From assembly GCF_008124625.1 (NCBI RefSeq), contig NZ_VNHM01000001.1, positions 1 to 64,000 of the forward strand: DNA of 64,000 nt, written 5' to 3'. The notes beneath the pieces are model-generated. The model was given only the letters and a program-made list of their open reading frames with translations. It was not told where the DNA came from and did not search any database. Origin of the DNA: Desulfallas thermosapovorans DSM 6562 (GTDB taxonomy: Bacteria > Bacillota > Desulfotomaculia > Desulfotomaculales > Desulfallaceae). Below, piece after piece: positions 1-64,000 of the stretch; within the stretch, counting starts at the first letter, position 1, and every line of letters starts with the position of its first letter. A program made the translations under genes and the position numbers.

Positions 1-2
1 CC

Positions 3-686
3 TTCTATTCCTGCACCCTGTGCCAGAGCTTTGCGCCCACCCACGTGTGCGTCATCGCCCCCGAGCGGGTCGGCCTGTGCGGCGCGGTGAGCTGGCTGGA
101 TGCCAAGGCGGCTTATGAAATTAACCCGCACGGTGCTAACCAGCCCATTCCCAAGGAAGGCGTCATTGACGATGTCAAGGGCCAGTGGAAGTCCTTCAAC
201 GAATTTACCTATAACAACTCGCAACGCAACATTGAAGCTGTTAACTTCTACACCATCATGGAATACCCGATGACCTCCTGCGGCTGCTTCGAATGTATCC
301 TGGCCATGGTGCCCGAGTGCAACGGCTTCATGGTGGTTAACCGGGAGCATGGCGGCATGACCCCGTCCGGTATGACCTTCTCCACCCTGGCCGGTACCAT
401 CGGCGGCGGTGCCCAGATGCCCGGCTTCATGGGTATCGGTAAATCATACCTGGCTTCACCCAAGTTTGTACCCGCCGACGGCGGCCTGGGCAGGCTGGTC
501 TGGATGCCCAAGGCACTGAAGGAAGAGTTGCGGACCGCCTTGGAGGAAGCTGCTGAAAACGCCGGTTTAGGCAAAGAATTTGTGGATAAAATAGCTGACG
601 AGACCATAGGCACCAGCGGTGAGGAAATCATGTCCTTCCTGGAAGAGAAAGGACACCCCGCCCTGACTATGGATCCGCTAATGTAA
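3..686 (+). CDS. acsB: Acetyl-CoA synthase catalytic subunit (CODH/ACS beta), C-terminal part
   Basis: AcsB condenses CO, the methyl group of the corrinoid protein and CoA into acetyl-CoA at the Ni-Ni-[4Fe-4S] A-cluster. Only the last 227 residues are here; the frame is open from base 3 and the 5' end lies outside the window. All A-cluster cysteines of the family are visible: a CTLC pair at bases 12-23, HVC at 42-50, GLCGA near 75, and SCGCFE near 277. The protein ends in the usual GHPALTMDPLM tail. The gene is followed by a palindromic spacer and then acsC. Identification rests on near-continuous agreement with the known A-cluster region. Confidence 0.96.
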   Translation, partial: FYSCTLCQSFAPTHVCVIAPERVGLCGAVSWLDAKAAYEINPHGANQPIPKEGVIDDVKGQWKSFNEFTYNNSQRNIEAVNFYTIMEYPMTSCGCFECILAMVPECNGFMVVNREHGGMTPSGMTFSTLAGTIGGGAQMPGFMGIGKSYLASPKFVPADGGLGRLVWMPKALKEELRTALEEAAENAGLGKEFVDKIADETIGTSGEEIMSFLEEKGHPALTMDPLM

Positions 687-742
687 CAATATAGCATTTC
701 CTTTCGAGTTACCGGCGCATTGATGGTGGACATCTAAAGAAA

Positions 743-773
743 GGGGACATACCTCCAGCGGAGGTATGTCCCC
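743..773. repeat. Perfect 14-bp inverted repeat between acsB and acsC
   Basis: GGGGACATACCTCC (743-756), loop AGC, then its exact reverse complement (760-773). No run of T follows on the plus strand, so it is not a classic terminator. It may slow or partly stop transcription or stabilise the acsB mRNA end. The form (short GGGGAC palindrome in a spacer) also resembles REP-type dispersed elements of anaerobes. Confidence 0.75.
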
Positions 774-841
774 AACAAAAGAAGTTCCACCGGATTGTGA
801 CCGTATATATGACAAGCAATTGTAGAAAGGAGTTTGGAGTA

Positions 842-2164
842 ATGGGTTTAACAGGTTTAGAGATTTTTAAACAACTACCTAAAACCAACTGTAAAGATTG
901 CGGACAACCGACTTGCTTGGCTTTTGCCATGCAGCTGGCCAGTGGTAAAGCAAGTCTGGATCAGTGCCCGCACGTAAGTGACGCTGCCAAGGAGGCACTT
1001 GATTCTGCTTCCGCTCCCCCGGTAGCACTGGTTAAAATTGGCAAAGGCGATAAGGAACTACAGCTGGGTAATGAAACTGTGCTCTTCCGTCACGACAAGC
1101 GTTTTGAACATCCCACCGGCATTGCCATCACTGTTAATGACAATGACAGCGATATTGCCGGCAAGGTTGCGGCCATTAACAAACTGGTTTTTGACCGCGT
1201 AGGACAAATTCATAAAGTCAACCTGGTAGCCGTCAATAACGCTTCCGGTGATGCCGCAAAATTTGCCGAAGCAGTTAAAACAGTGCAAGACAGTGCAGAT
1301 TTTGCGCTGGTACTAATGACTGAAGATGCCACTGCCATGGAAAAAGCATTGGAAGTAGCCGGGGAAAATGCACCGCTTATTTGTGGTGCCAACGCTGCCA
1401 ATTTTGATGCCATGCTTGCCCTGGCGAAAAAATACGATGCACCGCTGGTGGTAAAAGGTGCAGATCTCAATGAACTGGCCGCACTGGTGGAAAAGGCCGG
1501 TTACAAGAAGCTTATTCTGGATTCCGGTGCCCGGGAAGTAAACAAGGTGCTGGCCGATCAAACCCAGATTCGCCGCCAGGCCCTTAAAAAGTTCCGCCCG
1601 TTTGGTTATCCCACCATCACTTTTGCGGATAATCCCGATCCCATCCAGGCGATTGTTGATGCAGGCGTTTACATTGCTAAATACGCCGGTATCGTGGTGC
1701 TAAACACCGCCGATCCCGCCGATGTACTGCCTTTGATCACCCTGCGCCTGAACATTTACACCGACCCACAAAAACCGATTGCTGTGGAATCCAAATTGTA
1801 TGAAGTTGGCACCCCCGGACCGGATGCACCGGTGTTTGTAACCACCAACTTCTCACTGACTTATTTCTGTGTACAAGGTGACGTGGAAGCCGGTCGTATT
1901 TCCGCTTACATTATGCCTGTAGACACTGACGGTATCTCCGTACTGACCGGTTGGGCGGCAGGCAAGTTCACACCGGAGAAAATTACCGAAATGCTTAACA
2001 GCTGCGGTGTCGCAGATAAAGTTTCCCATAAGAAACTGATCATCCCCGGTGGCGTGGCCGTGCTGAGCGGTAAGTTGCAAGAACTGAGCGGTTGGGAAGT
2101 ACTGGTAGGCCCGCGTGAATCAGCAGGTATTCCTTCATTTATCAAACAACGCTGGAATGCCTAA
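842..2164 (+). CDS. acsC: Corrinoid/iron-sulfur protein large subunit (CODH/ACS gamma)
   Basis: Large subunit of the corrinoid iron-sulfur protein, which carries the methyl group from methyl-THF to acetyl-CoA synthase. The N-terminus (residues about 18-43) shows the cysteine set CKDCGQPTC...QCP that binds the low-potential [4Fe-4S] cluster used for reductive activation of cobalamin. The middle is a TIM-barrel and the C-terminal third belongs to the corrinoid-binding region. The start at ATG 842 follows AAGGAG at 827-832; a longer in-frame reading from 797 lacks a ribosome site. At 440 residues it has the family length. Partner: acsD, two genes downstream. Confidence 0.95.
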   Translation: MGLTGLEIFKQLPKTNCKDCGQPTCLAFAMQLASGKASLDQCPHVSDAAKEALDSASAPPVALVKIGKGDKELQLGNETVLFRHDKRFEHPTGIAITVNDNDSDIAGKVAAINKLVFDRVGQIHKVNLVAVNNASGDAAKFAEAVKTVQDSADFALVLMTEDATAMEKALEVAGENAPLICGANAANFDAMLALAKKYDAPLVVKGADLNELAALVEKAGYKKLILDSGAREVNKVLADQTQIRRQALKKFRPFGYPTITFADNPDPIQAIVDAGVYIAKYAGIVVLNTADPADVLPLITLRLNIYTDPQKPIAVESKLYEVGTPGPDAPVFVTTNFSLTYFCVQGDVEAGRISAYIMPVDTDGISVLTGWAAGKFTPEKITEMLNSCGVADKVSHKKLIIPGGVAVLSGKLQELSGWEVLVGPRESAGIPSFIKQRWNA

Positions 2165-2263
2165 TTAATATTGCTGATAATTTAACTTTATTTGAGCAAT
2201 GTGGCCATGATTATCCTGTAATGAGTTATAATAGCTTATATAACAAAAAGGGGGATGCGCGAT

Positions 2264-3022
2264 ATGTCATTTAACATAGCAGTAGCTGGAAAAGGTGGTA
2301 CAGGTAAAACCACATTATGCTCTCTTATCATAAGACAATTAATAAAAGCAGGTAAAAAACCTGTTCTTGCAGTGGACGCGGATGCCAACGCCAATTTAAA
2401 CGAAGCTCTGGGCATGGAAATTGAAGGTTCCATTGCAGATGTTTTGGTTCGGATTAATAACAACTTGGATCCCCTGCCGGCGGGAATGACCAAAGACCAG
2501 TACGTGGAATACAAAGTACACCAATCCCTTTCCGAAGGTGACAATGTAGACTTGCTGGTGATGGGAGGCCCGGAAGGAGCAGGTTGTTATTGTTACGCCA
2601 ACAACTTGTTGCGCGGATTTGTGGCTGAATTGAGTAAGAATTACCCCTATATGGTAATGGACAACGAGGCCGGCATGGAACATTTAAGCCGGCGTACCAC
2701 CCAGAACATTGATGTTTTATTTATTACCAGCGACTCTTCCGCGCGCGGTATCAGGTCCGCAGGCAGGGTAAAAGATTTGGTTGAAAATTTAAAACTGGAC
2801 ATAAAAAAAATGTACTTGGTGGTTTCACGGGTAAACACAAGTAATTTCGATGCACTTAAAACTGAAATAGAAAAAACAGGTCTTGAATTGATCGGCACCA
2901 TACCGATGGATGAACAAGTTATGGAATTCGACCTGTTAAGTAAACCTCTAATTGATTTGCCCGATGACTCACCGGTGGTGGCGGTTGTTAATGACATATT
3001 AAAAAAAGCCGCCATACTGTAA
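2264..3022 (+). CDS. cooC: CODH/ACS nickel-insertion ATPase CooC
   Basis: MinD/ArsA-type ATPase thought to help nickel loading or maturation of CO dehydrogenase/acetyl-CoA synthase. The deviant Walker A GKGGTGKTT is at residues 8-16, the VDADANANL segment that follows is typical of CooC, and a GAGCYCYANN segment near residue 107-116 gives the CxC metal-binding pair of the family. ATG 2264 was preferred to ATG 2255 because AAAAAGGGGG ends at 2254, directly against the upstream ATG but at good distance from 2264. It lies between the two corrinoid-protein genes, as in clostridial acs clusters (where it is also called acsF). Confidence 0.93.
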   Translation: MSFNIAVAGKGGTGKTTLCSLIIRQLIKAGKKPVLAVDADANANLNEALGMEIEGSIADVLVRINNNLDPLPAGMTKDQYVEYKVHQSLSEGDNVDLLVMGGPEGAGCYCYANNLLRGFVAELSKNYPYMVMDNEAGMEHLSRRTTQNIDVLFITSDSSARGIRSAGRVKDLVENLKLDIKKMYLVVSRVNTSNFDALKTEIEKTGLELIGTIPMDEQVMEFDLLSKPLIDLPDDSPVVAVVNDILKKAAIL

Positions 3023-3065
3023 CACCGCAATATAATGCTTTCTAACGCAGAAAGGAGCGGAACCA

Positions 3066-4013
3066 ATGGCTGTTACTATAGCTAAGGAAAAATGGACTAG
3101 CAAGGTGGGCGAAATGGTGCTGGGAGCCGATTCTTCTGTTAAGGTCGGCGGAGAAAGCACACTGCCCTTCCTGCATTTTGAAGGTACCATCCCTAATAAA
3201 CCAATTCTAGCTCTGGAAGTTTGGGATCTGGAACCGGTAGATTGGCCGGAAATTTTAAAAACACCCTTTGAAGGTGTGCTGGCCGACCCCGTGGCCTGGG
3301 CCAAAAAGAACGTCGAATATGGAGCAGATGCCATCGCCTTACGTTTAATGAGCGCGCACCCCGATTATAAAGACGCATCGCCGGAAGATTGTGCCGCCAC
3401 AGCTAAAGCCGTTGCCGAAGCTGTAAACGTGCCTCTGATCATCATTGGCTGCGGTGTGGAAGAAAAAGACGCCGAAGTATTGGAAAAAGTAGGCGAAGCC
3501 CTGGCCGGTAAAAATTGCCTGATTGGCTGCGCAACTGAGAAAAACTACAAGACAATCACAGCCACTGCCATGGTCAACGGCCATAGCGTAATAGCTTCCA
3601 GCCCGCTGGACATTAACCTGGCCAAACAGCTCAATATTTTAATGACTGAAATGAACCTGCCGGCCAATCGTATCGCCATTGACCCGCTGGTTGGTGCGTT
3701 GGGCTACGGTATCGAATATGCTTACTCCATCATGGAAAGAGCAAGGCTTGGCGCACTGATGGGCGACAAAATGCTGGCCATGCCGGTTATCTGCTTTGTT
3801 GGTCAGGAAGCCTGGAAAGCTAAAGAAGCCAAAAGCCCGGATGACGAATCTCCCGAATGGGGTGCCCAGGAACGCAGGGCCATCCTGTGGGAAGTTCTTA
3901 CCACCACCACCTTTGCCCAAGCCGGCGGGTCCATATTTGTAGTGCGTCACCCTGAAACAGTAAAGCAAGTTAAAGTGCATATAGACAAAATGATGGAGAG
4001 CAATGTTTATTAA
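3066..4013 (+). CDS. acsD: Corrinoid/iron-sulfur protein small subunit (CODH/ACS delta)
   Basis: TIM-barrel partner of AcsC; together they form the heterodimer that holds the corrinoid during methyl transfer. The 315-residue product has the family's usual length and hallmark segments such as ALRLMSAHPDYKD and AIDPLVGALGYGIEYAYSIMERAR. ATG 3066 follows AGAAAGGAG with good spacing. It is separated from cooC by 43 bp and from acsE by 22 bp, so all are probably co-transcribed. Confidence 0.95.
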   Translation: MAVTIAKEKWTSKVGEMVLGADSSVKVGGESTLPFLHFEGTIPNKPILALEVWDLEPVDWPEILKTPFEGVLADPVAWAKKNVEYGADAIALRLMSAHPDYKDASPEDCAATAKAVAEAVNVPLIIIGCGVEEKDAEVLEKVGEALAGKNCLIGCATEKNYKTITATAMVNGHSVIASSPLDINLAKQLNILMTEMNLPANRIAIDPLVGALGYGIEYAYSIMERARLGALMGDKMLAMPVICFVGQEAWKAKEAKSPDDESPEWGAQERRAILWEVLTTTTFAQAGGSIFVVRHPETVKQVKVHIDKMMESNVY

Positions 4014-4035
4014 TATATAAGAGGAGGCTAAGAGC

Positions 4036-4830
4036 ATGATCCTTATTGGTGAACGGATCAATGGCATGTTTAAGGACATCCGGGAAGCTATTCAGAACAA
4101 GGACCCGGAACCGGTCCGCTACTGGGCTAGGCGCCAGTATGAAAAGTGTGCCGCTTATCTTGATATCAACACCGGCCCGACCGTAGAGAAAGATGATCAG
4201 CCTGCCGTTATGGAATGGTTGGTCAAAACCGCCCAGGAAGCTGCTCCGCTACCGTGCTGCATTGATTCCACAAACCCCGATGCCATCGAAGCAGGACTTA
4301 AGGTGCACCAGGGCAAAGCCATGATCAACTCTACGACTGCGGATCAATGGAAAATGGACATCTATATTCCCATGGCCGCTAAATATAACGCCGCCATTAT
4401 CGGTCTGGCCATGAATGAAAAGGGTGTGCCCAAGAGCGCTGCTGACAGAATTGCCCTGGCCATGGAAATAGTTGTCAACTGTGATATGAACGGTGTGCCC
4501 ATGGAAGATTTATATATTGACCCGCTCATGCTGCCCTGCAACGTAGCTCAGGAACATGGTGTGGAAGTGTTGGAAACATTGAGGCAAATTAAAACTCTGG
4601 CCGACCCGGCGCCACGCACTACCATGGGTCTTAGTAACTCATCCCAACGTTGCACCAACCGGCACCTGATCAACCGCACCTTCCTCATCATGAGCATGGC
4701 ATGTGGTCTTGATTCAGCCATAGCCGATGTGGACGACGACGAGCTTTTGGATGCTGTTGCAGCAGCCAATATACTGCTAAATAAAGAAATCTACTGCGAT
4801 TCATTCTTGAAAACATTCCGCGCCCGGTAG
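4036..4830 (+). CDS. acsE: Methyl-THF:corrinoid/iron-sulfur protein methyltransferase
   Basis: Transfers the methyl group of 5-methyltetrahydrofolate to the Co(I) corrinoid of AcsCD. The 264-residue protein is a single pterin-binding TIM barrel: ILIGERINGMF at the N-terminus, DINTG near residue 45, CIDSTNPDAIEAGL near 75, YIDPLMLPCN near 157 and TTMGLSNSSQ near 196, where the folate-binding Asn of the family lies. Last gene of the acs group; a strong terminator follows at 4870-4897. Confidence 0.95.
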   Translation: MILIGERINGMFKDIREAIQNKDPEPVRYWARRQYEKCAAYLDINTGPTVEKDDQPAVMEWLVKTAQEAAPLPCCIDSTNPDAIEAGLKVHQGKAMINSTTADQWKMDIYIPMAAKYNAAIIGLAMNEKGVPKSAADRIALAMEIVVNCDMNGVPMEDLYIDPLMLPCNVAQEHGVEVLETLRQIKTLADPAPRTTMGLSNSSQRCTNRHLINRTFLIMSMACGLDSAIADVDDDELLDAVAAANILLNKEIYCDSFLKTFRAR

Positions 4831-4869
4831 CCAAAACAGACCGTCAAAATAAAGCCGGATTTGTTATAG

Positions 4870-4897
4870 AAAAGGCGGTTAATTGCAACCGCCTTTT
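4870..4897 (+). terminator. Rho-independent terminator after acsE
   Basis: AAAAGGCGGTT, loop AATTGC, then AACCGCCTTTT: an 11-bp perfect stem ending in T. It closes the acs operon. Confidence 0.9.
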
Positions 4898-4942
4898 CAT
4901 AACGATTACTGCAATTGACACGGTCTGGCGTTTTTAAACGGT

Positions 4943-4971
4943 TTGACAGCCCAAGAAGTAGATATTATACT
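4943..4971 (+). promoter_or_regulatory. Consensus sigma-A promoter for the HdrA/Flx operon
   Basis: TTGACA (4943-4948), a 17-base spacer, then TATACT (4966-4971). It is the only strong match between acsE and hdrA. Transcription would begin near 4978, leaving an untranslated leader of about 290 bases before the hdrA start. Confidence 0.75.
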
Positions 4972-4978
4972 ATGGACA

Positions 4979-5268
4979 AGGCGTGCATAATCCCGGTATA
5001 TTAACTAATTCAGAGATTATTCAAACAAATTGATAAAAATAAGAGTATACAAGTATATATCCTAATATCTACAGTTATTTTATGTAACCCTGATCAAAGC
5101 AAGTAAAATCATAATACCTATGTAACTTAGCCAAACTTACCGGGATTAAGTGTGCCCTGGATAACCGGACTGGGCACTCGGTTTATTCGTATTAACTTAT
5201 TGGCCCCGGCGCAAGTTTATTATATTTTGCTGTGACGCCTAATCTAGGAGGACGGATGTGATGCTTAG
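4979..5268 (+). other. Long leader of the HdrA/Flx operon, unassigned
   Basis: About 290 bases without a credible gene. A stem GTGCCC/GGGCAC lies near 5151-5178. AGGAGG at 5246-5251 sits 17 bases before the hdrA ATG, and two tiny reading frames (ATG TGA at 5256; GTG ATG CTT AGA TGA from 5258) lie between, so translation coupling is possible. I do not recognise a known riboswitch. Confidence 0.4.
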
Positions 5269-8200
5269 ATGAGTACGAAACCTGATAAAGTTGGTGCTGT
5301 ACTGGTAGTTGGCTCAGGTATCGCAGGTATACAGGCATCGCTTGATTTGGCGGAGTCAGGGTACTATGTGTACCTGGTTGAGAAAAGCCCCGCCATAGGC
5401 GGTACTATGCCTATGCTGGACAAAACCTTCCCCACCAACGATTGCTCTATGTGCATCCTGTCTCCCAAGCTGGTTGACTGTGGGAGACACTTGAATGTTA
5501 ACACCATTACCAATGCTGAAGTAATGGATATTCAAGGCGAGCCAGGTAATTTTAAAGTTACCATCAACCAAAAGGCACGTTTTGTAGACCCGGAGAAATG
5601 TACCGGTTGCGGGTCATGTGCCGAAGAATGCCCGGTTAAAGTACCGGATGAATTCAACCAGGGGCTGAACAAACGCAAAGCCATTTACAAGCTTTATGCC
5701 CAAGCCTATCCCAATGCTTACGCCATTGACCCCACCAGGTGTTTAAAAATTAAGAAGCCTAAAGCATGTGGTAAATGTTTGGAAGTTTGCCAGGCCCAAG
5801 CTATTGACCACACCATGACCGACAAAACTATGGAAATTGAAGTCGGTTCAATCATTCTTTGTCCCGGCTTTGAAAAATTCGATGTGGGAAAACTGGAATA
5901 CTACGGCTATGGCAAGCTTCCCAACGTAGTGAGCAGCTTGGAATTTGAGCGTATTTTGAGCGCATCCGGGCCATTCGGCGGCCACCTGCAGCGGCCTTCG
6001 GACGGCAAAGAACCCCAAAAGATTGCCTGGATTCAGTGCGTTGGTTCCCGTAACTGCCGCATTGAGCACGGTTACTGCTCTTCAGTATGCTGCATGTACG
6101 CCATTAAGGAAGCCGTGATTGCCAAAGAACACTCTCATTACCCGCTGGATACGGCTATTTTCTATATGGATATGCGTACTTACGGCAAAGATTTTGAAAA
6201 GTATTATGATAAAGCCAAATTGGAAAACGGCGTGCGGTTTATCCGTTCCAGGATATACGAGATTGTTGATGCCAATGATGGCACCGGCAACTGTCGTATC
6301 CGTTATGCCAACGAGGACGGCACCATTTCTTATGAAGATTTCGACCTGGTGGTACTGTCCCTCGGCTTGGAACCAGCCTCCGATATGGTGGAACTGGCCG
6401 GAAAACTGGGTGTGGAATTAAATAATTTTAATTTCTGTCAACCCACTGCATTAACCGGCGTTGGCACTAACAAGCCCGGAATATTTGTAGCCGGAGCCTT
6501 CAGCGGCCCGCGGGATATTCCGGAAACTGTAATGCAGGCCAGCGCAGCGGCTGCGGATTCGGCTGCAGATCTAGCCCAAGCGCGCGGCACATTGACCAAG
6601 GTTAAGGAATACCCGGCTGAAAAGGATGTCGCCGGTGAAATAATTCGTACCGGTGTATTCGTGTGCCATTGTGGTATCAATATCGGCAGTGTAGTTAATG
6701 TACCTGAAGTGGTGAAATACGCCAAAACCCTACCGGGAGTGGCTTTTGCCGCTGAAAAACTTTATGCTTGCTCGCAAGATACATCGGCTCAAATAAAAGA
6801 AGCCATCGCCGAGTATGGTCTGAACAGAATAGTAGTTGCTTCCTGTAGTCCCCGGACTCACGAACCTATGTTCCAGGAAACACTAAAAGAGGCCGGCCTT
6901 AACCCCAACCTGTTCGAAATGGCCAATATTCGTGACCAGTGTTCTTGGGTGCATATGCATGAACCCGAAAAAGCTACCGCCAAAGCCAAAGACCTGGTTA
7001 AAATGGCTGTAGCTAAAGCTGCATTACTGGAACCCATCAGCTCTGTAAGTCTGGACATGAATCATGACGCACTAGTTATCGGTGGCGGCGTATCCGGTAT
7101 GACCAGCGCTATTAACCTTTCCAAACAGGGATACAAAGTATACCTGGTAGAAAAGGCTGATGTACTGGGCGGTATAGCCAACCGCATCCGCTACGGAATG
7201 ACCGGTGAAGATATATCTGTATTTGTCAGTGAATTAATCAACCAGGTACAGGCTGACGAAAAAATTACCGTTTATACCGGTGCTGAAATTACCAATGTTC
7301 AGGGTTTTGTAGGTAATTTTGAAACCACCATCAGCAGCGGTGAGGTAATTAAGCATGGTGTTACCATCATCGCCACCGGTGCTGAAGAATATAAACCCAA
7401 TGAATACCTGTACGGGCAAAATGACCGTGTTATGACACTTTTGGAACTGGAAGGCTTACTGGCTGATGGCGACAGCAAGGTGAAAGACGCAAAGAATATT
7501 GTGTTCATCCAGTGTGTTGGCAGCAGAGACGCCGAGCGCCCGTACTGCAGCAGGATTTGCTGCACCAAATCCATTAAACAGGCACTTAAAGTAAAGGAAG
7601 TAAATCCTGAAGCCAATGTTTTCATTTTATACCGTGACATCAGAACATATGGTTTTTATGAGGAAATGTACCGTGAAGCTCGCAACAAGGGCGTTATCTT
7701 TATCCGTTACTCGGCGGATAACAAACCGGTTGTTGAAGCAGTTGACAACAGCATAAAAGTTACCGTAACCGACCACGTGCTGGGCGTACCGGTGGAAATT
7801 GACGCTGACTTAGTAGGCCTGGCTGCTGCCATTGTATCAGCCAAGGATACAAACAGCAAATTAAGCCAGTTCTATAAAGTGCCCCTTAACCAGGAAGGTT
7901 TCTTCCTTGAAGCACATATGAAACTACGCCCTGTGGATTTCGGTACCGACGGCGTATTTATGTGCGGCTTGGCCCACGGGCCCAAAAACCTGGAAGAAAA
8001 TATCAGCCAGGCCAAAGCTGCCGTTGGACGTGCCTGTACCGTACTGGCCAAGAACTCCATTTCCGTGGAAGGTAAATGTGCCTTTGTCAATAAGAAAAAA
8101 TGCGCCGGTTGTGGTGAGTGCGAATCAGTTTGCCCGGCCAAGGCTGTGCAAGTTGATCAGGCAGAGAAAGTCGCTGTTGTTAACGAAGCTCTGTGTAAAG

Positions 8201-8295
8201 GGTGCGGTGCCTGTGCCTCCTCTTGCCGTTGTGGAGCAATAAACGTCAAGGGTTGCACCAACCAACAATTAGTAGCTATGTTAAACGCGCTATAG
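5269..8295 (+). CDS. hdrA: Double-length HdrA (electron-bifurcating flavoprotein)
   Basis: HdrA is the FAD and iron-sulfur hub of heterodisulfide-reductase-type complexes, where flavin-based electron bifurcation occurs. This 1008-residue form is a tandem. Residues about 8-40 give a first FAD fold ([29 protein letters not shown]) with a ferredoxin insert ([12 protein letters not shown] near 110; CGKCLEVCQ near 166). From about 460 a second, complete HdrA begins: [19 protein letters not shown] near 524, a second FAD fold [11 protein letters not shown] near 600 and two C-terminal [4Fe-4S] motifs ([12 protein letters not shown] near 945, [11 protein letters not shown] near 975). Classical HdrA is about 650 residues. 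Followed closely by an MvhD-type selenoprotein and Flx-type subunits. Confidence 0.93.
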
Positions 8296-8317
8296 ATGGG
8301 GGAGGGAAATGGATATC

Positions 8318-8758
8318 ATGGAATATGAACCTAAAATTGTGGCATTCTTATGCAACTGGTGTAGTTATGCCGGTGCAGACCTGGCCGGTATAGGTCGTAT
8401 CCAGTACCCGCCCAATATCCGGGTGATACGCATACCCTGTTCCGGAAGGATAAACCCCTTATTTATTATCAAGGCTCTCCGGCACGGTGCGGATGCCGTG
8501 TTAACCTCCGGGTGACACCCCGGTGACTGCCACTATGTTAGTGGCAACATGGTAGCCCGCAGGAAATTTGCCTTATTAAAGGATTTACTGGAATACGTCG
8601 GCTATGATGAAGGAAGAGTTAACTTCTCATGGGTATCTGCGGCCGAAGGTGGTCGTTTTGCTGAGATTGTCAAAAATGTTACTGAAAAAACCAAACAAAT
8701 TGGCCCCAACAAGGGCTTAATTGATAGCGAATCGGGGTGTTGCGGATGCAAAAGCTAG
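8318..8758 (+). CDS. mvhD: MvhD/FlxD-type iron-sulfur subunit, selenoprotein (Sec at UGA 8513)
   Basis: Small [2Fe-2S] protein that passes electrons between HdrA and a partner enzyme. The frame is broken only by TGA at 8513-8515; on both sides the protein is clear Mvh[16 protein letters not shown] at the N-terminus, PCSGRINP in the middle, then [14 protein letters not shown], where relatives have GCHPGDCHY. UGA therefore replaces a conserved Cys. A 7-bp hairpin (8528-8546) starts 12 bases downstream, as in bacterial SECIS elements. Reading UGA as Sec gives 146 residues, a normal family length. ATG 8318 is preferred to ATG 8309, which lies too close to GGGGGAGGG. The stop overlaps the next gene. 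Confidence 0.9.
8528..8546 (+). promoter_or_regulatory. Predicted bacterial SECIS hairpin in mvhD copy 1
   Basis: TGCCACT (8528-8534), loop ATGTT, AGTGGCA (8540-8546): a perfect 7-bp stem beginning 12 bases after the in-frame TGA, with a G and U in the loop about 22 bases from it. Position and form fit SelB-binding SECIS elements, which lie inside the reading frame in bacteria. Confidence 0.75.
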
Positions 8759-9702
8759 CAGATCAAATCAAAGACGCAGCCAAAAAGTTACTGGCCGAAC
8801 AAAAGGTTGACCTGGTTATCGGCTTTGCGGAAGGCAGTCTCCCGCTTCGCGGCACACCGCTTTTCGCCAGGACTCCCGAGGAAGCAGATAAACTGACCTG
8901 GAATTTGGGCTGTGAAAACAACCTGGCCAATTACCTGCGCAAGAGAGAAGGTAAAGTGGCTGTGGTAGCCAAAGGTTGTGACGTTCGTTCCATCGTGGCT
9001 TTAATTAAGGAGAATCAAATTAACCGTGACAACCTTTATATTATTGGTGTTCCCTGCAGCGGTATGATTGACCGTAAAAAAGTAAATGCCATACTGGGCG
9101 GTAAAGAGTTGCTGGAAATTGAAGTGAACGGTGATACCGCTACTTTAAAAGGCAACAATTGCAGTGAAACAGCCAAAGTTGCCGACTTGCTGCACAACTC
9201 CTGCAAGGACTGCCGTTATGGCAACCCAGTTATATACGATGAACTGGTGGGCGAATTGCTGCCGGAAAAAGAAACCGACGATTTTGCTGAAATAAAGAAA
9301 TTTGAATCCAAAACAACCGCACAACGCCGTGCGTTTATGAACAGTGAATTTAGCAAGTGTATCCGTTGCTACGCTTGCCGGAACGCTTGCCCCGTGTGTT
9401 ACTGCGAGGAGTGTTTTGTAGACTGCAACCAGCCGGAATGGATCGGTAAGAGTGCCTTAAACACGGAGGATAATATTCTCTTCCAGGTAGTCAGGGTATT
9501 CCACAGTGCCGGGCGTTGTACCGACTGCGGAGCTTGCGAAAGAGCCTGTCCAATGGGCATCAACTTGCGCCTGTTAACCCGTAAACTGGTTAAAGACGTC
9601 AAAGAATTGTACAACGCCGAAGCCGGGGTTAACATGGATGATAAGGCTGCCCTTGCTACATTCACAGCCGACGACCCAGAACCTTTCTTGGTGAAGGAAT
9701 GA
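8746..9702 (+). CDS. FrhB-like iron-sulfur subunit of the Flx-Hdr module
   Basis: The N-terminal half resembles the F420-hydrogenase beta-subunit (FrhB) fold (GTPLFARTPEEADKLTWNLGCENNLANYL, AVVAKGCDVRSIV, IIGVPCSGM). The C-terminal half is a ferredoxin with CIRCYACRNACPVCYCEEC near residue 203 and CTDCGACERACP near 262. It probably carries electrons between the NAD(P)H flavoprotein and HdrA/MvhD and corresponds to one of the FlxB/FlxC subunits described in Desulfovibrio. ATG 8746 overlaps the end of mvhD and has GGGG nine bases upstream; GTG 8737 is an alternative. Part of an uninterrupted operon. Confidence 0.8.
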   Translation: MQKLADQIKDAAKKLLAEQKVDLVIGFAEGSLPLRGTPLFARTPEEADKLTWNLGCENNLANYLRKREGKVAVVAKGCDVRSIVALIKENQINRDNLYIIGVPCSGMIDRKKVNAILGGKELLEIEVNGDTATLKGNNCSETAKVADLLHNSCKDCRYGNPVIYDELVGELLPEKETDDFAEIKKFESKTTAQRRAFMNSEFSKCIRCYACRNACPVCYCEECFVDCNQPEWIGKSALNTEDNILFQVVRVFHSAGRCTDCGACERACPMGINLRLLTRKLVKDVKELYNAEAGVNMDDKAALATFTADDPEPFLVKE

Positions 9703-9712
9703 GGTGAAACTG

Positions 9713-10732
9713 ATGATAGTAAGCAAAAATGACATACCCAGCTTCCTGGATAAATTAATTGGTGAATATCAAGTTTTTGCCCCTGTGCAAGAAGGCTCTT
9801 ACACATTATTTAAGCAAATTTGTTCCGGTGCGGATGCTGCACTTACGGACGGCAATACCAAACTTCCGGCAAAAGAAATTATTTTCCCGCAGTCTGAAAA
9901 ACTGTTCAGCTATAATGTTACCGCAGAAGGTGCTAAACTGGAATCAATCATAGACGACCGGAAAAAGGTGGTTTTCGGCGTACGTCCCTGTGATGCCAAA
10001 AGCCTTACTTTGCTGGATAACGTTTTTAATAACGATAAATACCAGGACCCCTATTACCTGACTAGACGCGCCAACACCATTTTAGTTGGTATTGGCTGCA
10101 ACAGCCCCGCCAGCACTTGCTTTTGCACTTCGGTGAAGGGTGGTCCCTTTGACACCAAGGGTCTGGATTTGCTGCTGGTGGATATCGGTGACGCATATGT
10201 AGTGGAAGTGGTAACTGAAAAAGGTAAAACACTTATTGATAATGCAGGTTTTGCCTCTGCCTCGGAAGCAGATAAAGCCGCCGCGGCCAAGGCAAAGGAT
10301 GAGGCGCAAGTCACCTGCCAGGTAAATACCGATGGTTTAAAAGAGAAACTTGATGTCAACTTTTATGATCCCATCTGGGAAAAAATCCATGAAAAATGTT
10401 TGGGCTGCGGAGCTTGCACTTATTTATGCCCCACCTGCCATTGCTTTGACATAGTAGACGACGCCGTAGACTGCAATGGTTGCCGGGTGCGCAATTGGGA
10501 TTCCTGCGCATTCCCGCTATTCACTTTGCATGGCTCCGGCCACAACCCGCGTACCAGCAATAAAGAACGCTATCGCAACAGGATCATGCACAAATTCAAG
10601 TATTTCGTTGATAACTTTGGCGAAATAGCTTGCGTCGGTTGCGGTAGGTGCATTAAAAACTGCCCCGTTAATATGGACATCCGGGTGGTACTGGAGGATG
10701 TTAGGGGTTCGGAAGCGAGGTTGGATAGTTAA
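9713..10732 (+). CDS. AsrA-like 4Fe-4S dicluster subunit of the Flx-Hdr module
   Basis: A 339-residue protein of the anaerobic sulfite reductase subunit A / hydrogenase-sulfhydrogenase beta family: an N-terminal domain with VVFGVRPCDAKSLTLLD, then two ferredoxin motifs, CLGCGACTYLCPTCHC near residue 228 and CVGCGRCIKNCP near 308. It would relay electrons from the FAD/NAD(P) subunit encoded next. ATG 9713 follows GAGGTGA at 9701-9707; GTG 9704 is possible. The stop overlaps the ATG of the next gene (TAATG), showing coupling. Without the AsrC siroheme subunit it is unlikely to be a sulfite reductase. Confidence 0.82.
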   Translation: MIVSKNDIPSFLDKLIGEYQVFAPVQEGSYTLFKQICSGADAALTDGNTKLPAKEIIFPQSEKLFSYNVTAEGAKLESIIDDRKKVVFGVRPCDAKSLTLLDNVFNNDKYQDPYYLTRRANTILVGIGCNSPASTCFCTSVKGGPFDTKGLDLLLVDIGDAYVVEVVTEKGKTLIDNAGFASASEADKAAAAKAKDEAQVTCQVNTDGLKEKLDVNFYDPIWEKIHEKCLGCGACTYLCPTCHCFDIVDDAVDCNGCRVRNWDSCAFPLFTLHGSGHNPRTSNKERYRNRIMHKFKYFVDNFGEIACVGCGRCIKNCPVNMDIRVVLEDVRGSEARLDS

Positions 10733-11571
10733 TGAAAAATCCATATCTACCGCTGCCTGTGAAACTGGTGAAGAACTTTACTGAAACAGAAGATAAGCTA
10801 ATCCACACCTTTACTCTACAATTTTTAAGTGAGGAAGACGAAAAGAGTTTTCCTTACATGCCGGGGCAGTTTGCTGAACTGTGTGTGTTCGGCAAAGGTG
10901 AAGCGCCTTTTGGTATAGCCTCTTCGCCCACTGAACCAGGTTTCCTTAAGTTCTCAGTGGCTAAAGTGGGTGTCGTATCTACAGCACTGCACCTTATGGA
11001 AGAGGGAACCATGGTCGGCGTACGCGGACCGCTGGGCAATTATTACCCGGTGGAAGAATTCAAGGGTAAAAACGTGGTCATCATTGGCGGTGGTTTCGCG
11101 TTTACTACTTTGCGCTCACTGGCTACCTATATGCTGCACCCCGACCGCCGCGGTGATTACGGTGATATAACCGTAATTTACGGTGCCAGAAACCCCGGCC
11201 TGTTGCTTTATAAGGAAGAGTTGGCCGCGTGGGAACAAAGCCCGGATATCAATTTAATCACCACCATTGACCGCCCTGTTGAAGGCTGGAATGGCCGGGT
11301 AGGCTTTATCCCCGCTGTGACCGAAGAGGTAGCACCCAGCGCGGAAAATACCTATGCCATTATTTGCGGGCCTCCGGTAATGATTAAATTTACTATGCCG
11401 GTTCTAGAAAAACTTGGTTTTCCTGCGGAAAGAATTATCATGTCTCTTGAAAACCGTATGAAGTGCGGTATTGGTATGTGTGGCAGGTGTAATGTAGGAG
11501 GCAAATACGTCTGCAAGGACGGTCCGGTATTTACCAGAGCTCAGCTTAACGAACTACCGAATGAATATTAA
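10732..11571 (+). CDS. flxA: FlxA/AsrB-like FAD/NAD(P)-binding oxidoreductase subunit
   Basis: Ferredoxin-NADP reductase-type flavoprotein, 279 residues. A beta-barrel FAD domain (MPGQFAEL, PFGIASSP) is followed by a nucleotide-binding domain (VVIIGGGFAFTTLRSL near residue 117) and a C-terminal cysteine cluster MKCGIGMCGRCNVGGKYVCKDGPVF, which binds [2Fe-2S]. Next to HdrA and MvhD it matches FlxA, the NADH-oxidising entry point of FlxABCD-HdrABC, so module 1 probably links NADH, ferredoxin and a disulfide-type acceptor. The same architecture also occurs in AsrB and sulfhydrogenase gamma, but their partners are absent. Confidence 0.83.
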   Translation: MKNPYLPLPVKLVKNFTETEDKLIHTFTLQFLSEEDEKSFPYMPGQFAELCVFGKGEAPFGIASSPTEPGFLKFSVAKVGVVSTALHLMEEGTMVGVRGPLGNYYPVEEFKGKNVVIIGGGFAFTTLRSLATYMLHPDRRGDYGDITVIYGARNPGLLLYKEELAAWEQSPDINLITTIDRPVEGWNGRVGFIPAVTEEVAPSAENTYAIICGPPVMIKFTMPVLEKLGFPAERIIMSLENRMKCGIGMCGRCNVGGKYVCKDGPVFTRAQLNELPNEY

Positions 11572-11600
11572 GAGGCATTAAATCCGGATAAGCATTAAAA

Positions 11601-11637
11601 TATAGCGCCTCTTTACTGCTATTAAAGAGGCGCTATA
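11601..11637 (+). repeat. Perfect 15-bp intercistronic hairpin after flxA
   Basis: TATAGCGCCTCTTTA, loop of 7, then the exact complement TAAAGAGGCGCTATA. No T-run follows. It lies between flxA and the HdrD-like gene and may be a partial terminator or an mRNA stability element setting the ratio of the two parts of the operon. Confidence 0.7.
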
Positions 11638-11692
11638 ACAAATTAAAACTTCAAAACAATTGTATGCCAAGACCAAGAGGGGAGGACCACTA

Positions 11693-12916
11693 ATGGAAGC
11701 TATTAAAGCTGCCGATTTCAACCCCAAGTTCAGGGACGAAGTTGCCGAACTGCTAAAGGGATACGACTTTAGCAACTGCCTGGCCTGCGGTATGTGCACA
11801 GCGGGCTGCCCTTATTCCGACATTCACGAAAACCAGGATCCCCGTAAATTTTTACGCAAAGTGCTGCTGGGCATGAAGGATGCAGTATATGCCGACCCGT
11901 ACATCTGGTATTGCACCATGTGTGAGCGTTGCACCATCGAATGCCCCATGAACGTAAACATAGCGGCCTTGGTACGGTCATTGCGCGGCACGTGGGACAA
12001 GGACAAAATCCCCGGTTACTTGCAAACCATTGCCAACGAACATATTGAGTCCGGCAACCAAATGAACGTCAGCCAGGAAGATTACGAAGAAACCCTGGAA
12101 TGGATTGAAGAAGAATTGCAGGAAGAATTGGGCGACCCCAATTACAAGATTCCGCTTAACAAAAAAGGGGCCAAGTATTTCTACGGTTTTAACGCCCGGG
12201 ATATCAAGTACTATCCCAATGAGCTGCAGACTACTTTAAAGCTGTTTTACGTGGCGGGCATTGACTACACCATCAGCACCAAGCGTTGGGACGCCACCAA
12301 CATTGCCCTGTTTACGGGACAAACAGATGACTTCTTGGCTATTTCCATGCCCCTGTGGCAGGAAGTTGCGGATCTGGAATGCGAAGAATTGATAGTCACC
12401 GAGTGTGGGCACGCCTTCCGCTCCATGCGCTGGGGTTACAGAACCTATTGGAAGGGCAAGCAGTACCCCATCCGTCACATTCTTGAGTTGCTTAACGAGC
12501 TGGTCAAGGAAGGTAAAATCAAGCTTGATCCTGATGCCATTACCGAAGTGGTTACCTACCATGACCCGTGCAACACTGCCCGCAAAGAAGGCGTGTATGA
12601 AGCACCCCGCGAATTGCTCAGGAGTTTTGTAAAGAATTTCGTGGACATGAACCCCAATGGCAAAATGAATTATTGCTGTGGTGCCGGTGGCGGCGGTATG
12701 GCCATGCCGGAGTTTAATGAAATTCGTAAAGCCAAAGGTAAGCGCAAAGTAGATCAAGTGGTGGCCACCGGAGCAGAGATCGTCGTCGTACCCTGTCATA
12801 ACTGCATGGACCAGTTTAACGATTTAAACAAATGGTATCCTGAGAAAGCCAAGTCTCCAAACATCCACATGTGCTCATTGATGGAAAGAGCTCTCATTAT
12901 GCCGGAGAAAGAATAA
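11693..12916 (+). CDS. HdrD/DsrK-like iron-sulfur protein (HdrC-HdrB fusion type)
   Basis: An N-terminal ferredoxin domain with two cysteine motifs (CLACGMCTAGCP and CTMCERCTIECP) is followed by a region like the catalytic subunit of heterodisulfide reductase. One complete CCG motif is present: DPCNTAR, then NYCCGAGGGG, then PCHNC. The region where a first CCG motif would sit is degenerate (GQTDDFLAI, VTECGHAFR), so it is closer to DsrK/TmcB types than to two-motif HdrB. It is the likely terminal reductase of module 1; the substrate is unknown. ATG 11693 after GGGGAGGACC is taken as the start; a reading from 11660 has no ribosome site. It could equally serve HdrA copy 2, encoded directly downstream. 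Confidence 0.82.
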   Translation: MEAIKAADFNPKFRDEVAELLKGYDFSNCLACGMCTAGCPYSDIHENQDPRKFLRKVLLGMKDAVYADPYIWYCTMCERCTIECPMNVNIAALVRSLRGTWDKDKIPGYLQTIANEHIESGNQMNVSQEDYEETLEWIEEELQEELGDPNYKIPLNKKGAKYFYGFNARDIKYYPNELQTTLKLFYVAGIDYTISTKRWDATNIALFTGQTDDFLAISMPLWQEVADLECEELIVTECGHAFRSMRWGYRTYWKGKQYPIRHILELLNELVKEGKIKLDPDAITEVVTYHDPCNTARKEGVYEAPRELLRSFVKNFVDMNPNGKMNYCCGAGGGGMAMPEFNEIRKAKGKRKVDQVVATGAEIVVVPCHNCMDQFNDLNKWYPEKAKSPNIHMCSLMERALIMPEKE

Positions 12917-13016
12917 TATAACCCGGTAAAATGCTCGGTGGAAAGTTTTTGCTTTGTTTTGCTTTTGCTGTGTTTTGCCAGGATGGACTCTAAACCGAGA
13001 AGGACGGGTGAAATGC

Positions 13017-16000
13017 ATGAATAAAGATAAAGTAGGAGCCGTAATGGTGGTAGGCGCCGGCATTTCCGGCATCCAAGCATCACTTGACCTTGCAGAGTCC
13101 GGCTATTATGTATATCTCGTGGAGCAGTCACCGGCCATTGGTGGCACAATGCCCAGGCTGGATAAAACATTCCCCACCAACGATTGCTCCATGTGTATCC
13201 TTTCTCCCAAGCTGGTGGAATGTGGGAGACACCTGAACATTGAGAAATACATGCTAACAGATATAGTTGATGTTCAAGGTGAGCCGGGCAATTATAAGGT
13301 AAAACTACGTAAAAAGGCACGTTATATTGATCTGGACAAGTGTACTGGTTGCGGCGAATGCGCCAGCGCCTGCCCGGTGGAAATGCCCAGCGAATTTGAC
13401 GCCGACCTGGGTAGAAGGAAAGCCATTTATAAAATGTATCCCCAGGCCATGCCGGCCGGTTTTTCCATTGAAAAACGCGGTGTTTCCCCCTGTAAGGCTG
13501 CATGCCCGGCAGGAGTTAACGCCCAGGGGTATGTACAGCTTATAAAAGAAGGTAAATTCATTGAATCGTGGCAATTAATTTATAATGACAACCCGCTACC
13601 CGCCATTTGCGGCCGGGTATGCACCCACCCTTGCGAAAGCCAGTGCCATCGAAAAAGTGTTGATAAAGCAGTAAGTATAAGGGAATTAAAAAGAGTAGCC
13701 GCCTCCGTTGCCTATCGCGATCTGGATGCTTTACCGTTGCCGGAAACGGCACCAGCCAACGGCATAAAAGTAGCGGTAATCGGCTCGGGACCGGCAGGTC
13801 TTTCAACAGCTTATCAATTAACTAAAAAAGGCTATGCAGTAACGATTTTTGAAGCTTTACCGGTGGCAGGAGGCATGCTCAGGGTTGGAATACCGGAATA
13901 TCGACTGCCTAAAAAACTAGTTGAACTGGAAATAAACCTGCTGGAAAGAATGGGGGTGGAGATTAAAACCAACACCCCTCTGGGCCAGCAGTTAACCATA
14001 GATGATTTGATGAACCAGGGTTACAAGGCTGTATTTTTAGCCATTGGTGCCCATAAAGGTGCGGTTCTCAACATACCGGGTGAAGAACTTGATGGAGTAA
14101 TACCCGGGGTAGATTTATTGCGAAAAGTTAATTTAGGCGAGCAAGTTAGCCTGGGACCCAAAGTAGCAGTTATAGGCGGTGGTAACACGGCCATGGATGC
14201 TGCCCGTACCGCCCTGCGCTGTGGAGCTCAGGAAGTTACCATCATCTACCGTCGTTCCGAAGCCGAAATAACCGCGGCAAAAGAAGAAATAGAGGAAGCC
14301 AAGGAAGAAGGCATTATCTTTAAGATGATGACCAGTCCCATAGCTGTCCGCGGCCAAAATGGCAGGGCCGTTAAACTGGAATGCATCGAGAATGAACTGG
14401 GTGAACCGGACGAAAGCGGCCGTCGCCGCCCAGTGCCGGTTATAGGCAGTGAATTTTTCATTGACGTGGATAATGTGATTATTGCCATTGGCCAGACTCC
14501 GGAGGTATCCGGATTAAACGATATAACATTATCCAAAAAGAATACCATAGTTGTTGACCCCAAAACACTGGCCACTAATAAACCGGGTGTTTTTGCCGCC
14601 GGCGATGTAGTTACCGGACCGGCCACCGTAGTGGATGCCATAGGGGCAGGTAAAAGGGCTGCATGGTCCATCGATTTATACTTGAGAGGGGAACAAGCTG
14701 CCGGCGATTTTAATACCGCCGCAGACAGGCCTATTGCAGACTTTCCCAAACATGCCCGGGCAGTCATGACCGATACACCCCGGGTAGAGGGGCATTTTAT
14801 AGAGCCCGAAAAGCGCATCACTAATTTTGAAGAAGTGGCTCTTGGTATCAGCGAAAAGGAGGCCCGCCAGGAGGCCGAGCGTTGCTTGAATTGTGCCGTG
14901 TGTTCAGAATGCGGTGAATGCGTAAAAACTTGTATGCGCGAAGCAGTCAATCACGACATGCAAGATGAGGAAATTGAAATACAGGTAGGTTCCATTATTT
15001 TAAGCAGCGGCGCCGAATTGTGCGACCCAACAGATCTTTACTATTTCGGGTATAAAAAGTACCCCAATGTTGTCACCAGTATTGAATTCGAGCGTATATT
15101 AAGCGCTTCAGGGCCCTTTGGCGGGCATCTTGTGCGGCCCTATGACCACCGGGAACCGCGCAAAATTGCCTGGATTCAATGCGTAGGTTCAAGGAATATC
15201 CGCATTAAGCATAACTACTGCTCCTCGGTATGCTGTATGTATGCCATTAAAGAAGCGGTTATTGCCAAAGAGCATAGCGCAGAGCCTTTGGACACCACCA
15301 TTTTTATGATGGATATGCGTTCCTACGGCAAAGACTTTGAAAAATATTATGAACGGGCTAAAAACGAGCATGGTGTTAAATTTAAACGCTCGCGTATTTT
15401 TGAAATAGCTGAAGCACCGGGTGAGAGCAAAAATCCGGTGATCCGATATGCCAACGAGGATGGTACCATTACCACCGAGGAATTTGATATGGTGGTTCTG
15501 TCCATAGGTTTTAAAGCACCCCAAAAGGCTATGGAACTGGGGCAAAAACTGGATGTTACCCTAAACCAGTATGGCTTTGCCGAACTGGCACCCCTTACTG
15601 GCGTAGGTACTTCCCAGCCCGGTATTTACGTGGCCGGCACCTTCTCAGGTCCCAAAGATATCCCCGAGACGGTAATGCAAGCCAGCGCCGCCGCTTCCGC
15701 TGCGGAAAGCCTGCTGGGAGATGTACGGGGTACACTGGTGAAGGAAAGGGTTTTCCCACCTGAGCGGGATGTATCCGGAGAAGAACCCAGGATAGGGGTA
15801 TTTGTATGTAATTGCGGTATTAACATTGGCGGTGTCATCAGTGTTCCCGAAGTTGTTGAAATGGCTAAAAAACTGCCCAATGTTGCTTACGCCGGTGAAT
15901 ACTTATACGCCTGTTCCCAGGACAGCCAGGCTGAAATGAAGAAAATCATAGAAGAAAACAACCTCAACCGGGTGGTTGTGGCTTCTTGCAGCCCCAGAAC

Positions 16001-17438
16001 CCATAAACCGCTATTCCAAGAAACACTGAGGGAAGCCGGTTTAAACCGCTACCTGTTCGAAATGGCCAACATCCGGGACCAATGCTCCTGGGTGCATATG
16101 CATGAACGGGACAAAGTCACCGAAAAGGCCAAAGACCTGGTACGCATGATTGTATCCAAGTCAGCCCTTTTAAAACCCATTAAGCAAGGTCAAGTAGGAG
16201 TTACAAAGTCCGCACTGGTTATTGGAGGCGGCGTTTCAGGTATGACCAACGCTTTAAGCCTGGCCGAACAAGGCTATGCAGTGCATTTGGTGGAAAAAAC
16301 CGCCGAGCTGGGTGGCATGGGCAGGCGCATTAAAAAAGGATTTAAGGGCGAAGACATCAGTACATTTGTAACTGATTTAATCAAACAAGTAAAAGCAAAC
16401 CCGTTAATTAATGTTTATACATCCGTTGAAGTTAAAGAAGTATCTGGATACGTGGGTAATTTCAGCACCGAATTGACTGACAGCCGGGTCATTAAACACG
16501 GTGTCACGGTGATTGCCATAGGCGGGCAAGAATACAAACCCAGTGAATACCTGTACGGTCAGAGCGACAAAGTAATGACCCACCTGGAACTGGAAGAGGC
16601 AATGGCCGAAGGAAAAACCGAGAATGTCAAAAACATAGTGTTGATTAACTGTGTAGGTTCCAGAGAACCCGAACGGCCGTACTGCAGCCGGGTATGCTGT
16701 TCCAAGTCCATTAGTTTGGCCCTTAAAGCCAAGGAGATAAATCCAAACGCCAATGTGTTTGTCCTGTACCGGGATATCCGAACCTATGGGTTCCTGGAAG
16801 AAATCTACGAACAAGCCCGTAGAAAAGGCGTCATATTCATAAGATATAATACCGACAACAAACCGCTGGTGGAAAAGAACGGCGACACCATAAAGGTCAC
16901 GGTGACCGACCATGTGCTTGGAGTACCGGTAATTATTGAAGCCGATTTGGTTGGCCTGGCAGCAGCAATACTGCCCCCCGAGGACAATACCAAACTAAAC
17001 CAACTGTTCAAGGTACCCTTGAATGCAGACGGCTTCTTCCTGGAAGCCCACATGAAACTCCGCCCCGTGGACTTTGCGTCGGAGGGTCTGTTTATGGCCG
17101 GTATTGCCCACGGACCCAAGAACATGGAGGAGAATATTGCCCAAGCCAAGGCCGCCGCTGGACGGGCCGCCACCATTTTAAGTAAAGATCATCTTGAGTC
17201 CCAGGGTGTCATAGCCAAGGTGGATGCCAGTAAGTGCGCAGCTTGCCTTACTTGTGTACGGTTGTGTCCGTTTAACGTACCCCGCGTGAAAAACTACGCC
17301 GCTGAAATTGAGCCCGTACTGTGTCAAGGCTGTGGTACCTGTGCCGGTGAATGCCCCAACAAGGCCATTACACTGCAGGGTTACAGTGACCGCATGTATA
17401 TGAATATGATGAATGGTTTATTAAGGGAGGTGCGTTAA
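13017..17438 (+). CDS. hdrA: HdrA with a nested GltD-type FAD/NAD(P)H domain
   Basis: A 1473-residue relative of the upstream HdrA. Residues 1-150 and about 650-1473 align with it end to end (FAD fold, [36 protein letters not shown], second FAD fold, C-terminal ferredoxin CAACLTCVRLCP and CQGCGTCAGECP). Between them about 490 residues are inserted that form a complete glutamate synthase small-subunit module: GltD Fe-S motifs (CKAACPAG near 158, CGRVCTHPCESQC), FAD motif VIGSGPAGLSTAYQL near 252, NAD(P)H motif VIGGGNTAMDAART near 384, GVFAAGDVVTGP near 523. The insert replaces the second cluster of the first ferredoxin domain. ATG 13017 has GAAGGACGGG upstream. Followed at once by a second Sec-MvhD and metV-metF. 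Confidence 0.92.
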   Translation: MNKDKVGAVMVVGAGISGIQASLDLAESGYYVYLVEQSPAIGGTMPRLDKTFPTNDCSMCILSPKLVECGRHLNIEKYMLTDIVDVQGEPGNYKVKLRKKARYIDLDKCTGCGECASACPVEMPSEFDADLGRRKAIYKMYPQAMPAGFSIEKRGVSPCKAACPAGVNAQGYVQLIKEGKFIESWQLIYNDNPLPAICGRVCTHPCESQCHRKSVDKAVSIRELKRVAASVAYRDLDALPLPETAPANGIKVAVIGSGPAGLSTAYQLTKKGYAVTIFEALPVAGGMLRVGIPEYRLPKKLVELEINLLERMGVEIKTNTPLGQQLTIDDLMNQGYKAVFLAIGAHKGAVLNIPGEELDGVIPGVDLLRKVNLGEQVSLGPKVAVIGGGNTAMDAARTALRCGAQEVTIIYRRSEAEITAAKEEIEEAKEEGIIFKMMTSPIAVRGQNGRAVKLECIENELGEPDESGRRRPVPVIGSEFFIDVDNVIIAIGQTPEVSGLNDITLSKKNTIVVDPKTLATNKPGVFAAGDVVTGPATVVDAIGAGKRAAWSIDLYLRGEQAAGDFNTAADRPIADFPKHARAVMTDTPRVEGHFIEPEKRITNFEEVALGISEKEARQEAERCLNCAVCSECGECVKTCMREAVNHDMQDEEIEIQVGSIILSSGAELCDPTDLYYFGYKKYPNVVTSIEFERILSASGPFGGHLVRPYDHREPRKIAWIQCVGSRNIRIKHNYCSSVCCMYAIKEAVIAKEHSAEPLDTTIFMMDMRSYGKDFEKYYERAKNEHGVKFKRSRIFEIAEAPGESKNPVIRYANEDGTITTEEFDMVVLSIGFKAPQKAMELGQKLDVTLNQYGFAELAPLTGVGTSQPGIYVAGTFSGPKDIPETVMQASAAASAAESLLGDVRGTLVKERVFPPERDVSGEEPRIGVFVCNCGINIGGVISVPEVVEMAKKLPNVAYAGEYLYACSQDSQAEMKKIIEENNLNRVVVASCSPRTHKPLFQETLREAGLNRYLFEMANIRDQCSWVHMHERDKVTEKAKDLVRMIVSKSALLKPIKQGQVGVTKSALVIGGGVSGMTNALSLAEQGYAVHLVEKTAELGGMGRRIKKGFKGEDISTFVTDLIKQVKANPLINVYTSVEVKEVSGYVGNFSTELTDSRVIKHGVTVIAIGGQEYKPSEYLYGQSDKVMTHLELEEAMAEGKTENVKNIVLINCVGSREPERPYCSRVCCSKSISLALKAKEINPNANVFVLYRDIRTYGFLEEIYEQARRKGVIFIRYNTDNKPLVEKNGDTIKVTVTDHVLGVPVIIEADLVGLAAAILPPEDNTKLNQLFKVPLNADGFFLEAHMKLRPVDFASEGLFMAGIAHGPKNMEENIAQAKAAAGRAATILSKDHLESQGVIAKVDASKCAACLTCVRLCPFNVPRVKNYAAEIEPVLCQGCGTCAGECPNKAITLQGYSDRMYMNMMNGLLREVR

Positions 17439-17439
17439 A

Positions 17440-17892
17440 GTGGCCGAATTTGAACCCAAAATCGTAGCCTTTTGCTGCCACTACTGAGCATACTCAGCTG
17501 CGGACCTGGCAGGTTCGATGAGGTTGCAGTATTCACCCAACATCCGGGTGGTGGAAATGCCCTGCTCGGGCACAATTGAACACCGGGTGCTTTTGGAGAC
17601 CTTTGAAAACGGTGCCGACGGTGTTTACGTGGCCGGCTGCATGGAAGGTGATTGCCACTTTTTAAAGGGCAACATCCGCGCTAAAAAACGGGTGCAGGCG
17701 GTGAAAAAAATACTGGATGAAATCGGTTTCGGCAGCGAACGGTTGGATTTCTTCAACCTGCCCGCTTCCGACGGAGGCCGGTTTGCCCAGATTGCCAATG
17801 AAATGACGGAACGCATCCGCCAGCTCGGCCCCAGCCCCTTGAACAAAAACGGGGCCGCTAACCCACAGAAAGAAGGTGGCCAAACAGCATGA
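17440..17892 (+). CDS. mvhD: MvhD-type iron-sulfur subunit, selenoprotein (Sec at UGA 17485)
   Basis: Second MvhD. From GTG 17440, with AGGGAGG just upstream, the first 15 codons read like MvhD up to FCCHY; the sixteenth codon is TGA (17485-17487) and the next codons continue AYSAADLAG, so UGA stands where relatives have the second Cys of the CNWC motif. The later GC-x-x-GDCH motif keeps its Cys, unlike copy 1 where that Cys is Sec. A hairpin lies at 17502-17516. Total 150 residues. The stop overlaps metV. It probably passes electrons from the GltD-HdrA to MetVF or to the HdrD-like protein. A start downstream of the TGA would lose the conserved N-terminus. Confidence 0.88.
17502..17516 (+). 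promoter_or_regulatory. Predicted SECIS hairpin in mvhD copy 2
   Basis: GGACCT, loop GGC, AGGTTC: six pairs with one G-U, beginning 14 bases after the in-frame TGA. An outer CTGC (17498-17501) / GCAG pair can extend it. Weaker than the copy 1 element but in the expected place. Confidence 0.55.
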
Positions 17893-18560
17893 TCGTAGCA
17901 CAACAAAAACCTGTTGAAGATATCGCCCAAATGATTGCCGACTGCAAAAAAGTGTTATTCGTTGGCTGTGCCGGCTGCGTGACGGTTTGCCTGGCCGGTG
18001 GCGAGAAGGAAACCGAAGTGCTGGCCTCGGCCATGCGCATTAAACGCAACCTGGAGAACAACCCCCTGGAAGCTACCACTTTTACCTGCACCAGGCAGTG
18101 CGACCCCGAGTACATCGTACCCCTGGATAACCTGGTGAAGGATGTGGACGCCATTGTATCCCTGGCCTGCGGCGTGGGCGTACAGTACCTGGCCGAGCGG
18201 TTTAAGGATAAGTGGGTGGTGCCCGCCCTTGATACCAAGTTCATCGGCGGCTCAGTAACCCACGGCAACTGGGAGGAAAAGTGCGGATTGTGCGGTGACT
18301 GCATACTACACCGCACCGGCGGTATCTGCCCCATTATCCGCTGTTCCAAGAGCATTTTAAACGGGCCATGCGGTGGCTCACAATACGGCAAATGCGAAGT
18401 GAGCAAAGACGTGGACTGCGCCTGGCAGCTGATTTACGACCGCATGAAAGCGCTGGGCAAGCTTGACAAACTAATGGAATTCCAGCCGCCCAAAGACTGG
18501 TCCAAATCACGAGACGGCGGGCCGCGTAAGGCCATCAGGGAGGATGTGATGATCGATTGA
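17889..18560 (+). CDS. metV: Methylenetetrahydrofolate reductase partner protein MetV
   Basis: Zinc/iron-sulfur partner of MetF found in acetogens and other Wood-Ljungdahl bacteria. It has cysteine pairs in VGCAGCVTVC near residue 28, a CTRQCDPEY segment near 64, and a C-terminal run EKCGLCGDCILHRTGGICPIIRCSKSILNGPCGGS near 130-165, all hallmarks of the MetV / methylene-THF reductase C-terminal domain. ATG 17889 overlaps the end of mvhD, and its own stop overlaps the metF start, so the three are translationally coupled. By analogy with the Moorella MetFV-HdrABC-MvhD complex it should link the HdrA/MvhD electron path to MetF. Confidence 0.93.
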   Translation: MIVAQQKPVEDIAQMIADCKKVLFVGCAGCVTVCLAGGEKETEVLASAMRIKRNLENNPLEATTFTCTRQCDPEYIVPLDNLVKDVDAIVSLACGVGVQYLAERFKDKWVVPALDTKFIGGSVTHGNWEEKCGLCGDCILHRTGGICPIIRCSKSILNGPCGGSQYGKCEVSKDVDCAWQLIYDRMKALGKLDKLMEFQPPKDWSKSRDGGPRKAIREDVMID

Positions 18561-19483
18561 AGAATCTAAGTAAACTTCAACAAATACTGGACAGCGGTCA
18601 ATTTGCGGTAACCGCGGAAATAGGGCCGCCCAAGCATTCTTCCGCCGAAGGTATTCGCCATCACGCCGAAATGATGCGCGATTACGTGGACGCCACCAAC
18701 ATAACCGATAACCAGACAGCCATTGTGCGGTTATCCAGTATAGCGGCCGGTGTTCACGTGTTGAACTGTGGCATAGAGCCCATCGTGCAGATGACCTGCC
18801 GGGACCGTAACCGCATTGCCATGCAGTCCGATTTGATGGGCGCCTACAGCCTGGGTATGCGCAACGTACTCTGTCTTTCCGGCGACCACCAGAAATTCGG
18901 CAACCATCCCACGAGTAAAAACGTGTACGATATAGACTCCATGCAGCTCATTTATTACCTGCGCCGCATGCGGGACGAAAAACTGTTTTTCTCGGGCGAA
19001 GAGATTAAAGAGCACGAGCCCCGTTTCTTCATCGGGGCAGTGGCTAACCCCTTTGCCGACCCCTTTGAATTCCGGGTGGATCGCCTGGAGAAAAAGGTAG
19101 AGGCGGGCGCACAGTTCATCCAAACCCAGTGCATATTTGATATGGAACGTTTTGAACGGTTCATGGAAATGGTACGGGAACGTGGCATTGATGAGAGGGT
19201 ACACATTCTGGCCGGTGTAACCCCCATGAAGAGCTGGCGGGCGGCCAAGTATATCCAAAATAACGTCAGCGGTATGATTGTACCGGACGAACTGGTGGAA
19301 CGCCTGAAAAATGCCGAGGACCCCAAACGCGAAGGCGTGGACATTTGCATCGAGCAAATTAAATATATCAAAGAAAATGTTAGAGGCGTACACGGCGTGC
19401 ACGTAATGGCCATTGCCTGGGAAGAGGTTGTACCCGAAATTGTAGAAAGATCCGGGCTGTACCCCAGGCCTAAGGTCGGTTAA
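18557..19483 (+). CDS. metF: 5,10-Methylenetetrahydrofolate reductase MetF
   Basis: FAD-dependent TIM-barrel enzyme that reduces methylene-THF to methyl-THF, the substrate of AcsE. Family segments seen: TAEIGPPKH near the N-terminus, ATNITDNQTAIVRLS, QMTCRDRNRIAMQSDLMGA, NVLCLSGDH, AQFIQTQCIFD, and GVTPMKSWRAAKYI. It is 308 residues long, the short bacterial form without an NAD(P)H regulatory domain, as expected if electrons arrive via MetV/MvhD/HdrA. The start is TTG 18557, overlapping the metV stop. A terminator follows. Confidence 0.95.
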   Translation: MKNLSKLQQILDSGQFAVTAEIGPPKHSSAEGIRHHAEMMRDYVDATNITDNQTAIVRLSSIAAGVHVLNCGIEPIVQMTCRDRNRIAMQSDLMGAYSLGMRNVLCLSGDHQKFGNHPTSKNVYDIDSMQLIYYLRRMRDEKLFFSGEEIKEHEPRFFIGAVANPFADPFEFRVDRLEKKVEAGAQFIQTQCIFDMERFERFMEMVRERGIDERVHILAGVTPMKSWRAAKYIQNNVSGMIVPDELVERLKNAEDPKREGVDICIEQIKYIKENVRGVHGVHVMAIAWEEVVPEIVERSGLYPRPKVG

Positions 19484-19508
19484 GCTACCAGGTTAATATT
19501 GTTTCCTG

Positions 19509-19536
19509 AAAAAGACCCTCCCCGGAGGGTCTTTTT
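19509..19536 (+). terminator. Rho-independent terminator after metF
   Basis: AAAAAGACCCTC, loop CCCG, GAGGGTCTTTTT with T-run. A strong end to the Hdr-MetVF operon. Confidence 0.92.
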
Positions 19537-19889
19537 TAACGTGTATAATTTGGTTTCACTTTCCAAGCTTATTGTCACTTTAAAAACTTAAATGTAAACT
19601 ATTATTATGCCTGGGGCAGGGTTGTTTTTTTTTGTCAATTTTAAAATAAAGGAATGCTGCTATTTTTGCCGTAAAATACTAAGAAGAACTTTATCAGGGG
19701 AGGAAATATTTGTGTAAGTAATTTAACGGCTATCACCGGTAACGTCAGCTGCAATGCGATATGCCTATTATATTATAAGTCTCAACTATTCATACCATGC
19801 TTTTGAAGCCGGTATAACTAAAATGGTGGACAAACCCATCACTTCGCCATACAATATTTAAAGGTCTAAGGATAAGGAGAGATTACCCT
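19537..19889. other. Intergenic region before the dnaD-like gene
   Basis: About 350 bases, AT-rich, with a run of nine T near 19625. AGGGGAGGAAATATT at 19697-19711 is a good ribosome site but the frames after it end within a few codons (for example TTG TGT AAG TAA), so at most a minimal leader peptide is encoded. No tRNA or recognised riboswitch was seen. Confidence 0.4.
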
Positions 19890-20687
19890 ATGGTCCCAAC
19901 AAGCACAGGCAGCACTGTTAAAGAATACAAAAAAGGTAACATCACCGCCGCCTTCGGCGTAGACCTTTTTATTCATGGCTCAACAGCCATCCCCAATTTA
20001 CTTTTAAGACTGTATAAACACATGGGCATTACGGATACTGAAATGATGTTACTTATTCAGCTGTTCAGGTTATTTAACGAAGAAAATAACTACTTGCCCA
20101 GTACGGATGTACTTATTGATCAACTATCAGGGGATGAAGAACAAGTAAACCGGGACCTGGAAAATTTAATCAATAACGGCATGCTTAAAATAACCGAGTT
20201 CTACGACTCCCAAAGGGAAATTTTTATTAAGGGCTATGATTTTGAGCCTTTGTTTGAAAAACTTTCGGAAATATGGGCCTGCGCCAGAGTTAAGCAGAAT
20301 GAGGCTATTAAGAAAATATCTGATAATAAATCAAGAAAGACCGTTAACTTATATAAAAGTTTTGAAAATGAATTTGGCCGGTTCCTATCACCTATGGAAA
20401 TAGAACAAATAGATACCTGGACGCAAAAGATGCCCCCTCAAATGGTACTGGAGGCACTGCGCCGGGCTGTACTGTTGGGCAAGCATAATTTTAAGTATAT
20501 AGACAGTATTTTGTTGGAATGGGAAAAAAACAATTTAAACAGCCTGGAAAAACTGGAAGACTATGACCGGCTGTTTAAGATGAAACACGTGGAAAACAAA
20601 AGAAAAACAGGCTTTAACAAGGCTAATAACAACCAAAAAAATGAAGATGAAAAAAAGAACATAATTCAGTCACTTTATATGAGTTAA
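19890..20687 (+). CDS. DnaD-domain replication protein
   Basis: A 265-residue protein with an N-terminal winged-helix-like region (TDTEMMLLIQLFRLFNEENNYLPS) and a C-terminal DnaD domain (FGRFLSPMEIEQIDTWTQKMPPQMVLEALRRAVLLGKHNFKYIDSILLEW, split here only for reading). DnaD proteins help load the replicative helicase at origins or restart sites in Firmicutes. The tail is Lys/Asn-rich. ATG 19890 follows AAGGAGAG. The next gene encodes a DnaC-type loader, giving a two-gene helicase-loading unit. Confidence 0.85.
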   Translation: MVPTSTGSTVKEYKKGNITAAFGVDLFIHGSTAIPNLLLRLYKHMGITDTEMMLLIQLFRLFNEENNYLPSTDVLIDQLSGDEEQVNRDLENLINNGMLKITEFYDSQREIFIKGYDFEPLFEKLSEIWACARVKQNEAIKKISDNKSRKTVNLYKSFENEFGRFLSPMEIEQIDTWTQKMPPQMVLEALRRAVLLGKHNFKYIDSILLEWEKNNLNSLEKLEDYDRLFKMKHVENKRKTGFNKANNNQKNEDEKKNIIQSLYMS

Positions 20688-20702
20688 AGGGGTTTTTGGC
20701 AT

Positions 20703-21434
20703 TTGGTTTACTTATGTAGTAAATGTGCGGACCGGGGGCTTGTGATTCGTGATGGCGTTGCCGAACCCTGTAGCTGTGTGAAACAACGAATCATTAATAA
20801 TAAAATAAGGGTAGCACGAATACCGCCCGGGCTAAGTGGTTTTACATTTAACCATTTTAAATTGGACTTTTACTCCGGTACTCACATTGATCCGGTAAAG
20901 AATATTTCCTATCGCGATTCAGCTTCGGTCACCCTAAAGGCAGCTAGGGATTTTACCCGCAGTTACATGAATAATCCTCATACCCGTGGTTTACTGCTAA
21001 CCGGCCCGGTGGGCAGCGGCAAAACTTTTCTAGCTTGCTGCATTGCCAATACGCTTTTGGCCCACGGCAAAACCTTACTTTTTATTGTAGTACCGGATTT
21101 ACTTGATCAAATCAGGGCCACCTATGATGCTAAAAATCACACCAATGTTACTGAATTGGAACTGCTGGATACCGCCCGGGAAGTGCCTCTCCTAATACTG
21201 GATGACCTGGGTGCCCATACCTATACCGACTGGACGCGTAATAAAATTTACAACATTATTAACCACCGGCTTAATTATCTGCTGCCCACGGTTATCACGA
21301 CCAATATTAATCTGGAAGATTTGGAACAATTCTTGGGCGAAAGGACAACCTCACGTATCTTCCAAATGTGCCGTCCCTATCGCCTGCTGGTAGATGTGGA
21401 CATACGGGTGCAAATGGTTAAAAAGGGTAGGTAG
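20703..21434 (+). CDS. DnaC/DnaI/IstB-type helicase-loader ATPase
   Basis: AAA+ ATPase of 243 residues. A short N-terminal zinc-like cysteine set (CSKCADRG...CSCVKQR) precedes Walker A GPVGSGKTFLACC near residue 101, Walker B LLILDDLGAH near 163, and sensor/arginine-finger segments (TTNINLEDLEQFLGERTTSRIFQMCRPY). It probably loads DnaB helicase together with the DnaD-like protein encoded 15 bp upstream. The start is TTG 20703 with AAAGGGG at good spacing. IstB of insertion sequences is related, but no transposase is present. Confidence 0.85.
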   Translation: MVYLCSKCADRGLVIRDGVAEPCSCVKQRIINNKIRVARIPPGLSGFTFNHFKLDFYSGTHIDPVKNISYRDSASVTLKAARDFTRSYMNNPHTRGLLLTGPVGSGKTFLACCIANTLLAHGKTLLFIVVPDLLDQIRATYDAKNHTNVTELELLDTAREVPLLILDDLGAHTYTDWTRNKIYNIINHRLNYLLPTVITTNINLEDLEQFLGERTTSRIFQMCRPYRLLVDVDIRVQMVKKGR

Positions 21435-21453
21435 TTCATTAAGGAGAATCAAC

Positions 21454-22557
21454 ATGACAGGTAATCATGAGCTCAAAACAGGTATTAGCACCGGAACCTG
21501 TGCCGCCGCAGCGGCTAAAGCCGCGGCAACAGCCCTTTTTCAAAATCAATTTCCTGCACAATTAACAGTAACCAACCCGGAAGGGAAAAAAATTCCGGTT
21601 AGCATAAACCGGTACATAAGTATACCGGACGGACAGGGTGCCGTGGTCATTAAAGATGGAGGAGACGACCCCGATGTCACCCACGGCATGGAAATTATCG
21701 TTACCATTAAGCGGGCAAAGGACGGTATTATCAAAATACTGGGCGGGGAAGGAGTTGGCACTGTAACCAAGCCAGGCCTGCAGGTCACCGTGGGCCAAAG
21801 TGCCATCAATCCCGTACCCCGGTGGATGATCAAAACAGCCCTGGCCGAAGTGCTTCCTCCCCACGCAGGGTGCATAGTCACAATAAGCGTACCGGGCGGT
21901 GAGAAAGTTGCCCGGCGCACCCTCAACCCAAGGTTGGGCATTGTGGGCGGCATTTCTATTTTAGGTACCACCGGCATCGTACGCCCCATGTCCGAAGAAG
22001 CCTTTAAGAATTCCCTGTTGCCTCTGATCGATATGGCTGTTGCTCACGGTTATACCCAGGTGGTCCTCACTCCGGGGCGTATGGGAGCCAGATGGGCCAC
22101 AAACCGGGGATTTCCGGAGAAGGCAGTGGTTGAAATGAGCAACTTTGTAGGTTTTATGCTGGGGGCCTGCGTAGCCAGGGGAATAAAAAAAGTGCTGCTG
22201 TGGGGCCACCACGGCAAACTGGTAAAGGTGGCCGCAGGCATTTTTCACACCCATAGCAAAGTGGCGGATGCCCGGCAGGAAACCCTGGCCGCTTTAGCCG
22301 CCTTACTGGGTGCAGGGTCCGATATTACTGCTCAAATACTGGACTGCACCACCACCGAAGCAATTGTGGATATTCTAAACCGAGAAAATCTGACTCGCGT
22401 GCTTGACCTGGTGGCCCAGCGGGCCAGCGCCAGAGCCACGGCCCATAGCAAAGGGAAACTTGTCGTGGGCACGGCGCTGCTGAATATGCGGGGCGAAGTG
22501 CTTGCTTACGACCGGCCTGCATTGGACATCGGGAGGGAACTGGGATGGCAGGTATAA
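21454..22557 (+). CDS. cbiD: Cobalt-precorrin-5B C1-methyltransferase CbiD
   Basis: Methylates C-1 in the anaerobic (early cobalt) branch of cobalamin synthesis. Hallmarks: LKTGISTGTCAAAAAKAA at the N-terminus, the DGGDDPDVTHG segment near residue 68 and GGISILGTTGIVRPMSEEAFKNSL near 165. ATG 21454 is preceded by AAGGAG at 21441-21446; a longer frame to 21394 lies inside the upstream gene. At 367 residues it has full length. First gene of the cbi operon, 19 bp after the loader gene. Confidence 0.95.
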   Translation: MTGNHELKTGISTGTCAAAAAKAAATALFQNQFPAQLTVTNPEGKKIPVSINRYISIPDGQGAVVIKDGGDDPDVTHGMEIIVTIKRAKDGIIKILGGEGVGTVTKPGLQVTVGQSAINPVPRWMIKTALAEVLPPHAGCIVTISVPGGEKVARRTLNPRLGIVGGISILGTTGIVRPMSEEAFKNSLLPLIDMAVAHGYTQVVLTPGRMGARWATNRGFPEKAVVEMSNFVGFMLGACVARGIKKVLLWGHHGKLVKVAAGIFHTHSKVADARQETLAALAALLGAGSDITAQILDCTTTEAIVDILNRENLTRVLDLVAQRASARATAHSKGKLVVGTALLNMRGEVLAYDRPALDIGRELGWQV

Positions 22558-23177
22558 CTGTGGCCGGGGTGGGACCGGGTGGTAAAGAATATTTAACCCA
22601 AGCCTGCATAGAGGCAGCCGAGCATGCTGATATACTGGTGGGCGGCAGGCGACAACTGGAACTGTTCAATCACCTAACCGCGGAAAAATACGTTATTACG
22701 GCCGATATGGACGAACTGGTTAAGTACTTGGCCGGTAATGTTCGGGCAGGTAAAAAAATTGTCGTGCTGGCCTCGGGAGACCCGGGTTTTTACGGGATAT
22801 TATCCACATTAAACGAACACCTGCCCGGCTTTAATATTAATGTACTACCGGGGGTTTCTTCAATACAGCTGGCCTGTGCCAAACTTGGACTGGCCTGGCA
22901 CGATGCCTTTTTGACCAGCTGCCATGGTCGTGACTATGCACATCTGGCCGGGGCGGTCAAAAAACACCGCAAAGTGATCACCCTTACCGACCCGCGTCAC
23001 AATCCCGCCGAACTGGCCAGGGCCTTGGTAAAGGAAGGGGTTACCGCCAAGAAAGTGTTCGTAGCTTGTAATTTATCGTATCCCGACGAACAGATCACCG
23101 CCACCACCCTGGAACAGCTGGCTGCCGTTCCCCAATGGCGGTTAAATAATTGTGTGATGGTGATTGTCGATGAATAA
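22545..23177 (+). CDS. cbiE: Cobalt-precorrin-7 C5-methyltransferase CbiE
   Basis: SAM-dependent tetrapyrrole methylase of the CobL N-terminal type. It shows the family's GVGPGGKEYLT at the N-terminus, VLASGDPGFYGI near residue 77 and VLPGVSSIQLACAKLG near 99. Its 210 residues are the free-standing CbiE size; CbiT follows as a separate gene. ATG 22545 overlaps the end of cbiD and its own end overlaps cbiT. Confidence 0.94.
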   Translation: MAGITVAGVGPGGKEYLTQACIEAAEHADILVGGRRQLELFNHLTAEKYVITADMDELVKYLAGNVRAGKKIVVLASGDPGFYGILSTLNEHLPGFNINVLPGVSSIQLACAKLGLAWHDAFLTSCHGRDYAHLAGAVKKHRKVITLTDPRHNPAELARALVKEGVTAKKVFVACNLSYPDEQITATTLEQLAAVPQWRLNNCVMVIVDE

Positions 23178-23766
23178 GTACTGGCCCTATACCACCCTGG
23201 GCATTCCGGATGAAATGTTTAACCGCAACGAAGTGCCCATGACCAAAGAGGAAATCAGGGTGCTGACCCTGGCCAAAGCCCGGCTGGCTCCAAAGCAAAT
23301 TGTCTGGGACATCGGCTCCGGTACTGGTTCGCTATCGGTGGAAGCAGCCTTGGCGGTGCCCGGCGGGACAGTATATGCGGTGGAAAAAAACCCCCGGGGG
23401 TTGGAAATGACAGCGGCCAACTCCGAACGATTTGGGGTAAAAAACGTAGTACTGGTGCCGGGAGAAGCACCAACCGCGCTGCAAGGTTTACCAGCACCGC
23501 ACCGTGTACTGGTTGGAGGCAGCGGCGGGCAATTACCCCAAATACTGGCGCTGGTTAAGGAAAGGCTGCTCCCCGGAGGCCGGCTGGTAATCAACGCCGT
23601 CACCGTGGAAACATTTAGCATGTGCACCAAATTGCTTGAAGGTTGGTGTACAGGCATTACCCAAATAAACATATCCCGGTCGGTGCCCACGGGCAGAGTA
23701 CACCTGTGGCGCGCTTTGAACCCGGTTTATATTTTTACTGCGGAAAAAGACAGGGAGGAAGTGTAA
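23170..23766 (+). CDS. cbiT: Cobalt-precorrin-6B C15-methyltransferase (decarboxylating) CbiT
   Basis: Rossmann-fold SAM methyltransferase that methylates C-15 and decarboxylates the ring-C acetate. Visible: GIPDEMFNRNEVPMTKEEIRVL at the N-terminus, WDIGSGTGSLSVEAAL near residue 41 (SAM motif I), VGGSGGQLPQIL near 115. ATG 23170 overlaps the cbiE stop by eight bases, so the two are coupled; in many other organisms they are fused as CobL. Confidence 0.94.
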   Translation: MNKYWPYTTLGIPDEMFNRNEVPMTKEEIRVLTLAKARLAPKQIVWDIGSGTGSLSVEAALAVPGGTVYAVEKNPRGLEMTAANSERFGVKNVVLVPGEAPTALQGLPAPHRVLVGGSGGQLPQILALVKERLLPGGRLVINAVTVETFSMCTKLLEGWCTGITQINISRSVPTGRVHLWRALNPVYIFTAEKDREEV

Positions 23767-23772
23767 ATAACT

Positions 23773-24486
23773 TTGACTGGCACATTTTATGGCATTGGCG
23801 TGGGACCCGGCGATCCGGAACTACTCACCTTGAAAGCGCAACGGATTTTATCGGCTGTGGACGTACTGTGCGTGCCCAAATCAAAAATGGAGAAGGACAG
23901 CTTGGCCCTCTCCGTTGTCCGGAAGGCCGTGCCAAAAGAACACACTTTATTGGAACTGCAGTTTCCCATGTCCAGAGATCAAGCAATCTTGGAACAGAGC
24001 TGGCAACAGGCCGGCGCCCGGGTGGCCGGAGAATTGCTCGCCGGCCGGGATGTTGCTTTCATTACCATAGGCGACCCCACCCTGTACAGCACTTACGGTT
24101 ACCTGCTACGTTATTTGCGTAACCTGTACCCGGATGTGCCCACAGAAACCGTGCCCGGGGTTTCCTCAATTACCGCTTGCCCGGCCTATATCCAGGAACC
24201 GCTGGTGGAGGGTGATGAAAAGCTGGCGATAATCCCGGCCGCTTATGATTTGCAGGATTTACACCAAATATTAGATATTTTTGATACCGTGGTATTAATG
24301 AAGGTAAACCGGCAATTGCCCAAGCTTTTGCAATTTTTAAAGAACTGCGGCAATTTTACAACGCATTTTGTGCATCGCTGCGGGTACCCGGACCAATTCG
24401 CCACCCGAGAACCAGAAACCATACTAGACCAAAAACTACATTATATGTCACTGATGATTGTGAAAAAGCGGAGGGATAGCCAATGA
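23773..24486 (+). CDS. cbiL: Cobalt-precorrin-2 C20-methyltransferase CbiL
   Basis: Tetrapyrrole methylase acting at C-20. GIGVGPGDPELLTLKA at the N-terminus, ITIGDPTLYSTYGYLLRYL near residue 97 and VPGVSSITACPA near 127 identify the CbiL/CobI branch, and the YSTYGYL form of the SAM loop is specific for it. 237 residues. The start is TTG 23773 with GGAGGAAG about 15 bases upstream. Overlaps cbiF by four bases. Confidence 0.94.
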   Translation: MTGTFYGIGVGPGDPELLTLKAQRILSAVDVLCVPKSKMEKDSLALSVVRKAVPKEHTLLELQFPMSRDQAILEQSWQQAGARVAGELLAGRDVAFITIGDPTLYSTYGYLLRYLRNLYPDVPTETVPGVSSITACPAYIQEPLVEGDEKLAIIPAAYDLQDLHQILDIFDTVVLMKVNRQLPKLLQFLKNCGNFTTHFVHRCGYPDQFATREPETILDQKLHYMSLMIVKKRRDSQ

Positions 24487-25238
24487 TTTATTTCGTCGGC
24501 GCAGGTCCGGGAGACCCGGATTTAATTACAGTCAAAGGGGCGGAGTTGCTGGCCCGGTCCCAGGTGGTTATTTACGCGGGTTCGCTGGTAAATAAAGAAT
24601 TACTGAGCAGGTGCGCACCGGGGACCGAAATATACAACAGCGCCAATATGACCCTGCAGCAAATCACCGGTATCATGATCGAAGCTCACCGTGCCGGGAG
24701 AGATGTGGTGCGGCTGCATACCGGTGACCCGTCCCTTTATGGTGCCATTCAAGAACAAATGGATATTCTGCGGGAGGCAGAGGTGCCCTTTGCCGTGGTG
24801 CCCGGCGTAAGCTCCTTTGTGGCGGCTGCGGCGGCAATTCCCCACGAGCTTACCCTGCCCGGTGTAACCCAAACTGTGATATTAACCAGGTTCAAGGGTC
24901 GCACTGAAGTGCCTGCTACGGAGTCCATGGCGAGCCTGGCCGCCCATCAGGCCACCATGTGTATCTTTTTAAGCGTACATTTAATCGATCAATTGACCAG
25001 TGAGCTGCTGGCCGGCGGTTATCCCGAGGATACCCCGGTGGTGGTGGTTGAGAAAGCTTCCTGGCCCGATGAACGTATTATACACGGGACCATATCCGAT
25101 ATCAGTGCCCGGGTACAGCAGGCCGATATTACCCGTACGGCCATGATTCTGGTGGGAGCATCTTTTAAAGCCGATTACACACCCTCAAAACTCTACGACC
25201 GGAATTTCAGTCACGGTTTTCGCAGGGGCAACCAGTGA
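24483..25238 (+). CDS. cbiF: Cobalt-precorrin-4 C11-methyltransferase CbiF
   Basis: Tetrapyrrole methylase acting at C-11. MIYFVGAGPGDPDLITVKGAELL, YAGSLV, VRLHTGDPSLYGAIQEQ near residue 78 and VPGVSSFVAAAAAIPHELTLPGVTQTVILTR near 106 match CbiF/CobM closely. ATG 24483 overlaps cbiL; the stop overlaps the cbiG GTG. Confidence 0.95.
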   Translation: MIYFVGAGPGDPDLITVKGAELLARSQVVIYAGSLVNKELLSRCAPGTEIYNSANMTLQQITGIMIEAHRAGRDVVRLHTGDPSLYGAIQEQMDILREAEVPFAVVPGVSSFVAAAAAIPHELTLPGVTQTVILTRFKGRTEVPATESMASLAAHQATMCIFLSVHLIDQLTSELLAGGYPEDTPVVVVEKASWPDERIIHGTISDISARVQQADITRTAMILVGASFKADYTPSKLYDRNFSHGFRRGNQ

Positions 25239-26308
25239 ACACCGCTATTATCTGTATCACTGCCCGGGGATACCAACTGGGCCAAAAAATAAAAAACACA
25301 TTGACCACCACTGTTGACCCTGGCAACGTTGTATTATACGCTCCAAACCGGTCGTTTGCCGACCCGGCTAAGGCCATTATTTACAGAGAGCTGGCTCCGC
25401 TGGTGCAAATTGTTTTCAGCAGCTACCACCAAATTATATTTATTATGGCCCTTGGTATCGTTGTGCGCATGCTGGCCCCGCATATCCGCAGTAAAACAAC
25501 GGATCCCGCGGTGGTGGTGCTGGATGAGGCAGGCCAGCACGCCATCAGTGTTCTCTCGGGACATTTGGGTGGTGCCAACCAACTGGCACGCCAGATAGCC
25601 AGGGACACCGGTGCCCGGCCTGTAATCACTACAGCCACCGATGTACACGGTTTGCCCGCTCTGGATGATTTGGCACGGGAATACAACATGGCTATTGATC
25701 CCCTGGCGGCGGTACGCCGGGTTAACAGCGCCATCGTAAACGGGGAAAGGGTGTATATTTATACCGATATCAATATACCCATTGAGCCTACTGATCAAAT
25801 TAAAATATATTCCGTCGGTGACTACCCGGTTCCAGGCAATCAAACGGCTTATCATGTAGTTATCACAAACGGGCGCCCCGCCCAGCCTTTGGCCAACACC
25901 ATGTTTTTACGGCCCCGCAATCTGGTGGCTGGTGTGGGCTGCCGGTCCGGAACAACGGGGGAAAAAATACTGGCCGCTCTTCAACAAGCTTTGGATATTT
26001 GCCGGCTATCTCTATTAAGCCTGCGGGCCATTGCCACCATAGACCAAAAGGCAGGTGAAAAGGGACTGCAACAGGCGGCTGCCACGCTAAAACTCCCGCT
26101 GGTCAGCTTTTCCCGGGAGCAAATTAACTCATTTATATCAAATGCAAACCCAACGCTTAAGCGTTCTGAATTTGTTCTAAAGAATATGGGAGTGCCGGGA
26201 GTATGTGAACCGGCGGCACTCCTTGCAACAAGAAAGGGTGAATTAATATTAGCCAAGCAGAAATTTCAGGGCATAACGGTGGCACTGGCGGAGGATCGAT
26301 ACTGGTAA
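25235..26308 (+). CDS. cbiG: Cobalt-precorrin-5A hydrolase CbiG
   Basis: Opens the delta-lactone of cobalt-precorrin-5A and releases acetaldehyde. The N-terminal domain carries IFIMALGIVVRMLAPHIRSKTTDPAVVVLDEAGQHAISVLSGHLGGANQLA, the C-terminal domain LVAGVGCRSGTTGEKIL near residue 229 and VSFSREQINSF. At 357 residues it is the full two-domain form. The start is GTG 25235. Its 3' end contains a purine-rich ribosome site (26233-26240) that appears to serve cbiH inside this frame. Confidence 0.93.
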   Translation: MNTAIICITARGYQLGQKIKNTLTTTVDPGNVVLYAPNRSFADPAKAIIYRELAPLVQIVFSSYHQIIFIMALGIVVRMLAPHIRSKTTDPAVVVLDEAGQHAISVLSGHLGGANQLARQIARDTGARPVITTATDVHGLPALDDLAREYNMAIDPLAAVRRVNSAIVNGERVYIYTDINIPIEPTDQIKIYSVGDYPVPGNQTAYHVVITNGRPAQPLANTMFLRPRNLVAGVGCRSGTTGEKILAALQQALDICRLSLLSLRAIATIDQKAGEKGLQQAAATLKLPLVSFSREQINSFISNANPTLKRSEFVLKNMGVPGVCEPAALLATRKGELILAKQKFQGITVALAEDRYW

Positions 26309-27027
26309 TCGGTACCGGACCAGGAGCAACGGCCGACTTGAGCGCCCGGGCACTGGAGGCCCTGCAATCCGCCGATGTTATAGTTGGTTATAAAACGTAT
26401 ATAGATTTAATAAAAGATTTAATTCAGGACAGAAAAGTGATCAGCACCGGTATGACCAGGGAAAAAGAGCGCTGTGCAGCGGCTATAGAACAAGCCGCAG
26501 CCGGGCACCGGGTAGCAGTGGTCAGCAGCGGCGACCCGGGTGTGTATGGCATGGCAGGGTTAATACTGGAGATGCTGGAGGCAAGAGACCAATTAAAAAC
26601 CACACCGGTAAAAATTATTCCCGGTATTACCTCGGCCACCGCATCTGCGGCCCGGTTGGGCGCACCGCTGATGCATGATTTCGCAGTGATCAGCCTCAGC
26701 GATTTGTTAACACCCTGGGAAACCATTGAAAAAAGACTGGTGGCAGCAGCCAGAGCCGACTTTGTTATTGTATTGTACAACCCGGCCAGTAAAAAAAGAG
26801 ACTGGCAAATTAAAAAAGCCAGGGAAATATGTCTTTATTATAAAGCCCCAACCACCCCGGTGGGTATAGTTAAAAACGCCGCCAGGGAAGACGAAGAAAT
26901 ATATATCACCGATTTGTCGGGTATGCTGGATTACCCCATAGACATGCTCACCACCGTTATTGTGGGTAACCGGTCCACCAGGCGGGTGGAAGGATTCATC
27001 ATTACCCCCCGGGGATATGTCCTATGA
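26248..27027 (+). CDS. cbiH: Cobalt-precorrin-3B C17-methyltransferase CbiH (non-standard start)
   Basis: Tetrapyrrole methylase acting at C-17. The conserved first motif LVIGTGPGATADLSARALEAL is encoded from 26302 onward, and later segments ADVIVGYKTYIDLI, VVSSGDPGVYGMAGLILE, IPGITSATASAARLGAPLMHDFAVISLSDLLTPW are typical. The frame opens after a TGA at 26239 and has no ATG, GTG or TTG before TTG 26338, which would cut off the GxGPG motif. ATT 26248 lies seven bases after AAAGGGTG and is my best start; ATA 26299 or CTG 26302 are other options. It overlaps cbiG by about 60 bases. Confidence 0.85.
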   Translation: MSQAEISGHNGGTGGGSILVIGTGPGATADLSARALEALQSADVIVGYKTYIDLIKDLIQDRKVISTGMTREKERCAAAIEQAAAGHRVAVVSSGDPGVYGMAGLILEMLEARDQLKTTPVKIIPGITSATASAARLGAPLMHDFAVISLSDLLTPWETIEKRLVAAARADFVIVLYNPASKKRDWQIKKAREICLYYKAPTTPVGIVKNAAREDEEIYITDLSGMLDYPIDMLTTVIVGNRSTRRVEGFIITPRGYVL

Positions 27028-27794
27028 TTTTGGTGCTGGGGGGTACTTCGGAAAGCCGGGAACTGGTCACTATACTGGCTGAACTTGGCAAGCCAATGAT
27101 TGTCTGTACTGCCACCGCCTATGGTGGACAACTGCTCGAAACCTCCGGCGGTACAGCAAAAATAGTTACGGGCCGTTTAAATGAAGATGACCTGGCCGGT
27201 TTAATAACCACCCATAAAGTGTCGGTTCTGGTTGACGCAACGCACCCCTTTGCAGAACTGGCCACGGATACAGCCCAAAAAGCCTGTAACCGTACAGGAA
27301 TCTTATACCTGCGTTTTGAGAGAGCATCATTACCACTACCCCGTCACCCGCTGGTGATACCGGTGGAAAGTTACCGGGAAGCGGCCGGCCGGGCGGTGGC
27401 GCTGGCAAAGAAAACTATTTTCATCACCACGGGTACCAAAACGCTGTCTTTGTTTACCGGCGCCGCCAGGGCTGCCGGGCTGAGGGTAGTAGCCCGCATT
27501 CTACCCGACCCATCCGGGCTAAGCCATTGCCTGAACCTGGGGATTACACCGGGTGACATCATAGCTATGCAGGGTCCCTTTTCAGTGGATATGAACAAAG
27601 CACTACTGAATCATTATAACGCCGATGTTCTGGTTACCAAGGAAAGCGGTACAACCGGCGGCTCCGATACCAAAATAAATGCCGCCCTGGAGCTTTCCAT
27701 ACCGGCGATAGTAATAAAAAGACCCCCTCCTCCGGCCGGGGCTACGTCAAATCCAGATGAACTGATTGATATGATTATCAAGCACACGGGGTAG
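27024..27794 (+). CDS. cbiJ: Cobalt-precorrin-6A reductase CbiJ/CobK
   Basis: Reduces the macrocycle of cobalt-precorrin-6A with NAD(P)H. MILVLGGTSESRELVTIL at the N-terminus, LVDATHPFAELATDTA near residue 70, FERASLPLP near 98, and the C-terminal VTKESGTTGGSDTKINAALELSIPAIVIKRPP are family hallmarks. 256 residues. ATG 27024 overlaps the cbiH stop. Confidence 0.93.
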   Translation: MILVLGGTSESRELVTILAELGKPMIVCTATAYGGQLLETSGGTAKIVTGRLNEDDLAGLITTHKVSVLVDATHPFAELATDTAQKACNRTGILYLRFERASLPLPRHPLVIPVESYREAAGRAVALAKKTIFITTGTKTLSLFTGAARAAGLRVVARILPDPSGLSHCLNLGITPGDIIAMQGPFSVDMNKALLNHYNADVLVTKESGTTGGSDTKINAALELSIPAIVIKRPPPPAGATSNPDELIDMIIKHTG

Positions 27795-27841
27795 AAAAAA
27801 ATATTTTTAAAAATTGATAATTATGAAAGGACGGAAGCCAA

Positions 27842-28213
27842 TTGAAAACTGGGGTTATCATACTAAGTCACGGCAGCCGGTTGCCTGAAGCCCAGGCTAC
27901 TTTGCAGAAAATCACTGCCATGGTTGAATCATCAGCAAACGAAGATTTTTTAATCGAAGGCGCAGCCCTGCAGTTTAATCAGCCCGATTTACCCACAGCC
28001 ATTGCCCGCATTATAGACCGGGGTGCAGAGCGAGTGGTTGTGGTACCTCTCTTTCTTTACCTGGGCCTGCACATGCAGCGGGATATCCCGGAAATTCTGG
28101 CAGCCCAAAGAAATCTTTACCCAAACATTAGTATATCCATGTCCGAACATATTGGCGCGGATCCCCGCTTGCAGGAAATTATTATGGACCGGGTCAGGGG
28201 GGCAGTGATTTGA
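27842..28213 (+). CDS. cbiX: Sirohydrochlorin cobaltochelatase, short CbiX type
   Basis: Inserts cobalt into sirohydrochlorin, the entry step of the anaerobic pathway. This 123-residue protein is the single-domain CbiXS form. The metal-site histidine lies in VIILSHGSRLPEA at the N-terminus; VVVVPLFLYLGLHMQRDIPEIL and SEHIGADPRL follow. The start is TTG 27842 after GAAAGGACGG. Its stop TGA overlaps the TTG of cbiC. Iron chelatase SirB is related, but the cbi context favours cobalt. Confidence 0.9.
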   Translation: MKTGVIILSHGSRLPEAQATLQKITAMVESSANEDFLIEGAALQFNQPDLPTAIARIIDRGAERVVVVPLFLYLGLHMQRDIPEILAAQRNLYPNISISMSEHIGADPRLQEIIMDRVRGAVI

Positions 28214-28827
28214 ATTTCATTATTGATCCAGGGGCCATTGAGCAGGAGAGCATGGCCATTATTGAAAAAAACGTTCCTTTATTAGCCTCACTGCCCAAGA
28301 AAGAACAATCCATCGTTAAAAGAATTATCCATACCACCGGTGATTTTAACATAGCCCCCCTGGTAAAAATACACCCCCAGGCTATAGACCGCGGCTTAGA
28401 CGCCATCCGCCGCGGTTGCAACATATACACCGATGTGAATATGGTACTGGCCGGTCTGAATAGTAAAAGGCTTGCGGCATACGGTATCCAAGCTTTGTGC
28501 CACATCGCCGATCCGGCCGTGGCCGAGCAGGCCCGGCGTACAGGTCAAACCCGGGCCATGGTGGCCATGCGCCGGGCCGGTTCACTTCAGGGTGATATAG
28601 TGGTAATCGGCAACGCACCCACCGCCCTGTTCACTCTCTGCGATATGATTAAACAGGGAGAGGCCGACCCGGCCCTGGTTATCGGCACCCCGGTGGGATT
28701 TGTAGGTGCCAGTGAGTCCAAGGAAATGCTGGTAAATCTGGGTAAAGTGCCATATATAACATTGCAAGGTACCAGGGGAGGCAGTACCATCGCCGCCTCT
28801 ATAGTAAATGCATTATTATACATGTAA
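28210..28827 (+). CDS. cbiC: Cobalt-precorrin-8 methylmutase CbiC
   Basis: Moves the C-11 methyl group to C-12, giving cobyrinate. Hallmarks: DPGAIEQESMAII, KRIIHTTGDFNIAPLVKIHP (catalytic His in this segment near residue 43), IYTDVNMVLAGLN, GNAPTALFTLCDMI and GTPVGFVGASESKEML. 205 residues, full length. The start is TTG 28210. Last gene of the operon; cbiA and cbiB are not in the window. Confidence 0.94.
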   Translation: MNFIIDPGAIEQESMAIIEKNVPLLASLPKKEQSIVKRIIHTTGDFNIAPLVKIHPQAIDRGLDAIRRGCNIYTDVNMVLAGLNSKRLAAYGIQALCHIADPAVAEQARRTGQTRAMVAMRRAGSLQGDIVVIGNAPTALFTLCDMIKQGEADPALVIGTPVGFVGASESKEMLVNLGKVPYITLQGTRGGSTIAASIVNALLYM

Positions 28828-28924
28828 AATAATCAGCTCATAAATAATATAGCTGGCTATTGCCACCAAACCATCAATTATCTTAAATACAAACACACGG
28901 GTTAACTTCATTCATATTTTAAAA

Positions 28925-28955
28925 GGATAGGCTTTGATAGCCTGTCTTTATTTTT
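28925..28955 (+). terminator. Terminator after the cbi operon
   Basis: GGATAGGC, loop of 7, GCCTGTCT with two G-U pairs, followed by a T-rich tail. Confidence 0.75.
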
Positions 28956-29020
28956 ATGGATATATTTTCCAGTATGGAATATATATATATTGTACAAAAT
29001 AATTGTGAAAGGAGGAAAAA

Positions 29021-29698
29021 ATGAACACTAATTTTTCCAAGCTCACCGGTATTATATTATTTGCGCTATGTCTTTCCCTGTTTAATGTGCATGGTGCAAT
29101 GGCCGGTGCGGAAAAAGAAGTGGCCCAAAGGTCAAACGGCATAACGGTTAAATACACCGTTCAGCCGGGGGACACTCTGTCTAAAATAGCCAAGTCTTTT
29201 GGTATTGATGTAAGCCAGTTAATGCGTGCCAACAACCTGGAGACCTCGGTCATAAGACCTTACCAGGAATTAACAATCCCTCCGGCGAATAAGGCAGATT
29301 CGAACAATATCAGCCGGGGAGATATTGACCGGGAGGATTTGCTGCTTTTAGCCAGGGCCATTTACGCCGAGGCCAGGGGGGAGAGTTTTGAAGGTCAGGT
29401 GGCCGTGGGAGCCGTTATATTAAACCGTACGCGCAGCCCACACTTTCCCAATAGCATTAGAGAAGTTATATATCAAAGAAACCGTAACCTGTACCAGTTT
29501 ACCCCTGTATCCGACGGCACTATTAACTTAAGCCCTGACGAAAAAGCCATTAAAGCCGCCACAAGAGCACTGGAGGGTGAAGATCCAACCAACGGGGCAT
29601 TGTTTTTCTATAATCCCCGAATTGCTTCTGACCAGTGGATCAAGACCCTGCCAGTGTTAACGAAAATAGGCAGCCATGTTTTTGCCACCAAAACGTAA
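29021..29698 (+). CDS. LysM plus SleB-type cell-wall hydrolase
   Basis: Secreted peptidoglycan hydrolase of the spore cortex-lytic group. Residues 1-28 form a signal peptide (LTGIILFALCLSLFNVHGAMA). A LysM domain follows (KYTVQPGDTLSKIAKSFGIDVSQLMRANNLE) and then the SleB/CwlJ catalytic domain (LLARAIYAEARGESFEGQVAVGAVILNRTRSPHFPNSIREVIYQ; glutamate in AEARGE). 225 residues. ATG 29021 has AAAGGAGG just upstream. It probably acts in germination or sporulation, but substrate and timing cannot be read from the sequence. Confidence 0.9.
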   Translation: MNTNFSKLTGIILFALCLSLFNVHGAMAGAEKEVAQRSNGITVKYTVQPGDTLSKIAKSFGIDVSQLMRANNLETSVIRPYQELTIPPANKADSNNISRGDIDREDLLLLARAIYAEARGESFEGQVAVGAVILNRTRSPHFPNSIREVIYQRNRNLYQFTPVSDGTINLSPDEKAIKAATRALEGEDPTNGALFFYNPRIASDQWIKTLPVLTKIGSHVFATKT

Positions 29699-29801
29699 CA
29701 AAAAACAAGGCAAAGTGCTGCTTTAAAAAACAAATCAAGCTTTTAAAAATCCAGCTTTTATTATAAAAATAATATAACCTGGTAAATGAAGACTATGGGT
29801 A

Positions 29802-29850
29802 AGAAGGCAGTTCAGAGCCAAATTTTAATTGGCTCAATAACTGCCTTTCT
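29802..29850. terminator. Bidirectional terminator between convergent genes
   Basis: A long interrupted stem: AGAAGGCAGTT + GAGCCAA pairing with TTGGCTC + AACTGCCTTTCT, loop TTTTAA. It separates the plus-strand hydrolase from the minus-strand P-loop gene. Confidence 0.8.
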
Positions 29851-29854
29851 TAAG

Positions 29855-30682
29855 TCAGCTGATTTCACTCACTTTGATATCAACTATAGTCACATTTATA
29901 TACTTCACGGTCAATCCAGTCATGTACTCCACCTGCCTCTTGACCATTTTCTGTACTTCCCGGCTAATGTTATCCAGTTTATAGTTTATATTCGCTACCA
30001 CGGAAAGCTCAATGGTAACATCCTGCCCCTCCCTGATAATATTAGTGTGCCTTACCGACATCACCCCGTCAATGCCCGCAGCAGCATACGAGGCAATGGA
30101 ACCTATTGCGCCCCGGGATATAGAAAACCTTCCATATAAAGTAAAGGTGGGTCTAACCACCGATTGCTCGGTCCAACTGGTCCGCCCCCTTGGTCCTTTT
30201 CGTCGTAAAAAAACTTGCAAAGGATCGATCATACTTTCGGGAAAGCTTTTTTTAACTTCCATAATTGGCGCCGGGATGACATGTTTACTGTGCTGAGTAC
30301 GCATTATCCGTGCTTTCCTCATTTCCTTGGCCGAGGCAATCTGCTCGATGGAGATATATTTTTTTATATCAGGCAAACTCAATCCGCTGGCGATCCTTTC
30401 CGCCATACCCCTGGATGTGCCCAAAATTAGAACCTTTTCGGGTGACAGTAATGAAATGGCTTCAACGGCGGCTCTTCTGTGCTCTGTATTAATGAAAAGG
30501 GCCGTCTTTATAGCTCCGATCCGGGTAGGTTGTTTTTTAGCCGATTCTCCAGCTACAATTCTGTTTCCTTTAATAATTAATCCATCATCTATTATGATTT
30601 CACAACCCAGTTGACCGGCCAGCATAACTGCCCGGTGACTTTTACCCGTCCCGCTGGGCCCTACCAGTGCATAGACTTCCAA
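29855..30682 (-). CDS. P-loop domain fused to an Asp23/Gls24 domain
   Basis: A 275-residue protein. The N-terminus has a Walker A motif (ALVGPSGTGKSHRAVMLA) and EIIIDDGLIIKGNRIVAG, suggesting nucleotide binding. From about residue 170 an Asp23/Gls24-type domain follows (ARGRFSISRGAIGSIASYAAAGIDGVMSV-like, then DVTIELSVVANINYKLDNISREVQKMVKRQVEYMTGL). Asp23 proteins are envelope-stress or membrane-organisation factors of Firmicutes; the fused P-loop is a conserved but uncharacterised arrangement in clostridia. The start is TTG 30682 with GAGGGA upstream. Function not assigned. Confidence 0.75.
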   Translation of the reverse strand: MEVYALVGPSGTGKSHRAVMLAGQLGCEIIIDDGLIIKGNRIVAGESAKKQPTRIGAIKTALFINTEHRRAAVEAISLLSPEKVLILGTSRGMAERIASGLSLPDIKKYISIEQIASAKEMRKARIMRTQHSKHVIPAPIMEVKKSFPESMIDPLQVFLRRKGPRGRTSWTEQSVVRPTFTLYGRFSISRGAIGSIASYAAAGIDGVMSVRHTNIIREGQDVTIELSVVANINYKLDNISREVQKMVKRQVEYMTGLTVKYINVTIVDIKVSEIS

Positions 30683-30852
30683 CTAAATCCCTCATTCCTC
30701 AGTTTTAATTTGCTAATAATGGGCAAAAATTATATACTTTTTATACCGGCTTTTATAAAATTCTTTGTAATAGCGTAAAGGTAATGCTATCTATATTATA
30801 TATTATCAATATACAATAATTACATACCCGAATATTTTTCAGGGGGATAGGC

Positions 30853-31284
30853 ATGGCCAAATTTTTTATTGAATTGTTACAATATGAATTTAACCTGACA
30901 GAAGAGGATATTAATTTATTACAAAAAACCATGCGAAAGCAAAGTCGTACCGAACGCCGTTACTATTACCAAAATTTAAAAACTAAAGAAAAAGATTTTA
31001 TACACTATCTCCAGGAAATTTACCAATCCCTCGAGCCCGAGGGGCAAAAACAATGGCTGGACACAGTGGTGCAAAGCATGCTGGACCGGGGCGGCGATCC
31101 GGATATAAGCGATGCACTGGTAATGAAAATAATCGGCCCGTTAACAGTATATAACCAATTACGCATTAAGTCAGAAACGGATGGCATAAAGTTAAATATA
31201 CTGGTCAATTTCGGCGGATTAGGCACTGTAATTATCCTTTTCGGTGCCATTACCGCACTGGTAATGTACTTATTTAGCCGTTAA
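30853..31284 (+). CDS. Small tail-anchored membrane protein, unknown
   Basis: 143 residues. The first 110 are charged, helical and cytoplasmic-looking (FNLTEEDINLLQKTMRKQSRTERRYYYQNLKTKEKDF), and one membrane segment lies at the very C-terminus (LGTVIILFGAITALVMYLF), so it is probably tail-anchored. ATG 30853 follows AGGGGGATAGGC. I do not recognise the family. A DUF3786 gene follows 31 bp later, perhaps in the same transcript. Confidence 0.7.
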   Translation: MAKFFIELLQYEFNLTEEDINLLQKTMRKQSRTERRYYYQNLKTKEKDFIHYLQEIYQSLEPEGQKQWLDTVVQSMLDRGGDPDISDALVMKIIGPLTVYNQLRIKSETDGIKLNILVNFGGLGTVIILFGAITALVMYLFSR

Positions 31285-31315
31285 ATTTAACAATCAAAAG
31301 ACAGGAGTGTTTATT

Positions 31316-31912
31316 TTGTGCCACGAACTAACTGCACACACTGCAGCAATTAAGGATTTCCTGGCCTCAAATCCGGAGGAAATGATTTTAAAAAGCGGAG
31401 CTATTTTTTCCAAGAATCAAGAAAGTATTATTGTTAAATACTTTGCCCGAAACTTTACCGTATCACTGAGTAACGGTGAAGTAACTGCCGAAAACCAACA
31501 ACCGGTATCCCCCAAAGATGCCACTCTAATACTGCAGTATTTAACACAATGTAATGGGCTGCCACCCAGGGGTACATGGATTTCTTTTTTAGAACTACCC
31601 CAGGGCATTCACCATTATGTACCTTTTCTAAAGGACGCTTGTCAACCAATCAGTAACATCCTAAGCGATGACCCGAACCTGTTCATGCAGCGTGCTGCTT
31701 CACTGGGCGGCCGACCTATAAAAATGGGCGATGCCGCAGCGCTTATACCCGCATTCCCTAAATTGCCACTGGCCGTTGCCATATGGCAGGGGGACGATGA
31801 ATTCCCGGCCAAGGCTAATATTTTATTCGACAGTATCGCCCCCCATCATTTAACCACAGCAGCCCTGTGGGTACTGGGTTGTGAGATGGCCCGTAAAATG
31901 ACCGATTTCTAA
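31316..31912 (+). CDS. DUF3786 family protein
   Basis: A 198-residue soluble protein with segments typical of DUF3786 (GLPPRGTWISFLELPQGIHHYVPF, FPKLPLAVAIWQGDDEFPAKANILFDSIAPHHLTTAALWVLG). The family is found in anaerobes, often near corrinoid or one-carbon genes, but has no proven function. TTG 31316 is eight bases after AGGAG; GTG 31307 would overlap that ribosome site. Confidence 0.8.
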   Translation: MCHELTAHTAAIKDFLASNPEEMILKSGAIFSKNQESIIVKYFARNFTVSLSNGEVTAENQQPVSPKDATLILQYLTQCNGLPPRGTWISFLELPQGIHHYVPFLKDACQPISNILSDDPNLFMQRAASLGGRPIKMGDAAALIPAFPKLPLAVAIWQGDDEFPAKANILFDSIAPHHLTTAALWVLGCEMARKMTDF

Positions 31913-31923
31913 CATTTTACAAA

Positions 31924-31949
31924 AAAAGCCGGTGCTTAGCCCGGCTTTT
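31924..31949. terminator. Bidirectional terminator
   Basis: AAAAGCCGG, loop of 8, CCGGCTTTT, with A/T runs on both sides; serves the DUF3786 gene and the convergent starch-binding gene. Confidence 0.88.
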
Positions 31950-32268
31950 ATGTGATTCTGTAGATCCAATTGGCACCATTATTATTATCCCAATTATGGG
32001 CATCATCCCTGAAGCAAAAATTAAACTGTTTACCTTTAATGTCAACGGTTTGCTCCCAACCATCATTTGTTTTTTCCATAAGATAATCTTTGGGCTCCTC
32101 CCAATCCCCGCCTTCGCCATTACCAGCATGCATCCAAACCTGACGGGCCCCTTTTTGATTTAATATGCCGCTATACCTAATGCGAATTTCCTTTCCATCC
32201 TGGGTAAGTGGTTTAACCTGAACCCCCTGGATAGGTGAGGAAAAGGTAAAAGGGCTTAAGGTACTCAT
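31948..32268 (-). CDS. Stand-alone starch-binding-module (CBM25-like) protein
   Basis: A 106-residue protein consisting only of a carbohydrate-binding fold: IRIRYSGILNQKGARQVWMHAGNGEGGDWEEPKDYLMEK, DGWEQTVDIKGKQFNFCFRDDAHNWDNNNGANWIYRI. Tryptophans and the NNNG-x-NW ending are typical of CBM25/CBM53 modules that bind alpha-glucans. No signal peptide and no enzyme domain are present, so it may bind internal glycogen. ATG 32268 follows AGGAGGTG; an upstream ATG at 32289 overlaps the ribosome site. Confidence 0.75.
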   Translation of the reverse strand: MSTLSPFTFSSPIQGVQVKPLTQDGKEIRIRYSGILNQKGARQVWMHAGNGEGGDWEEPKDYLMEKTNDGWEQTVDIKGKQFNFCFRDDAHNWDNNNGANWIYRIT

Positions 32269-32426
32269 TATAACACCTCCTATTTTCATTTCATGGTATA
32301 GTTTGCACAGAAAAAATCTATTTATTAACTTATATTTATTGTCACTGAAGGTTGATATTTTTAATAAGTGCTTTAATAAAAACTATATTAATCAATCTTC
32401 GGAAAAGCAGTAATACTTGTTGATGC

Positions 32427-32465
32427 AAAAAAGCGAACCCCTATATAAGAAAAAGGAGTTCGCTT
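32427..32465 (-). terminator. Terminator downstream of tRNA-Pro
   Basis: Read on the minus strand: AAGCGAACTCC, loop, GGGGTTCGCTT then a T-run. It directly follows the tRNA. Confidence 0.85.
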
Positions 32466-32467
32466 GG

Positions 32468-32544
32468 TGGTCGGGGCGACAGGACTTGAACCTGCGGCCT
32501 TACGGTCCCGAACCGTACGCGCTACCAAACTGCGCTACGCCCCG
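32468..32544 (-). tRNA. tRNA-Pro (CGG)
   Basis: Minus-strand cloverleaf with acceptor stem CGGGGCG/CGCCCCG, D-arm GCGC...GCGC, anticodon stem TACGG/CCGTA with loop TTCGGGA (anticodon CGG), TPsiC arm with GGTTCAAGTCC and an encoded CCA at 32468-32470. Confidence 0.95.
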
Positions 32545-32719
32545 AAGGCGATTATTTTTCCAACAAACATTATATTAACTTAACTTGACCCGATTGTCAA
32601 TGATGATTTGTATATAGTAAAAAACAGGATAATACACCAGCCACTTTGGCTATGTAAATCAGGTTTCTCTTAATGCGTTTCTATTTTAATATTTTCTGTA
32701 TTTAATATTAATGCTATAA

Positions 32720-33412
<693 letters not shown>

Positions 33413-33424
33413 TAAATAACTACT

Positions 33425-33450
33425 AACCCCCGGTGTACAAACCGGGGGTT
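33425..33450 (+). terminator. Hairpin after adk
   Basis: AACCCCCGG, loop of 8, CCGGGGGTT; strong stem but only a weak T tract follows. Confidence 0.7.
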
Positions 33451-33482
33451 GCCAATTTAACAATACTGGACGTGATTATAAA

Positions 33483-34229
33483 ATGCACCAATACAAGGGT
33501 TTATCTTACATATATGATTACCTGGTCTCCGGGGTGGATTTTGAAGGCTGGGTTGATTACGTAGAAGCTTTACTCAAACGCTTTAAATTACAAGCCAAAA
33601 GCGTTGTCGACCTGGCCTGCGGCACGGGCAACACCGTGATTCCCTTTGCCCGCCGCGGTTATAAAGCTACCGGCATAGACCTGTCGGGAGAAATGCTGGA
33701 TTTGGCCCGTACCAAAGCAGCTTCTTTAAATCTCGCTATCAATTTTCTTGAGCAAGACATGCGCAGCTTTAAGCTACCTGAAAAGGTCCAGTTGGTGACC
33801 TGTTTTCACGACGGCTTAAATTATTTACTGGATATCGAGGACATTAAACAAACCTTCCAACAGGTACACCGGCACTTAGTGGATAAAGGGGCCTTTATCT
33901 TTGACCTCAACGCAGTGCACTGGTTATCAGATACGGATAACAGCGTTACCATGGTGGACGAACCGGACATGACTTTAATCTGGGAAACTAATTATGACAG
34001 CGCACAAAATACCTGGCAAATCAACTTGACCGGCTTTATACGGGAAGACGATATATATCACAAATTCACAGAGTGTCACCGGGAAAAGGCTTATCATCCT
34101 GAGGATATTATTTCTTACCTGAAGCAAACAGGGTTTACTTTGCTGGGCAGTTTTAACGCCTTCTCCTTTGAACCAATCCATTCCAACAGTATCCGGCATT
34201 TTTATGTGGCGCAAAAAAATTGCGATTAA
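33483..34229 (+). CDS. Class I SAM-dependent methyltransferase
   Basis: A 248-residue methyltransferase of the YqeM-like group: Y-x-x-L-x-x-YDYLVSG at the N-terminus, SAM motif I VVDLACGTGNTVIPFARRGY near residue 41, GIDLSGEMLDLAR near 63 and motif with LEQDMRSFKLP near 87. The substrate cannot be deduced. ATG 33483 has no strong ribosome site (ACGTGATTATAA). It follows adk and precedes the liv genes but appears to be separate from both. Confidence 0.82.
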   Translation: MHQYKGLSYIYDYLVSGVDFEGWVDYVEALLKRFKLQAKSVVDLACGTGNTVIPFARRGYKATGIDLSGEMLDLARTKAASLNLAINFLEQDMRSFKLPEKVQLVTCFHDGLNYLLDIEDIKQTFQQVHRHLVDKGAFIFDLNAVHWLSDTDNSVTMVDEPDMTLIWETNYDSAQNTWQINLTGFIREDDIYHKFTECHREKAYHPEDIISYLKQTGFTLLGSFNAFSFEPIHSNSIRHFYVAQKNCD

Positions 34230-34320
34230 TTAAGGAATATAGTTACAGGTATTAAATTGCCAAACGATTGCAACATTTTCTCTAATTATTTTTACTTATA
34301 TGCAGGAATATCAATTATTT

Positions 34321-34349
34321 TTGACGAAGAAAGAATTTTATTTTATGTT
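34321..34349 (+). promoter_or_regulatory. Sigma-A-type promoter for the liv operon
   Basis: TTGACG, 17-base spacer, TATGTT; 67 bases before livK. Confidence 0.6.
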
Positions 34350-34415
34350 ATGGCACGGAGGTGAGCTTTTCAAAGAAATTGGTTACAATTAGTCGATGAG
34401 GAGGATACATAAAAA

Positions 34416-35615
34416 ATGAACAAAAAATTAATCAGCTTAATAACTATTTTAATTTTTTCGCTGGTTGTTCTGACCGGATGTGGCTCTTCAGACACCAAAG
34501 GCCAGCAGGGTGCATCCGAGGACACCATAAAAATCGGTTTTTTAGGTGCTAAAACTGGTAGCCATGCCAGCTACGGCATTGAAACCCTTAAGGGCATGCA
34601 GATGGCCGTGGAAGACATTAACGCCGCCGGCGGCCTGTTGGGTAAAGAAGTGGTTATTATTGAAGATGACCACGGTAGTAAAAACTCGGAAGCTTCCACT
34701 GTTACCGATAAATTAATCAATAACAATAAAGTTGTGGCCATCGTTGGTGATCCTACAACCGGATTAACCAAGATTGCTGCGCCCATTGCCCAACAAAACC
34801 AGGTTGTTCTTCTTTCGGCCGGTGCAGTAGGCACGGGCGTAGTAGAGATAGGTGACTATATTTTCCGGGATACCCTGCTGGACGCCCTGGCAGCCCCCGC
34901 CGTTACCAAGTACTGTGCTGAAGAATTGGGCTGGAAAAAGGTTGCCCTGGTTACATCAATAAATAATGATTATAGTGTTGGCCTGAGCAAAATTTTTAAA
35001 AACGCGTTGGATAAATACGGTGTGGAAATTGTTACCGAGCAGCAAATCAAGGACGGCGATACCAACTTCAGCGCTCAGGTAACCAACTTAGCCAGCAAGG
35101 AATTTGATGGCATTGTATTCACCGGTTACTATACCGAGGGCGGCCTCTTTATGAAAGAGGTGCGCAAACAGGGCATGGATCAGGTACTAGTTGGCGGCGA
35201 TGGACTGCTGTCCCCGGTATTATGGGAAATGGGTGAATCGGCTGTGGAAGGCAGTATGGTTTATACCGGATTTGCCCCCGACCCCAACACTGACAACCCC
35301 AAAACCAAGGATTTCATTGAAAAGTATAAAGCCAACAATGACAACAAATTGCCTGATATGTTCTCGGCTCAGGGTTATGACGCCGTCATGCTGATTGCAG
35401 ACGCCATTAAAAATTCTGAAAGCGCAGATCCCAAAGTTTTCAGGGATAGCTTGGCCCAAACCAAGGACTGGCATGGTGTTACCGGTACCATAACCATCAG
35501 AGAAAACCGTGAACCCATCAAGAGCCCAGTTTACCTGCTGGAAGTAGCGCCCACCGCTGACGGTAGCGGAAGGGAATGGAAGATTAAAGCGGCTATACCT
35601 GTTACCGCGGAATAA
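34416..35615 (+). CDS. livK: Branched-chain amino acid ABC transporter binding lipoprotein
   Basis: Extracellular binding protein of a Leu/Ile/Val-type importer. A lipoprotein signal peptide ends in the lipobox LTGC at residues 19-22, followed by a Ser/Gly linker. The mature part is a periplasmic-binding-protein type I fold: IKIGFLGAKTGSHASYGIETLKGMQMAVEDINAAGGLLGKEV, then VVAIVGDPTTGLTKIAAPIAQQNQVVLLSAGAV. 399 residues. Ligand may be a branched-chain amino acid, amide or related compound; the family is broad. Permease and ATPase genes follow directly. Confidence 0.92.
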   Translation: MNKKLISLITILIFSLVVLTGCGSSDTKGQQGASEDTIKIGFLGAKTGSHASYGIETLKGMQMAVEDINAAGGLLGKEVVIIEDDHGSKNSEASTVTDKLINNNKVVAIVGDPTTGLTKIAAPIAQQNQVVLLSAGAVGTGVVEIGDYIFRDTLLDALAAPAVTKYCAEELGWKKVALVTSINNDYSVGLSKIFKNALDKYGVEIVTEQQIKDGDTNFSAQVTNLASKEFDGIVFTGYYTEGGLFMKEVRKQGMDQVLVGGDGLLSPVLWEMGESAVEGSMVYTGFAPDPNTDNPKTKDFIEKYKANNDNKLPDMFSAQGYDAVMLIADAIKNSESADPKVFRDSLAQTKDWHGVTGTITIRENREPIKSPVYLLEVAPTADGSGREWKIKAAIPVTAE

Positions 35616-35634
35616 TAATGATCCCATAACTGGC

Positions 35635-35661
35635 GACGGCCATCGCTACGCGATGGCTGTC
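35635..35661 (+). repeat. Intercistronic hairpin between livK and livH
   Basis: GACGGCCATCGC, loop TAC, GCGATGGCTGTC: 12 pairs with one G-U, no T-run. A likely mRNA end-protecting element that keeps the binding protein message more abundant than the permease part. Confidence 0.7.
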
Positions 35662-35684
35662 CCATTGTTACAGGAGGAAATGCT

Positions 35685-36557
35685 ATGTTTTGGCAGCAAC
35701 TGATTAACGGGATCACCCTTGGTTCCACCTATGCACTGATTGCCCTGGGCTATACCATGGTTTATGGTATTATTCAATTGATTAATTTTGCCCACGGTGA
35801 AATTTATATGATCGGAGCTTTTGTGGGCGTAATTGCGGTGGCCGTTTTCAAGTTAAACATTTTTATTGCTCTTTTCATGGCCATGGCTGTATGTATTTTT
35901 ATCGGTGTCACAGTAGAGCGCATCGCATACAGGCCTTTGCGCCGTTCTACCCGGCTGGCGCCGCTTATTTCAGCCATCGGTGTATCAATTTTTTTGCAAA
36001 CTCTAATGACTGTAATGGCTGGACCCCAGGCTATAGGATTTCCCCAGGTGATTGATGATCAGCTTTATCATCTAGGTTCAGTTACGATTTCCAAAGTACA
36101 GCTCATTATTTTAGTTCTAGCCAGCACTATGATGATAGGATTACAGCTTATCGTCAAATACGTCAAGATTGGAAAAGCCATGCGAGCTGCCTCGGAGGAT
36201 TACGACACAGCCAGCCTGATGGGAATTAACGTAAACAGGGTTATATCATTTACTTTTGCCATTGGATCCGCTCTGGCGGCAGCCGGTGGCGTAATGGTAG
36301 GTATGTATTTCAACAGTATACATCCACTCATGGGAGTCATGGCAGGACTAAAAGCATTTTGCGCGGCGGTGTTGGGCGGCATCGGAAGTATCCCTGGTGC
36401 CATGCTGGGCGGCCTGTTTCTAGGCATAGCAGAGGTAACCGGGGTAGCTATCGGATACGGTGGGTACCGCGATGCCATAGCATTCACTTTACTAATACTG
36501 GTATTACTGTTTAAACCCACCGGGATACTCGGGCGGCCCATTCAAAGGAAGGTGTAA
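35685..36557 (+). CDS. livH: Branched-chain amino acid ABC transporter permease LivH
   Basis: Integral membrane permease of 290 residues with about eight hydrophobic segments. Hallmarks: WQQLINGITLGSTYALIALGYTMVYGIIQLINFAHGEIYMIGAF at the N-terminus, ERIAYRPLRRSTRLAPLISAIGVSIFLQ, and the EAA-like loop IGKAMRAASEDYDTASLMGINVNRVISFTFAIGSALAAAGGVM. ATG 35685 after AGGAGG. Forms the channel with LivM. Confidence 0.95.
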   Translation: MFWQQLINGITLGSTYALIALGYTMVYGIIQLINFAHGEIYMIGAFVGVIAVAVFKLNIFIALFMAMAVCIFIGVTVERIAYRPLRRSTRLAPLISAIGVSIFLQTLMTVMAGPQAIGFPQVIDDQLYHLGSVTISKVQLIILVLASTMMIGLQLIVKYVKIGKAMRAASEDYDTASLMGINVNRVISFTFAIGSALAAAGGVMVGMYFNSIHPLMGVMAGLKAFCAAVLGGIGSIPGAMLGGLFLGIAEVTGVAIGYGGYRDAIAFTLLILVLLFKPTGILGRPIQRKV

Positions 36558-36565
36558 CACCAAAA

Positions 36566-37453
36566 GTGGACAGTTTATTAACCAACTTTATAAGCCCGTA
36601 TTATATAAAGATTTTTACACTGGTCGGCATTTATATCATCATCGCACTAGGTCTAAACTTTATCACGGGCGTTACCGGACAACTCTCCTTCGGCCACGCA
36701 GCATTTGTCAGCATCGGCGCCTATACGGCAGCCATACTAACCGCACGGTTGCAGCTACCTTTTTTACCCTCGCTACTGGTGGGTGGTTTATTAGCCGCTA
36801 TGGTGGGAATATTATTGGGCTTTCCCATTTTACGTCTCACCGGAGACTACCTGGGCATTGCCACCCTGGGCTTTGGTGAAATAGTCATTGTTGTCTTTCA
36901 AAACCTTGAAATCACAGGCGGCACCATCGGACTATCGGGCATAGCCAAAGAAACCAACATGACCCTGGTTTTTGCACTTGTTATTTTTACAATTTGGGCT
37001 ATGTACAGGTTGCAAAACTCCCGTTTTGGCAGGGCGTTGATGGCTATCCGGGAAGATGAGATAGCCGCCCATGTCATGGGTATTAATACTACGTCATATA
37101 AAATCCAGGCCTTTGGTATCGGCACCTTTTTTGCCGGTATTGGCGGCGGTTTATACGCACACATGATCCAGTACTTAAATCCCACCGATTTTGGGTTTTC
37201 CCGTTCATTTGAATATCTTACCTTTGTGGTGCTGGGTGGATTGGGCAGCATCCCGGGCACCATACTGGGTACCACCATACTGACGCTGGCACCGGAATTT
37301 TTGCGTTTTGTGGCGGAATATCGCATGATGATCTACGGTGCCCTGATGGTGATAATGATGATTTTTAGACCAAGGGGATTACTGGGCGGGGTAGATTTGG
37401 GCAAAAAGTTCCGTGCCTTTAGCAAGAAAACTTCCCAAAAGCATGCCGGGTAA
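36566..37453 (+). CDS. livM: Branched-chain amino acid ABC transporter permease LivM
   Basis: Second membrane permease, 295 residues. ALGLNFITGVTGQLSFGHAAFVSIGAYTAAIL near residue 28, LRLTGDYLGIATLGFGEIV near 90, and the ATPase-contact loop FGRALMAIREDEIAAHVMGINTTSYKIQAF near 155 are typical. The start is GTG 36566, eight bases after livH ends; no strong ribosome site is seen, so it is probably coupled to livH. Confidence 0.95.
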   Translation: MDSLLTNFISPYYIKIFTLVGIYIIIALGLNFITGVTGQLSFGHAAFVSIGAYTAAILTARLQLPFLPSLLVGGLLAAMVGILLGFPILRLTGDYLGIATLGFGEIVIVVFQNLEITGGTIGLSGIAKETNMTLVFALVIFTIWAMYRLQNSRFGRALMAIREDEIAAHVMGINTTSYKIQAFGIGTFFAGIGGGLYAHMIQYLNPTDFGFSRSFEYLTFVVLGGLGSIPGTILGTTILTLAPEFLRFVAEYRMMIYGALMVIMMIFRPRGLLGGVDLGKKFRAFSKKTSQKHAG

Positions 37454-37480
37454 TGTATTGAAAAACAGGGAGTGTTAATA

Positions 37481-38248
37481 TTGTCTGGGTTGTTGAAAAT
37501 TGATAACGTAACCATTAGTTTTGGCGGCCTTACCGCAGTGGACAGTCTTAACATGACACTTGCGGAAGGTAGTATAAGGGCTTTAATTGGTCCCAACGGT
37601 GCCGGTAAAAGTACCGTTTTTAATTTAATCACGGGTATATACACTCCATCCAAAGGGCAGATTTTTTTTCGGGGACGCTTAATCAACAAACTTCCGCCCC
37701 ATAAAATCACCGGGCTGGGCATTGCCAGAACATTTCAAAATATACGCCTTTTTACTAATTTATCAGTTATTGACAACGTCAAAATTGGCCATCATTGCCG
37801 CTCCAAAGCGAGTTTCATCGACGCCCTGTTGCGCAGCCCCTCCACTAAAAAAGAAGAGGCAGATATTCAAAGGCAGGCCATGGATTGTATAACTTTAATG
37901 GAATTGGCAGACAAGGCTGATGAAATGGCCGGCAATCTTTCTTACGGTGAACAGCGCAGGCTAGAAATTGCCCGGGCACTGGCATCAAATCCATCTTTAC
38001 TGTGCCTTGACGAACCGGCAGCCGGTATGAACCCAATAGAGAAAGAAACACTGGCCAAAATGATAAAAAAAATAAAAAAAATGGGTATCACCATTTTCTT
38101 GGTGGAACATGACATGAAATTTGTCATGAACTTGGCGGAAAGGGTCACTGTGCTGGATTACGGTAAAAAAATCACCAGCGGCACACCGGCGGAGGTACAG
38201 CGTGACCCGGCAGTAATTAAAGCCTACCTGGGAAAGGAAGTCGGATAA
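37481..38248 (+). CDS. livG: Branched-chain amino acid ABC transporter ATPase LivG
   Basis: Cytoplasmic ATPase of 255 residues. Walker A GPNGAGKSTVFNLITG near residue 36, Q-loop TFQNIRLFTNL, signature LSYGEQRRLEIARALA near 146, Walker B LLCLDEPAAGMNP and the LivG-specific FLVEHDMKFVMNLAERVTVLDYGKKI. TTG 37481 was chosen because CAGGGAG at 37466-37472 gives proper spacing; GTG 37472 overlaps it. Works with LivF. Confidence 0.95.
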   Translation: MSGLLKIDNVTISFGGLTAVDSLNMTLAEGSIRALIGPNGAGKSTVFNLITGIYTPSKGQIFFRGRLINKLPPHKITGLGIARTFQNIRLFTNLSVIDNVKIGHHCRSKASFIDALLRSPSTKKEEADIQRQAMDCITLMELADKADEMAGNLSYGEQRRLEIARALASNPSLLCLDEPAAGMNPIEKETLAKMIKKIKKMGITIFLVEHDMKFVMNLAERVTVLDYGKKITSGTPAEVQRDPAVIKAYLGKEVG

Positions 38249-38252
38249 AGAC

Positions 38253-38957
38253 ATGCTCAGCGTAGAAAATTTACATTATTCTTATGGTGCCATCAAGGCA
38301 TTAAATGGTATTTCCTTTAAGGTAGATGAAGGAGAGATCGTCGCTTTAATTGGTGCCAACGGAGCGGGAAAAAGTACAACATTGAGCAATATTTCCGGTA
38401 TTTTACACCCCCAACAAGGATCTATCAAATACCGGGGCACCGATATTAGTAAACTACCCCCGCACAAGGTGGTGGAAGCGGGAATTTCATTAGTGCCCGA
38501 AGGAAGGCGGGTTTTTTCCCGCATGACTGTTTTAGAAAACCTGGAAATGGGTGCTTATATTAGAAAAAGCAAGGCGGAAGTTAATGAATCAATAGAGAAC
38601 GTTTTTACTCGATTCGAAAGGTTAAAAGAAAGAAGAAACCAACTGGCCGGCACGCTGAGCGGTGGAGAGCAGCAAATGCTGGCCATTGGTCGGGCTTTGA
38701 TGTCTAAGCCTAAATTGCTGCTTATGGACGAACCTTCCATGGGGCTAGCTCCCATGCTTGTCCAGGAAATTTTTTCCATTATAAAAGAAATAAATGATTC
38801 CGGAACTACAATTTTACTGGTTGAGCAAAATGCTTATATGGCTTTGTCCGTAGCCCAGCATGCTTATGTTTTGGAAACCGGGGCCATTGCTCTAAGTGGG
38901 ACAGCCGAAGAAATGGCTAATAACCCTGCCGTAAAAAAGGCCTACCTTGGCGAATAA
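38253..38957 (+). CDS. livF: Branched-chain amino acid ABC transporter ATPase LivF
   Basis: Second ATPase, 234 residues: Walker A GANGAGKSTTLSNISG near residue 33, PEGRRVFSRMTVLENLEMGAY near 81, signature LSGGEQQMLAIGRALM near 131, Walker B LLLMDEPSMGLAP, and the LivF ending VEQNAYMALSVAQHAYVLETG. ATG 38253 is four bases after livG. A terminator follows, closing a complete livKHMGF operon. Confidence 0.95.
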   Translation: MLSVENLHYSYGAIKALNGISFKVDEGEIVALIGANGAGKSTTLSNISGILHPQQGSIKYRGTDISKLPPHKVVEAGISLVPEGRRVFSRMTVLENLEMGAYIRKSKAEVNESIENVFTRFERLKERRNQLAGTLSGGEQQMLAIGRALMSKPKLLLMDEPSMGLAPMLVQEIFSIIKEINDSGTTILLVEQNAYMALSVAQHAYVLETGAIALSGTAEEMANNPAVKKAYLGE

Positions 38958-39036
38958 ACCAATCCAGAGATTAATTTAATGTAAATGCAATTGCCGTCAA
39001 GTTTATATCAAATCAATATAGCTAATGAAATTAAGC

Positions 39037-39061
39037 AGCTGCTGTCATACGCAGCTTTTTT
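39037..39061 (+). terminator. Terminator after livF
   Basis: AGCTGC, loop of 8, GCAGCT followed by TTTTTT. Confidence 0.8.
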
Positions 39062-39133
39062 TGACTAGAACAAAAATTATCTTAGTATAAACTTGTATAA
39101 CCGGTCTTAATTTTACAATATTGCCACAACGGT

Positions 39134-39162
39134 TTGACATTATTGTAAAATTAAGATATTAT
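39134..39162 (+). promoter_or_regulatory. Sigma-A-type promoter for trxB
   Basis: TTGACA (39134-39139), 17-base spacer, TATTAT (39157-39162), 33 bases before the ATG. Confidence 0.65.
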
Positions 39163-39195
39163 ACTTAGGTAATTTACCATTACGGAGGCAATAAA

Positions 39196-40122
39196 ATGAA
39201 TTTATATGATGTAACCATCATCGGCGGCGGTCCGGCCGGATTGGCTGCAGGGATATATGCTGCGAGAGCGGCTTTAAAAACAGTGTTACTGGAGAAAGGT
39301 ATGCCCGGTGGCTTGGCCGCCAGCACCGAGTTTATTGAAAATTACCCGGGATTTGCCGAAGGCATAAGTGGCCCGGAACTAATGATGCAAATGGATGCCC
39401 AAGCACGCCGCGTCGGTCTTGAGGTAAAATCAGCCACAGCCGAAGCCATAAAAACCGTTGAAGATTATTTTTCAGTTAAAACGGACGAAGAAGTTATTAA
39501 TACAAAAACTATTATCCTGGCTACAGGTGCCCAGCCGCAAAAGTTAAATATTCCAGGAGAAGAAGAGTTTCATGGCCGCGGTGTTTCCTATTGCGCCACC
39601 TGCGATGGCGCTTTCTTCAGGGACAAGCAGGTAGCCGTGGTTGGCGGCGGTGACGCTGCGGTGGAAGAAGCCATCTATCTAACTAAATTTGTCAACAAAG
39701 TACACATTATACATCGCCGGGGCGAACTGAGAGCTACAAAAATCCTCCAAAAACGGGCTATGGAAAATGAAAAAATTATATTTCACTGGCATAGTGTAGT
39801 GGAGAAAATTTCAGGTGAGGCAACTGTCCAGGAGATCATCATCAAAGATGTTCGCAATGGAGAGACCAGGCCATTGGCGGTGGACGGTATTTTTATGTAT
39901 GTAGGTAACCGTCCTGTATCTGATTTGGTATCCGGGTTGATTAAAGTTGATGAACGTGGCTATATTATCACGGATGAAAATATGCACACCTCCCACCCGG
40001 GTATTTTTGCTGCCGGGGATGTTAGACAAAAACTGCTTCGCCAGGTGGTCACCGCTGTGGCCGATGGGGCCATAGCAGCGGTAGCAGCGGAAAAATATAT
40101 TGAAGGTTCTAAAAAAAGATAG
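39196..40122 (+). CDS. trxB: Thioredoxin-disulfide reductase
   Basis: FAD enzyme of 308 residues that reduces thioredoxin or a related small redox protein. FAD motif IIGGGPAGLAAGIYAARA near residue 8, redox-active CATC in GVSYCATCDGAFFRDK near 134, nucleotide-binding VAVVGGGDAAVEEAIYL near 150 and GIFAAGDVRQK near 275. The nucleotide site has HRRGELRATK, compatible with NADPH. No thioredoxin gene is adjacent. ATG 39196 follows GGAGG. Confidence 0.94.
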   Translation: MNLYDVTIIGGGPAGLAAGIYAARAALKTVLLEKGMPGGLAASTEFIENYPGFAEGISGPELMMQMDAQARRVGLEVKSATAEAIKTVEDYFSVKTDEEVINTKTIILATGAQPQKLNIPGEEEFHGRGVSYCATCDGAFFRDKQVAVVGGGDAAVEEAIYLTKFVNKVHIIHRRGELRATKILQKRAMENEKIIFHWHSVVEKISGEATVQEIIIKDVRNGETRPLAVDGIFMYVGNRPVSDLVSGLIKVDERGYIITDENMHTSHPGIFAAGDVRQKLLRQVVTAVADGAIAAVAAEKYIEGSKKR

Positions 40123-40422
40123 CTGTATCCATGATACAGCGGAGAAAGGGAGAGGAGATTAGGTTATTAACGATATTAATTTGATTAAAAATATTTTATT
40201 TATAAATACCAGAAAGGAAAATGATTATTTCTTTAATGGTTAAAATTAAGGCGCAAACGGAAAAATACAATATAAATCAGGTGATTAAGCCCTCCCGGGT
40301 TTCAGGGGGGCTTTTCAATTAAAAATTTAGATAATTCAAACAGGATTTTGACCATTTGCCGGAGAAAATTGCAATAAGATATATATAAAAACATGTTACG
40401 CAAATCAAGGAGGTACTAATCT
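40123..40422. other. Intergenic region between trxB and the MeaB-type gene
   Basis: A short hairpin GCTGTATC-CAT-GATACAGC overlaps the trxB stop (about 40123-40140). A stronger terminator lies at 40287-40314. A 33-codon frame from ATG 40221 runs through that terminator and is not credible. Nothing else was seen. Confidence 0.5.
40287..40314 (+). terminator. Rho-independent terminator
   Basis: AAGCCCTCCC, loop, GGGGGGCTTTT; about 165 bases after trxB and 110 before the next gene. Confidence 0.8.
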
Positions 40423-41397
40423 ATGCAAGAGTTGATAGATAGATTTAACGCTGGAGAAACCCGTGCACTGGCCCGTCTCATCTCATTACTGGAAAACGAG
40501 TCTGACGAACATGAATTGATTTTAAAGGAGCTTTTCCCGCGCACCGGACAGGCTTACGTTATAGGCTTCACCGGTTCGCCGGGGGCAGGTAAAAGTTCAT
40601 TGGTGGACCAGGTGGTCAAAGAACTGCGCAAGAAAGGAAACACTGTGGGTATTATCGCCGTCGACCCCACCAGTCCCTTTACCGGTGGCGCCTTGCTGGG
40701 TGATCGGATTAGAATGCAACAGCACGCGCTGGATAAAGGTGTTTTTATCCGGAGTATGGGCACTAGGGGCAGCCTCGGCGGGTTATCCAAAACAACCAAA
40801 GATGTGGTTAAAGCCATGGACGCCTTCGGTTTTGACTGGATCATTATTGAAACAGTGGGAGTAGGGCAGGCGGAACTGGATATCATGCATGTGGCAGATA
40901 GCACAGTTGTGGTATTAACCCCAGGAGCGGGGGATGCCATCCAAACCATCAAAGCCGGTATTATGGAAATTGCTGATGTGTTCGCCATAAACAAAAGTGA
41001 CCTGCCCGGCGCTGACAAAATTGCCACCGAGGTTGAAATTATGCTTGACCAACAGCGTGCCGGTATCACTTGGCGGCCACCTGTTAAATTATGCTCAAGC
41101 CTTACCGGTACAGGTATTGCTGAATTGGTGCAAGCAATAGAAAAGCACCGCCAGAACCAATTGCATGGTACGAATAATTCACTGGAGTTAAAACGTCAGG
41201 AGCGCAGGCGGTCGGAAACCCTTGATATTGTCAATTACAAATGGCAGCAAAGGGTTTTGCAACAACTGCATTTGCCGGGTCGAGTCAATGAACTGCTGGA
41301 TAAAGTGGCCCATAAAGAAATGGACCATTATACCGCAGCCTATGCTATTTTAGAATACATGGCCGCAAACCAAGTTGTAACTAATACCGATAAATAA
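40423..41397 (+). CDS. meaB: MeaB/ArgK-type GTPase (B12-enzyme chaperone)
   Basis: G3E-family GTPase that guards and reloads adenosylcobalamin in methylmalonyl-CoA mutase-type enzymes. 324 residues. Walker A GFTGSPGAGKSSLVDQV near residue 46, VDPTSPFTGGALLGDRIRMQ near 83, FIRSMGTRGSLGGLS near 108, IIETVGVGQAELD near 142 and the GTP-specificity NKSDLPGA near 191. No mutase gene is in the window, so its client is unknown; a mutase elsewhere is the simplest explanation. The next small gene follows after about 55 bp. Confidence 0.9.
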   Translation: MQELIDRFNAGETRALARLISLLENESDEHELILKELFPRTGQAYVIGFTGSPGAGKSSLVDQVVKELRKKGNTVGIIAVDPTSPFTGGALLGDRIRMQQHALDKGVFIRSMGTRGSLGGLSKTTKDVVKAMDAFGFDWIIIETVGVGQAELDIMHVADSTVVVLTPGAGDAIQTIKAGIMEIADVFAINKSDLPGADKIATEVEIMLDQQRAGITWRPPVKLCSSLTGTGIAELVQAIEKHRQNQLHGTNNSLELKRQERRRSETLDIVNYKWQQRVLQQLHLPGRVNELLDKVAHKEMDHYTAAYAILEYMAANQVVTNTDK

Positions 41398-41452
41398 ATT
41401 TTGCGCCAAACATCATCTGGATAATTTTTTTATATATAACATGGAGAAAACT

Positions 41453-41734
41453 ATGAATGATAATAAAATACACACGGTAGAAATTAAGTCTACCGGAGAT
41501 AAATATTCGCAAGCGGAAACCGTATACGCCCATTTACAGCAACTGGTAGTTCAACTACAAAAAAATATGGAACTAAATTCCACCGGTAATAATTATGCGG
41601 CCTATTTGCACGGCCAGATTTATGGTATTGCCTTAACCCTTCGTTTACTATACCCGGGGCCGGGCAACTGGGGAGAAAAGGCTGCCCTGCTTATCAGACC
41701 GGTACTTACCGAACATCGTTGCGATTGCCAGTAA
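41453..41734 (+). CDS. Small hypothetical protein
   Basis: 93 residues, soluble, with no recognised motif (NDNKIHTVEIKSTGDKYSQAETVYAHLQQLV...). ATG 41453 has GGAG six bases upstream; ATG 41441 lacks one. It ends in TEHRCDCQ. It may be co-transcribed with the GTPase upstream. I do not recognise the family. Confidence 0.6.
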   Translation: MNDNKIHTVEIKSTGDKYSQAETVYAHLQQLVVQLQKNMELNSTGNNYAAYLHGQIYGIALTLRLLYPGPGNWGEKAALLIRPVLTEHRCDCQ

Positions 41735-41801
41735 AAGCAGGCAGCCAAACCTGTGAAAATACACATCTACACATTACAGCGGAGGATTTTATTTTTTATA
41801 G

Positions 41802-42656
41802 CTAAACCGGGAGAATTACCTCATCGGGGATATAAACATACTGTATAAATGTTTCGTTACTTCCTTTAACCAACCTGCCCCACCGAACGTAAACGGGGAG
41901 GTTGGTTATTATTTTCAGGCCGGTAGTATATACCAGCACCGGAACACCGTAATCCCCGGTCAACCGCGTAATTTTGGCATGGTCTGTCCAATGCTGCAGC
42001 AGGTTTACGGCCTCTTTTAATGTATCCCCCACATGTAAATATAACACCCTTTGCTTTATCGTTCCTTCCACTTGCCCCTCTTGTTTATATAAATAATTCG
42101 CGATAGATGAAACCGCCTCGCTGGATACACCTTGCATATTTACATCGATGCACATAATCATTACTTCGTTATCCCCGCCCCGGGCTATAAAGGCGTTCAC
42201 TGGAGCTGCACTACCATGAAAAGGCAGACCGTCCAACCCATTTAGCCCGGTAAAATCAATGTTATACCCTTTTAGAGCATAACCGGATGCTATAGCCATT
42301 TGTTGCATGGCTATCAGCGAGAGCTTGGGGTCCTTTAAGGCATCGATTATGCCATCAAAGCCAATATTATCTTTTAATACCTTAATATCAGCTGCCATGG
42401 CTGCTGCTGATAACGAGTACGGCCCGGGCAAGCCCCCCCCTGCTATCTCCATGCCAATGGTTTCCTCTCTGGCTTTATACCACGTTTTTCCAACATGGGC
42501 AATCCCAAGTGCTTTAAAATCGATATTTCTCCCGAACCCCCCGTGGCTATAACTGCCATCTTTTATTATTTTTAAATTCTCCTCAAGCCAATCTTTCCCC
42601 AGTACTAATTCCAATAAATCAAGGGCTTCTAATAGATTTATTTTTTGACTTGACAC
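41802..42656 (-). CDS. Hypothetical protein, possibly lyase-like regulatory domain
   Basis: 284 residues, soluble. The first part (SQKINLLEALDLLELVLGKDWLEENLKII) is helical; the middle has GGFGRNIDFKALGIAHVGKTWYKAREETIGMEIAGGGLPGPYSLSAAAMAADIKVLKDN. I do not recognise a family. GTG 42656 follows GGGGAGATG; the longer reading to 42758 overlaps the promoter region of the divergent helicase gene and starts with a non-conserved hydrophobic stretch, so it was not used. Confidence 0.65.
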   Translation of the reverse strand: MSSQKINLLEALDLLELVLGKDWLEENLKIIKDGSYSHGGFGRNIDFKALGIAHVGKTWYKAREETIGMEIAGGGLPGPYSLSAAAMAADIKVLKDNIGFDGIIDALKDPKLSLIAMQQMAIASGYALKGYNIDFTGLNGLDGLPFHGSAAPVNAFIARGGDNEVMIMCIDVNMQGVSSEAVSSIANYLYKQEGQVEGTIKQRVLYLHVGDTLKEAVNLLQHWTDHAKITRLTGDYGVPVLVYTTGLKIITNLPVYVRWGRLVKGSNETFIQYVYIPDEVILPV

Positions 42657-42742
42657 ATAATCATCTCCCCGGTTTTTATAAGTTATTGTGCAGGATAAAA
42701 CAAGTGCGGCAAGAATACTTGTAATGCAAGATACTCGTTGTT

Positions 42743-45553
42743 GTGGGATGTGAAACATTGTTGAATTTTATAGCCTGTGACCTGGAAACCACAGGGCTCG
42801 ACCCTGCAAATGATAAGATAATTGAAATAGCCATGGTAAAAGTGGTTAACGGAAAAATTGTAGACACCTTTAACACGCTGGTGAATCCCCAGTGTAAAAT
42901 ACCGCTAAAAATAAAGAGATTAACCGGTATAGAGGATAAACATTTAGCAACCAGTCCAACCATGGAACAAGTGGCTCCCAGTGTGTACAATTTTATGGAA
43001 CAATGCCCGCTGGTGGGACATAATATCGATTTTGACCGTTCCTTTTTAACGGCCAACCTGGGCCAACTACCATTTACCCAAAACGTGGACACTTTGGAAT
43101 TTGCCCGGCTAATACTGCCCGGTTTACCCAGTTACAGTCTGGCTAATCTGGTACAATTCCTTCAACTGCAGCAAAAACCCCTACACCGGGCACTTGATGA
43201 TGCGCTGGCGGCCACTGACCTGTTCTTTGCACTCAAGAAGAAAACCGAGGCCTTGCCACGTGACGTATTGCTGCAATTGTTACCACTGTTACAGTACGGC
43301 CACTCCACATTGGCACACATCTTTGAATCTATTATAAAGGATAAAATAAAAATAATCCCAGATGGGAAAATCACTAAAGGTATACCCTTTAAAGAACCGG
43401 TTATTATTGAACAGAACACCGGGCACATTACTCCAGAAATACATAATCAAAACCATTTTCAGATCGAGCACTTGCTAGGTCCCCAAAGCCCACTGGTACA
43501 GCTCTTACCCAACTATCAACATCGCAATGAACAAGTTAAAATGGCTCGAGCCGTCGCCCGGTCCCTGGAGGAGCAGAAGATTTTATTGGTGGAGGCAGGT
43601 ACTGGTACCGGTAAATCCATTGCTTACCTCCTGCCAACATTACTCTGGGCGATAAAGCATGACCAGCGGGCAGTGATTGCCACCAACACCATTACCCTGC
43701 AAGAACAAATTTGGCATAAAGATATTCCGTTGTTAAAAAATATGCTTAAACTACCCTTTCAAGCAGCACTACTGAAAGGACGATCTAATTATATCTGTTT
43801 GCGCCGTTTTATAAATTTAATAACCCACCCGGCAAATGTGACCGCCAATGAGGCTACACTATTGGCCCGTATTTTTACCTGGTTGCAGTATACTGATACT
43901 GGCGATAAATCTGAATTAAACCTGTTCGGTCAGGATAATGATACCTGGCAGCAGCTATGCTCGGAGCGCGATACCTGCCTGGGCGGTTCCTGTCGCTGGT
44001 TTACCCGTTATTGTTTTGTTACCAGAGCCCGGCGAAACGCGGAAAACGCCCACCTGGTTATTATAAACCATTCACTGCTTTTCGCCGACATTGTTTCCGA
44101 AATTAGCATATTACCGGAGCACGGAGCGGTAATAATGGACGAAGCACACAATATCGAGGAAACCGCAGCCAAACATATGGGTAAAAATATTTCCCTGGCG
44201 GATTTATTGCAGTGGCTGGCCATAACAAGTAAAAGCATTAAAAAGTTTAATGAGCTGGCACCGCCCCAGGATGGCCACCGCTGGCTTGAAGCCGTTAAAA
44301 AGGCAGAAGAGGCAAAATATCAATTACAGCACAGCATTAATACTTTTTTTTACCTTTTTATTAAAACTATCCATAAGCATAATCCAAACCAGGGTTATTA
44401 CCAGATAAGGGTAAGGTTACACCAGGAAAATAGCATACTTGCAGATACCGAGGCCGAATATCAGAACATGATTTTCCATATGCGTAATTATTTGTCCTGT
44501 TTAAAATTACTGGCCAACTGGTTGGAGATATGGGCAGTGACCAACAATGCTTGGGAAGAGAAACTGCAGGATATTAATATCAGTTATACGGCGGGCAACG
44601 GGTATTTGGCCGATCTTGAATTCATCTTAAAATCGCCGGAGGAAAATTATGTTTGTTGGGTCGAAGCACCCAACTCCGGCGCACCGCTAGATAAAAATAA
44701 CTACCATTGTACATTACACGCTACACCCATAGATATCAGTGCAATACTTCATGAACATTTTTTTAATAAACCTAAAACTGTTGTACTTACTTCCGCAACT
44801 CTTGCAGTTAATAATAGCTTTGACCATTTTATACAACAATGTGGATTAAACCGTATGCCCGATAATGCACTGCAACGGATCATTGTCCAATCACCGTTTA
44901 ACTATGAACAACAATGTTTGCTTTGCATAGCTGACAATTTACCCGAAAACAATACCCGGGACTATATGAAAATTTTAACAGATACCATTTATAAACTGAC
45001 CATTGCCACGGAAGGCAGAACGCTGGTGCTGTTTACTTCACATAAACTATTACGGGAAACATACCATAGAATTAAATCACTTTTAGACGAAGCGGATATA
45101 TGTGTTTTGGGACAGGGGTTAGATGGTAGTCGTTCCAAATTAGTTAATGAATTCTATCAAAACAAACGTAGCGTTCTATTTGGAGCCCTCAGTTTTTGGG
45201 AGGGTATAGACATACCGGGTGATGCTCTGGTTAATGTGATAATTGTCAAACTGCCCTTTGCCCCACCTGATGACCCGGTACTGGAAGCACGAAACGAAAA
45301 AGTGGCTGCACAAGGACACAATAGTTTCTATAGCATAAGTCTGCCCAACGCTGTTATTCGTTTTAAACAGGGATTCGGAAGGTTAATTAGAAGTGAACAG
45401 GACCGGGGAGTGGTAATCGTCCTGGATAAGCGCATTATAAAAAAAAGATACGGGCAAATTTTTTTAAATTCTTTACCCGTTAAATCTTATATGAGCGGTG
45501 ATATCGATGAAATCAAGCATAAATTAATCAACTGGCTTGGATTAAACTGTTAA
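42743..45553 (+). CDS. dinG: DnaQ-type exonuclease fused to DinG-type helicase
   Basis: A 936-residue fusion. Residues about 8-170 are a DEDD 3'-5' exonuclease (FIACDLETTGLDPANDKIIEIA; HNIDFDRSFL; HRALDDALAATDLF). From about 260 an XPD/DinG superfamily-2 helicase follows: VEAGTGTGKSIAYLLPT (Walker A), an iron-sulfur cysteine set CSERDTCLGGSCRWFTRYC near 413, DEAHNIEE box near 470, and late motifs SFWEGIDIPGD and VIRFKQGFGRLIRS. The architecture is that of Gram-positive DinG. Function in DNA repair or R-loop removal is likely. The exact start among GTG 42743 and TTG 42758/42761 is uncertain. Confidence 0.92.
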   Translation: MGCETLLNFIACDLETTGLDPANDKIIEIAMVKVVNGKIVDTFNTLVNPQCKIPLKIKRLTGIEDKHLATSPTMEQVAPSVYNFMEQCPLVGHNIDFDRSFLTANLGQLPFTQNVDTLEFARLILPGLPSYSLANLVQFLQLQQKPLHRALDDALAATDLFFALKKKTEALPRDVLLQLLPLLQYGHSTLAHIFESIIKDKIKIIPDGKITKGIPFKEPVIIEQNTGHITPEIHNQNHFQIEHLLGPQSPLVQLLPNYQHRNEQVKMARAVARSLEEQKILLVEAGTGTGKSIAYLLPTLLWAIKHDQRAVIATNTITLQEQIWHKDIPLLKNMLKLPFQAALLKGRSNYICLRRFINLITHPANVTANEATLLARIFTWLQYTDTGDKSELNLFGQDNDTWQQLCSERDTCLGGSCRWFTRYCFVTRARRNAENAHLVIINHSLLFADIVSEISILPEHGAVIMDEAHNIEETAAKHMGKNISLADLLQWLAITSKSIKKFNELAPPQDGHRWLEAVKKAEEAKYQLQHSINTFFYLFIKTIHKHNPNQGYYQIRVRLHQENSILADTEAEYQNMIFHMRNYLSCLKLLANWLEIWAVTNNAWEEKLQDINISYTAGNGYLADLEFILKSPEENYVCWVEAPNSGAPLDKNNYHCTLHATPIDISAILHEHFFNKPKTVVLTSATLAVNNSFDHFIQQCGLNRMPDNALQRIIVQSPFNYEQQCLLCIADNLPENNTRDYMKILTDTIYKLTIATEGRTLVLFTSHKLLRETYHRIKSLLDEADICVLGQGLDGSRSKLVNEFYQNKRSVLFGALSFWEGIDIPGDALVNVIIVKLPFAPPDDPVLEARNEKVAAQGHNSFYSISLPNAVIRFKQGFGRLIRSEQDRGVVIVLDKRIIKKRYGQIFLNSLPVKSYMSGDIDEIKHKLINWLGLNC

Positions 45554-45632
45554 TTATTGCACTGCACATCAGGGATACCTTTCAAATATTATTAATATAG
45601 ATAATAATAACCGGTGAAGGAGAGTGAATGTA

Positions 45633-45698
45633 TTGCGGGTTTATTATATGCGGCTTCCTTCTTTTTTGCGCAACTGGCTAATGAAAATTATCAAATGA
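45633..45698 (+). CDS. spoVM: Stage V sporulation protein M (21 residues)
   Basis: A very short gene: TTG 45633 with GAAGGAGAG ten bases upstream, stop TGA at 45696. The peptide begins MRVYYMRLPSFL, against MKFYTIKLPKFL in Bacillus subtilis SpoVM: Tyr4, Leu8, the critical Pro9, Phe11 and Leu12 are kept and basic residues match at 2 and 7. The rest is an amphipathic basic helix ending in KIIK; it is five residues shorter than the Bacillus protein. SpoVM recognises the curved forespore membrane and anchors the SpoIVA coat base. A terminator begins eight bases after the stop. Sporulation is supported by spoVB nearby. Confidence 0.75.
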   Translation: MRVYYMRLPSFLRNWLMKIIK

Positions 45699-45705
45699 TG
45701 AAACA

Positions 45706-45732
45706 GGAGCAGGTACTTAAACCTGCTCCTTT
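45706..45732. terminator. Terminator after spoVM
   Basis: GGAGCAGGT, loop ACTTAA, ACCTGCTCC then TTT. It lies between spoVM and the convergent membrane-protein gene. Confidence 0.85.
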
Positions 45733-45805
45733 CAACCTTATATTCACGCCTTTCCTGGGCTCAAAACGTCATAAAAGAATTTCTTTCATTAAATCCCCGG
45801 CACTA

Positions 45806-46204
45806 TCAGCGTGCCACGCCAACACCCAATATTCCACCAACAGAACCGATCAGGCAGGAAAACAAAGCTTTTTGCCATAAAGCACTTGATACATTTTGAG
45901 TATATAAAAGGAAATGAGCAATTAACCAACCAAATAACACAAATATAACGGCAACGCCAATACCATGCACTAAACCCTTACAGCCCGCCCAGCGGGCACT
46001 TAATAGGCTACCTACGAAAACACTTAAATAATAAAGTACATTTGAAGCCTGGGGGAGTGTTTTTTCAGCAAGACCTGTAACATGATAAGCAATACCCAGT
46101 ACGGCACTGCCCAGCACGGTGATAATCAACGCCGCCAGTACCCCCTTCATAATAGCCTGTAAATTTAACAGCGGGTAATTTCTTTCACTATTCAAGGATA
46201 CCAT
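45806..46204 (-). CDS. TIGR04086 family membrane protein
   Basis: 132 residues with four hydrophobic segments (KGVLAALIITVLGSAVLGIAY, NVLYYLSVFVGSLLSARWAG, GIGVAVIFVLFGWLIAHF, ALFSCLIGSVGGILGVGVA). This is the YrzE/TIGR04086 family of small four-helix membrane proteins of Firmicutes, without known function. ATG 46204 on the minus strand follows GGGAGGTACGG. Confidence 0.82.
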   Translation of the reverse strand: MVSLNSERNYPLLNLQAIMKGVLAALIITVLGSAVLGIAYHVTGLAEKTLPQASNVLYYLSVFVGSLLSARWAGCKGLVHGIGVAVIFVLFGWLIAHFLLYTQNVSSALWQKALFSCLIGSVGGILGVGVAR

Positions 46205-46282
46205 TTTAACCGTACCTCCCTGTTTATTTTAAATTCTATGTACAGATTAAACTAATATGCTTAAAGAAAAAAATAGCCGGTT

Positions 46283-46423
46283 TTATTTACCGGCGTTTTC
46301 ATCATGGTCGGTGAAGTCGTGATCCCATTGCCCGTCCAGGTTAATTAAAGATGCTGATCCAGTAGGCTCTTCCACAAAGGTCAGGCCCGTTTTTTTACTG
46401 CTCTTGTCCTTTTTCTTTTCCAA
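46283..46423 (-). CDS. Small charged protein, unknown
   Basis: 46 codons from TTG 46423, eight bases after GGGGG on the minus strand; an in-frame ATG at 46447 would add eight residues. The peptide starts MEKKKDKSSKKTGLTFVEEP and ends with an acidic DHDFTDHDENAGK tail. No membrane segment and no cysteines. I do not recognise it. It could be transcribed ahead of the TIGR04086 gene on the same strand. Confidence 0.55.
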   Translation of the reverse strand: MEKKKDKSSKKTGLTFVEEPTGSASLINLDGQWDHDFTDHDENAGK

Positions 46424-46587
46424 GATATCAACCCCCAATTTTTCCATTCATCTTATTATGCAATAGATAAGCGGACATAATGCATCCTAATAGATTCCAA
46501 TAAGTTACAATATTTTTACGATTATATGGAAGGATATGGTTGTTTTATTATCGAACGTATCACTAAACCATAAATGGAGGTGTAAAA

Positions 46588-47634
46588 ATGGGAGGTATCA
46601 TCAGGAATCTTAAAAGCAATAACATTGGCGTATTCATACTCTGTTGTCTTGCCGTGGTGATGGAAAAACTGGGCTCCCAAACCAATGCACTTAATATCTT
46701 AAAACGAGCTTTTAACGAGGACCCAGGCGACCAAAAACTGTATTTACATGCCAGCCGGTTATATTTAAAAAAGGGACAGGTAGATAAAGCAGTTTATTAC
46801 TGGAAAAGAGCTGCTGGACAGGAAAATATAGGCAGCTTTCTATACTGGCTAAATACCTGCGGAGTAAAGCAAGCAGCAAAAAAATATCATATTAAACCCG
46901 TCCAAAGTTTCGATCAAGCAGATGAAAGGAATTTAGAGAGAATTGGGTTGGACTTGCTGGATAAAGGTTATGCCAATGATGCATTAACAATTTTTATGCA
47001 GCTACTGGGACAAGAAAAAGCTGATGCTGTTTTATACTTTAATATAGGATGCGTTCTTAGTAAATTGGACAGGCATAGTGAAGCGGTGGAGTATTACGAA
47101 AAAGCGCAGAGTATGGGACTTAACAACCCCGGGCTGTTAAATAATAAGGGATACAGCTTGTTTATGCTGAATAGATTTGAAGAAGCGCAAACCTGTTATG
47201 AATTGGCCCGTGGACTGGACCCCAATGATTATGACATTCTAAACAACCTGGCAGCCTGTTATATAAAAACAAACCAGCAAAGAAAAGCGGTAGAATATTT
47301 AAAAAGGATGGCCACAAATCATCCTGGGGACGCTACATTGCAGAATAATTTGGCTATGTGTTTGGAAGCCACCGGCCAAACCCATGAAGCTGTAGTATAC
47401 TATGATAAAGCACTACAATGGGAAACAAATGAAAAAAATAAAAAGGTTATAGCGCTAAATAAAATTAGATGTTTGGTCACTCTGGAAAGATATCAAGAAG
47501 CGTTAACACTTTGTGAGAGCTTACCGGCTGAGGAAGATGATTATGAATTGTGGGGCATAAAAGGGGAGTTGTTAAATGAATTGGGCAAAATAAGTGAAGC
47601 GGCGGAGTGCTACCGTAAAGCTTTTGGATTATAA
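46588..47634 (+). CDS. TPR-repeat protein
   Basis: 348 residues made largely of tetratricopeptide repeats, clearest from residue 150 to 345 (VLYFNIGCVLSKLDRHSEAVEYYEKAQSMG, PGLLNNKGYSLFMLNRFEEAQTCYELARGLDP, YDILNNLAACYIKTNQQRKAVEYLKR, ATLQNNLAMCLEATGQTHEAVVYYDKAL). No signal peptide. TPR proteins act as interaction scaffolds; the partner is not shown by the context. ATG 46588 follows TGGAGGTG. Confidence 0.88.
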   Translation: MGGIIRNLKSNNIGVFILCCLAVVMEKLGSQTNALNILKRAFNEDPGDQKLYLHASRLYLKKGQVDKAVYYWKRAAGQENIGSFLYWLNTCGVKQAAKKYHIKPVQSFDQADERNLERIGLDLLDKGYANDALTIFMQLLGQEKADAVLYFNIGCVLSKLDRHSEAVEYYEKAQSMGLNNPGLLNNKGYSLFMLNRFEEAQTCYELARGLDPNDYDILNNLAACYIKTNQQRKAVEYLKRMATNHPGDATLQNNLAMCLEATGQTHEAVVYYDKALQWETNEKNKKVIALNKIRCLVTLERYQEALTLCESLPAEEDDYELWGIKGELLNELGKISEAAECYRKAFGL

Positions 47635-47667
47635 ATTATTAAAATAATAATTACAGGATTAACTGGG

Positions 47668-47700
47668 AAAGACTTCGGTTTATTACACCGGGTCTTTTTT
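47668..47700 (+). terminator. Terminator after the TPR gene
   Basis: AAAGACttCGGT, loop TTATTAC, ACCGggGTCTTT and a T-run. Confidence 0.8.
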
Positions 47701-47798
47701 TATTTACAAGAAGGACGAATTCGCAAAATGGCGAAATACTAAAGTTGCTGGGAAACACTAATATCTACAACAAATGTCGCAGGAAAGGGGATATTATA

Positions 47799-48359
47799 AT
47801 GATAGATATGGAAAAAATAGAAGTAGCTGTACGCATGATGCTGGAAGCCATCGGCGAGGATCCGGACAGGGAAGGTTTAAAGGAAACCCCGGCCCGGGTA
47901 GCCCGTATGTATAATGAAATTTTTTGCGGGCTCTGGGATGACCCGGAAAGGCATTTGCAGAAAATGTTCTCTGAAGAGCACGAGGAAATGGTACTGGTCA
48001 AGGACATTCCCATTTACTCCATGTGTGAGCATCATTTACTGCCCTTTTACGGCAAAGCTCATGTAGCTTATATACCCCGTAAGGGCAATATTACCGGTCT
48101 ATCAAAACTGGCTCGGGTGGTAGAGGGTTATTCCAAACGGCCTCAGTTGCAGGAGAGGTTAACCTCTCAAATCGCGGACTCCATCATGAAAAAATTAAAT
48201 CCACATGGGGTACTGGTGGTAATTGAAGCAGAACACATGTGTATGACATTGCGCGGCGTACGCAAACCCGGTTCAAAAACCCTTACATCGGCAGTGCGAG
48301 GGTCATTCCAACGCAATGAAGCCACCAGAGCAGAAGCCTTTTCATTAATCAGGAAATAA
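47799..48359 (+). CDS. folE: GTP cyclohydrolase I
   Basis: Makes dihydroneopterin triphosphate from GTP, the first step to tetrahydrofolate, the one-carbon carrier of the Wood-Ljungdahl pathway. 186 residues. Zinc site and catalytic segments: [43 protein letters not shown] near residue 72, [22 protein letters not shown] near 142. ATG 47799 follows AGGAAAGGGG; a reading from 47745 has no ribosome site. Confidence 0.96.
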
Positions 48360-48374
48360 TAGGGGGAGAGCATA

Positions 48375-48560
48375 TTGGATCATGCAGATATAGAGCAGGG
48401 TAAGTTGGAACTGATTGCTTTTAAATCGTTTTCCATGTATGAAGATATGTATAAAGTAATAGACTTTTTAAACAAAAACCTGAAGGATAAAAAAATCATG
48501 TTCGGCCTTACCAAAAATAATGAAGAAAACAGCTTAACCATTACCATATACGAGTTTTAA
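48375..48560 (+). CDS. DUF4264 / YpmA-like protein
   Basis: 61 residues. The core (MYEDMYKVIDFLNKNLKDKKIMFGLTKN...SLTITIYEF) matches the YpmA/DUF4264 family of small Firmicute proteins of unknown role. The start is TTG 48375 with AGGGGGAG upstream. It lies 15 bp after folE and 16 bp before surE, apparently in one operon. Confidence 0.75.
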   Translation: MDHADIEQGKLELIAFKSFSMYEDMYKVIDFLNKNLKDKKIMFGLTKNNEENSLTITIYEF

Positions 48561-48576
48561 GGTTACGGAGGATACC

Positions 48577-49362
48577 ATGCGCATTTTGATTAGCAATGAT
48601 GACGGCATCAACGCCCCCGGATTACAAGCACTAAGGGAATCACTGGCCACTTTGGGGGAAGTTACGGTGGTGGCACCGGATCGAGAAAGAAGCGGCGCCG
48701 GACATGGTATAACGGCGCACAAACCTTTACGGCCCAAAAAGGTTACCTTTCCGGATGGTAGCCATGGTTGGTCATTAAACGGCACACCGGCTGATTGTGT
48801 TAAACTGGCCATTGAAGCATTACTGCCTCAGAAACCCGATATTGTAGTTTCAGGTATAAATTTAGGTGCCAATTTAGGCACAGATGTGCTTTATTCAGGA
48901 ACAGTGTCGGCCGCCATTGAAGGAATCATCAATGGCATTCCCTCAGTAGCTATATCCCTGGCTAGTTTCAAAAGCAATGATTTTAACCCCACCGCCGCAT
49001 TTGCAGCACAGGTAGTACCTTTATTGGTTAACGCCGGCCGGGATAGCCAAGATATTTTAGTTAACATAAACGTGCCACCTGGTAAACCCGTGGGTATAAA
49101 GGTAACCAGGTTGGCTATACGTAAATATGTTAACGTTTTCCATAAAAGAACGGACCCCAGGGGCAATGATTATTACTGGCTGGCCGGTGAGCCCGAAGAT
49201 ACGGTTCCCGAAGACCCTGGAGTTAAAGTTGATGTTGATGTGGAAGCAGTAAAAAATAATTATATATCAATAACACCGCTACATTATAACCTAACAAATT
49301 TTAAAGCCATTGACTATATTCATAAAATGTTACAACGACAAACTCCCACTAAAGATATTTAA
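48577..49362 (+). CDS. surE: 5'/3'-nucleotidase SurE
   Basis: Survival protein E, a divalent-metal-dependent nucleoside monophosphatase. 261 residues. MRILISNDDGINAPGLQAL with the Asp-Asp metal pair at residues 8-9, VVAPDRERSGAGHGIT near 34, LNGTPADCVKLA near 67, VSGINLGANLGTDVLYSGTVSAAIEG near 91. ATG 48577 after ACGGAGG. The 3' end overlaps the convergent spoVB gene by four bases. Confidence 0.95.
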   Translation: MRILISNDDGINAPGLQALRESLATLGEVTVVAPDRERSGAGHGITAHKPLRPKKVTFPDGSHGWSLNGTPADCVKLAIEALLPQKPDIVVSGINLGANLGTDVLYSGTVSAAIEGIINGIPSVAISLASFKSNDFNPTAAFAAQVVPLLVNAGRDSQDILVNINVPPGKPVGIKVTRLAIRKYVNVFHKRTDPRGNDYYWLAGEPEDTVPEDPGVKVDVDVEAVKNNYISITPLHYNLTNFKAIDYIHKMLQRQTPTKDI

Positions 49363-50927
49363 CGCTTTTTTAATTTAAACAGTAAACTAAATTTTTCCCT
49401 GTCCTGGTCATTAATGCCGCCAATTAACAACATCAAACTTAAATACACGAACCCACCAGTCGCCAGGGAAATAGATAATACCAAACCGTCATTCACATTA
49501 TAGCCATAGAGAATCTTTTTCAGATAAAAAATTGCAAGGGACATACCCAGTGAAGCCAGTAAAGGTAGAAACACATTTTCCTTAATAGAAAAGAAAAACA
49601 AATTCATCCTATGAAGCTGAAGCATGTTTAATACAGGCATAATCATATAACCAATGGCCACCGCGGCAGCAGCACCTCCTATGCCAAACTGGGGCATTGC
49701 CGTTAAGTAGTAAATTCCCATGATACATACCAGGGATGATATCAAAAGATTTTTAAATGGTACATCAGCTCTGCCAACACCTTGCAAAATACCGGTAGTG
49801 GTTTGTTGTAGGTATAAAAACGGGCCGGCTAACGCTAAGACTTTTAAAATACTACCTGCTTGGGCGTAACCAAAAAGGACACCACAAAGCTCGTCCGCCA
49901 ACAAAAGAAAAATAAATGCAGCAGGCACACCCACCTGTAATGTTAATCTTACAGCGTCCCATATACGTGACCTGGCTAAAGTCATATTTCTAGCAGCTAC
50001 GGCATCGGACATGGCCGGTACCAGTGACGTAGCCAGGGCCATGGTTAAAACACCGGGCATGAATAAAAGCGCCTCGGCTATCCCCACAAACTGCCCGTAT
50101 GCACTGGTGGCATGGTGAATTGATAGGCCGGCCACCTGCAATCGCTGAGGTATTAATACAGCCTGAATCGACATCAGTGCTGTGGCAACAATTCTGGTAA
50201 GAGTTACCGGTATAGCCAGTGTAAAGATTTTTTTTATACTATCACCCAAATGAAATACCCTGCGCCATGCTCCCGGTGCATAATGTAAGGTCACGGGTCT
50301 ATGGTGGATATAAATTCTCAACATAAGGATGAAACCCGTTAATTCGCCCAGTATAACTCCCACCGAAAGACCGACTGCAGCGTACTCAATACCCAGAGGA
50401 AGCATAAAATAGGCGAATACTAGACCTGACAATACCCTTACCAATTGTTCAATTGTCTGGGTAATTGCCGTGGGAGACATTTTTTGTAAACCTTGAAAAA
50501 ACCCTCGAAAAGCTGAGCACAAAGTAACCACGACAATCCCGGGCACGAGGCTGATCAAACAGTAATACACACTTGGATTGGGAAAATAGTATTTTGTTAG
50601 CATGGGAGCACCCAGGATCAAAACCAGAGTAAAAAAAACACTGGTGATTATTAATATGCACAAAGAAATGTTAAAAACCCTGTAGGCACCGGGCATATTG
50701 TTATTTGCTACCTCTTCAGCCACAAGTTTGGCTATAGCCAGGGGTATTCCGGCGCTGGCTAATACAAGCATCATAATATATACCGGGAATACCATGTTAA
50801 ACAGTCCCACACCTTCTGGACCGATTAAACGCATCATGGCTATTTGATACCCGAAACCTAAAAAGCGGTTAATTATACCGGCCAACAATAATATAAAAGC
50901 CCCTTGCAAAAACGAATAACCCGCCAT
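49359..50927 (-). CDS. spoVB: Stage V sporulation protein B-type lipid flippase
   Basis: Polysaccharide/lipid-II-type flippase of the MOP superfamily, 522 residues with about fourteen membrane segments. N-terminus FLQGAFILLLAGIINRFLGFGYQIAMMRLIGPEGVGLFNMVFPVYIMMLVLASAGIPLAIAKLVAEE is characteristic of SpoVB/YtgP proteins needed for spore cortex peptidoglycan. Paralogues (YtgP, YabM) share the fold, so SpoVB itself is likely but not proven. Minus-strand ATG 50927 follows AAAGGATGG. Confidence 0.85.
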   Translation of the reverse strand: MAGYSFLQGAFILLLAGIINRFLGFGYQIAMMRLIGPEGVGLFNMVFPVYIMMLVLASAGIPLAIAKLVAEEVANNNMPGAYRVFNISLCILIITSVFFTLVLILGAPMLTKYYFPNPSVYYCLISLVPGIVVVTLCSAFRGFFQGLQKMSPTAITQTIEQLVRVLSGLVFAYFMLPLGIEYAAVGLSVGVILGELTGFILMLRIYIHHRPVTLHYAPGAWRRVFHLGDSIKKIFTLAIPVTLTRIVATALMSIQAVLIPQRLQVAGLSIHHATSAYGQFVGIAEALLFMPGVLTMALATSLVPAMSDAVAARNMTLARSRIWDAVRLTLQVGVPAAFIFLLLADELCGVLFGYAQAGSILKVLALAGPFLYLQQTTTGILQGVGRADVPFKNLLISSLVCIMGIYYLTAMPQFGIGGAAAAVAIGYMIMPVLNMLQLHRMNLFFFSIKENVFLPLLASLGMSLAIFYLKKILYGYNVNDGLVLSISLATGGFVYLSLMLLIGGINDQDREKFSLLFKLKKR

Positions 50928-51105
50928 ATATTACCATCCTTTCAAAAGGCTAACATATATTTATGTCACTAATCGAAAGACTATGAAAACACAGCAAAAA
51001 CAAGCAAAAAAATTTTTATGTGTATCACTTTGAACAAGGAATTTATGACGAGCTTGTAGAAATAATGAAGAGCAAAATAGGTTCGTATCTCGTTTCTCAC
51101 TTCTT

Positions 51106-51171
51106 GGCATCCAAAGGAGCCCTGGCGGGCTATTTTTTGCTTGTAACCAATTTTGGCCGGTTTTGGATGCC
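51106..51171 (+). promoter_or_regulatory. Attenuator-like leader of the EF-G paralogue
   Basis: A terminator hairpin AGCCC-TGGC-GGGCT followed by A and six T (51118-51138) is enclosed by a perfect 10-bp pair GGCATCCAAA (51106-51115) / TTTGGATGCC (51162-51171). It lies 60-125 bases before the EF-G-like start. The arrangement suggests transcription attenuation, as known for leaders of ribosome-protection GTPases, but the trigger is not visible. Confidence 0.55.
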
Positions 51172-51229
51172 TGTAAGTATAGAAAAGCACTTAAAAGGAA
51201 ACCATTATTTACAAAAGGAGGCACATGTT

Positions 51230-53251
51230 TTGAAGAACTATACTACCGAACAACTCCGCAACATCGCCATTGTAGGTCACGGTGGTGCGGGAAAAACATC
51301 TCTGGTGGAAGCAATGCTATTCAACACCGGAGTGATAAATCGAATTGGCAGGGTAGAAGACGGCACCACCGTGTCGGATTATCATCCCGAAGAGGCACAA
51401 CGCCAATCCACGGTACACACCAGCTTGGTGCCCGCTGAAGTTAACAATGTTAAATTAAACCTTCTGGATACCCCAGGGTTTTCCGATTTTATAGGCGAAG
51501 TGAAAGGTGCTTTGCGGGTAGCCGATACAGCAATGTTTGTATTCTCGGCCGTGGACGGTGTCCAGGTCCAGCATGAGATTATCTGGAAGTCAACCCAAAA
51601 GAGTGAACTGCCCCGGGTGGCCTTCATTAATAAAATGGACCGGGAAAACGCCAGTTTTTCCAAGTTAATGGATGAATTAAACACTAAATTCAAGGCAAAT
51701 TTTGTCCCCATAAACTTTCCCATAGGGGAGGGACTGGATTACAAAGGCGTCGTGGACGTACTTAACCAAAGGGCATATGAGTTCGATAAAGGTGGCAAAC
51801 CTAAAGAAATTGACATCCCTGCTGAACTGCAGAATCAACTGGCGGAGTATCGTGAAAAATTGGTGGAAGCCGCGGCCGAGGGCGATGATGACCTAACCAT
51901 GAAGTATTTGGAAGGGGAGGAATTAACCTCCGAAGAGATTAAATCGGGACTGCATAATAGTATCGCCACAGCCAAGGCCGTCCCGGTGCTCTGCGGGTCT
52001 GCAACCAGAAATATGGCCATTACACAATTAAGCGACTTTTTATCTCAATATCTGCCGGCCCCCAAATGCGAGGAAGGACCGATGGCCGCACTGGTATTTA
52101 AAACTCTGGCCGACCCCTACGTAGGTCGTATGAATTTTATTCGGGTTTTCCGTGGCACATTAAAAGCAGACACCCAAGTTTATAACGCTACCAAAGAGAA
52201 AAACGAAAAAATAGGCCAGGTATTATTCGTGCGCGGCAAACATTCGGAACAAACTTCTCAGGTAGCCTGTGGGGATTTGGCGGTGGTGGTCAAGTTAACC
52301 GACACCAGTTCCGGCGATACTTTGTGTGATAAAGATAACAAAGAGGCATTGGAGGGAATTGACTTCCCGGTACCCAACTACACCCTGGCTATTGCTCCCA
52401 AAAGCAAGAACGACGAGGATAAATTGGGCGATGCAGTGCACAAACTTTTGGAAGAAGATCCATCACTCAGGGTGGAAAAAAATGCTGAAACCAAGCAGAC
52501 CCTTCTCACCGGCATGGGTGAGGCTCATGTAAATATTATGATTCATAATCTAAAACGTCGTTATGGTGTTGACGTGATTACAGAAGAACCCAAGGTTCCC
52601 TACAGGGAGACCATCCGTTCCAAAGTGGAAGTGGAAGGTAAACACAAAAAACAATCCGGTGGTCGCGGGCAGTACGGCCATGTATGGATAAGGTTCGAGC
52701 CTCTGGCTGAAGGTGACTTTGAATTCCATGAAGAAGTCTTTGGCGGTGCAGTACCTCGCAATTACTTCCCCGCAGTGGAAAAGGGCTTAAGGGAAGCTAT
52801 GCTGGAAGGTGCCCTGGCCGGTTATCCCACAGTGGGCTTAAAAGCCACATTGTATGATGGTTCTTACCATAGTGTTGACTCATCTGAAATGGCCTTTAAA
52901 ATTGCCGCCTCTTTAGCTTTTAAAAAGGCGATTCCCTTGGCCAAGCCAGCCCTTTTAGAACCCATAATGTATGTTGAGGTAACCGTACCGGACGAATTTA
53001 TGGGGGACATTATCGGCGACTTTAATACCAAACGCGGTCGCGTGCTGGGTACTGACCAGGTTGAAGATGGCACCGTAGTAAAAGCCCATGTGCCGATGTC
53101 GGAAATGTTCAAGTATGCCAATGATCTCAAGTCCATGACCCAGGGTCGCGGGCAATTCAAAATGGAGTTTTATAGCTATGAAGAGGTTCCCGCCAAGTTG
53201 GCCGAGGAAATCATACAAAAGGCTAAAGCGGAAGCCGAAGCGGAAAAATAG
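51230..53251 (+). CDS. Elongation factor G paralogue (EF-G-like / FusA2)
   Basis: Translational GTPase of 673 residues. G1 GHGGAGKTSLVEAML near residue 16, G3 LLDTPGFSDFIGEVKGALRVADTA near 80, G4 FINKMDRE near 130, and C-terminal EF-G domains IV-V (GRGQYGHVWIRFEPL, MGDIIGDFNTKRGRVLG, MTQGRGQFKMEFYSYEEVP). GHGGAGKT instead of AHIDAGKT, and no rpsL-rpsG-tuf neighbours, show it is the EF-G-like paralogue, not the main factor. TTG 51230 follows AAAGGAGG; an upstream extension to 51020 covers the structured leader and is rejected. Confidence 0.9.
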   Translation: MKNYTTEQLRNIAIVGHGGAGKTSLVEAMLFNTGVINRIGRVEDGTTVSDYHPEEAQRQSTVHTSLVPAEVNNVKLNLLDTPGFSDFIGEVKGALRVADTAMFVFSAVDGVQVQHEIIWKSTQKSELPRVAFINKMDRENASFSKLMDELNTKFKANFVPINFPIGEGLDYKGVVDVLNQRAYEFDKGGKPKEIDIPAELQNQLAEYREKLVEAAAEGDDDLTMKYLEGEELTSEEIKSGLHNSIATAKAVPVLCGSATRNMAITQLSDFLSQYLPAPKCEEGPMAALVFKTLADPYVGRMNFIRVFRGTLKADTQVYNATKEKNEKIGQVLFVRGKHSEQTSQVACGDLAVVVKLTDTSSGDTLCDKDNKEALEGIDFPVPNYTLAIAPKSKNDEDKLGDAVHKLLEEDPSLRVEKNAETKQTLLTGMGEAHVNIMIHNLKRRYGVDVITEEPKVPYRETIRSKVEVEGKHKKQSGGRGQYGHVWIRFEPLAEGDFEFHEEVFGGAVPRNYFPAVEKGLREAMLEGALAGYPTVGLKATLYDGSYHSVDSSEMAFKIAASLAFKKAIPLAKPALLEPIMYVEVTVPDEFMGDIIGDFNTKRGRVLGTDQVEDGTVVKAHVPMSEMFKYANDLKSMTQGRGQFKMEFYSYEEVPAKLAEEIIQKAKAEAEAEK

Positions 53252-53263
53252 ATATTGCAGTAT

Positions 53264-53300
53264 AAAAATAGGCTGGTTGTAACAAGCCAGCCTTATTTTT
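53264..53300 (+). terminator. Terminator after the EF-G paralogue
   Basis: AAAAATA-GGCTGG, loop, CCAGCC-TTATTTTT. Confidence 0.85.
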
Positions 53301-53398
53301 TATACCATGTTGAATACACTGATTAAAAATTTCAGCTGTAGTAAAAATTATAAAAATATTGCCACAACATTGCATGATATGTTAAAATTTATTTTATA

Positions 53399-53513
53399 TT
53401 GGACGGTATCCGTTCTGGAACCGTACCAATTTCTCAGCTGGTTGGGTAGGTGATGCTTTTATGGGTTAATCTAATATATCTCCGCTTGGAGCCGGTTGGA
53501 CCGAGACGGGTTT
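53399..53513 (+). ncRNA. Tandem pan-type RNA motif upstream of panB
   Basis: Two hairpins of the same plan. Hairpin 1: TTGG-ACGGT-[A]-TCC-(GTTCT)-GGA-ACCGT-[A]-CCAA (53399-53429). Hairpin 2: CCG-CTTGG-[A]-GCC-(GGTT)-GGA-CCGAG-[A]-CGG (53482-53509). Each has one bulged A on each strand separated by five base pairs. This agrees with what is known of the pan motif, a bulged-adenosine hairpin found singly or in tandem before pantothenate genes. A TTGCCA/TTAAAA promoter-like pair lies just upstream and a terminator just downstream. The family name is from context and structure, not from a model search. Confidence 0.72.
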
Positions 53514-53517
53514 GTAA

Positions 53518-53558
53518 AAGGAGTGTTACATCCTTCGGACTTGTCCGGAGGTTTTTTT
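53518..53558 (+). terminator. Terminator with competing antiterminator stem, panB leader
   Basis: Terminator: CCTTCGGAC (53532-53540), GTCCGGAGG (53543-53551), then seven T. An alternative stem AAGGA (53518-53522) / TCCTT (53531-53535) would use up the 5' arm. This fits control of panB by premature termination. Confidence 0.7.
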
Positions 53559-53698
53559 GTCGTCCAAGCATAATCATTTATTGAACATATGTCACCAGAT
53601 TAAAAATAACTCTTATAAAAATTTTTGAAAATGACTCTGCTAATAATTATATGGCCCAATAGGAACAATAGTGCAAATTGCTATAAGGAGTGAATGAA

Positions 53699-54562
53699 GT
53701 GGAGAAACAAAAAGCCAGTATACTAAAGTTTAAGGAAATGAAAAAGCAGGGTAAAAAAATCACCATGGTAACAACCTATGATTTTGCCATGATGTCCCAG
53801 GTGGACAAATCCGATATAGATATGATACTTGTGGGCGATTCTGCAGCCAATACCATGATGGGCTATGAAAAAACAGTACAAATTGATCTGGATACCATGC
53901 TTGTGTTTTGCAAGGCGGTGGCCAACGCAGGTAAACACACTTTCTTGGTGGGTGACATGCCCTTCATGACTTATGAAATAAATGCAGAGCAAGCTATGGC
54001 CAATGCAGGCCGGATTATTAGGGAAGGACGTATGGATGCCGTTAAATTGGAAGGTGGGGAACGAATAGCAAATACCGTGGCCGCCTTGGTCAGAGCCGGC
54101 ATACCGGTAATGGGTCATATTGGTTTAACACCCCAGAGCGCTGCTCAACTGGGTGGTTTTAAAGTACAGGGTAAAAACCTTAAGGATGCTAAACAAATAG
54201 TCAAAGATGCGCTGGCTCTGGAAAAAGCGGGTGTATTTGCTATCGTTCTGGAGGCCATACCCAGCCCGGTGGCTAAAATAATCACGGAAAGTGTTCAGGT
54301 GCCCACCATCGGCATTGGGGCCGGAAATTACTGCGATGGTCAGGTACTGGTTATCCATGATTTGTTGGGACTGTTTGATAGATATACACCCAAGTTTGTA
54401 AAACGCTATGCCAATTTGGGTGAAGAAATGCAAAAGGCATTAAACACCTATGCCAACGAAGTACGTGAAGGTGTGTTCCCGGACAATGAGCACTCTTTCA
54501 GTATGCCCCGGGAGTTGGTGGAGCAGTTAACGGACGAATTAAAAACCGAAGGTATTCTATAA
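53699..54562 (+). CDS. panB: 3-Methyl-2-oxobutanoate hydroxymethyltransferase
   Basis: Adds a hydroxymethyl group from methylene-THF to ketoisovalerate, the first step of pantothenate (and CoA) synthesis. 287 residues. ITMVTTYDFAMMSQVDKSDIDMILVGDSAANTMMGYEKTVQIDLDTML near the N-terminus, GDMPFMTYE near 80, AVKLEGGERIANTVAALVRAGIPVMGHIGLTPQS near 110, VPTIGIGAGNYCDGQVLVIHDLLGL near 200. GTG 53699 is eight bases after AAGGAG; GTG 53690 overlaps it. panC and panD do not follow. Confidence 0.96.
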   Translation: MEKQKASILKFKEMKKQGKKITMVTTYDFAMMSQVDKSDIDMILVGDSAANTMMGYEKTVQIDLDTMLVFCKAVANAGKHTFLVGDMPFMTYEINAEQAMANAGRIIREGRMDAVKLEGGERIANTVAALVRAGIPVMGHIGLTPQSAAQLGGFKVQGKNLKDAKQIVKDALALEKAGVFAIVLEAIPSPVAKIITESVQVPTIGIGAGNYCDGQVLVIHDLLGLFDRYTPKFVKRYANLGEEMQKALNTYANEVREGVFPDNEHSFSMPRELVEQLTDELKTEGIL

Positions 54563-54636
54563 ACAGAAACCCAAAACTATGTCCCACACATATGACTCGG
54601 ATCGAAACACGGTATGCAACTCAATCTATTAACATA

Positions 54637-54674
54637 AAACGCAGGAAGCTTTTCAGCATGTTCCTGCGTTTTTT
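54637..54674 (+). terminator. Terminator after panB
   Basis: AAACGCAGGAA, loop, TTCCTGCGTTT plus T-run. Confidence 0.9.
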
Positions 54675-54773
54675 ATATCGAATCGAGCCCTTGCCTATGG
54701 GTTGTCTTCCGCTAGTTAGTTGACAGGGTTTCCTTCAACCCACCGGCTCGGCAGACATTTCAGGCGAACATAC

Positions 54774-54801
54774 AAAAAAGCCCTTGAAATTCAAGGACTT
54801 T
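54774..54801 (-). terminator. Terminator downstream of tRNA-Trp
   Basis: On the minus strand AAAGTCCTTGAA / TTCAAGGGCTTT followed by T; begins a few bases after the tRNA end. Confidence 0.8.
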
Positions 54802-54806
54802 ATTAC

Positions 54807-54882
<76 letters not shown>

Positions 54883-55018
54883 ATGTCGTTTATTACTGTG
54901 ACAAATGTAATTATAAAATAATATTTCCGAACAGTCAAGGGAAATATGTGGTGTACAAAGGATTTTTACAAACCCAACCGAATATATATAAACAACTACT
55001 TATCTCGGAGGTGGCTTA

Positions 55019-55954
55019 ATGGGCCCCAAAATCGGTGTTTTACTGGGCGGACGCTCGGCGGAAAGGGAAGTATCATTACGCACCGGAGAAGCAATCTACC
55101 GGGCGTTGCTATCCAATGGTTATGATGCGGTGAAAATTGATGTGGATAAAAACATTGTGGAAAATTTAAAAAGTAAAAAAATCGAGCTGGCTTTTATTGC
55201 CCTACATGGCAAATATGGCGAAGACGGTACCATTCAAGGTCTTTTAGAAATATTGGAAATACCTTATACCGGTCCTGGTGTATTAGCAAGTGCCACTGCC
55301 ATAAATAAAATTGCCACAAAGAAGATTTTATTGTATGAGGGTTTGCCAACCCCGGAATTTTTCACAATTACACGCAGTGAGTACAACCAGGAAGCACAGG
55401 TTAAACTCAAAGAAAAAATACTGGCCATGGGATTACCTGTTGTGGTTAAAGCTGCTACCCAGGGTTCCACTATCGGTATTTCATTCGTGCACCACCAGGA
55501 CAGTATTAGCAGCGCCATTGACCAGGCTTTCCAGTATGACCATGAAATACTGGTGGAAAAAATGGTGAATGGAACGGAAGTAACCGCCTCGGTTCTAGGT
55601 AATGAGAAACCGGAAGTATTACCTTTGATTGAGATTTTCTCGACCACAGGAGTATATGATTATGCAGCGAAATACACTGTTGGACTAAGTGACCATATTA
55701 TTCCACCACGATTGCCTGATAATGTGCAGCAAAAAATTAAAGATCTTGCGCTTAAGACTTATTTGGCTATTGGCTGCAGGGGACTGTCCAGGGTTGATTT
55801 TATAGTCGATAACAACGATCAACCATATATTCTAGAAGTCAATACCATACCGGGGATGACGGAAACCAGCCTTTTTCCCGATGCCGCCAGGGCAGCGGGC
55901 ATATCATTTGAAACACTGGTGAACAAGTTAGTTCAGTTAGCTTTGGAAAAATAA
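55019..55954 (+). CDS. ddl: D-alanine--D-alanine ligase
   Basis: ATP-grasp ligase making D-Ala-D-Ala for peptidoglycan. 311 residues. KIGVLLGGRSAEREVSLRTGEAI at the N-terminus, FIALHGKYGEDGTIQGLLEILEIPYTGPGVLASATAINKIATK near 65, PVVVKAATQGSTIGISFV near 140, EILVEKMVNGTEVTASVLG near 180, YILEVNTIPGMTETSLFPDAARAAGISFETLV near 275. ATG 55019 after TCGGAGG. It stands between tRNA-Trp and a separate GalT-like gene. Confidence 0.95.
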   Translation: MGPKIGVLLGGRSAEREVSLRTGEAIYRALLSNGYDAVKIDVDKNIVENLKSKKIELAFIALHGKYGEDGTIQGLLEILEIPYTGPGVLASATAINKIATKKILLYEGLPTPEFFTITRSEYNQEAQVKLKEKILAMGLPVVVKAATQGSTIGISFVHHQDSISSAIDQAFQYDHEILVEKMVNGTEVTASVLGNEKPEVLPLIEIFSTTGVYDYAAKYTVGLSDHIIPPRLPDNVQQKIKDLALKTYLAIGCRGLSRVDFIVDNNDQPYILEVNTIPGMTETSLFPDAARAAGISFETLVNKLVQLALEK

Positions 55955-55964
55955 CCGTATGTAA

Positions 55965-55998
55965 CGTTGGATTGGCTGTTAAGACAGTCAATCCAACG
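55965..55998 (+). terminator. Strong hairpin after ddl
   Basis: CGTTGGATTGGCTGT, loop TAAG, ACAGTCAATCCAACG: 15 pairs with one G-U; no T-run, so termination is not certain. Confidence 0.65.
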
Positions 55999-56148
55999 CG
56001 GATAGTTATATATATAATGGACAAGTATTTACAAACAGCATTATTTAGTTTACATAAGATATTCCACAGGTATTCCAGAATAACTTTAACACTATTGGAG
56101 TATGCTACAGTTCACCAATACCGATAACAAATAACGGGGGGCCCAATA

Positions 56149-57174
56149 ATGTCAATACAATTTATTAAAACTTTGAATGAATCCACCTTTTTGGATCCAA
56201 TGAATAATTTTGCGCCTAAAACAGTAGTAAGTGAAATTCGATATGACCCATTAACGGGACAAATCTCTCGTATTTTTCCCTTTCGCAAATTTATATTACA
56301 CAGGCACGATTGGACACCCTTTGTCGAAGAATCTAAACAAAAATTTTGCCCGTTTTGTCCGGGAATATTGGATAAGGCAACACCCAAATTTCCCGTGAAC
56401 ATCGCCCCCGAGGGGCGTATCAGAATGGGTAACGCTACGGTAATCCCTAATTTAAACCCCTATGAAAAATATGCTTCACTGGTGGTGATGTCATCCCAAC
56501 ATTACATTCCCATGGAAGAAATTGATGTGAATTTGATTGCAAACAGTTTCCGAGCCGGTCTGAATTATTTACAAAGAGTCATTGCCACCGACCCGGAAGA
56601 AGCCCGTTACCTATCCATCGGATGGAATTATATGCCTTATGCCGGGGGATCCTTAATACACCCTCACCTGCAAGTGTTGGCAGGTAAGGAACCCAGCAAT
56701 TATGACAAACAGTTAATCAGGGCATCGGAAAATTACTTAACTAAACACAAAAGCAATTATTGGACAGATTTGATTAACAGTGAAATTAATAATGGTGACA
56801 GGTATGTTGGCCAAACCGGGCAGGTACACTGGCTATGCGCCTTTGCACCACGCCATATTGGCGATGTAATGGGCATACTGCCAGGTAAACAAACCATCGT
56901 TGATATCACCGATGATGACCTAAATGACTTGGCCGCCGGTCTATGTAAAGTAATACGTTACTATAACCAAAATAACATCGTTTCATTTAACGCCGCCTTG
57001 TTTTTTACCAGCAACGAGAATAAAGGTTTTGCCATCCATGTCAGGATCGTGGGCAGGTTCACCATATTCCCCCTGGTAGGCAGTGATATTACCCATATGC
57101 AAATAATGCACGATGACCCCTGGACGGTATTGCTACCTGAAACCATCGCCCAGGAGCTAAAGAAAGCCTTTTAA
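56149..57174 (+). CDS. Galactose-1-phosphate uridylyltransferase-like (HIT superfamily)
   Basis: 341 residues. Zinc-type CPFCPG near residue 67 and the HIT-like active site GGSLIHPHLQVLAG near 173 (His-Pro-His-Leu-Gln) identify the GalT branch of the HIT superfamily, in which the central His is nucleotidylated. No galactose operon genes are adjacent, so the natural substrate may be another sugar phosphate or dinucleotide. ATG 56149; AACGGGGGG lies upstream. Confidence 0.82.
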   Translation: MSIQFIKTLNESTFLDPMNNFAPKTVVSEIRYDPLTGQISRIFPFRKFILHRHDWTPFVEESKQKFCPFCPGILDKATPKFPVNIAPEGRIRMGNATVIPNLNPYEKYASLVVMSSQHYIPMEEIDVNLIANSFRAGLNYLQRVIATDPEEARYLSIGWNYMPYAGGSLIHPHLQVLAGKEPSNYDKQLIRASENYLTKHKSNYWTDLINSEINNGDRYVGQTGQVHWLCAFAPRHIGDVMGILPGKQTIVDITDDDLNDLAAGLCKVIRYYNQNNIVSFNAALFFTSNENKGFAIHVRIVGRFTIFPLVGSDITHMQIMHDDPWTVLLPETIAQELKKAF

Positions 57175-57297
57175 TATAAAATGATGCCCAACTACCGGCT
57201 GTTCGTATTGTTTACATAGCCTTTTCAAGTTTGCAGGAATCGCACCTCCGACGGAGAATATTATCATAATTACAAACATCACCGGAGGTGAGTCCAA

Positions 57298-57489
57298 TTG
57301 GCTATGAAAAGATGCATTATGTGTGGCAAAATGTTTGACCCGGATCAGATTGTGGAAGAGAATAAAAATCCTTTTCTTGATGACGATGACGAAGATATGC
57401 CCAAAAAAGTGCCTTCATTTTGCCAGCTATGCGAAGCAAAGATACGTCACGAAGCAGATGAGACAAAAAAACCAGCAAAACCAATGTAA
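57298..57489 (+). CDS. Small CxxC zinc-ribbon-like protein
   Basis: 63 residues with two CxxC pairs, KRCIMCGKMFDP and SFCQLCEAKIRHE, separated by an acidic loop (DDDDEDMPKK). Probably a zinc-binding knuckle; function unknown. TTG 57298 lies six bases after GGAGGTGA and ATG 57304 twelve bases after it, so TTG is favoured. Precedes the UPF0182 gene by 68 bp. Confidence 0.7.
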   Translation: MAMKRCIMCGKMFDPDQIVEENKNPFLDDDDEDMPKKVPSFCQLCEAKIRHEADETKKPAKPM

Positions 57490-57557
57490 AATGCAATTAA
57501 CTTAGCCTTAACGGCCTGCACCCGGTCAGGTTCCAAATTTTATAAGGAGGAGATCAG

Positions 57558-60317
57558 TTGCAAAAAGGCTTTAAGTGGCTAACAACAATAGTTGTGGCAG
57601 CTTTATTAATTTTCTTGCTTGTGGCCAGGTGGGGCGCACATCTTTATATTGACTGGCTATGGTACCAATCCCTTGGTTATATCAATATATTTAAAACGAT
57701 ACTGCTGTCCGAGATAGGCCTGCGATTACTGGTAGGGCTGTCGGCTTTAATATTCATCTTTGTAAACTTAATACTAACCAGAAAATCTGTACTGCAGAGC
57801 ATTAATGCCCGCCAGATTAATAGAACTGATGATGATATCATCACTATTTACCAATCACCATTGAATAAATATTTGACACCTCGCCTGCTTACGCTGACCT
57901 ACTTGGCCATCAGTACCGCCTTAGCCTTTTTTGTAAGTTCCGCGGTAACCGGTGATTGGGTTATAGTGCAGAAATACTTGCATAGCACTACCTTTGGCGT
58001 TACCGACCCCATCTTCAACAATGACATAGGTAAATACGTATTTAATTTGCCCTTTTACCTGTTTTTATACCAACTCATTACCTGGTTTATTATTCTGTCT
58101 GCCTTCACCGTGGCTTTGGTATACTTTTTATCTGAAACCGGCAAAGACGGGGTTGGTAAAGTTTTTAACTCCATGGCTGCCCGGCTGCATCTTTCATTTT
58201 TGGCGGCGCTTTTTTTCCTTGTCCGGGCCTGGGGCTATAGATTGGAACAATATATGCTTTTATACTCAGGCAACGGTGTCACCTTCGGCCCTGGCTACAC
58301 GGATATTCATGCCCGGTTACTGGCCTATAAAGCGCTTTTCTTTATCGCCTTGCTCATTGCCCTGGTCATTATCATTAATATTTTTTTGCGCCGGTTTAAG
58401 CTTATATTATATAGTATCGGCGGGTTGATATTAGCCTCAATAATTTTAGGCGGCATCTACCCATCGGCAGTACAAAATTTGATAGTAAAGCCAAATGAGT
58501 TAAATAAGGAATCGCCTTACATTGCCAATTCCATAAAATATACCAGAATGGCATATAACCTGAATCAGGTACAAATTAAAAAATTCCCGGCGGGACAGGT
58601 ACTCAGCGCTGCGGACATAGAAAACAACCGGGAAACGGTTAATAACATACGGCTTTGGGACTGGCGACCGCTACGGGAAACATACCAGCAATTACAAGAA
58701 ATAAGACCATATTATGAGCTGGAAAACATTGATATCGATCGCTACACAATTAATGGCGAGTACCGGCAGGTAATGCTGGCGGCCAGGGAACTTGATCAGG
58801 CTCAATTGTCAAGCACCGCTAAAACCTGGATTAATGAACGGCTCAAATATACCCACGGTTATGGCGTAACCATGAATCCAGTGAACAAAATGACCTCGGA
58901 AGGGTTACCTGAGCTTTTTATTAAAAATATTCCGCCATCCAGTGAGATAGATGTAAAGGTAACACGACCCGAGATTTACTTTGGTGAGCTAACAGATAAT
59001 TATGTGATAGTTAACACAAAAACCCAGGAATTCGACTATCCGGTGGGTACTGAAAACGCATATACCACCTACGAAGGCAAAAACGGTGTTAAAGTAAATA
59101 ATTTTTTGCGTAAAGCAGTTTTTGCTCTGGCCTTTGCCGATTATAAACTACTTCTGGCCAGCGACTTGGAGAACAGCAGCCAAATACTCTATTATCGAAA
59201 TATCAAGGATAGAGTAACCAAACTGGCCCCCTTTCTTAGTTTTGACAGTGATCCATATATCGTGATAGATAATTCCGGTGCCCTGCACTGGATGTGGGAT
59301 GCCTATACCACAACAAATATGTACCCTTATTCTGAGCCTTACAGAGGCGGGAACAATTACATCCGCAATGCCGTCAAGGTGATAATCAACGCCTATACCG
59401 GACAGGTAGATTTTTATGTGTCTGATAATGAAGATCCAATTATCCAGACTTACGCTAAAATTTTTCCCGGTGTTTTTAAGCCGCTTAGTGAAATGCCCGG
59501 AGATTTAAGGGAGCATATCCGTTACCCGGCCGACCTGTTTAATATCCAGGCGGAAAAATATACGGTTTTCCATATGACCAATACTGAAGTATTGTATAAT
59601 CAAGAGGATAGGTGGAACATTCCCACCGAAAAGTTTTATAACGAGGAAGTAACCCTGGAACCTTATTACAACATCATCAAGTTACCGGAAAGCGAAAAGC
59701 CGGAATACGTGTTGATTTTACCCTTTACGCCAAATAACAAAACCAATATGATTGGCTGGATGGCCGCCAGGTCAGACGATCCAAACTATGGTGAATTACT
59801 GGTTTATGAGTTTCCAAAACAGGAATTAGTATACGGACCAATGCAAATAGAAGCCCGTATCGATCAGGATACTGTGATTTCACAACAGTTGACCCTGTGG
59901 AATCAGCGAGGATCCTCGGTAATCAGGGGCAACCTGCTGGTCATACCGGTGGAAAACTCTTTGCTTTACGTAGAACCGTTATACCTGCAATCGGAACAAA
60001 GTAGGATGCCGGAGTTGCGACGGGTAATCGTGGCTCACAATGACCGGATCGTCATGGAGCCCACATTGGACACGGCTTTGAACAAAATTTTCGGCACCGC
60101 CATTAATGATACCACAAACGACGGCCAGCAGCCATCGCTTACAGACCAAGAACCGGTAGATAAAGCACCAGCGACGTTAAAAGAATTAATAGATACGGCG
60201 AACAATTTATATAACGAAGCCCAAACCAAACTGCAAAACGGTGATTGGGCGGGTTATGGCGAGGCGATTGGTAAATTGGAGAAGACTTTAAAAGATTTGT
60301 CCGCACAAGCGGAATAG
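57558..60317 (+). CDS. UPF0182 family large membrane protein
   Basis: 919 residues. The first 310 hold about seven membrane segments (WLTTIVVAALLIFLLVARWGAHLYIDWLWYQSLGY, YLAISTALAFFVSSAV, LITWFIILSAFTVALVYFL, LSFLAALFFLVRAWGYRLEQYMLLYSGNGVTFGPGYTD). A large outer domain follows with typical LWDWRPLRETYQQLQEIRPYYELENIDIDRYTI. The C-terminus has a soluble helical tail (TLKELIDTANNLYNEAQTKLQNGDWAGYGEAI) of the family. Role unknown. The start is TTG 57558 after AGGAGGAG. Confidence 0.92.
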   Translation: MQKGFKWLTTIVVAALLIFLLVARWGAHLYIDWLWYQSLGYINIFKTILLSEIGLRLLVGLSALIFIFVNLILTRKSVLQSINARQINRTDDDIITIYQSPLNKYLTPRLLTLTYLAISTALAFFVSSAVTGDWVIVQKYLHSTTFGVTDPIFNNDIGKYVFNLPFYLFLYQLITWFIILSAFTVALVYFLSETGKDGVGKVFNSMAARLHLSFLAALFFLVRAWGYRLEQYMLLYSGNGVTFGPGYTDIHARLLAYKALFFIALLIALVIIINIFLRRFKLILYSIGGLILASIILGGIYPSAVQNLIVKPNELNKESPYIANSIKYTRMAYNLNQVQIKKFPAGQVLSAADIENNRETVNNIRLWDWRPLRETYQQLQEIRPYYELENIDIDRYTINGEYRQVMLAARELDQAQLSSTAKTWINERLKYTHGYGVTMNPVNKMTSEGLPELFIKNIPPSSEIDVKVTRPEIYFGELTDNYVIVNTKTQEFDYPVGTENAYTTYEGKNGVKVNNFLRKAVFALAFADYKLLLASDLENSSQILYYRNIKDRVTKLAPFLSFDSDPYIVIDNSGALHWMWDAYTTTNMYPYSEPYRGGNNYIRNAVKVIINAYTGQVDFYVSDNEDPIIQTYAKIFPGVFKPLSEMPGDLREHIRYPADLFNIQAEKYTVFHMTNTEVLYNQEDRWNIPTEKFYNEEVTLEPYYNIIKLPESEKPEYVLILPFTPNNKTNMIGWMAARSDDPNYGELLVYEFPKQELVYGPMQIEARIDQDTVISQQLTLWNQRGSSVIRGNLLVIPVENSLLYVEPLYLQSEQSRMPELRRVIVAHNDRIVMEPTLDTALNKIFGTAINDTTNDGQQPSLTDQEPVDKAPATLKELIDTANNLYNEAQTKLQNGDWAGYGEAIGKLEKTLKDLSAQAE

Positions 60318-60352
60318 AGTTATAATATTCATTGGGAAGGAGATGAGTATAT

Positions 60353-60502
60353 ATGTTTTTTGAAAGTTGGTGGCAGGGATTAGTATTTGGGGTGGTAACC
60401 TCAATAGCATTGCTGGCGATTTGTTATGGCTTTGCCATTAAATGGAGCAAATTTACCGGAGAAGATAAAAAACAAAAACAATCATGTAATGCTCATCATT
60501 AA
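60353..60502 (+). CDS. Small single-pass membrane protein
   Basis: 49 residues. ATG 60353 lies ten bases after AAGGAG. The peptide is MFFESWWQGLVFGVV..., with one membrane helix (about residues 8-29, GLVFGVVTSIALLAICYGFAI) and a short basic tail ending SCNAHH, a possible metal-binding end. It follows UPF0182 by 35 bp and may belong to its transcript. Unrecognised family. Confidence 0.6.
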   Translation: MFFESWWQGLVFGVVTSIALLAICYGFAIKWSKFTGEDKKQKQSCNAHH

Positions 60503-60540
60503 TCCGTTAACGTTATAATAAGTTAACAGAATCCCAATCC

Positions 60541-60635
60541 TGTGTACTTGCTAAAACGGCCTTGCCGGAACGCTGGCAACCGGTTCCATAATCAAGCTAA
60601 GAAGCCGCCGGTTATAAATAACCGGTGGCCTTTTT
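60541..60635 (+). promoter_or_regulatory. Structured leader with terminator upstream of alpha/beta hydrolase
   Basis: Hairpin CGGC-CTT-GCCG (60557-60567), hairpin GGAAC/GTTCC (60567-60587), a possible closing CTTG/CAAG pair (60547/60593), then a terminator GCCGCCGGTTA-TAAA-TAACCGGTGGC followed by CTTTTT (60604-60635). The hydrolase ribosome site is directly after it, so it is either the end of the upstream transcript or an attenuator. It does not match a riboswitch consensus I know. Confidence 0.5.
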
Positions 60636-60654
60636 ATCAAGGGGGGACAAGTTT

Positions 60655-61434
60655 GTGCCTAAGGTTGTTATTGATAGCAAAACATTTCATTATGCTGCCG
60701 GAGTACCCCAAGGGAATTGTAACCACGCCATTATATTTGTCCATGGTGCCGGGGGCAACCATAAACACTGGGCATATCAAACTACTGAACTAGGGCAAAA
60801 GTTTTTAACTATAGCCGTTGATTTGCCGGGGCACGGTATTTCTGAAGGTGAGCCATGCCGGGAAATTAAAGATTATAGCAGTTTTTTATATGATTTCACC
60901 GAGCGGACGCTGGGGACAGGGTTTATCTTAGCCGGACATTCCATGGGTGGAGCCATCGCCATGGATTTTGCCCTTCGTTTTCCCAATAAATTAAGCGGCT
61001 TGATACTTATCGGCACCGGTGCCAGGCTACGGGTAGCACCTGCTATCCTGGAAACCTTTAAGGCCGGCCAGTTATTTCCCGAATTTATCAATTTTGCTTA
61101 CAGTGATACAACCAATCCAGAGTTATTGAGACAGGCCGAATTAGAGATGGAAAATACTGCGCCCAGTATTTATTATAGCGATTTTTTGGCTTGTGACAGT
61201 TTCAATTATATTGAACAAATTAAAAACATTATGACACCCACGCTGGTTATCGGAGCCGACGCAGACCGCTTAACTCCACCTAAATACAGCCAATACCTGG
61301 CCGATAATATTCCAAACTCACAACTGCAAATAATCTCGCAGGCCGGTCACATGATGATGCTGGAAAAACCCCATCAAATAAACACCAGTATCGAAAAATT
61401 TGCCACGGATCTGGTATCGGTGATATCAGGGTAA
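60655..61434 (+). CDS. Alpha/beta hydrolase
   Basis: 259 residues. FVHGAGGNHKHWAYQ (oxyanion region), VDLPGHGISEGEP, nucleophile elbow AGHSMGGAIAMDFAL near residue 102, acidic residue in GADADRLTPP near 200 and the catalytic His in SQAGHMMMLEKP near 230. Substrate unknown. GTG 60655 follows AAGGGGGGACA; a longer frame to 60625 would begin inside the terminator. Confidence 0.88.
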   Translation: MPKVVIDSKTFHYAAGVPQGNCNHAIIFVHGAGGNHKHWAYQTTELGQKFLTIAVDLPGHGISEGEPCREIKDYSSFLYDFTERTLGTGFILAGHSMGGAIAMDFALRFPNKLSGLILIGTGARLRVAPAILETFKAGQLFPEFINFAYSDTTNPELLRQAELEMENTAPSIYYSDFLACDSFNYIEQIKNIMTPTLVIGADADRLTPPKYSQYLADNIPNSQLQIISQAGHMMMLEKPHQINTSIEKFATDLVSVISG

Positions 61435-61473
61435 AAATGTTCAACTGGGTAATTATCTAAGGGAGGTATAACT

Positions 61474-62574
61474 ATGGCTAAATCGATGGTCAAACGCATA
61501 GGTGTTCTTACCGGAGGTGGCGATGCACCTGGTCTGAACGCTGTCATTCGAGCTGTTGTCAAAACAGCCATCCGAGAATACCAAATGAGCGTTGTAGGTT
61601 TTGAAAATGGCTTCGGCGGGCTAATTAAAAACCAGGCCCGGGAGTTAACCGAAGCCGATGTGGTAGGAATACTCCCTCGAGGCGGAACCATTCTTGGCAC
61701 CACTAACCGCGACAACCCCTTTCATTATCCGGTAGTTAAAGGCAATGAAAAAGTTTTTGCTGATGTATCGGACCGGGTTTTTGAAAACATTAGCATCCAT
61801 AATATAGAAGCTCTTATCGTTATCGGCGGCGACGGCAGCCTGGCCATTGGCAAGGAATTGCATGACCAGGGATTAAAGGTCGTGGGTGTTCCCAAAACCA
61901 TCGACAATGACCTTTCGGCCACCGACCAGACATTCGGCTTTGATACCGCCCTCACCACTGCATCCGAGGCCATTGATAAGCTTCACACCACTGCTGAATC
62001 CCATCACCGGGTTATGGTATTGGAAGTAATGGGACGATATGCCGGGTGGATAGCGCTGGCTTCCGGTTTGGCTGGTGGAGCCGATGTTATTTTAATACCT
62101 GAAATACCATACAATATGGATGTTGTAGTGGAGAAAATCAATGCCCGCAGCCGGGAGAAGAAAAAATTCAGCATTGTAGTAGTGGCTGAAGGTGCTAAAC
62201 CCCTGGGCGGTGAAATGGTGGTTAGCAAACGCGTTGAGGATAGCTTTGATCCCATTCGTTTGGGCGGTATCGGCAATGTGGTGGCCCAGGCCATTGAATC
62301 CGCAACAGGCAAGGAATCCCGGGTAACCGTGCTGGGACACCTGCAAAGGGGCGGGTCACCCACTGCCTATGATCGTATTTTAGCCACCCGTTACGGCACA
62401 GGGGCGGTAAATTTAGCTGCCGAAGGTCAATTCGGACGCATGGTATGTCTTAAGGGACAAAATATCGAATCAGTTCCACTGGAGCAGGCCATAGGGGAAC
62501 TGAATAAAGTGCCTGTAGATGGAGAACTGGTCAGGGTAGCCAGGCAACTGGGCATTTGCCTGGGCGATTATTAA
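61474..62574 (+). CDS. pfkA: 6-Phosphofructokinase
   Basis: Phosphorylates fructose 6-phosphate. 366 residues. RIGVLTGGGDAPGLNAVIRAVV at the N-terminus, ILPRGGTILGTTNRDNPF near 70, VIGGDGSLAIGKEL near 110, PKTIDNDLSATDQTFGFDTA near 137, VMVLEVMGRYAGWIAL near 180, LGHLQRGGSPTAYDRILATRYG near 287. The donor-site residues are Gly in GGDG (ATP type) and Lys in PKTIDND (seen in PPi types and in some ATP types), so ATP is likely but not certain. ATG 61474 after AAGGGAGG. Confidence 0.94.
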   Translation: MAKSMVKRIGVLTGGGDAPGLNAVIRAVVKTAIREYQMSVVGFENGFGGLIKNQARELTEADVVGILPRGGTILGTTNRDNPFHYPVVKGNEKVFADVSDRVFENISIHNIEALIVIGGDGSLAIGKELHDQGLKVVGVPKTIDNDLSATDQTFGFDTALTTASEAIDKLHTTAESHHRVMVLEVMGRYAGWIALASGLAGGADVILIPEIPYNMDVVVEKINARSREKKKFSIVVVAEGAKPLGGEMVVSKRVEDSFDPIRLGGIGNVVAQAIESATGKESRVTVLGHLQRGGSPTAYDRILATRYGTGAVNLAAEGQFGRMVCLKGQNIESVPLEQAIGELNKVPVDGELVRVARQLGICLGDY

Positions 62575-62604
62575 ACCGTGGTCTGAAAGGAGTGTCGGGC
62601 GGCT

Positions 62605-62877
62605 ATGATAATTAATTATTCTGAACTGGCTGTAAAGGAATTGATTAATGAGGTTTTACAAGCATACGCCAGCCAAAACCCGGGCACTTGTAAATGCGAA
62701 CGCTGCAAAAATGATATTATGGCCCTGGCACTAAATAATTTACCCCCCAAGTATGTGGTCACTGATATTGGTAGAGTTTATACAAAAGCGGTTTTTGATC
62801 AAGTAGGGGGCAAAGCCCAAGTTATTGCTGCACTGACCTCGGCAATTCAAAGAGTACGGCAGCATCCCAGACATTAA
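62605..62877 (+). CDS. comFB: ComFB-family protein
   Basis: 90 residues. The core NYSELAVKELINEVLQAYASQ, then a cysteine set CKCERCKNDIMALALNNLPPKYVVTDIGRVYTK, is that of the late-competence ComFB domain; members in other phyla bind cyclic dinucleotides. The three cysteines may hold zinc. ATG 62605 has GAAAGGAGTG about 13 bases upstream. It lies 30 bp after pfkA, perhaps in the same transcript. Confidence 0.82.
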   Translation: MIINYSELAVKELINEVLQAYASQNPGTCKCERCKNDIMALALNNLPPKYVVTDIGRVYTKAVFDQVGGKAQVIAALTSAIQRVRQHPRH

Positions 62878-62903
62878 AAAAATTAGTAGGAGGTGATTCT
62901 TCC

Positions 62904-63779
62904 ATGCATCTTGAACCTCCGGTCTTCAGGCCACCCAGCGAAGCATTCAGCCTCATTTTCCAACTCACCATCGGGTGCCGCCATAATGCCTGTACTTTTT
63001 GCGGCATGTATAAAGGCAAGACGTACCGCGTAAAAACATGGGAAGAAATCAAGGGGGATATAGATATTTGCTCAGCCCAAATGAAGGGTATTAAAAAGGT
63101 TTTCCTGGCAGACGGTGACGCTCTGGCGGCGGATACACCTCTCATTTTAAAAACAGCTTTTTATCTTTATAAAAAATTCCCTGGTCTGAAGCGAATCAGC
63201 ATGTACGCCGGTCCCAAGGATATTTTGACCAAATCTGTGGATGAGTTGAAGGAAATTCATAACGCCGGGATTAGTTTATTATATCTTGGCGTAGAAACCG
63301 GTAGTGACAACATATTAAAGACTGTCTGTAAAGGGGTATCTGCCAAAGAAATGATACAGGCCGGGAGAAAAGCTCTACAAACTGGATTTGAACTATCGGT
63401 AACTATCATCAACGGACTTGGAGGCACTGCATTATGGAAGGAACATGCTTTGGAAACCGCCAAGGTAATTACTGCCATAAACCCCACATACCTGGGTGCG
63501 CTGACCCTGATGCCTGTTCCCAACACAGTTTTATACAGGCAGATACAGCAAGGTAAGTTTATACTGCCCGATGCCATGCAAATCCTACGGGAAATGAAAT
63601 GTTTACTGGAAAATATGGACCTAACCAATTGTATTTTCAGAACCAATCACGCCTCCAATTACTTGCCTTTACGCGGGATATTAAATAAAGATAAGAATAG
63701 TCTGATAACTATACTGGAGCAAGCCATTTCGCAACCTGGAACGATACCGTTAAGACCGGAGTACAGAAGGGGCTTGTAA
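62904..63779 (+). CDS. Radical SAM protein
   Basis: 291 residues with the cluster motif GCRHNACTFCGMYK near residue 26. The spacing is Cys-x4-Cys-x2-Cys, not the standard x3-x2; both spacings occur in the superfamily. Later segments ISMYAGPKDILTKSVDELKEIHNAGISLLYLGVETGSDNILKTVCKG resemble the Elp3/HemN-like barrel. Substrate unknown. ATG 62904 follows TAGGAGGTGA. No partner gene indicates the reaction. Confidence 0.85.
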   Translation: MHLEPPVFRPPSEAFSLIFQLTIGCRHNACTFCGMYKGKTYRVKTWEEIKGDIDICSAQMKGIKKVFLADGDALAADTPLILKTAFYLYKKFPGLKRISMYAGPKDILTKSVDELKEIHNAGISLLYLGVETGSDNILKTVCKGVSAKEMIQAGRKALQTGFELSVTIINGLGGTALWKEHALETAKVITAINPTYLGALTLMPVPNTVLYRQIQQGKFILPDAMQILREMKCLLENMDLTNCIFRTNHASNYLPLRGILNKDKNSLITILEQAISQPGTIPLRPEYRRGL

Positions 63780-63809
63780 AAAAGATTTTTATAAAAGTAA
63801 AATAATAAA

Positions 63810-63872
63810 GCAATTGCTTACTATTTATGGTAATATATGCTTATATTACCATATTGGAGGAGGCAATTGCTT
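63810..63872 (+). promoter_or_regulatory. Repeats and hairpin at the start of the last gene
   Basis: GCAATTGCTT occurs at 63810-63819 and again at 63863-63872; its GCAATTGC core is a palindrome. Between them lies ATGGTAATATA-TGCT-TATATTACCAT (63827-63852). The second copy touches the start codon. This could be an operator or an RNA fold that controls the ribosome site. Confidence 0.45.
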
Positions 63873-64000
63873 TGTTTGTAAAATACCTAATCACTTTCGC
63901 CGTCTGTTTACTGTTTTCACTAAACTGTGCCGGTGCTCAATACGCGGTGGACCCACGAGCGACCGTTATTGATAATGAAGAACATAACATTATGCGACTG
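63872..64000 (+). CDS. Secreted protein, N-terminal fragment (possible CAP-domain protein)
   Basis: 43 codons run off the window. TTG 63872 lies eight bases after GGAGGAGG. Residues 1-23 are a signal peptide (FVKYLITFAVCLLFSLNCAGA), and the mature part starts QYAVDPRATVIDNEEHNIM. The NEEHNIMRL ending resembles the first helix of CAP/SCP domains, but too little is present to be sure. Confidence 0.6.
   Translation, partial: MFVKYLITFAVCLLFSLNCAGAQYAVDPRATVIDNEEHNIMRL

Follow-up and report, generated by a model that had tools for sequence, protein, structure and literature searches.

The stretch of DNA analyzed here (the window) comprises 64,000 nucleotides of contig NZ_VNHM01000001.1 from Desulfallas thermosapovorans DSM 6562. 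It contains an open reading frame that runs from an ATG at 13017 to a stop codon ending at 17438 on the forward strand. The gene is followed by mvhD, metV and metF, in agreement with the preliminary description that placed it upstream of metVF, and from the gene order hdrA-mvhD-metV-metF form one operon. The genes of the cluster and a repeat that overlaps it are as follows.

5269..8295 (+): second double HdrA without GltD, 1008 aa, with E and K in both TrxR-like domains
8737..9702 (+): FdhB/FlxB-like Fe-S protein
9704..10732 (+): AsrA/sulfhydrogenase-beta (FlxC)-like Fe-S protein
10732..11571 (+): AsrB/sulfhydrogenase-gamma (FlxA)-like FAD/NAD reductase
11660..12916 (+): HdrC-HdrB-like fusion (HdrCB), nearest HmcF/TmcB, with a single CCG motif
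13017..17438 (+): HdrA-GltD fusion (HdrL-type double HdrA), 1473 aa
17014..19535 (+): tandem repeat collapsed in the assembly, covering the end of hdrA, mvhD and metVF; each end of contig C33 shows an exact 95-bp overlap
17518..17892 (+): MvhD/FlpD
17889..18560 (+): MetV, 72% to Moorella MetV
18557..19483 (+): MetF, 70% to Moorella MetF

The genes at 8737-11571 we take to be FlxABC-like from family resemblance. Reading frames directly upstream of the cluster presumably resemble CODH/ACS components. The genome also contains dsrA and, elsewhere (G000:C7), a separate NfnAB-like pair.

Within the 1473-aa protein, the following parts were distinguished.

13017..13460 (+): TrxR-like domain 1, N-terminal half, and first [4Fe-4S] motif C109-C119, collinear with the 1008-aa HdrA
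13461..14876 (+): the insert, a domain of NfnB/GltD type (about residues 149-620)
13767..13799 (+): GltD FAD motif KVAVIGSGPAG, residues 251-261
14106..14501 (+): GltD NAD(P)H Rossmann subdomain, residues 364-495, absent en bloc from four congeneric genomes
14247..14255 (+): YRR motif, residues 411-413, NADP 2'-phosphate site
14883..14933 (+): six-cysteine motif, residues 623-639, closing the insert
14934..15731 (+): other half of TrxR-like domain 1, carrying the bifurcation signature E692 + K745
15780..16202 (+): second HdrA unit, HdrA N-terminal-type domain
16203..17201 (+): TrxR-like domain 2; E1193 kept, K409-equivalent is S1233
17202..17396 (+): C-terminal 2[4Fe-4S] ferredoxin domain

In a global alignment, the fusion protein is collinear with the 1008-aa HdrA (5269-8295) through residue 148, and the collinearity resumes at about residue 620. 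The collinearity claimed earlier therefore holds, with an insert of about 470 aa instead of the 490 or so first given. The insert does interrupt the first ferredoxin region, where it is preceded by CTGCGECASACP (109-120) and followed by CLNCAVCSECGECVKTC (623-639); at the latter site, the HdrA without GltD has four cysteines where the fusion has six. The N-terminal FAD GxGxxG motif occupies residues 13-18, and the motifs in this half of domain 1 are invariant in relatives. Pfam detects Fer4_20 at 157-232 and Pyr_redox_2 at 251-545 in the insert, NCBIfam PRK12771 scores above its cut-off across residues 154-660, and residues 153-640 match solved GltD-family chains with E-values down to 1e-129 (best PDB matches 9n5u, 9bov and 8oh5). 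Structure prediction, which had been proposed as a check, gave an AlphaFold model of residues 1-920 with a pLDDT of 90 and a pTM of 0.86, whose top structural matches are NfnABC/Nfn and HdrA structures.

The FAD motifs of the insert (251-261, 285-298 and 529-530) and its NAD(P)H motif (387-394) are all intact, with little or no variation among relatives. Loss of essential residues, an outcome that would have counted against the original proposal, was looked for by alignment and not seen, and the intact motifs bear out the prediction that HdrA itself carries FAD and a pyridine-nucleotide site. A dead insert was rejected for this copy, since all of these motifs are intact. The domain had also been called complete, which is slightly too strong in view of its Fe-S ligands: only five of the eight NfnB ligands are retained (C159, C163, C202, C206 and C210), NfnB E117 is replaced by K225, and the insert has nothing equivalent to Cys39 and Cys42, which precede the other ligands in NfnB. 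Five of eight is also the count published for StnC. The hallmarks of an Nfn transhydrogenase, an NfnA partner and all eight NfnB ligands, are lacking here.

An assembly error had been named as a possible source of the insert, and a collapsed repeat (17014-19535) does lie nearby. The 3' end of the HdrA-GltD gene is inside this repeat, but the insert is outside it. The search that had been suggested for the order HdrA N-terminus/GltD/HdrA found orthologues in about 50 of the 113 genomes of the class, among them an orthologue in the same open frame with 91% identity in the single-contig genome G005. That a gltD gene was joined into hdrA by an assembly or annotation artefact is therefore barely conceivable, and an assembly chimera was ruled out despite the neighboring repeat. 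The C33 segment belongs between two copies of the repeat, and the complete tandem is present in G005; the genome's second copy of the HdrA-GltD gene is on this separate contig because the tandem mvhD-metVF repeat collapsed in the assembly. In-frame stops were flagged in some relatives. Most of these alignments finish at the last residues of the query, so the flagged codons are probably natural stops.

The phosphate-site motif of the nucleotide subdomain is YRR in the 13017-17438 copy, CLE in Moorella and ALE in the second copy on C33. In NfnB, the NADP phosphate is held by YRR; among DsrL enzymes, the DsrL-2 type has YRR and is adapted to NADP(H), and the DsrL-1 type lacks it and uses NAD(H) (PMC7596348). 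HdrA-borne GltD domains include both types (YRR, n=56; [CSA]LE or CIE, n=35), and 35 of 37 other GltD-family domains have YRR. Because YRR is intact here and the NADH-using Moorella protein has CLE, the 13017-17438 HdrA is predicted to use NADPH, not NADH; we infer this NADP preference on a good motif basis. The ALE-bearing copy is predicted to use NADH. An NADP-type motif where the Moorella counterpart is NADH-using looks new, as does the presence of a second, ALE-bearing copy in the same genome. In four congeneric genomes, the NAD(P)H subdomain (364-495) is missing as an exact block while the operon is kept, which indicates that the NAD(P)H port is dispensable in some members of the genus. 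This precise loss also looks new.

The E356/K409 signature of flavin-based bifurcation is present in TrxR-like domain 1, where both residues are conserved in relatives, and is broken in domain 2 at the lysine. This position is S, T or N in the metVF-linked copies of the HdrA-GltD family and K in Moorella. Only the first HdrA flavin of the chain keeps the E/K pair, a feature that likewise looks new.

Taken together, we favor, with a probability of about 0.68, a reading in which the protein is the HdrA subunit of an Hdr-linked ("type IV", Moorella-type) methylene-THF reductase, with an NADP(H) port and bifurcation at the TrxR1 flavin. In this Desulfallaceae sulfate reducer with the Wood-Ljungdahl pathway, the nested NfnB-type domain would serve as the pyridine-nucleotide port of the subunit, binding FAD and, by virtue of YRR, NADP(H). 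Electrons from the hydride would reach the TrxR-like domain 1 flavin by way of the insert's Fe-S ligands and the interrupted HdrA ferredoxin. At this flavin the path would divide, one branch leading through MvhD/HdrCB to MetVF (methylene-THF, -200 mV) and the other to ferredoxin, and during acetyl-unit oxidation the reaction would be reversed (confurcation). Gene order, domain order, motif integrity, the modeled fold and conservation are observed; the electron path, the bifurcation and membership of a single complex are what we infer. An NADH port for the same complex would come from the Flx-like genes together with the 1008-aa HdrA. This leads to a more tentative extension, possible in our view but not to be leaned on: a supercomplex with two ports, NADH entering via the Flx-like module and NADPH via the HdrA-borne GltD domain, with tandem HdrA isoforms of opposite specificity that would have originated when their nucleotide-binding subdomain of 130 residues was exchanged.

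Two other readings need to be weighed against an NADP(H)-fed bifurcating subunit. The protein could be an ordinary Moorella-type, NADH-dependent HdrA in which YRR is not decisive for specificity in this host. Gene order and architecture are those of Moorella, and the sole well-tested member uses NADH, but we consider this unlikely given that the phosphate site of that member is CLE, that YRR tracks NADPH use in NfnB and DsrL, and that the ALE-bearing second copy in the same genome would be redundant. Alternatively, the complex might act as a non-bifurcating wire between MetVF and quinones or Flx/NADH via MvhD and HdrCB, with GltD auxiliary or vestigial. Data from S. ovata and T. phaeum point to membrane or quinone links, HdrCB resembles HmcF/TmcB, which are subunits of membrane redox complexes, and the loss of the subdomain in the four congeners and of the bifurcation lysine from TrxR2 in the HdrA-GltD family would fit as well. 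Against such a wire, full-length orthologues retain every residue of the FAD and NAD(P)H motifs and TrxR1 has kept both E and K, so that we regard it as rather improbable.

The electron source and the mode of splitting in Hdr-linked methylene-THF reductases matter for the Wood-Ljungdahl pathway, and no physiological coupled reaction is known for the Moorella complex. If the two-port reading were true, the same MetVF could be linked to the NADPH pool or to that of NADH. The NADP-type, NAD-type and nucleotide-subdomain-deleted HdrA proteins occur as natural variants beside closely similar MetVF, so that the identity of the cofactor and the requirement for a GltD port can be tested directly.

Among known systems, the MetVF-HdrABC-MvhD complex of Moorella thermoacetica has an HdrA with exactly such a GltD interruption, for which 8 [4Fe-4S], 3 FAD and 1 NAD(P)H site are predicted (PMC9430772). 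Up to three FAD sites had been suggested for the Desulfallas chain, which matches this prediction and exceeds the 2 FAD that a review table gives for the Moorella HdrA (PMC5861303). The Moorella HdrA is the NADH-oxidizing subunit (PMC8760232), contradicting the earlier statement that known complexes use separate pyridine-nucleotide subunits. NADH-coupled methylene-THF reduction was not demonstrated for this complex (PMC8760232). NADH:BV activity is 190 U/mg in Moorella versus 0.5 U/mg for the S. ovata HdrA, which lacks GltD, and in S. ovata neither ferredoxin nor NAD(P) was co-reduced (PMC9430772). The putative bifurcating route described as possibly new had already been proposed for Moorella, the difference being the NADP(H) predicted here. 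The Moorella HdrA is reported to be NAD-specific, with 2 FAD when produced in E. coli. The two proteins are collinear over residues 5-1472 at 47% identity, share GltD within the first ferredoxin region of a double HdrA and are both followed by mvhD-metV-metF. They differ in the phosphate site and in the E/K pair, present in both TrxR-like domains of Moorella and in domain 1 only of the fusion; in addition, where the fusion is accompanied by an HdrCB with one CCG motif, Moorella has HdrC as a protein of its own and two such motifs in HdrB. An HdrC-HdrB fusion has been published for marine Chloroflexi, so the strict Moorella HdrB/HdrC form is not essential to type IV.

Desulfobacterium HdrL is also an HdrA/glutamate-synthase fusion (PMC2702500). 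In D. autotrophicum HRM2, HdrL1-3 are heterodisulfide reductase/glutamate synthase fusions with an NADH site, followed by mvhD, and the Desulfallas protein shares with such HdrA-NfnB fusions the nested GltD/NfnB domain, in which the FAD and NAD(P)H motifs are preserved, and an mvhD that follows. HRM2 HdrL1, by contrast, adjoins dsrABC rather than metVF, and HdrL1 and HdrL3 have selenocysteine. In HdrA9-11 of ANME-1, the ferredoxin domain is likewise interrupted by NfnB (PMC9012536), but these proteins are archaeal and their genes do not cluster with metF in ANME-1. These published cases rule out a claim of new architecture. NfnB, StnC and NfnABC resemble the insert in sequence and fold and have the same YRR, StnC also the same reduced Fe-S ligands; they are transhydrogenase subunits, whereas the Desulfallas domain sits in HdrA. 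None of the papers in the collection searched mentions Flx, MetV and HdrA together with sulfate reduction, and the Flx link may perhaps be unreported so far. In the 18 kb examined around the Moorella HdrA, there are no Flx-like genes or second HdrA. The FdhB-, AsrA- and AsrB-like genes of Desulfallas resemble FlxABC of the FlxABCD-HdrABC NADH dehydrogenase/heterodisulfide reductase but, unlike that system, apparently share an operon with metVF and an HdrA that bears GltD, and the enlargement of the cluster by Flx-like NADH genes, a further HdrA and an HdrCB of HmcF/TmcB type looks new.

The region around the 1473-residue HdrA-GltD protein is organized as follows:

5269–19483: apparent operon encoding HdrA1008, FdhB-, AsrA- and AsrB-like proteins (together Flx-like), an HdrC-HdrB-like fusion, HdrA-GltD, MvhD, MetV and MetF
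5269–8295 (+): HdrA1008, a 1008-residue double HdrA without GltD
11660–12916: HdrC-HdrB-like fusion with one CCG motif, nearer HmcF/TmcB than HdrB
13017–17438 (+): HdrA-GltD, an intact reading frame

Alignment with HdrA1008 shows the longer protein to be collinear through residue 148 and, after a gap, from about residue 620 on; both TrxR-like domains (TrxR1 and TrxR2) and the C-terminal ferredoxin share identical or similar residues. The intervening insert of about 470 residues is bounded by the first CxxCxxCxxxCP motif (109–120) and a six-cysteine motif (623–639). Pfam, NCBIfam and PDB searches all placed it in the NfnB/GltD family, the top PDB matches being NfnA of 9n5u and 9bov and StnC (8oh5). 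The structure prediction proposed in the preliminary description was run on residues 1–920 (AlphaFold, 44 sequences) and gave a pLDDT of 90.1 and a pTM of 0.86; in Foldseek the model matched Nfn/Stn and GltD chains over 420–530 columns and, gaps counted, HdrA over about 900 columns. The anatomy described there is confirmed, with a GltD-type domain inside a double HdrA upstream of metVF. The source genome contains dsrA, and the ORFs just upstream resemble CODH/ACS components, which makes a sulfate reducer with the Wood-Ljungdahl pathway the most likely host.

The domain order is conserved. G005, a single-contig genome from the same genus, encodes the same protein at 91% identity, and other genera of the family have it at 81–84%. 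The proposed search for the HdrA/GltD/HdrA order recovered it at full length in roughly 50 of 113 genomes from the class (a count of listed rows), and residues 1–920 align in one stretch with 43 ORFs from 42 named public loci, Bacillota, Desulfobacterota, Chloroflexota and archaea being among the sources. An assembly artefact is ruled out by the single-contig copy and by these orthologues, which cross both junctions. Broken versions were also seen: an HdrA-GltD gene at L043:5847-10288 (G028:C145), interrupted inside the GltD domain so that it reads as two overlapping ORFs, a frameshift or sequencing error, and, in the source genome, a divergent split version at L042:4275-9121 (G000:C20), whose overlapping ORFs encode an HdrA N-half with GltD (1037 aa) and an HdrA C-half (628 aa).

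In Thermotoga maritima NfnB, Y310-R311-R312 holds the NADP phosphate, and DsrL-2 (YRR) and DsrL-1 (without YRR) were assigned to NADP(H) and NAD(H), respectively, from model-protein kinetics and the motif (PMC7596348). The window protein has Y411-R412-R413 at this site and, on the strength of this motif, is predicted to be an NADPH-type variant. Among all loci retrieved, HdrA-borne GltD domains carried YRR in 56 cases, [CSA]LE or CIE in 35 and another motif in one, and YRR was present in 35 of 37 non-HdrA GltD-family proteins. At least five changes to the LE state are required on the tree, which argues that specificity probably switched repeatedly. Several families of the class share the metVF cluster, and every intact metVF-linked copy read in those families has YRR, the exception being the second copy of the tandem in the window's family. 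The source genome also carries an ordinary NfnAB-like pair, likewise with YRR (L008, G000:C7:139489-140739).

Bifurcation residues were mapped from Methanothermococcus thermolithotrophicus HdrA (E356/K409). TrxR1 has E692 and K745, invariant in an 18-member set. TrxR2 keeps E1193, and its lysine is replaced by S1233 (16713–16715); metVF-linked copies of the family have S, T, N or Q at this position, where Moorella and most other families have K. HdrA1008 retains the pair in both domains. By this E/K criterion, only the flavin of TrxR1, the insert-hosting domain, fits a bifurcating HdrA flavin in the window chain. In the scheme we infer, which covers specificity, electron path, coupling and complex formation, NADPH would enter at the FAD of the GltD domain, and electrons would move through Fe-S clusters to TrxR1 and there split between MetVF (via MvhD/HdrCB) and ferredoxin, with the reverse direction during oxidation of acetyl units. 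Coupling has not been demonstrated in the studies published for Moorella and Sporomusa, so we treat bifurcation as a hypothesis.

Four congeneric genomes (G001–G004) have a metVF-adjoining HdrA-GltD lacking exactly window residues 364–495, the NAD(P)H Rossmann subdomain:

L040:12984-17060, HdrA-GltD without the subdomain
L041:12001-16086, HdrA-GltD without the subdomain
L144:3126-7271, HdrA-GltD without the subdomain
L147:9429-13577, HdrA-GltD without the subdomain

These proteins keep the FAD halves and Fe-S cysteines and, on sequence identity, descend from the ALE-type copy. The Flx-like genes are kept in all four genomes. Some lineages can thus dispense with the GltD port, perhaps owing to NADH entry via the Flx-like module. 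In G006 it is instead the cluster's upstream HdrA that carries the GltD domain (L046:14910-19349), and the HdrA after HdrCB is fragmented; the domain has moved between HdrA paralogues.

A second HdrA-GltD, with the motif ALE, is encoded on a 4685-bp contig of the source genome (G000:C33, L002). The first 95 bp of this contig equal window 19441–19535 and its last 95 bp equal 17014–17108, the signature of an assembly-graph repeat; 17014–19535 is a collapsed tandem repeat. Since these exact overlaps fall at both ends of the repeat, this assembly appears to lack about 7 kb after metF. The real order is likely HdrA(YRR)-R-HdrA(ALE)-R, where R comprises the end of hdrA, mvhD, metV and metF. G005 has the complete tandem, with mvhD-metVF copies 98.1% identical. 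The host domains of the second copy are 66–83% identical to the window protein, and its nucleotide subdomain only 35%, being closer to LE-type domains (Moorella, 45%; genome G017, 48%). Either subdomain replacement or strong convergence would explain this divergence.

The HdrA/GltD/HdrA architecture itself is already known, Kremp et al. being one source. In 2009, HdrL of Desulfobacterium autotrophicum was named as a fusion of Hdr and glutamate synthase (PMC2702500). For ANME-1, HdrA9-11 contain an NfnB-like insert within their ferredoxin domain, and NADPH was suggested to be the carrier (PMC9012536). The Moorella thermoacetica copy that we retrieved is collinear over residues 5–1472 (47% identity), in the gene order hdrC-hdrB-hdrA-mvhD-metV-metF. 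Because of these precedents, the earlier premise was wrong in assigning pyridine nucleotide to separate subunits of the known complexes. The Moorella system differs from the window cluster: its HdrA has C-L-E in place of Y411-R412-R413, its HdrB has two CCG motifs rather than the one in the HdrCB fusion, and no such Flx-like genes occur within the 18 kb examined. New relative to these systems are a variant predicted to be of the NADPH type, to which a Flx-like module is added, tandem isoforms whose predicted cofactor specificities are opposite, and natural variants in which the nucleotide subdomain is deleted.
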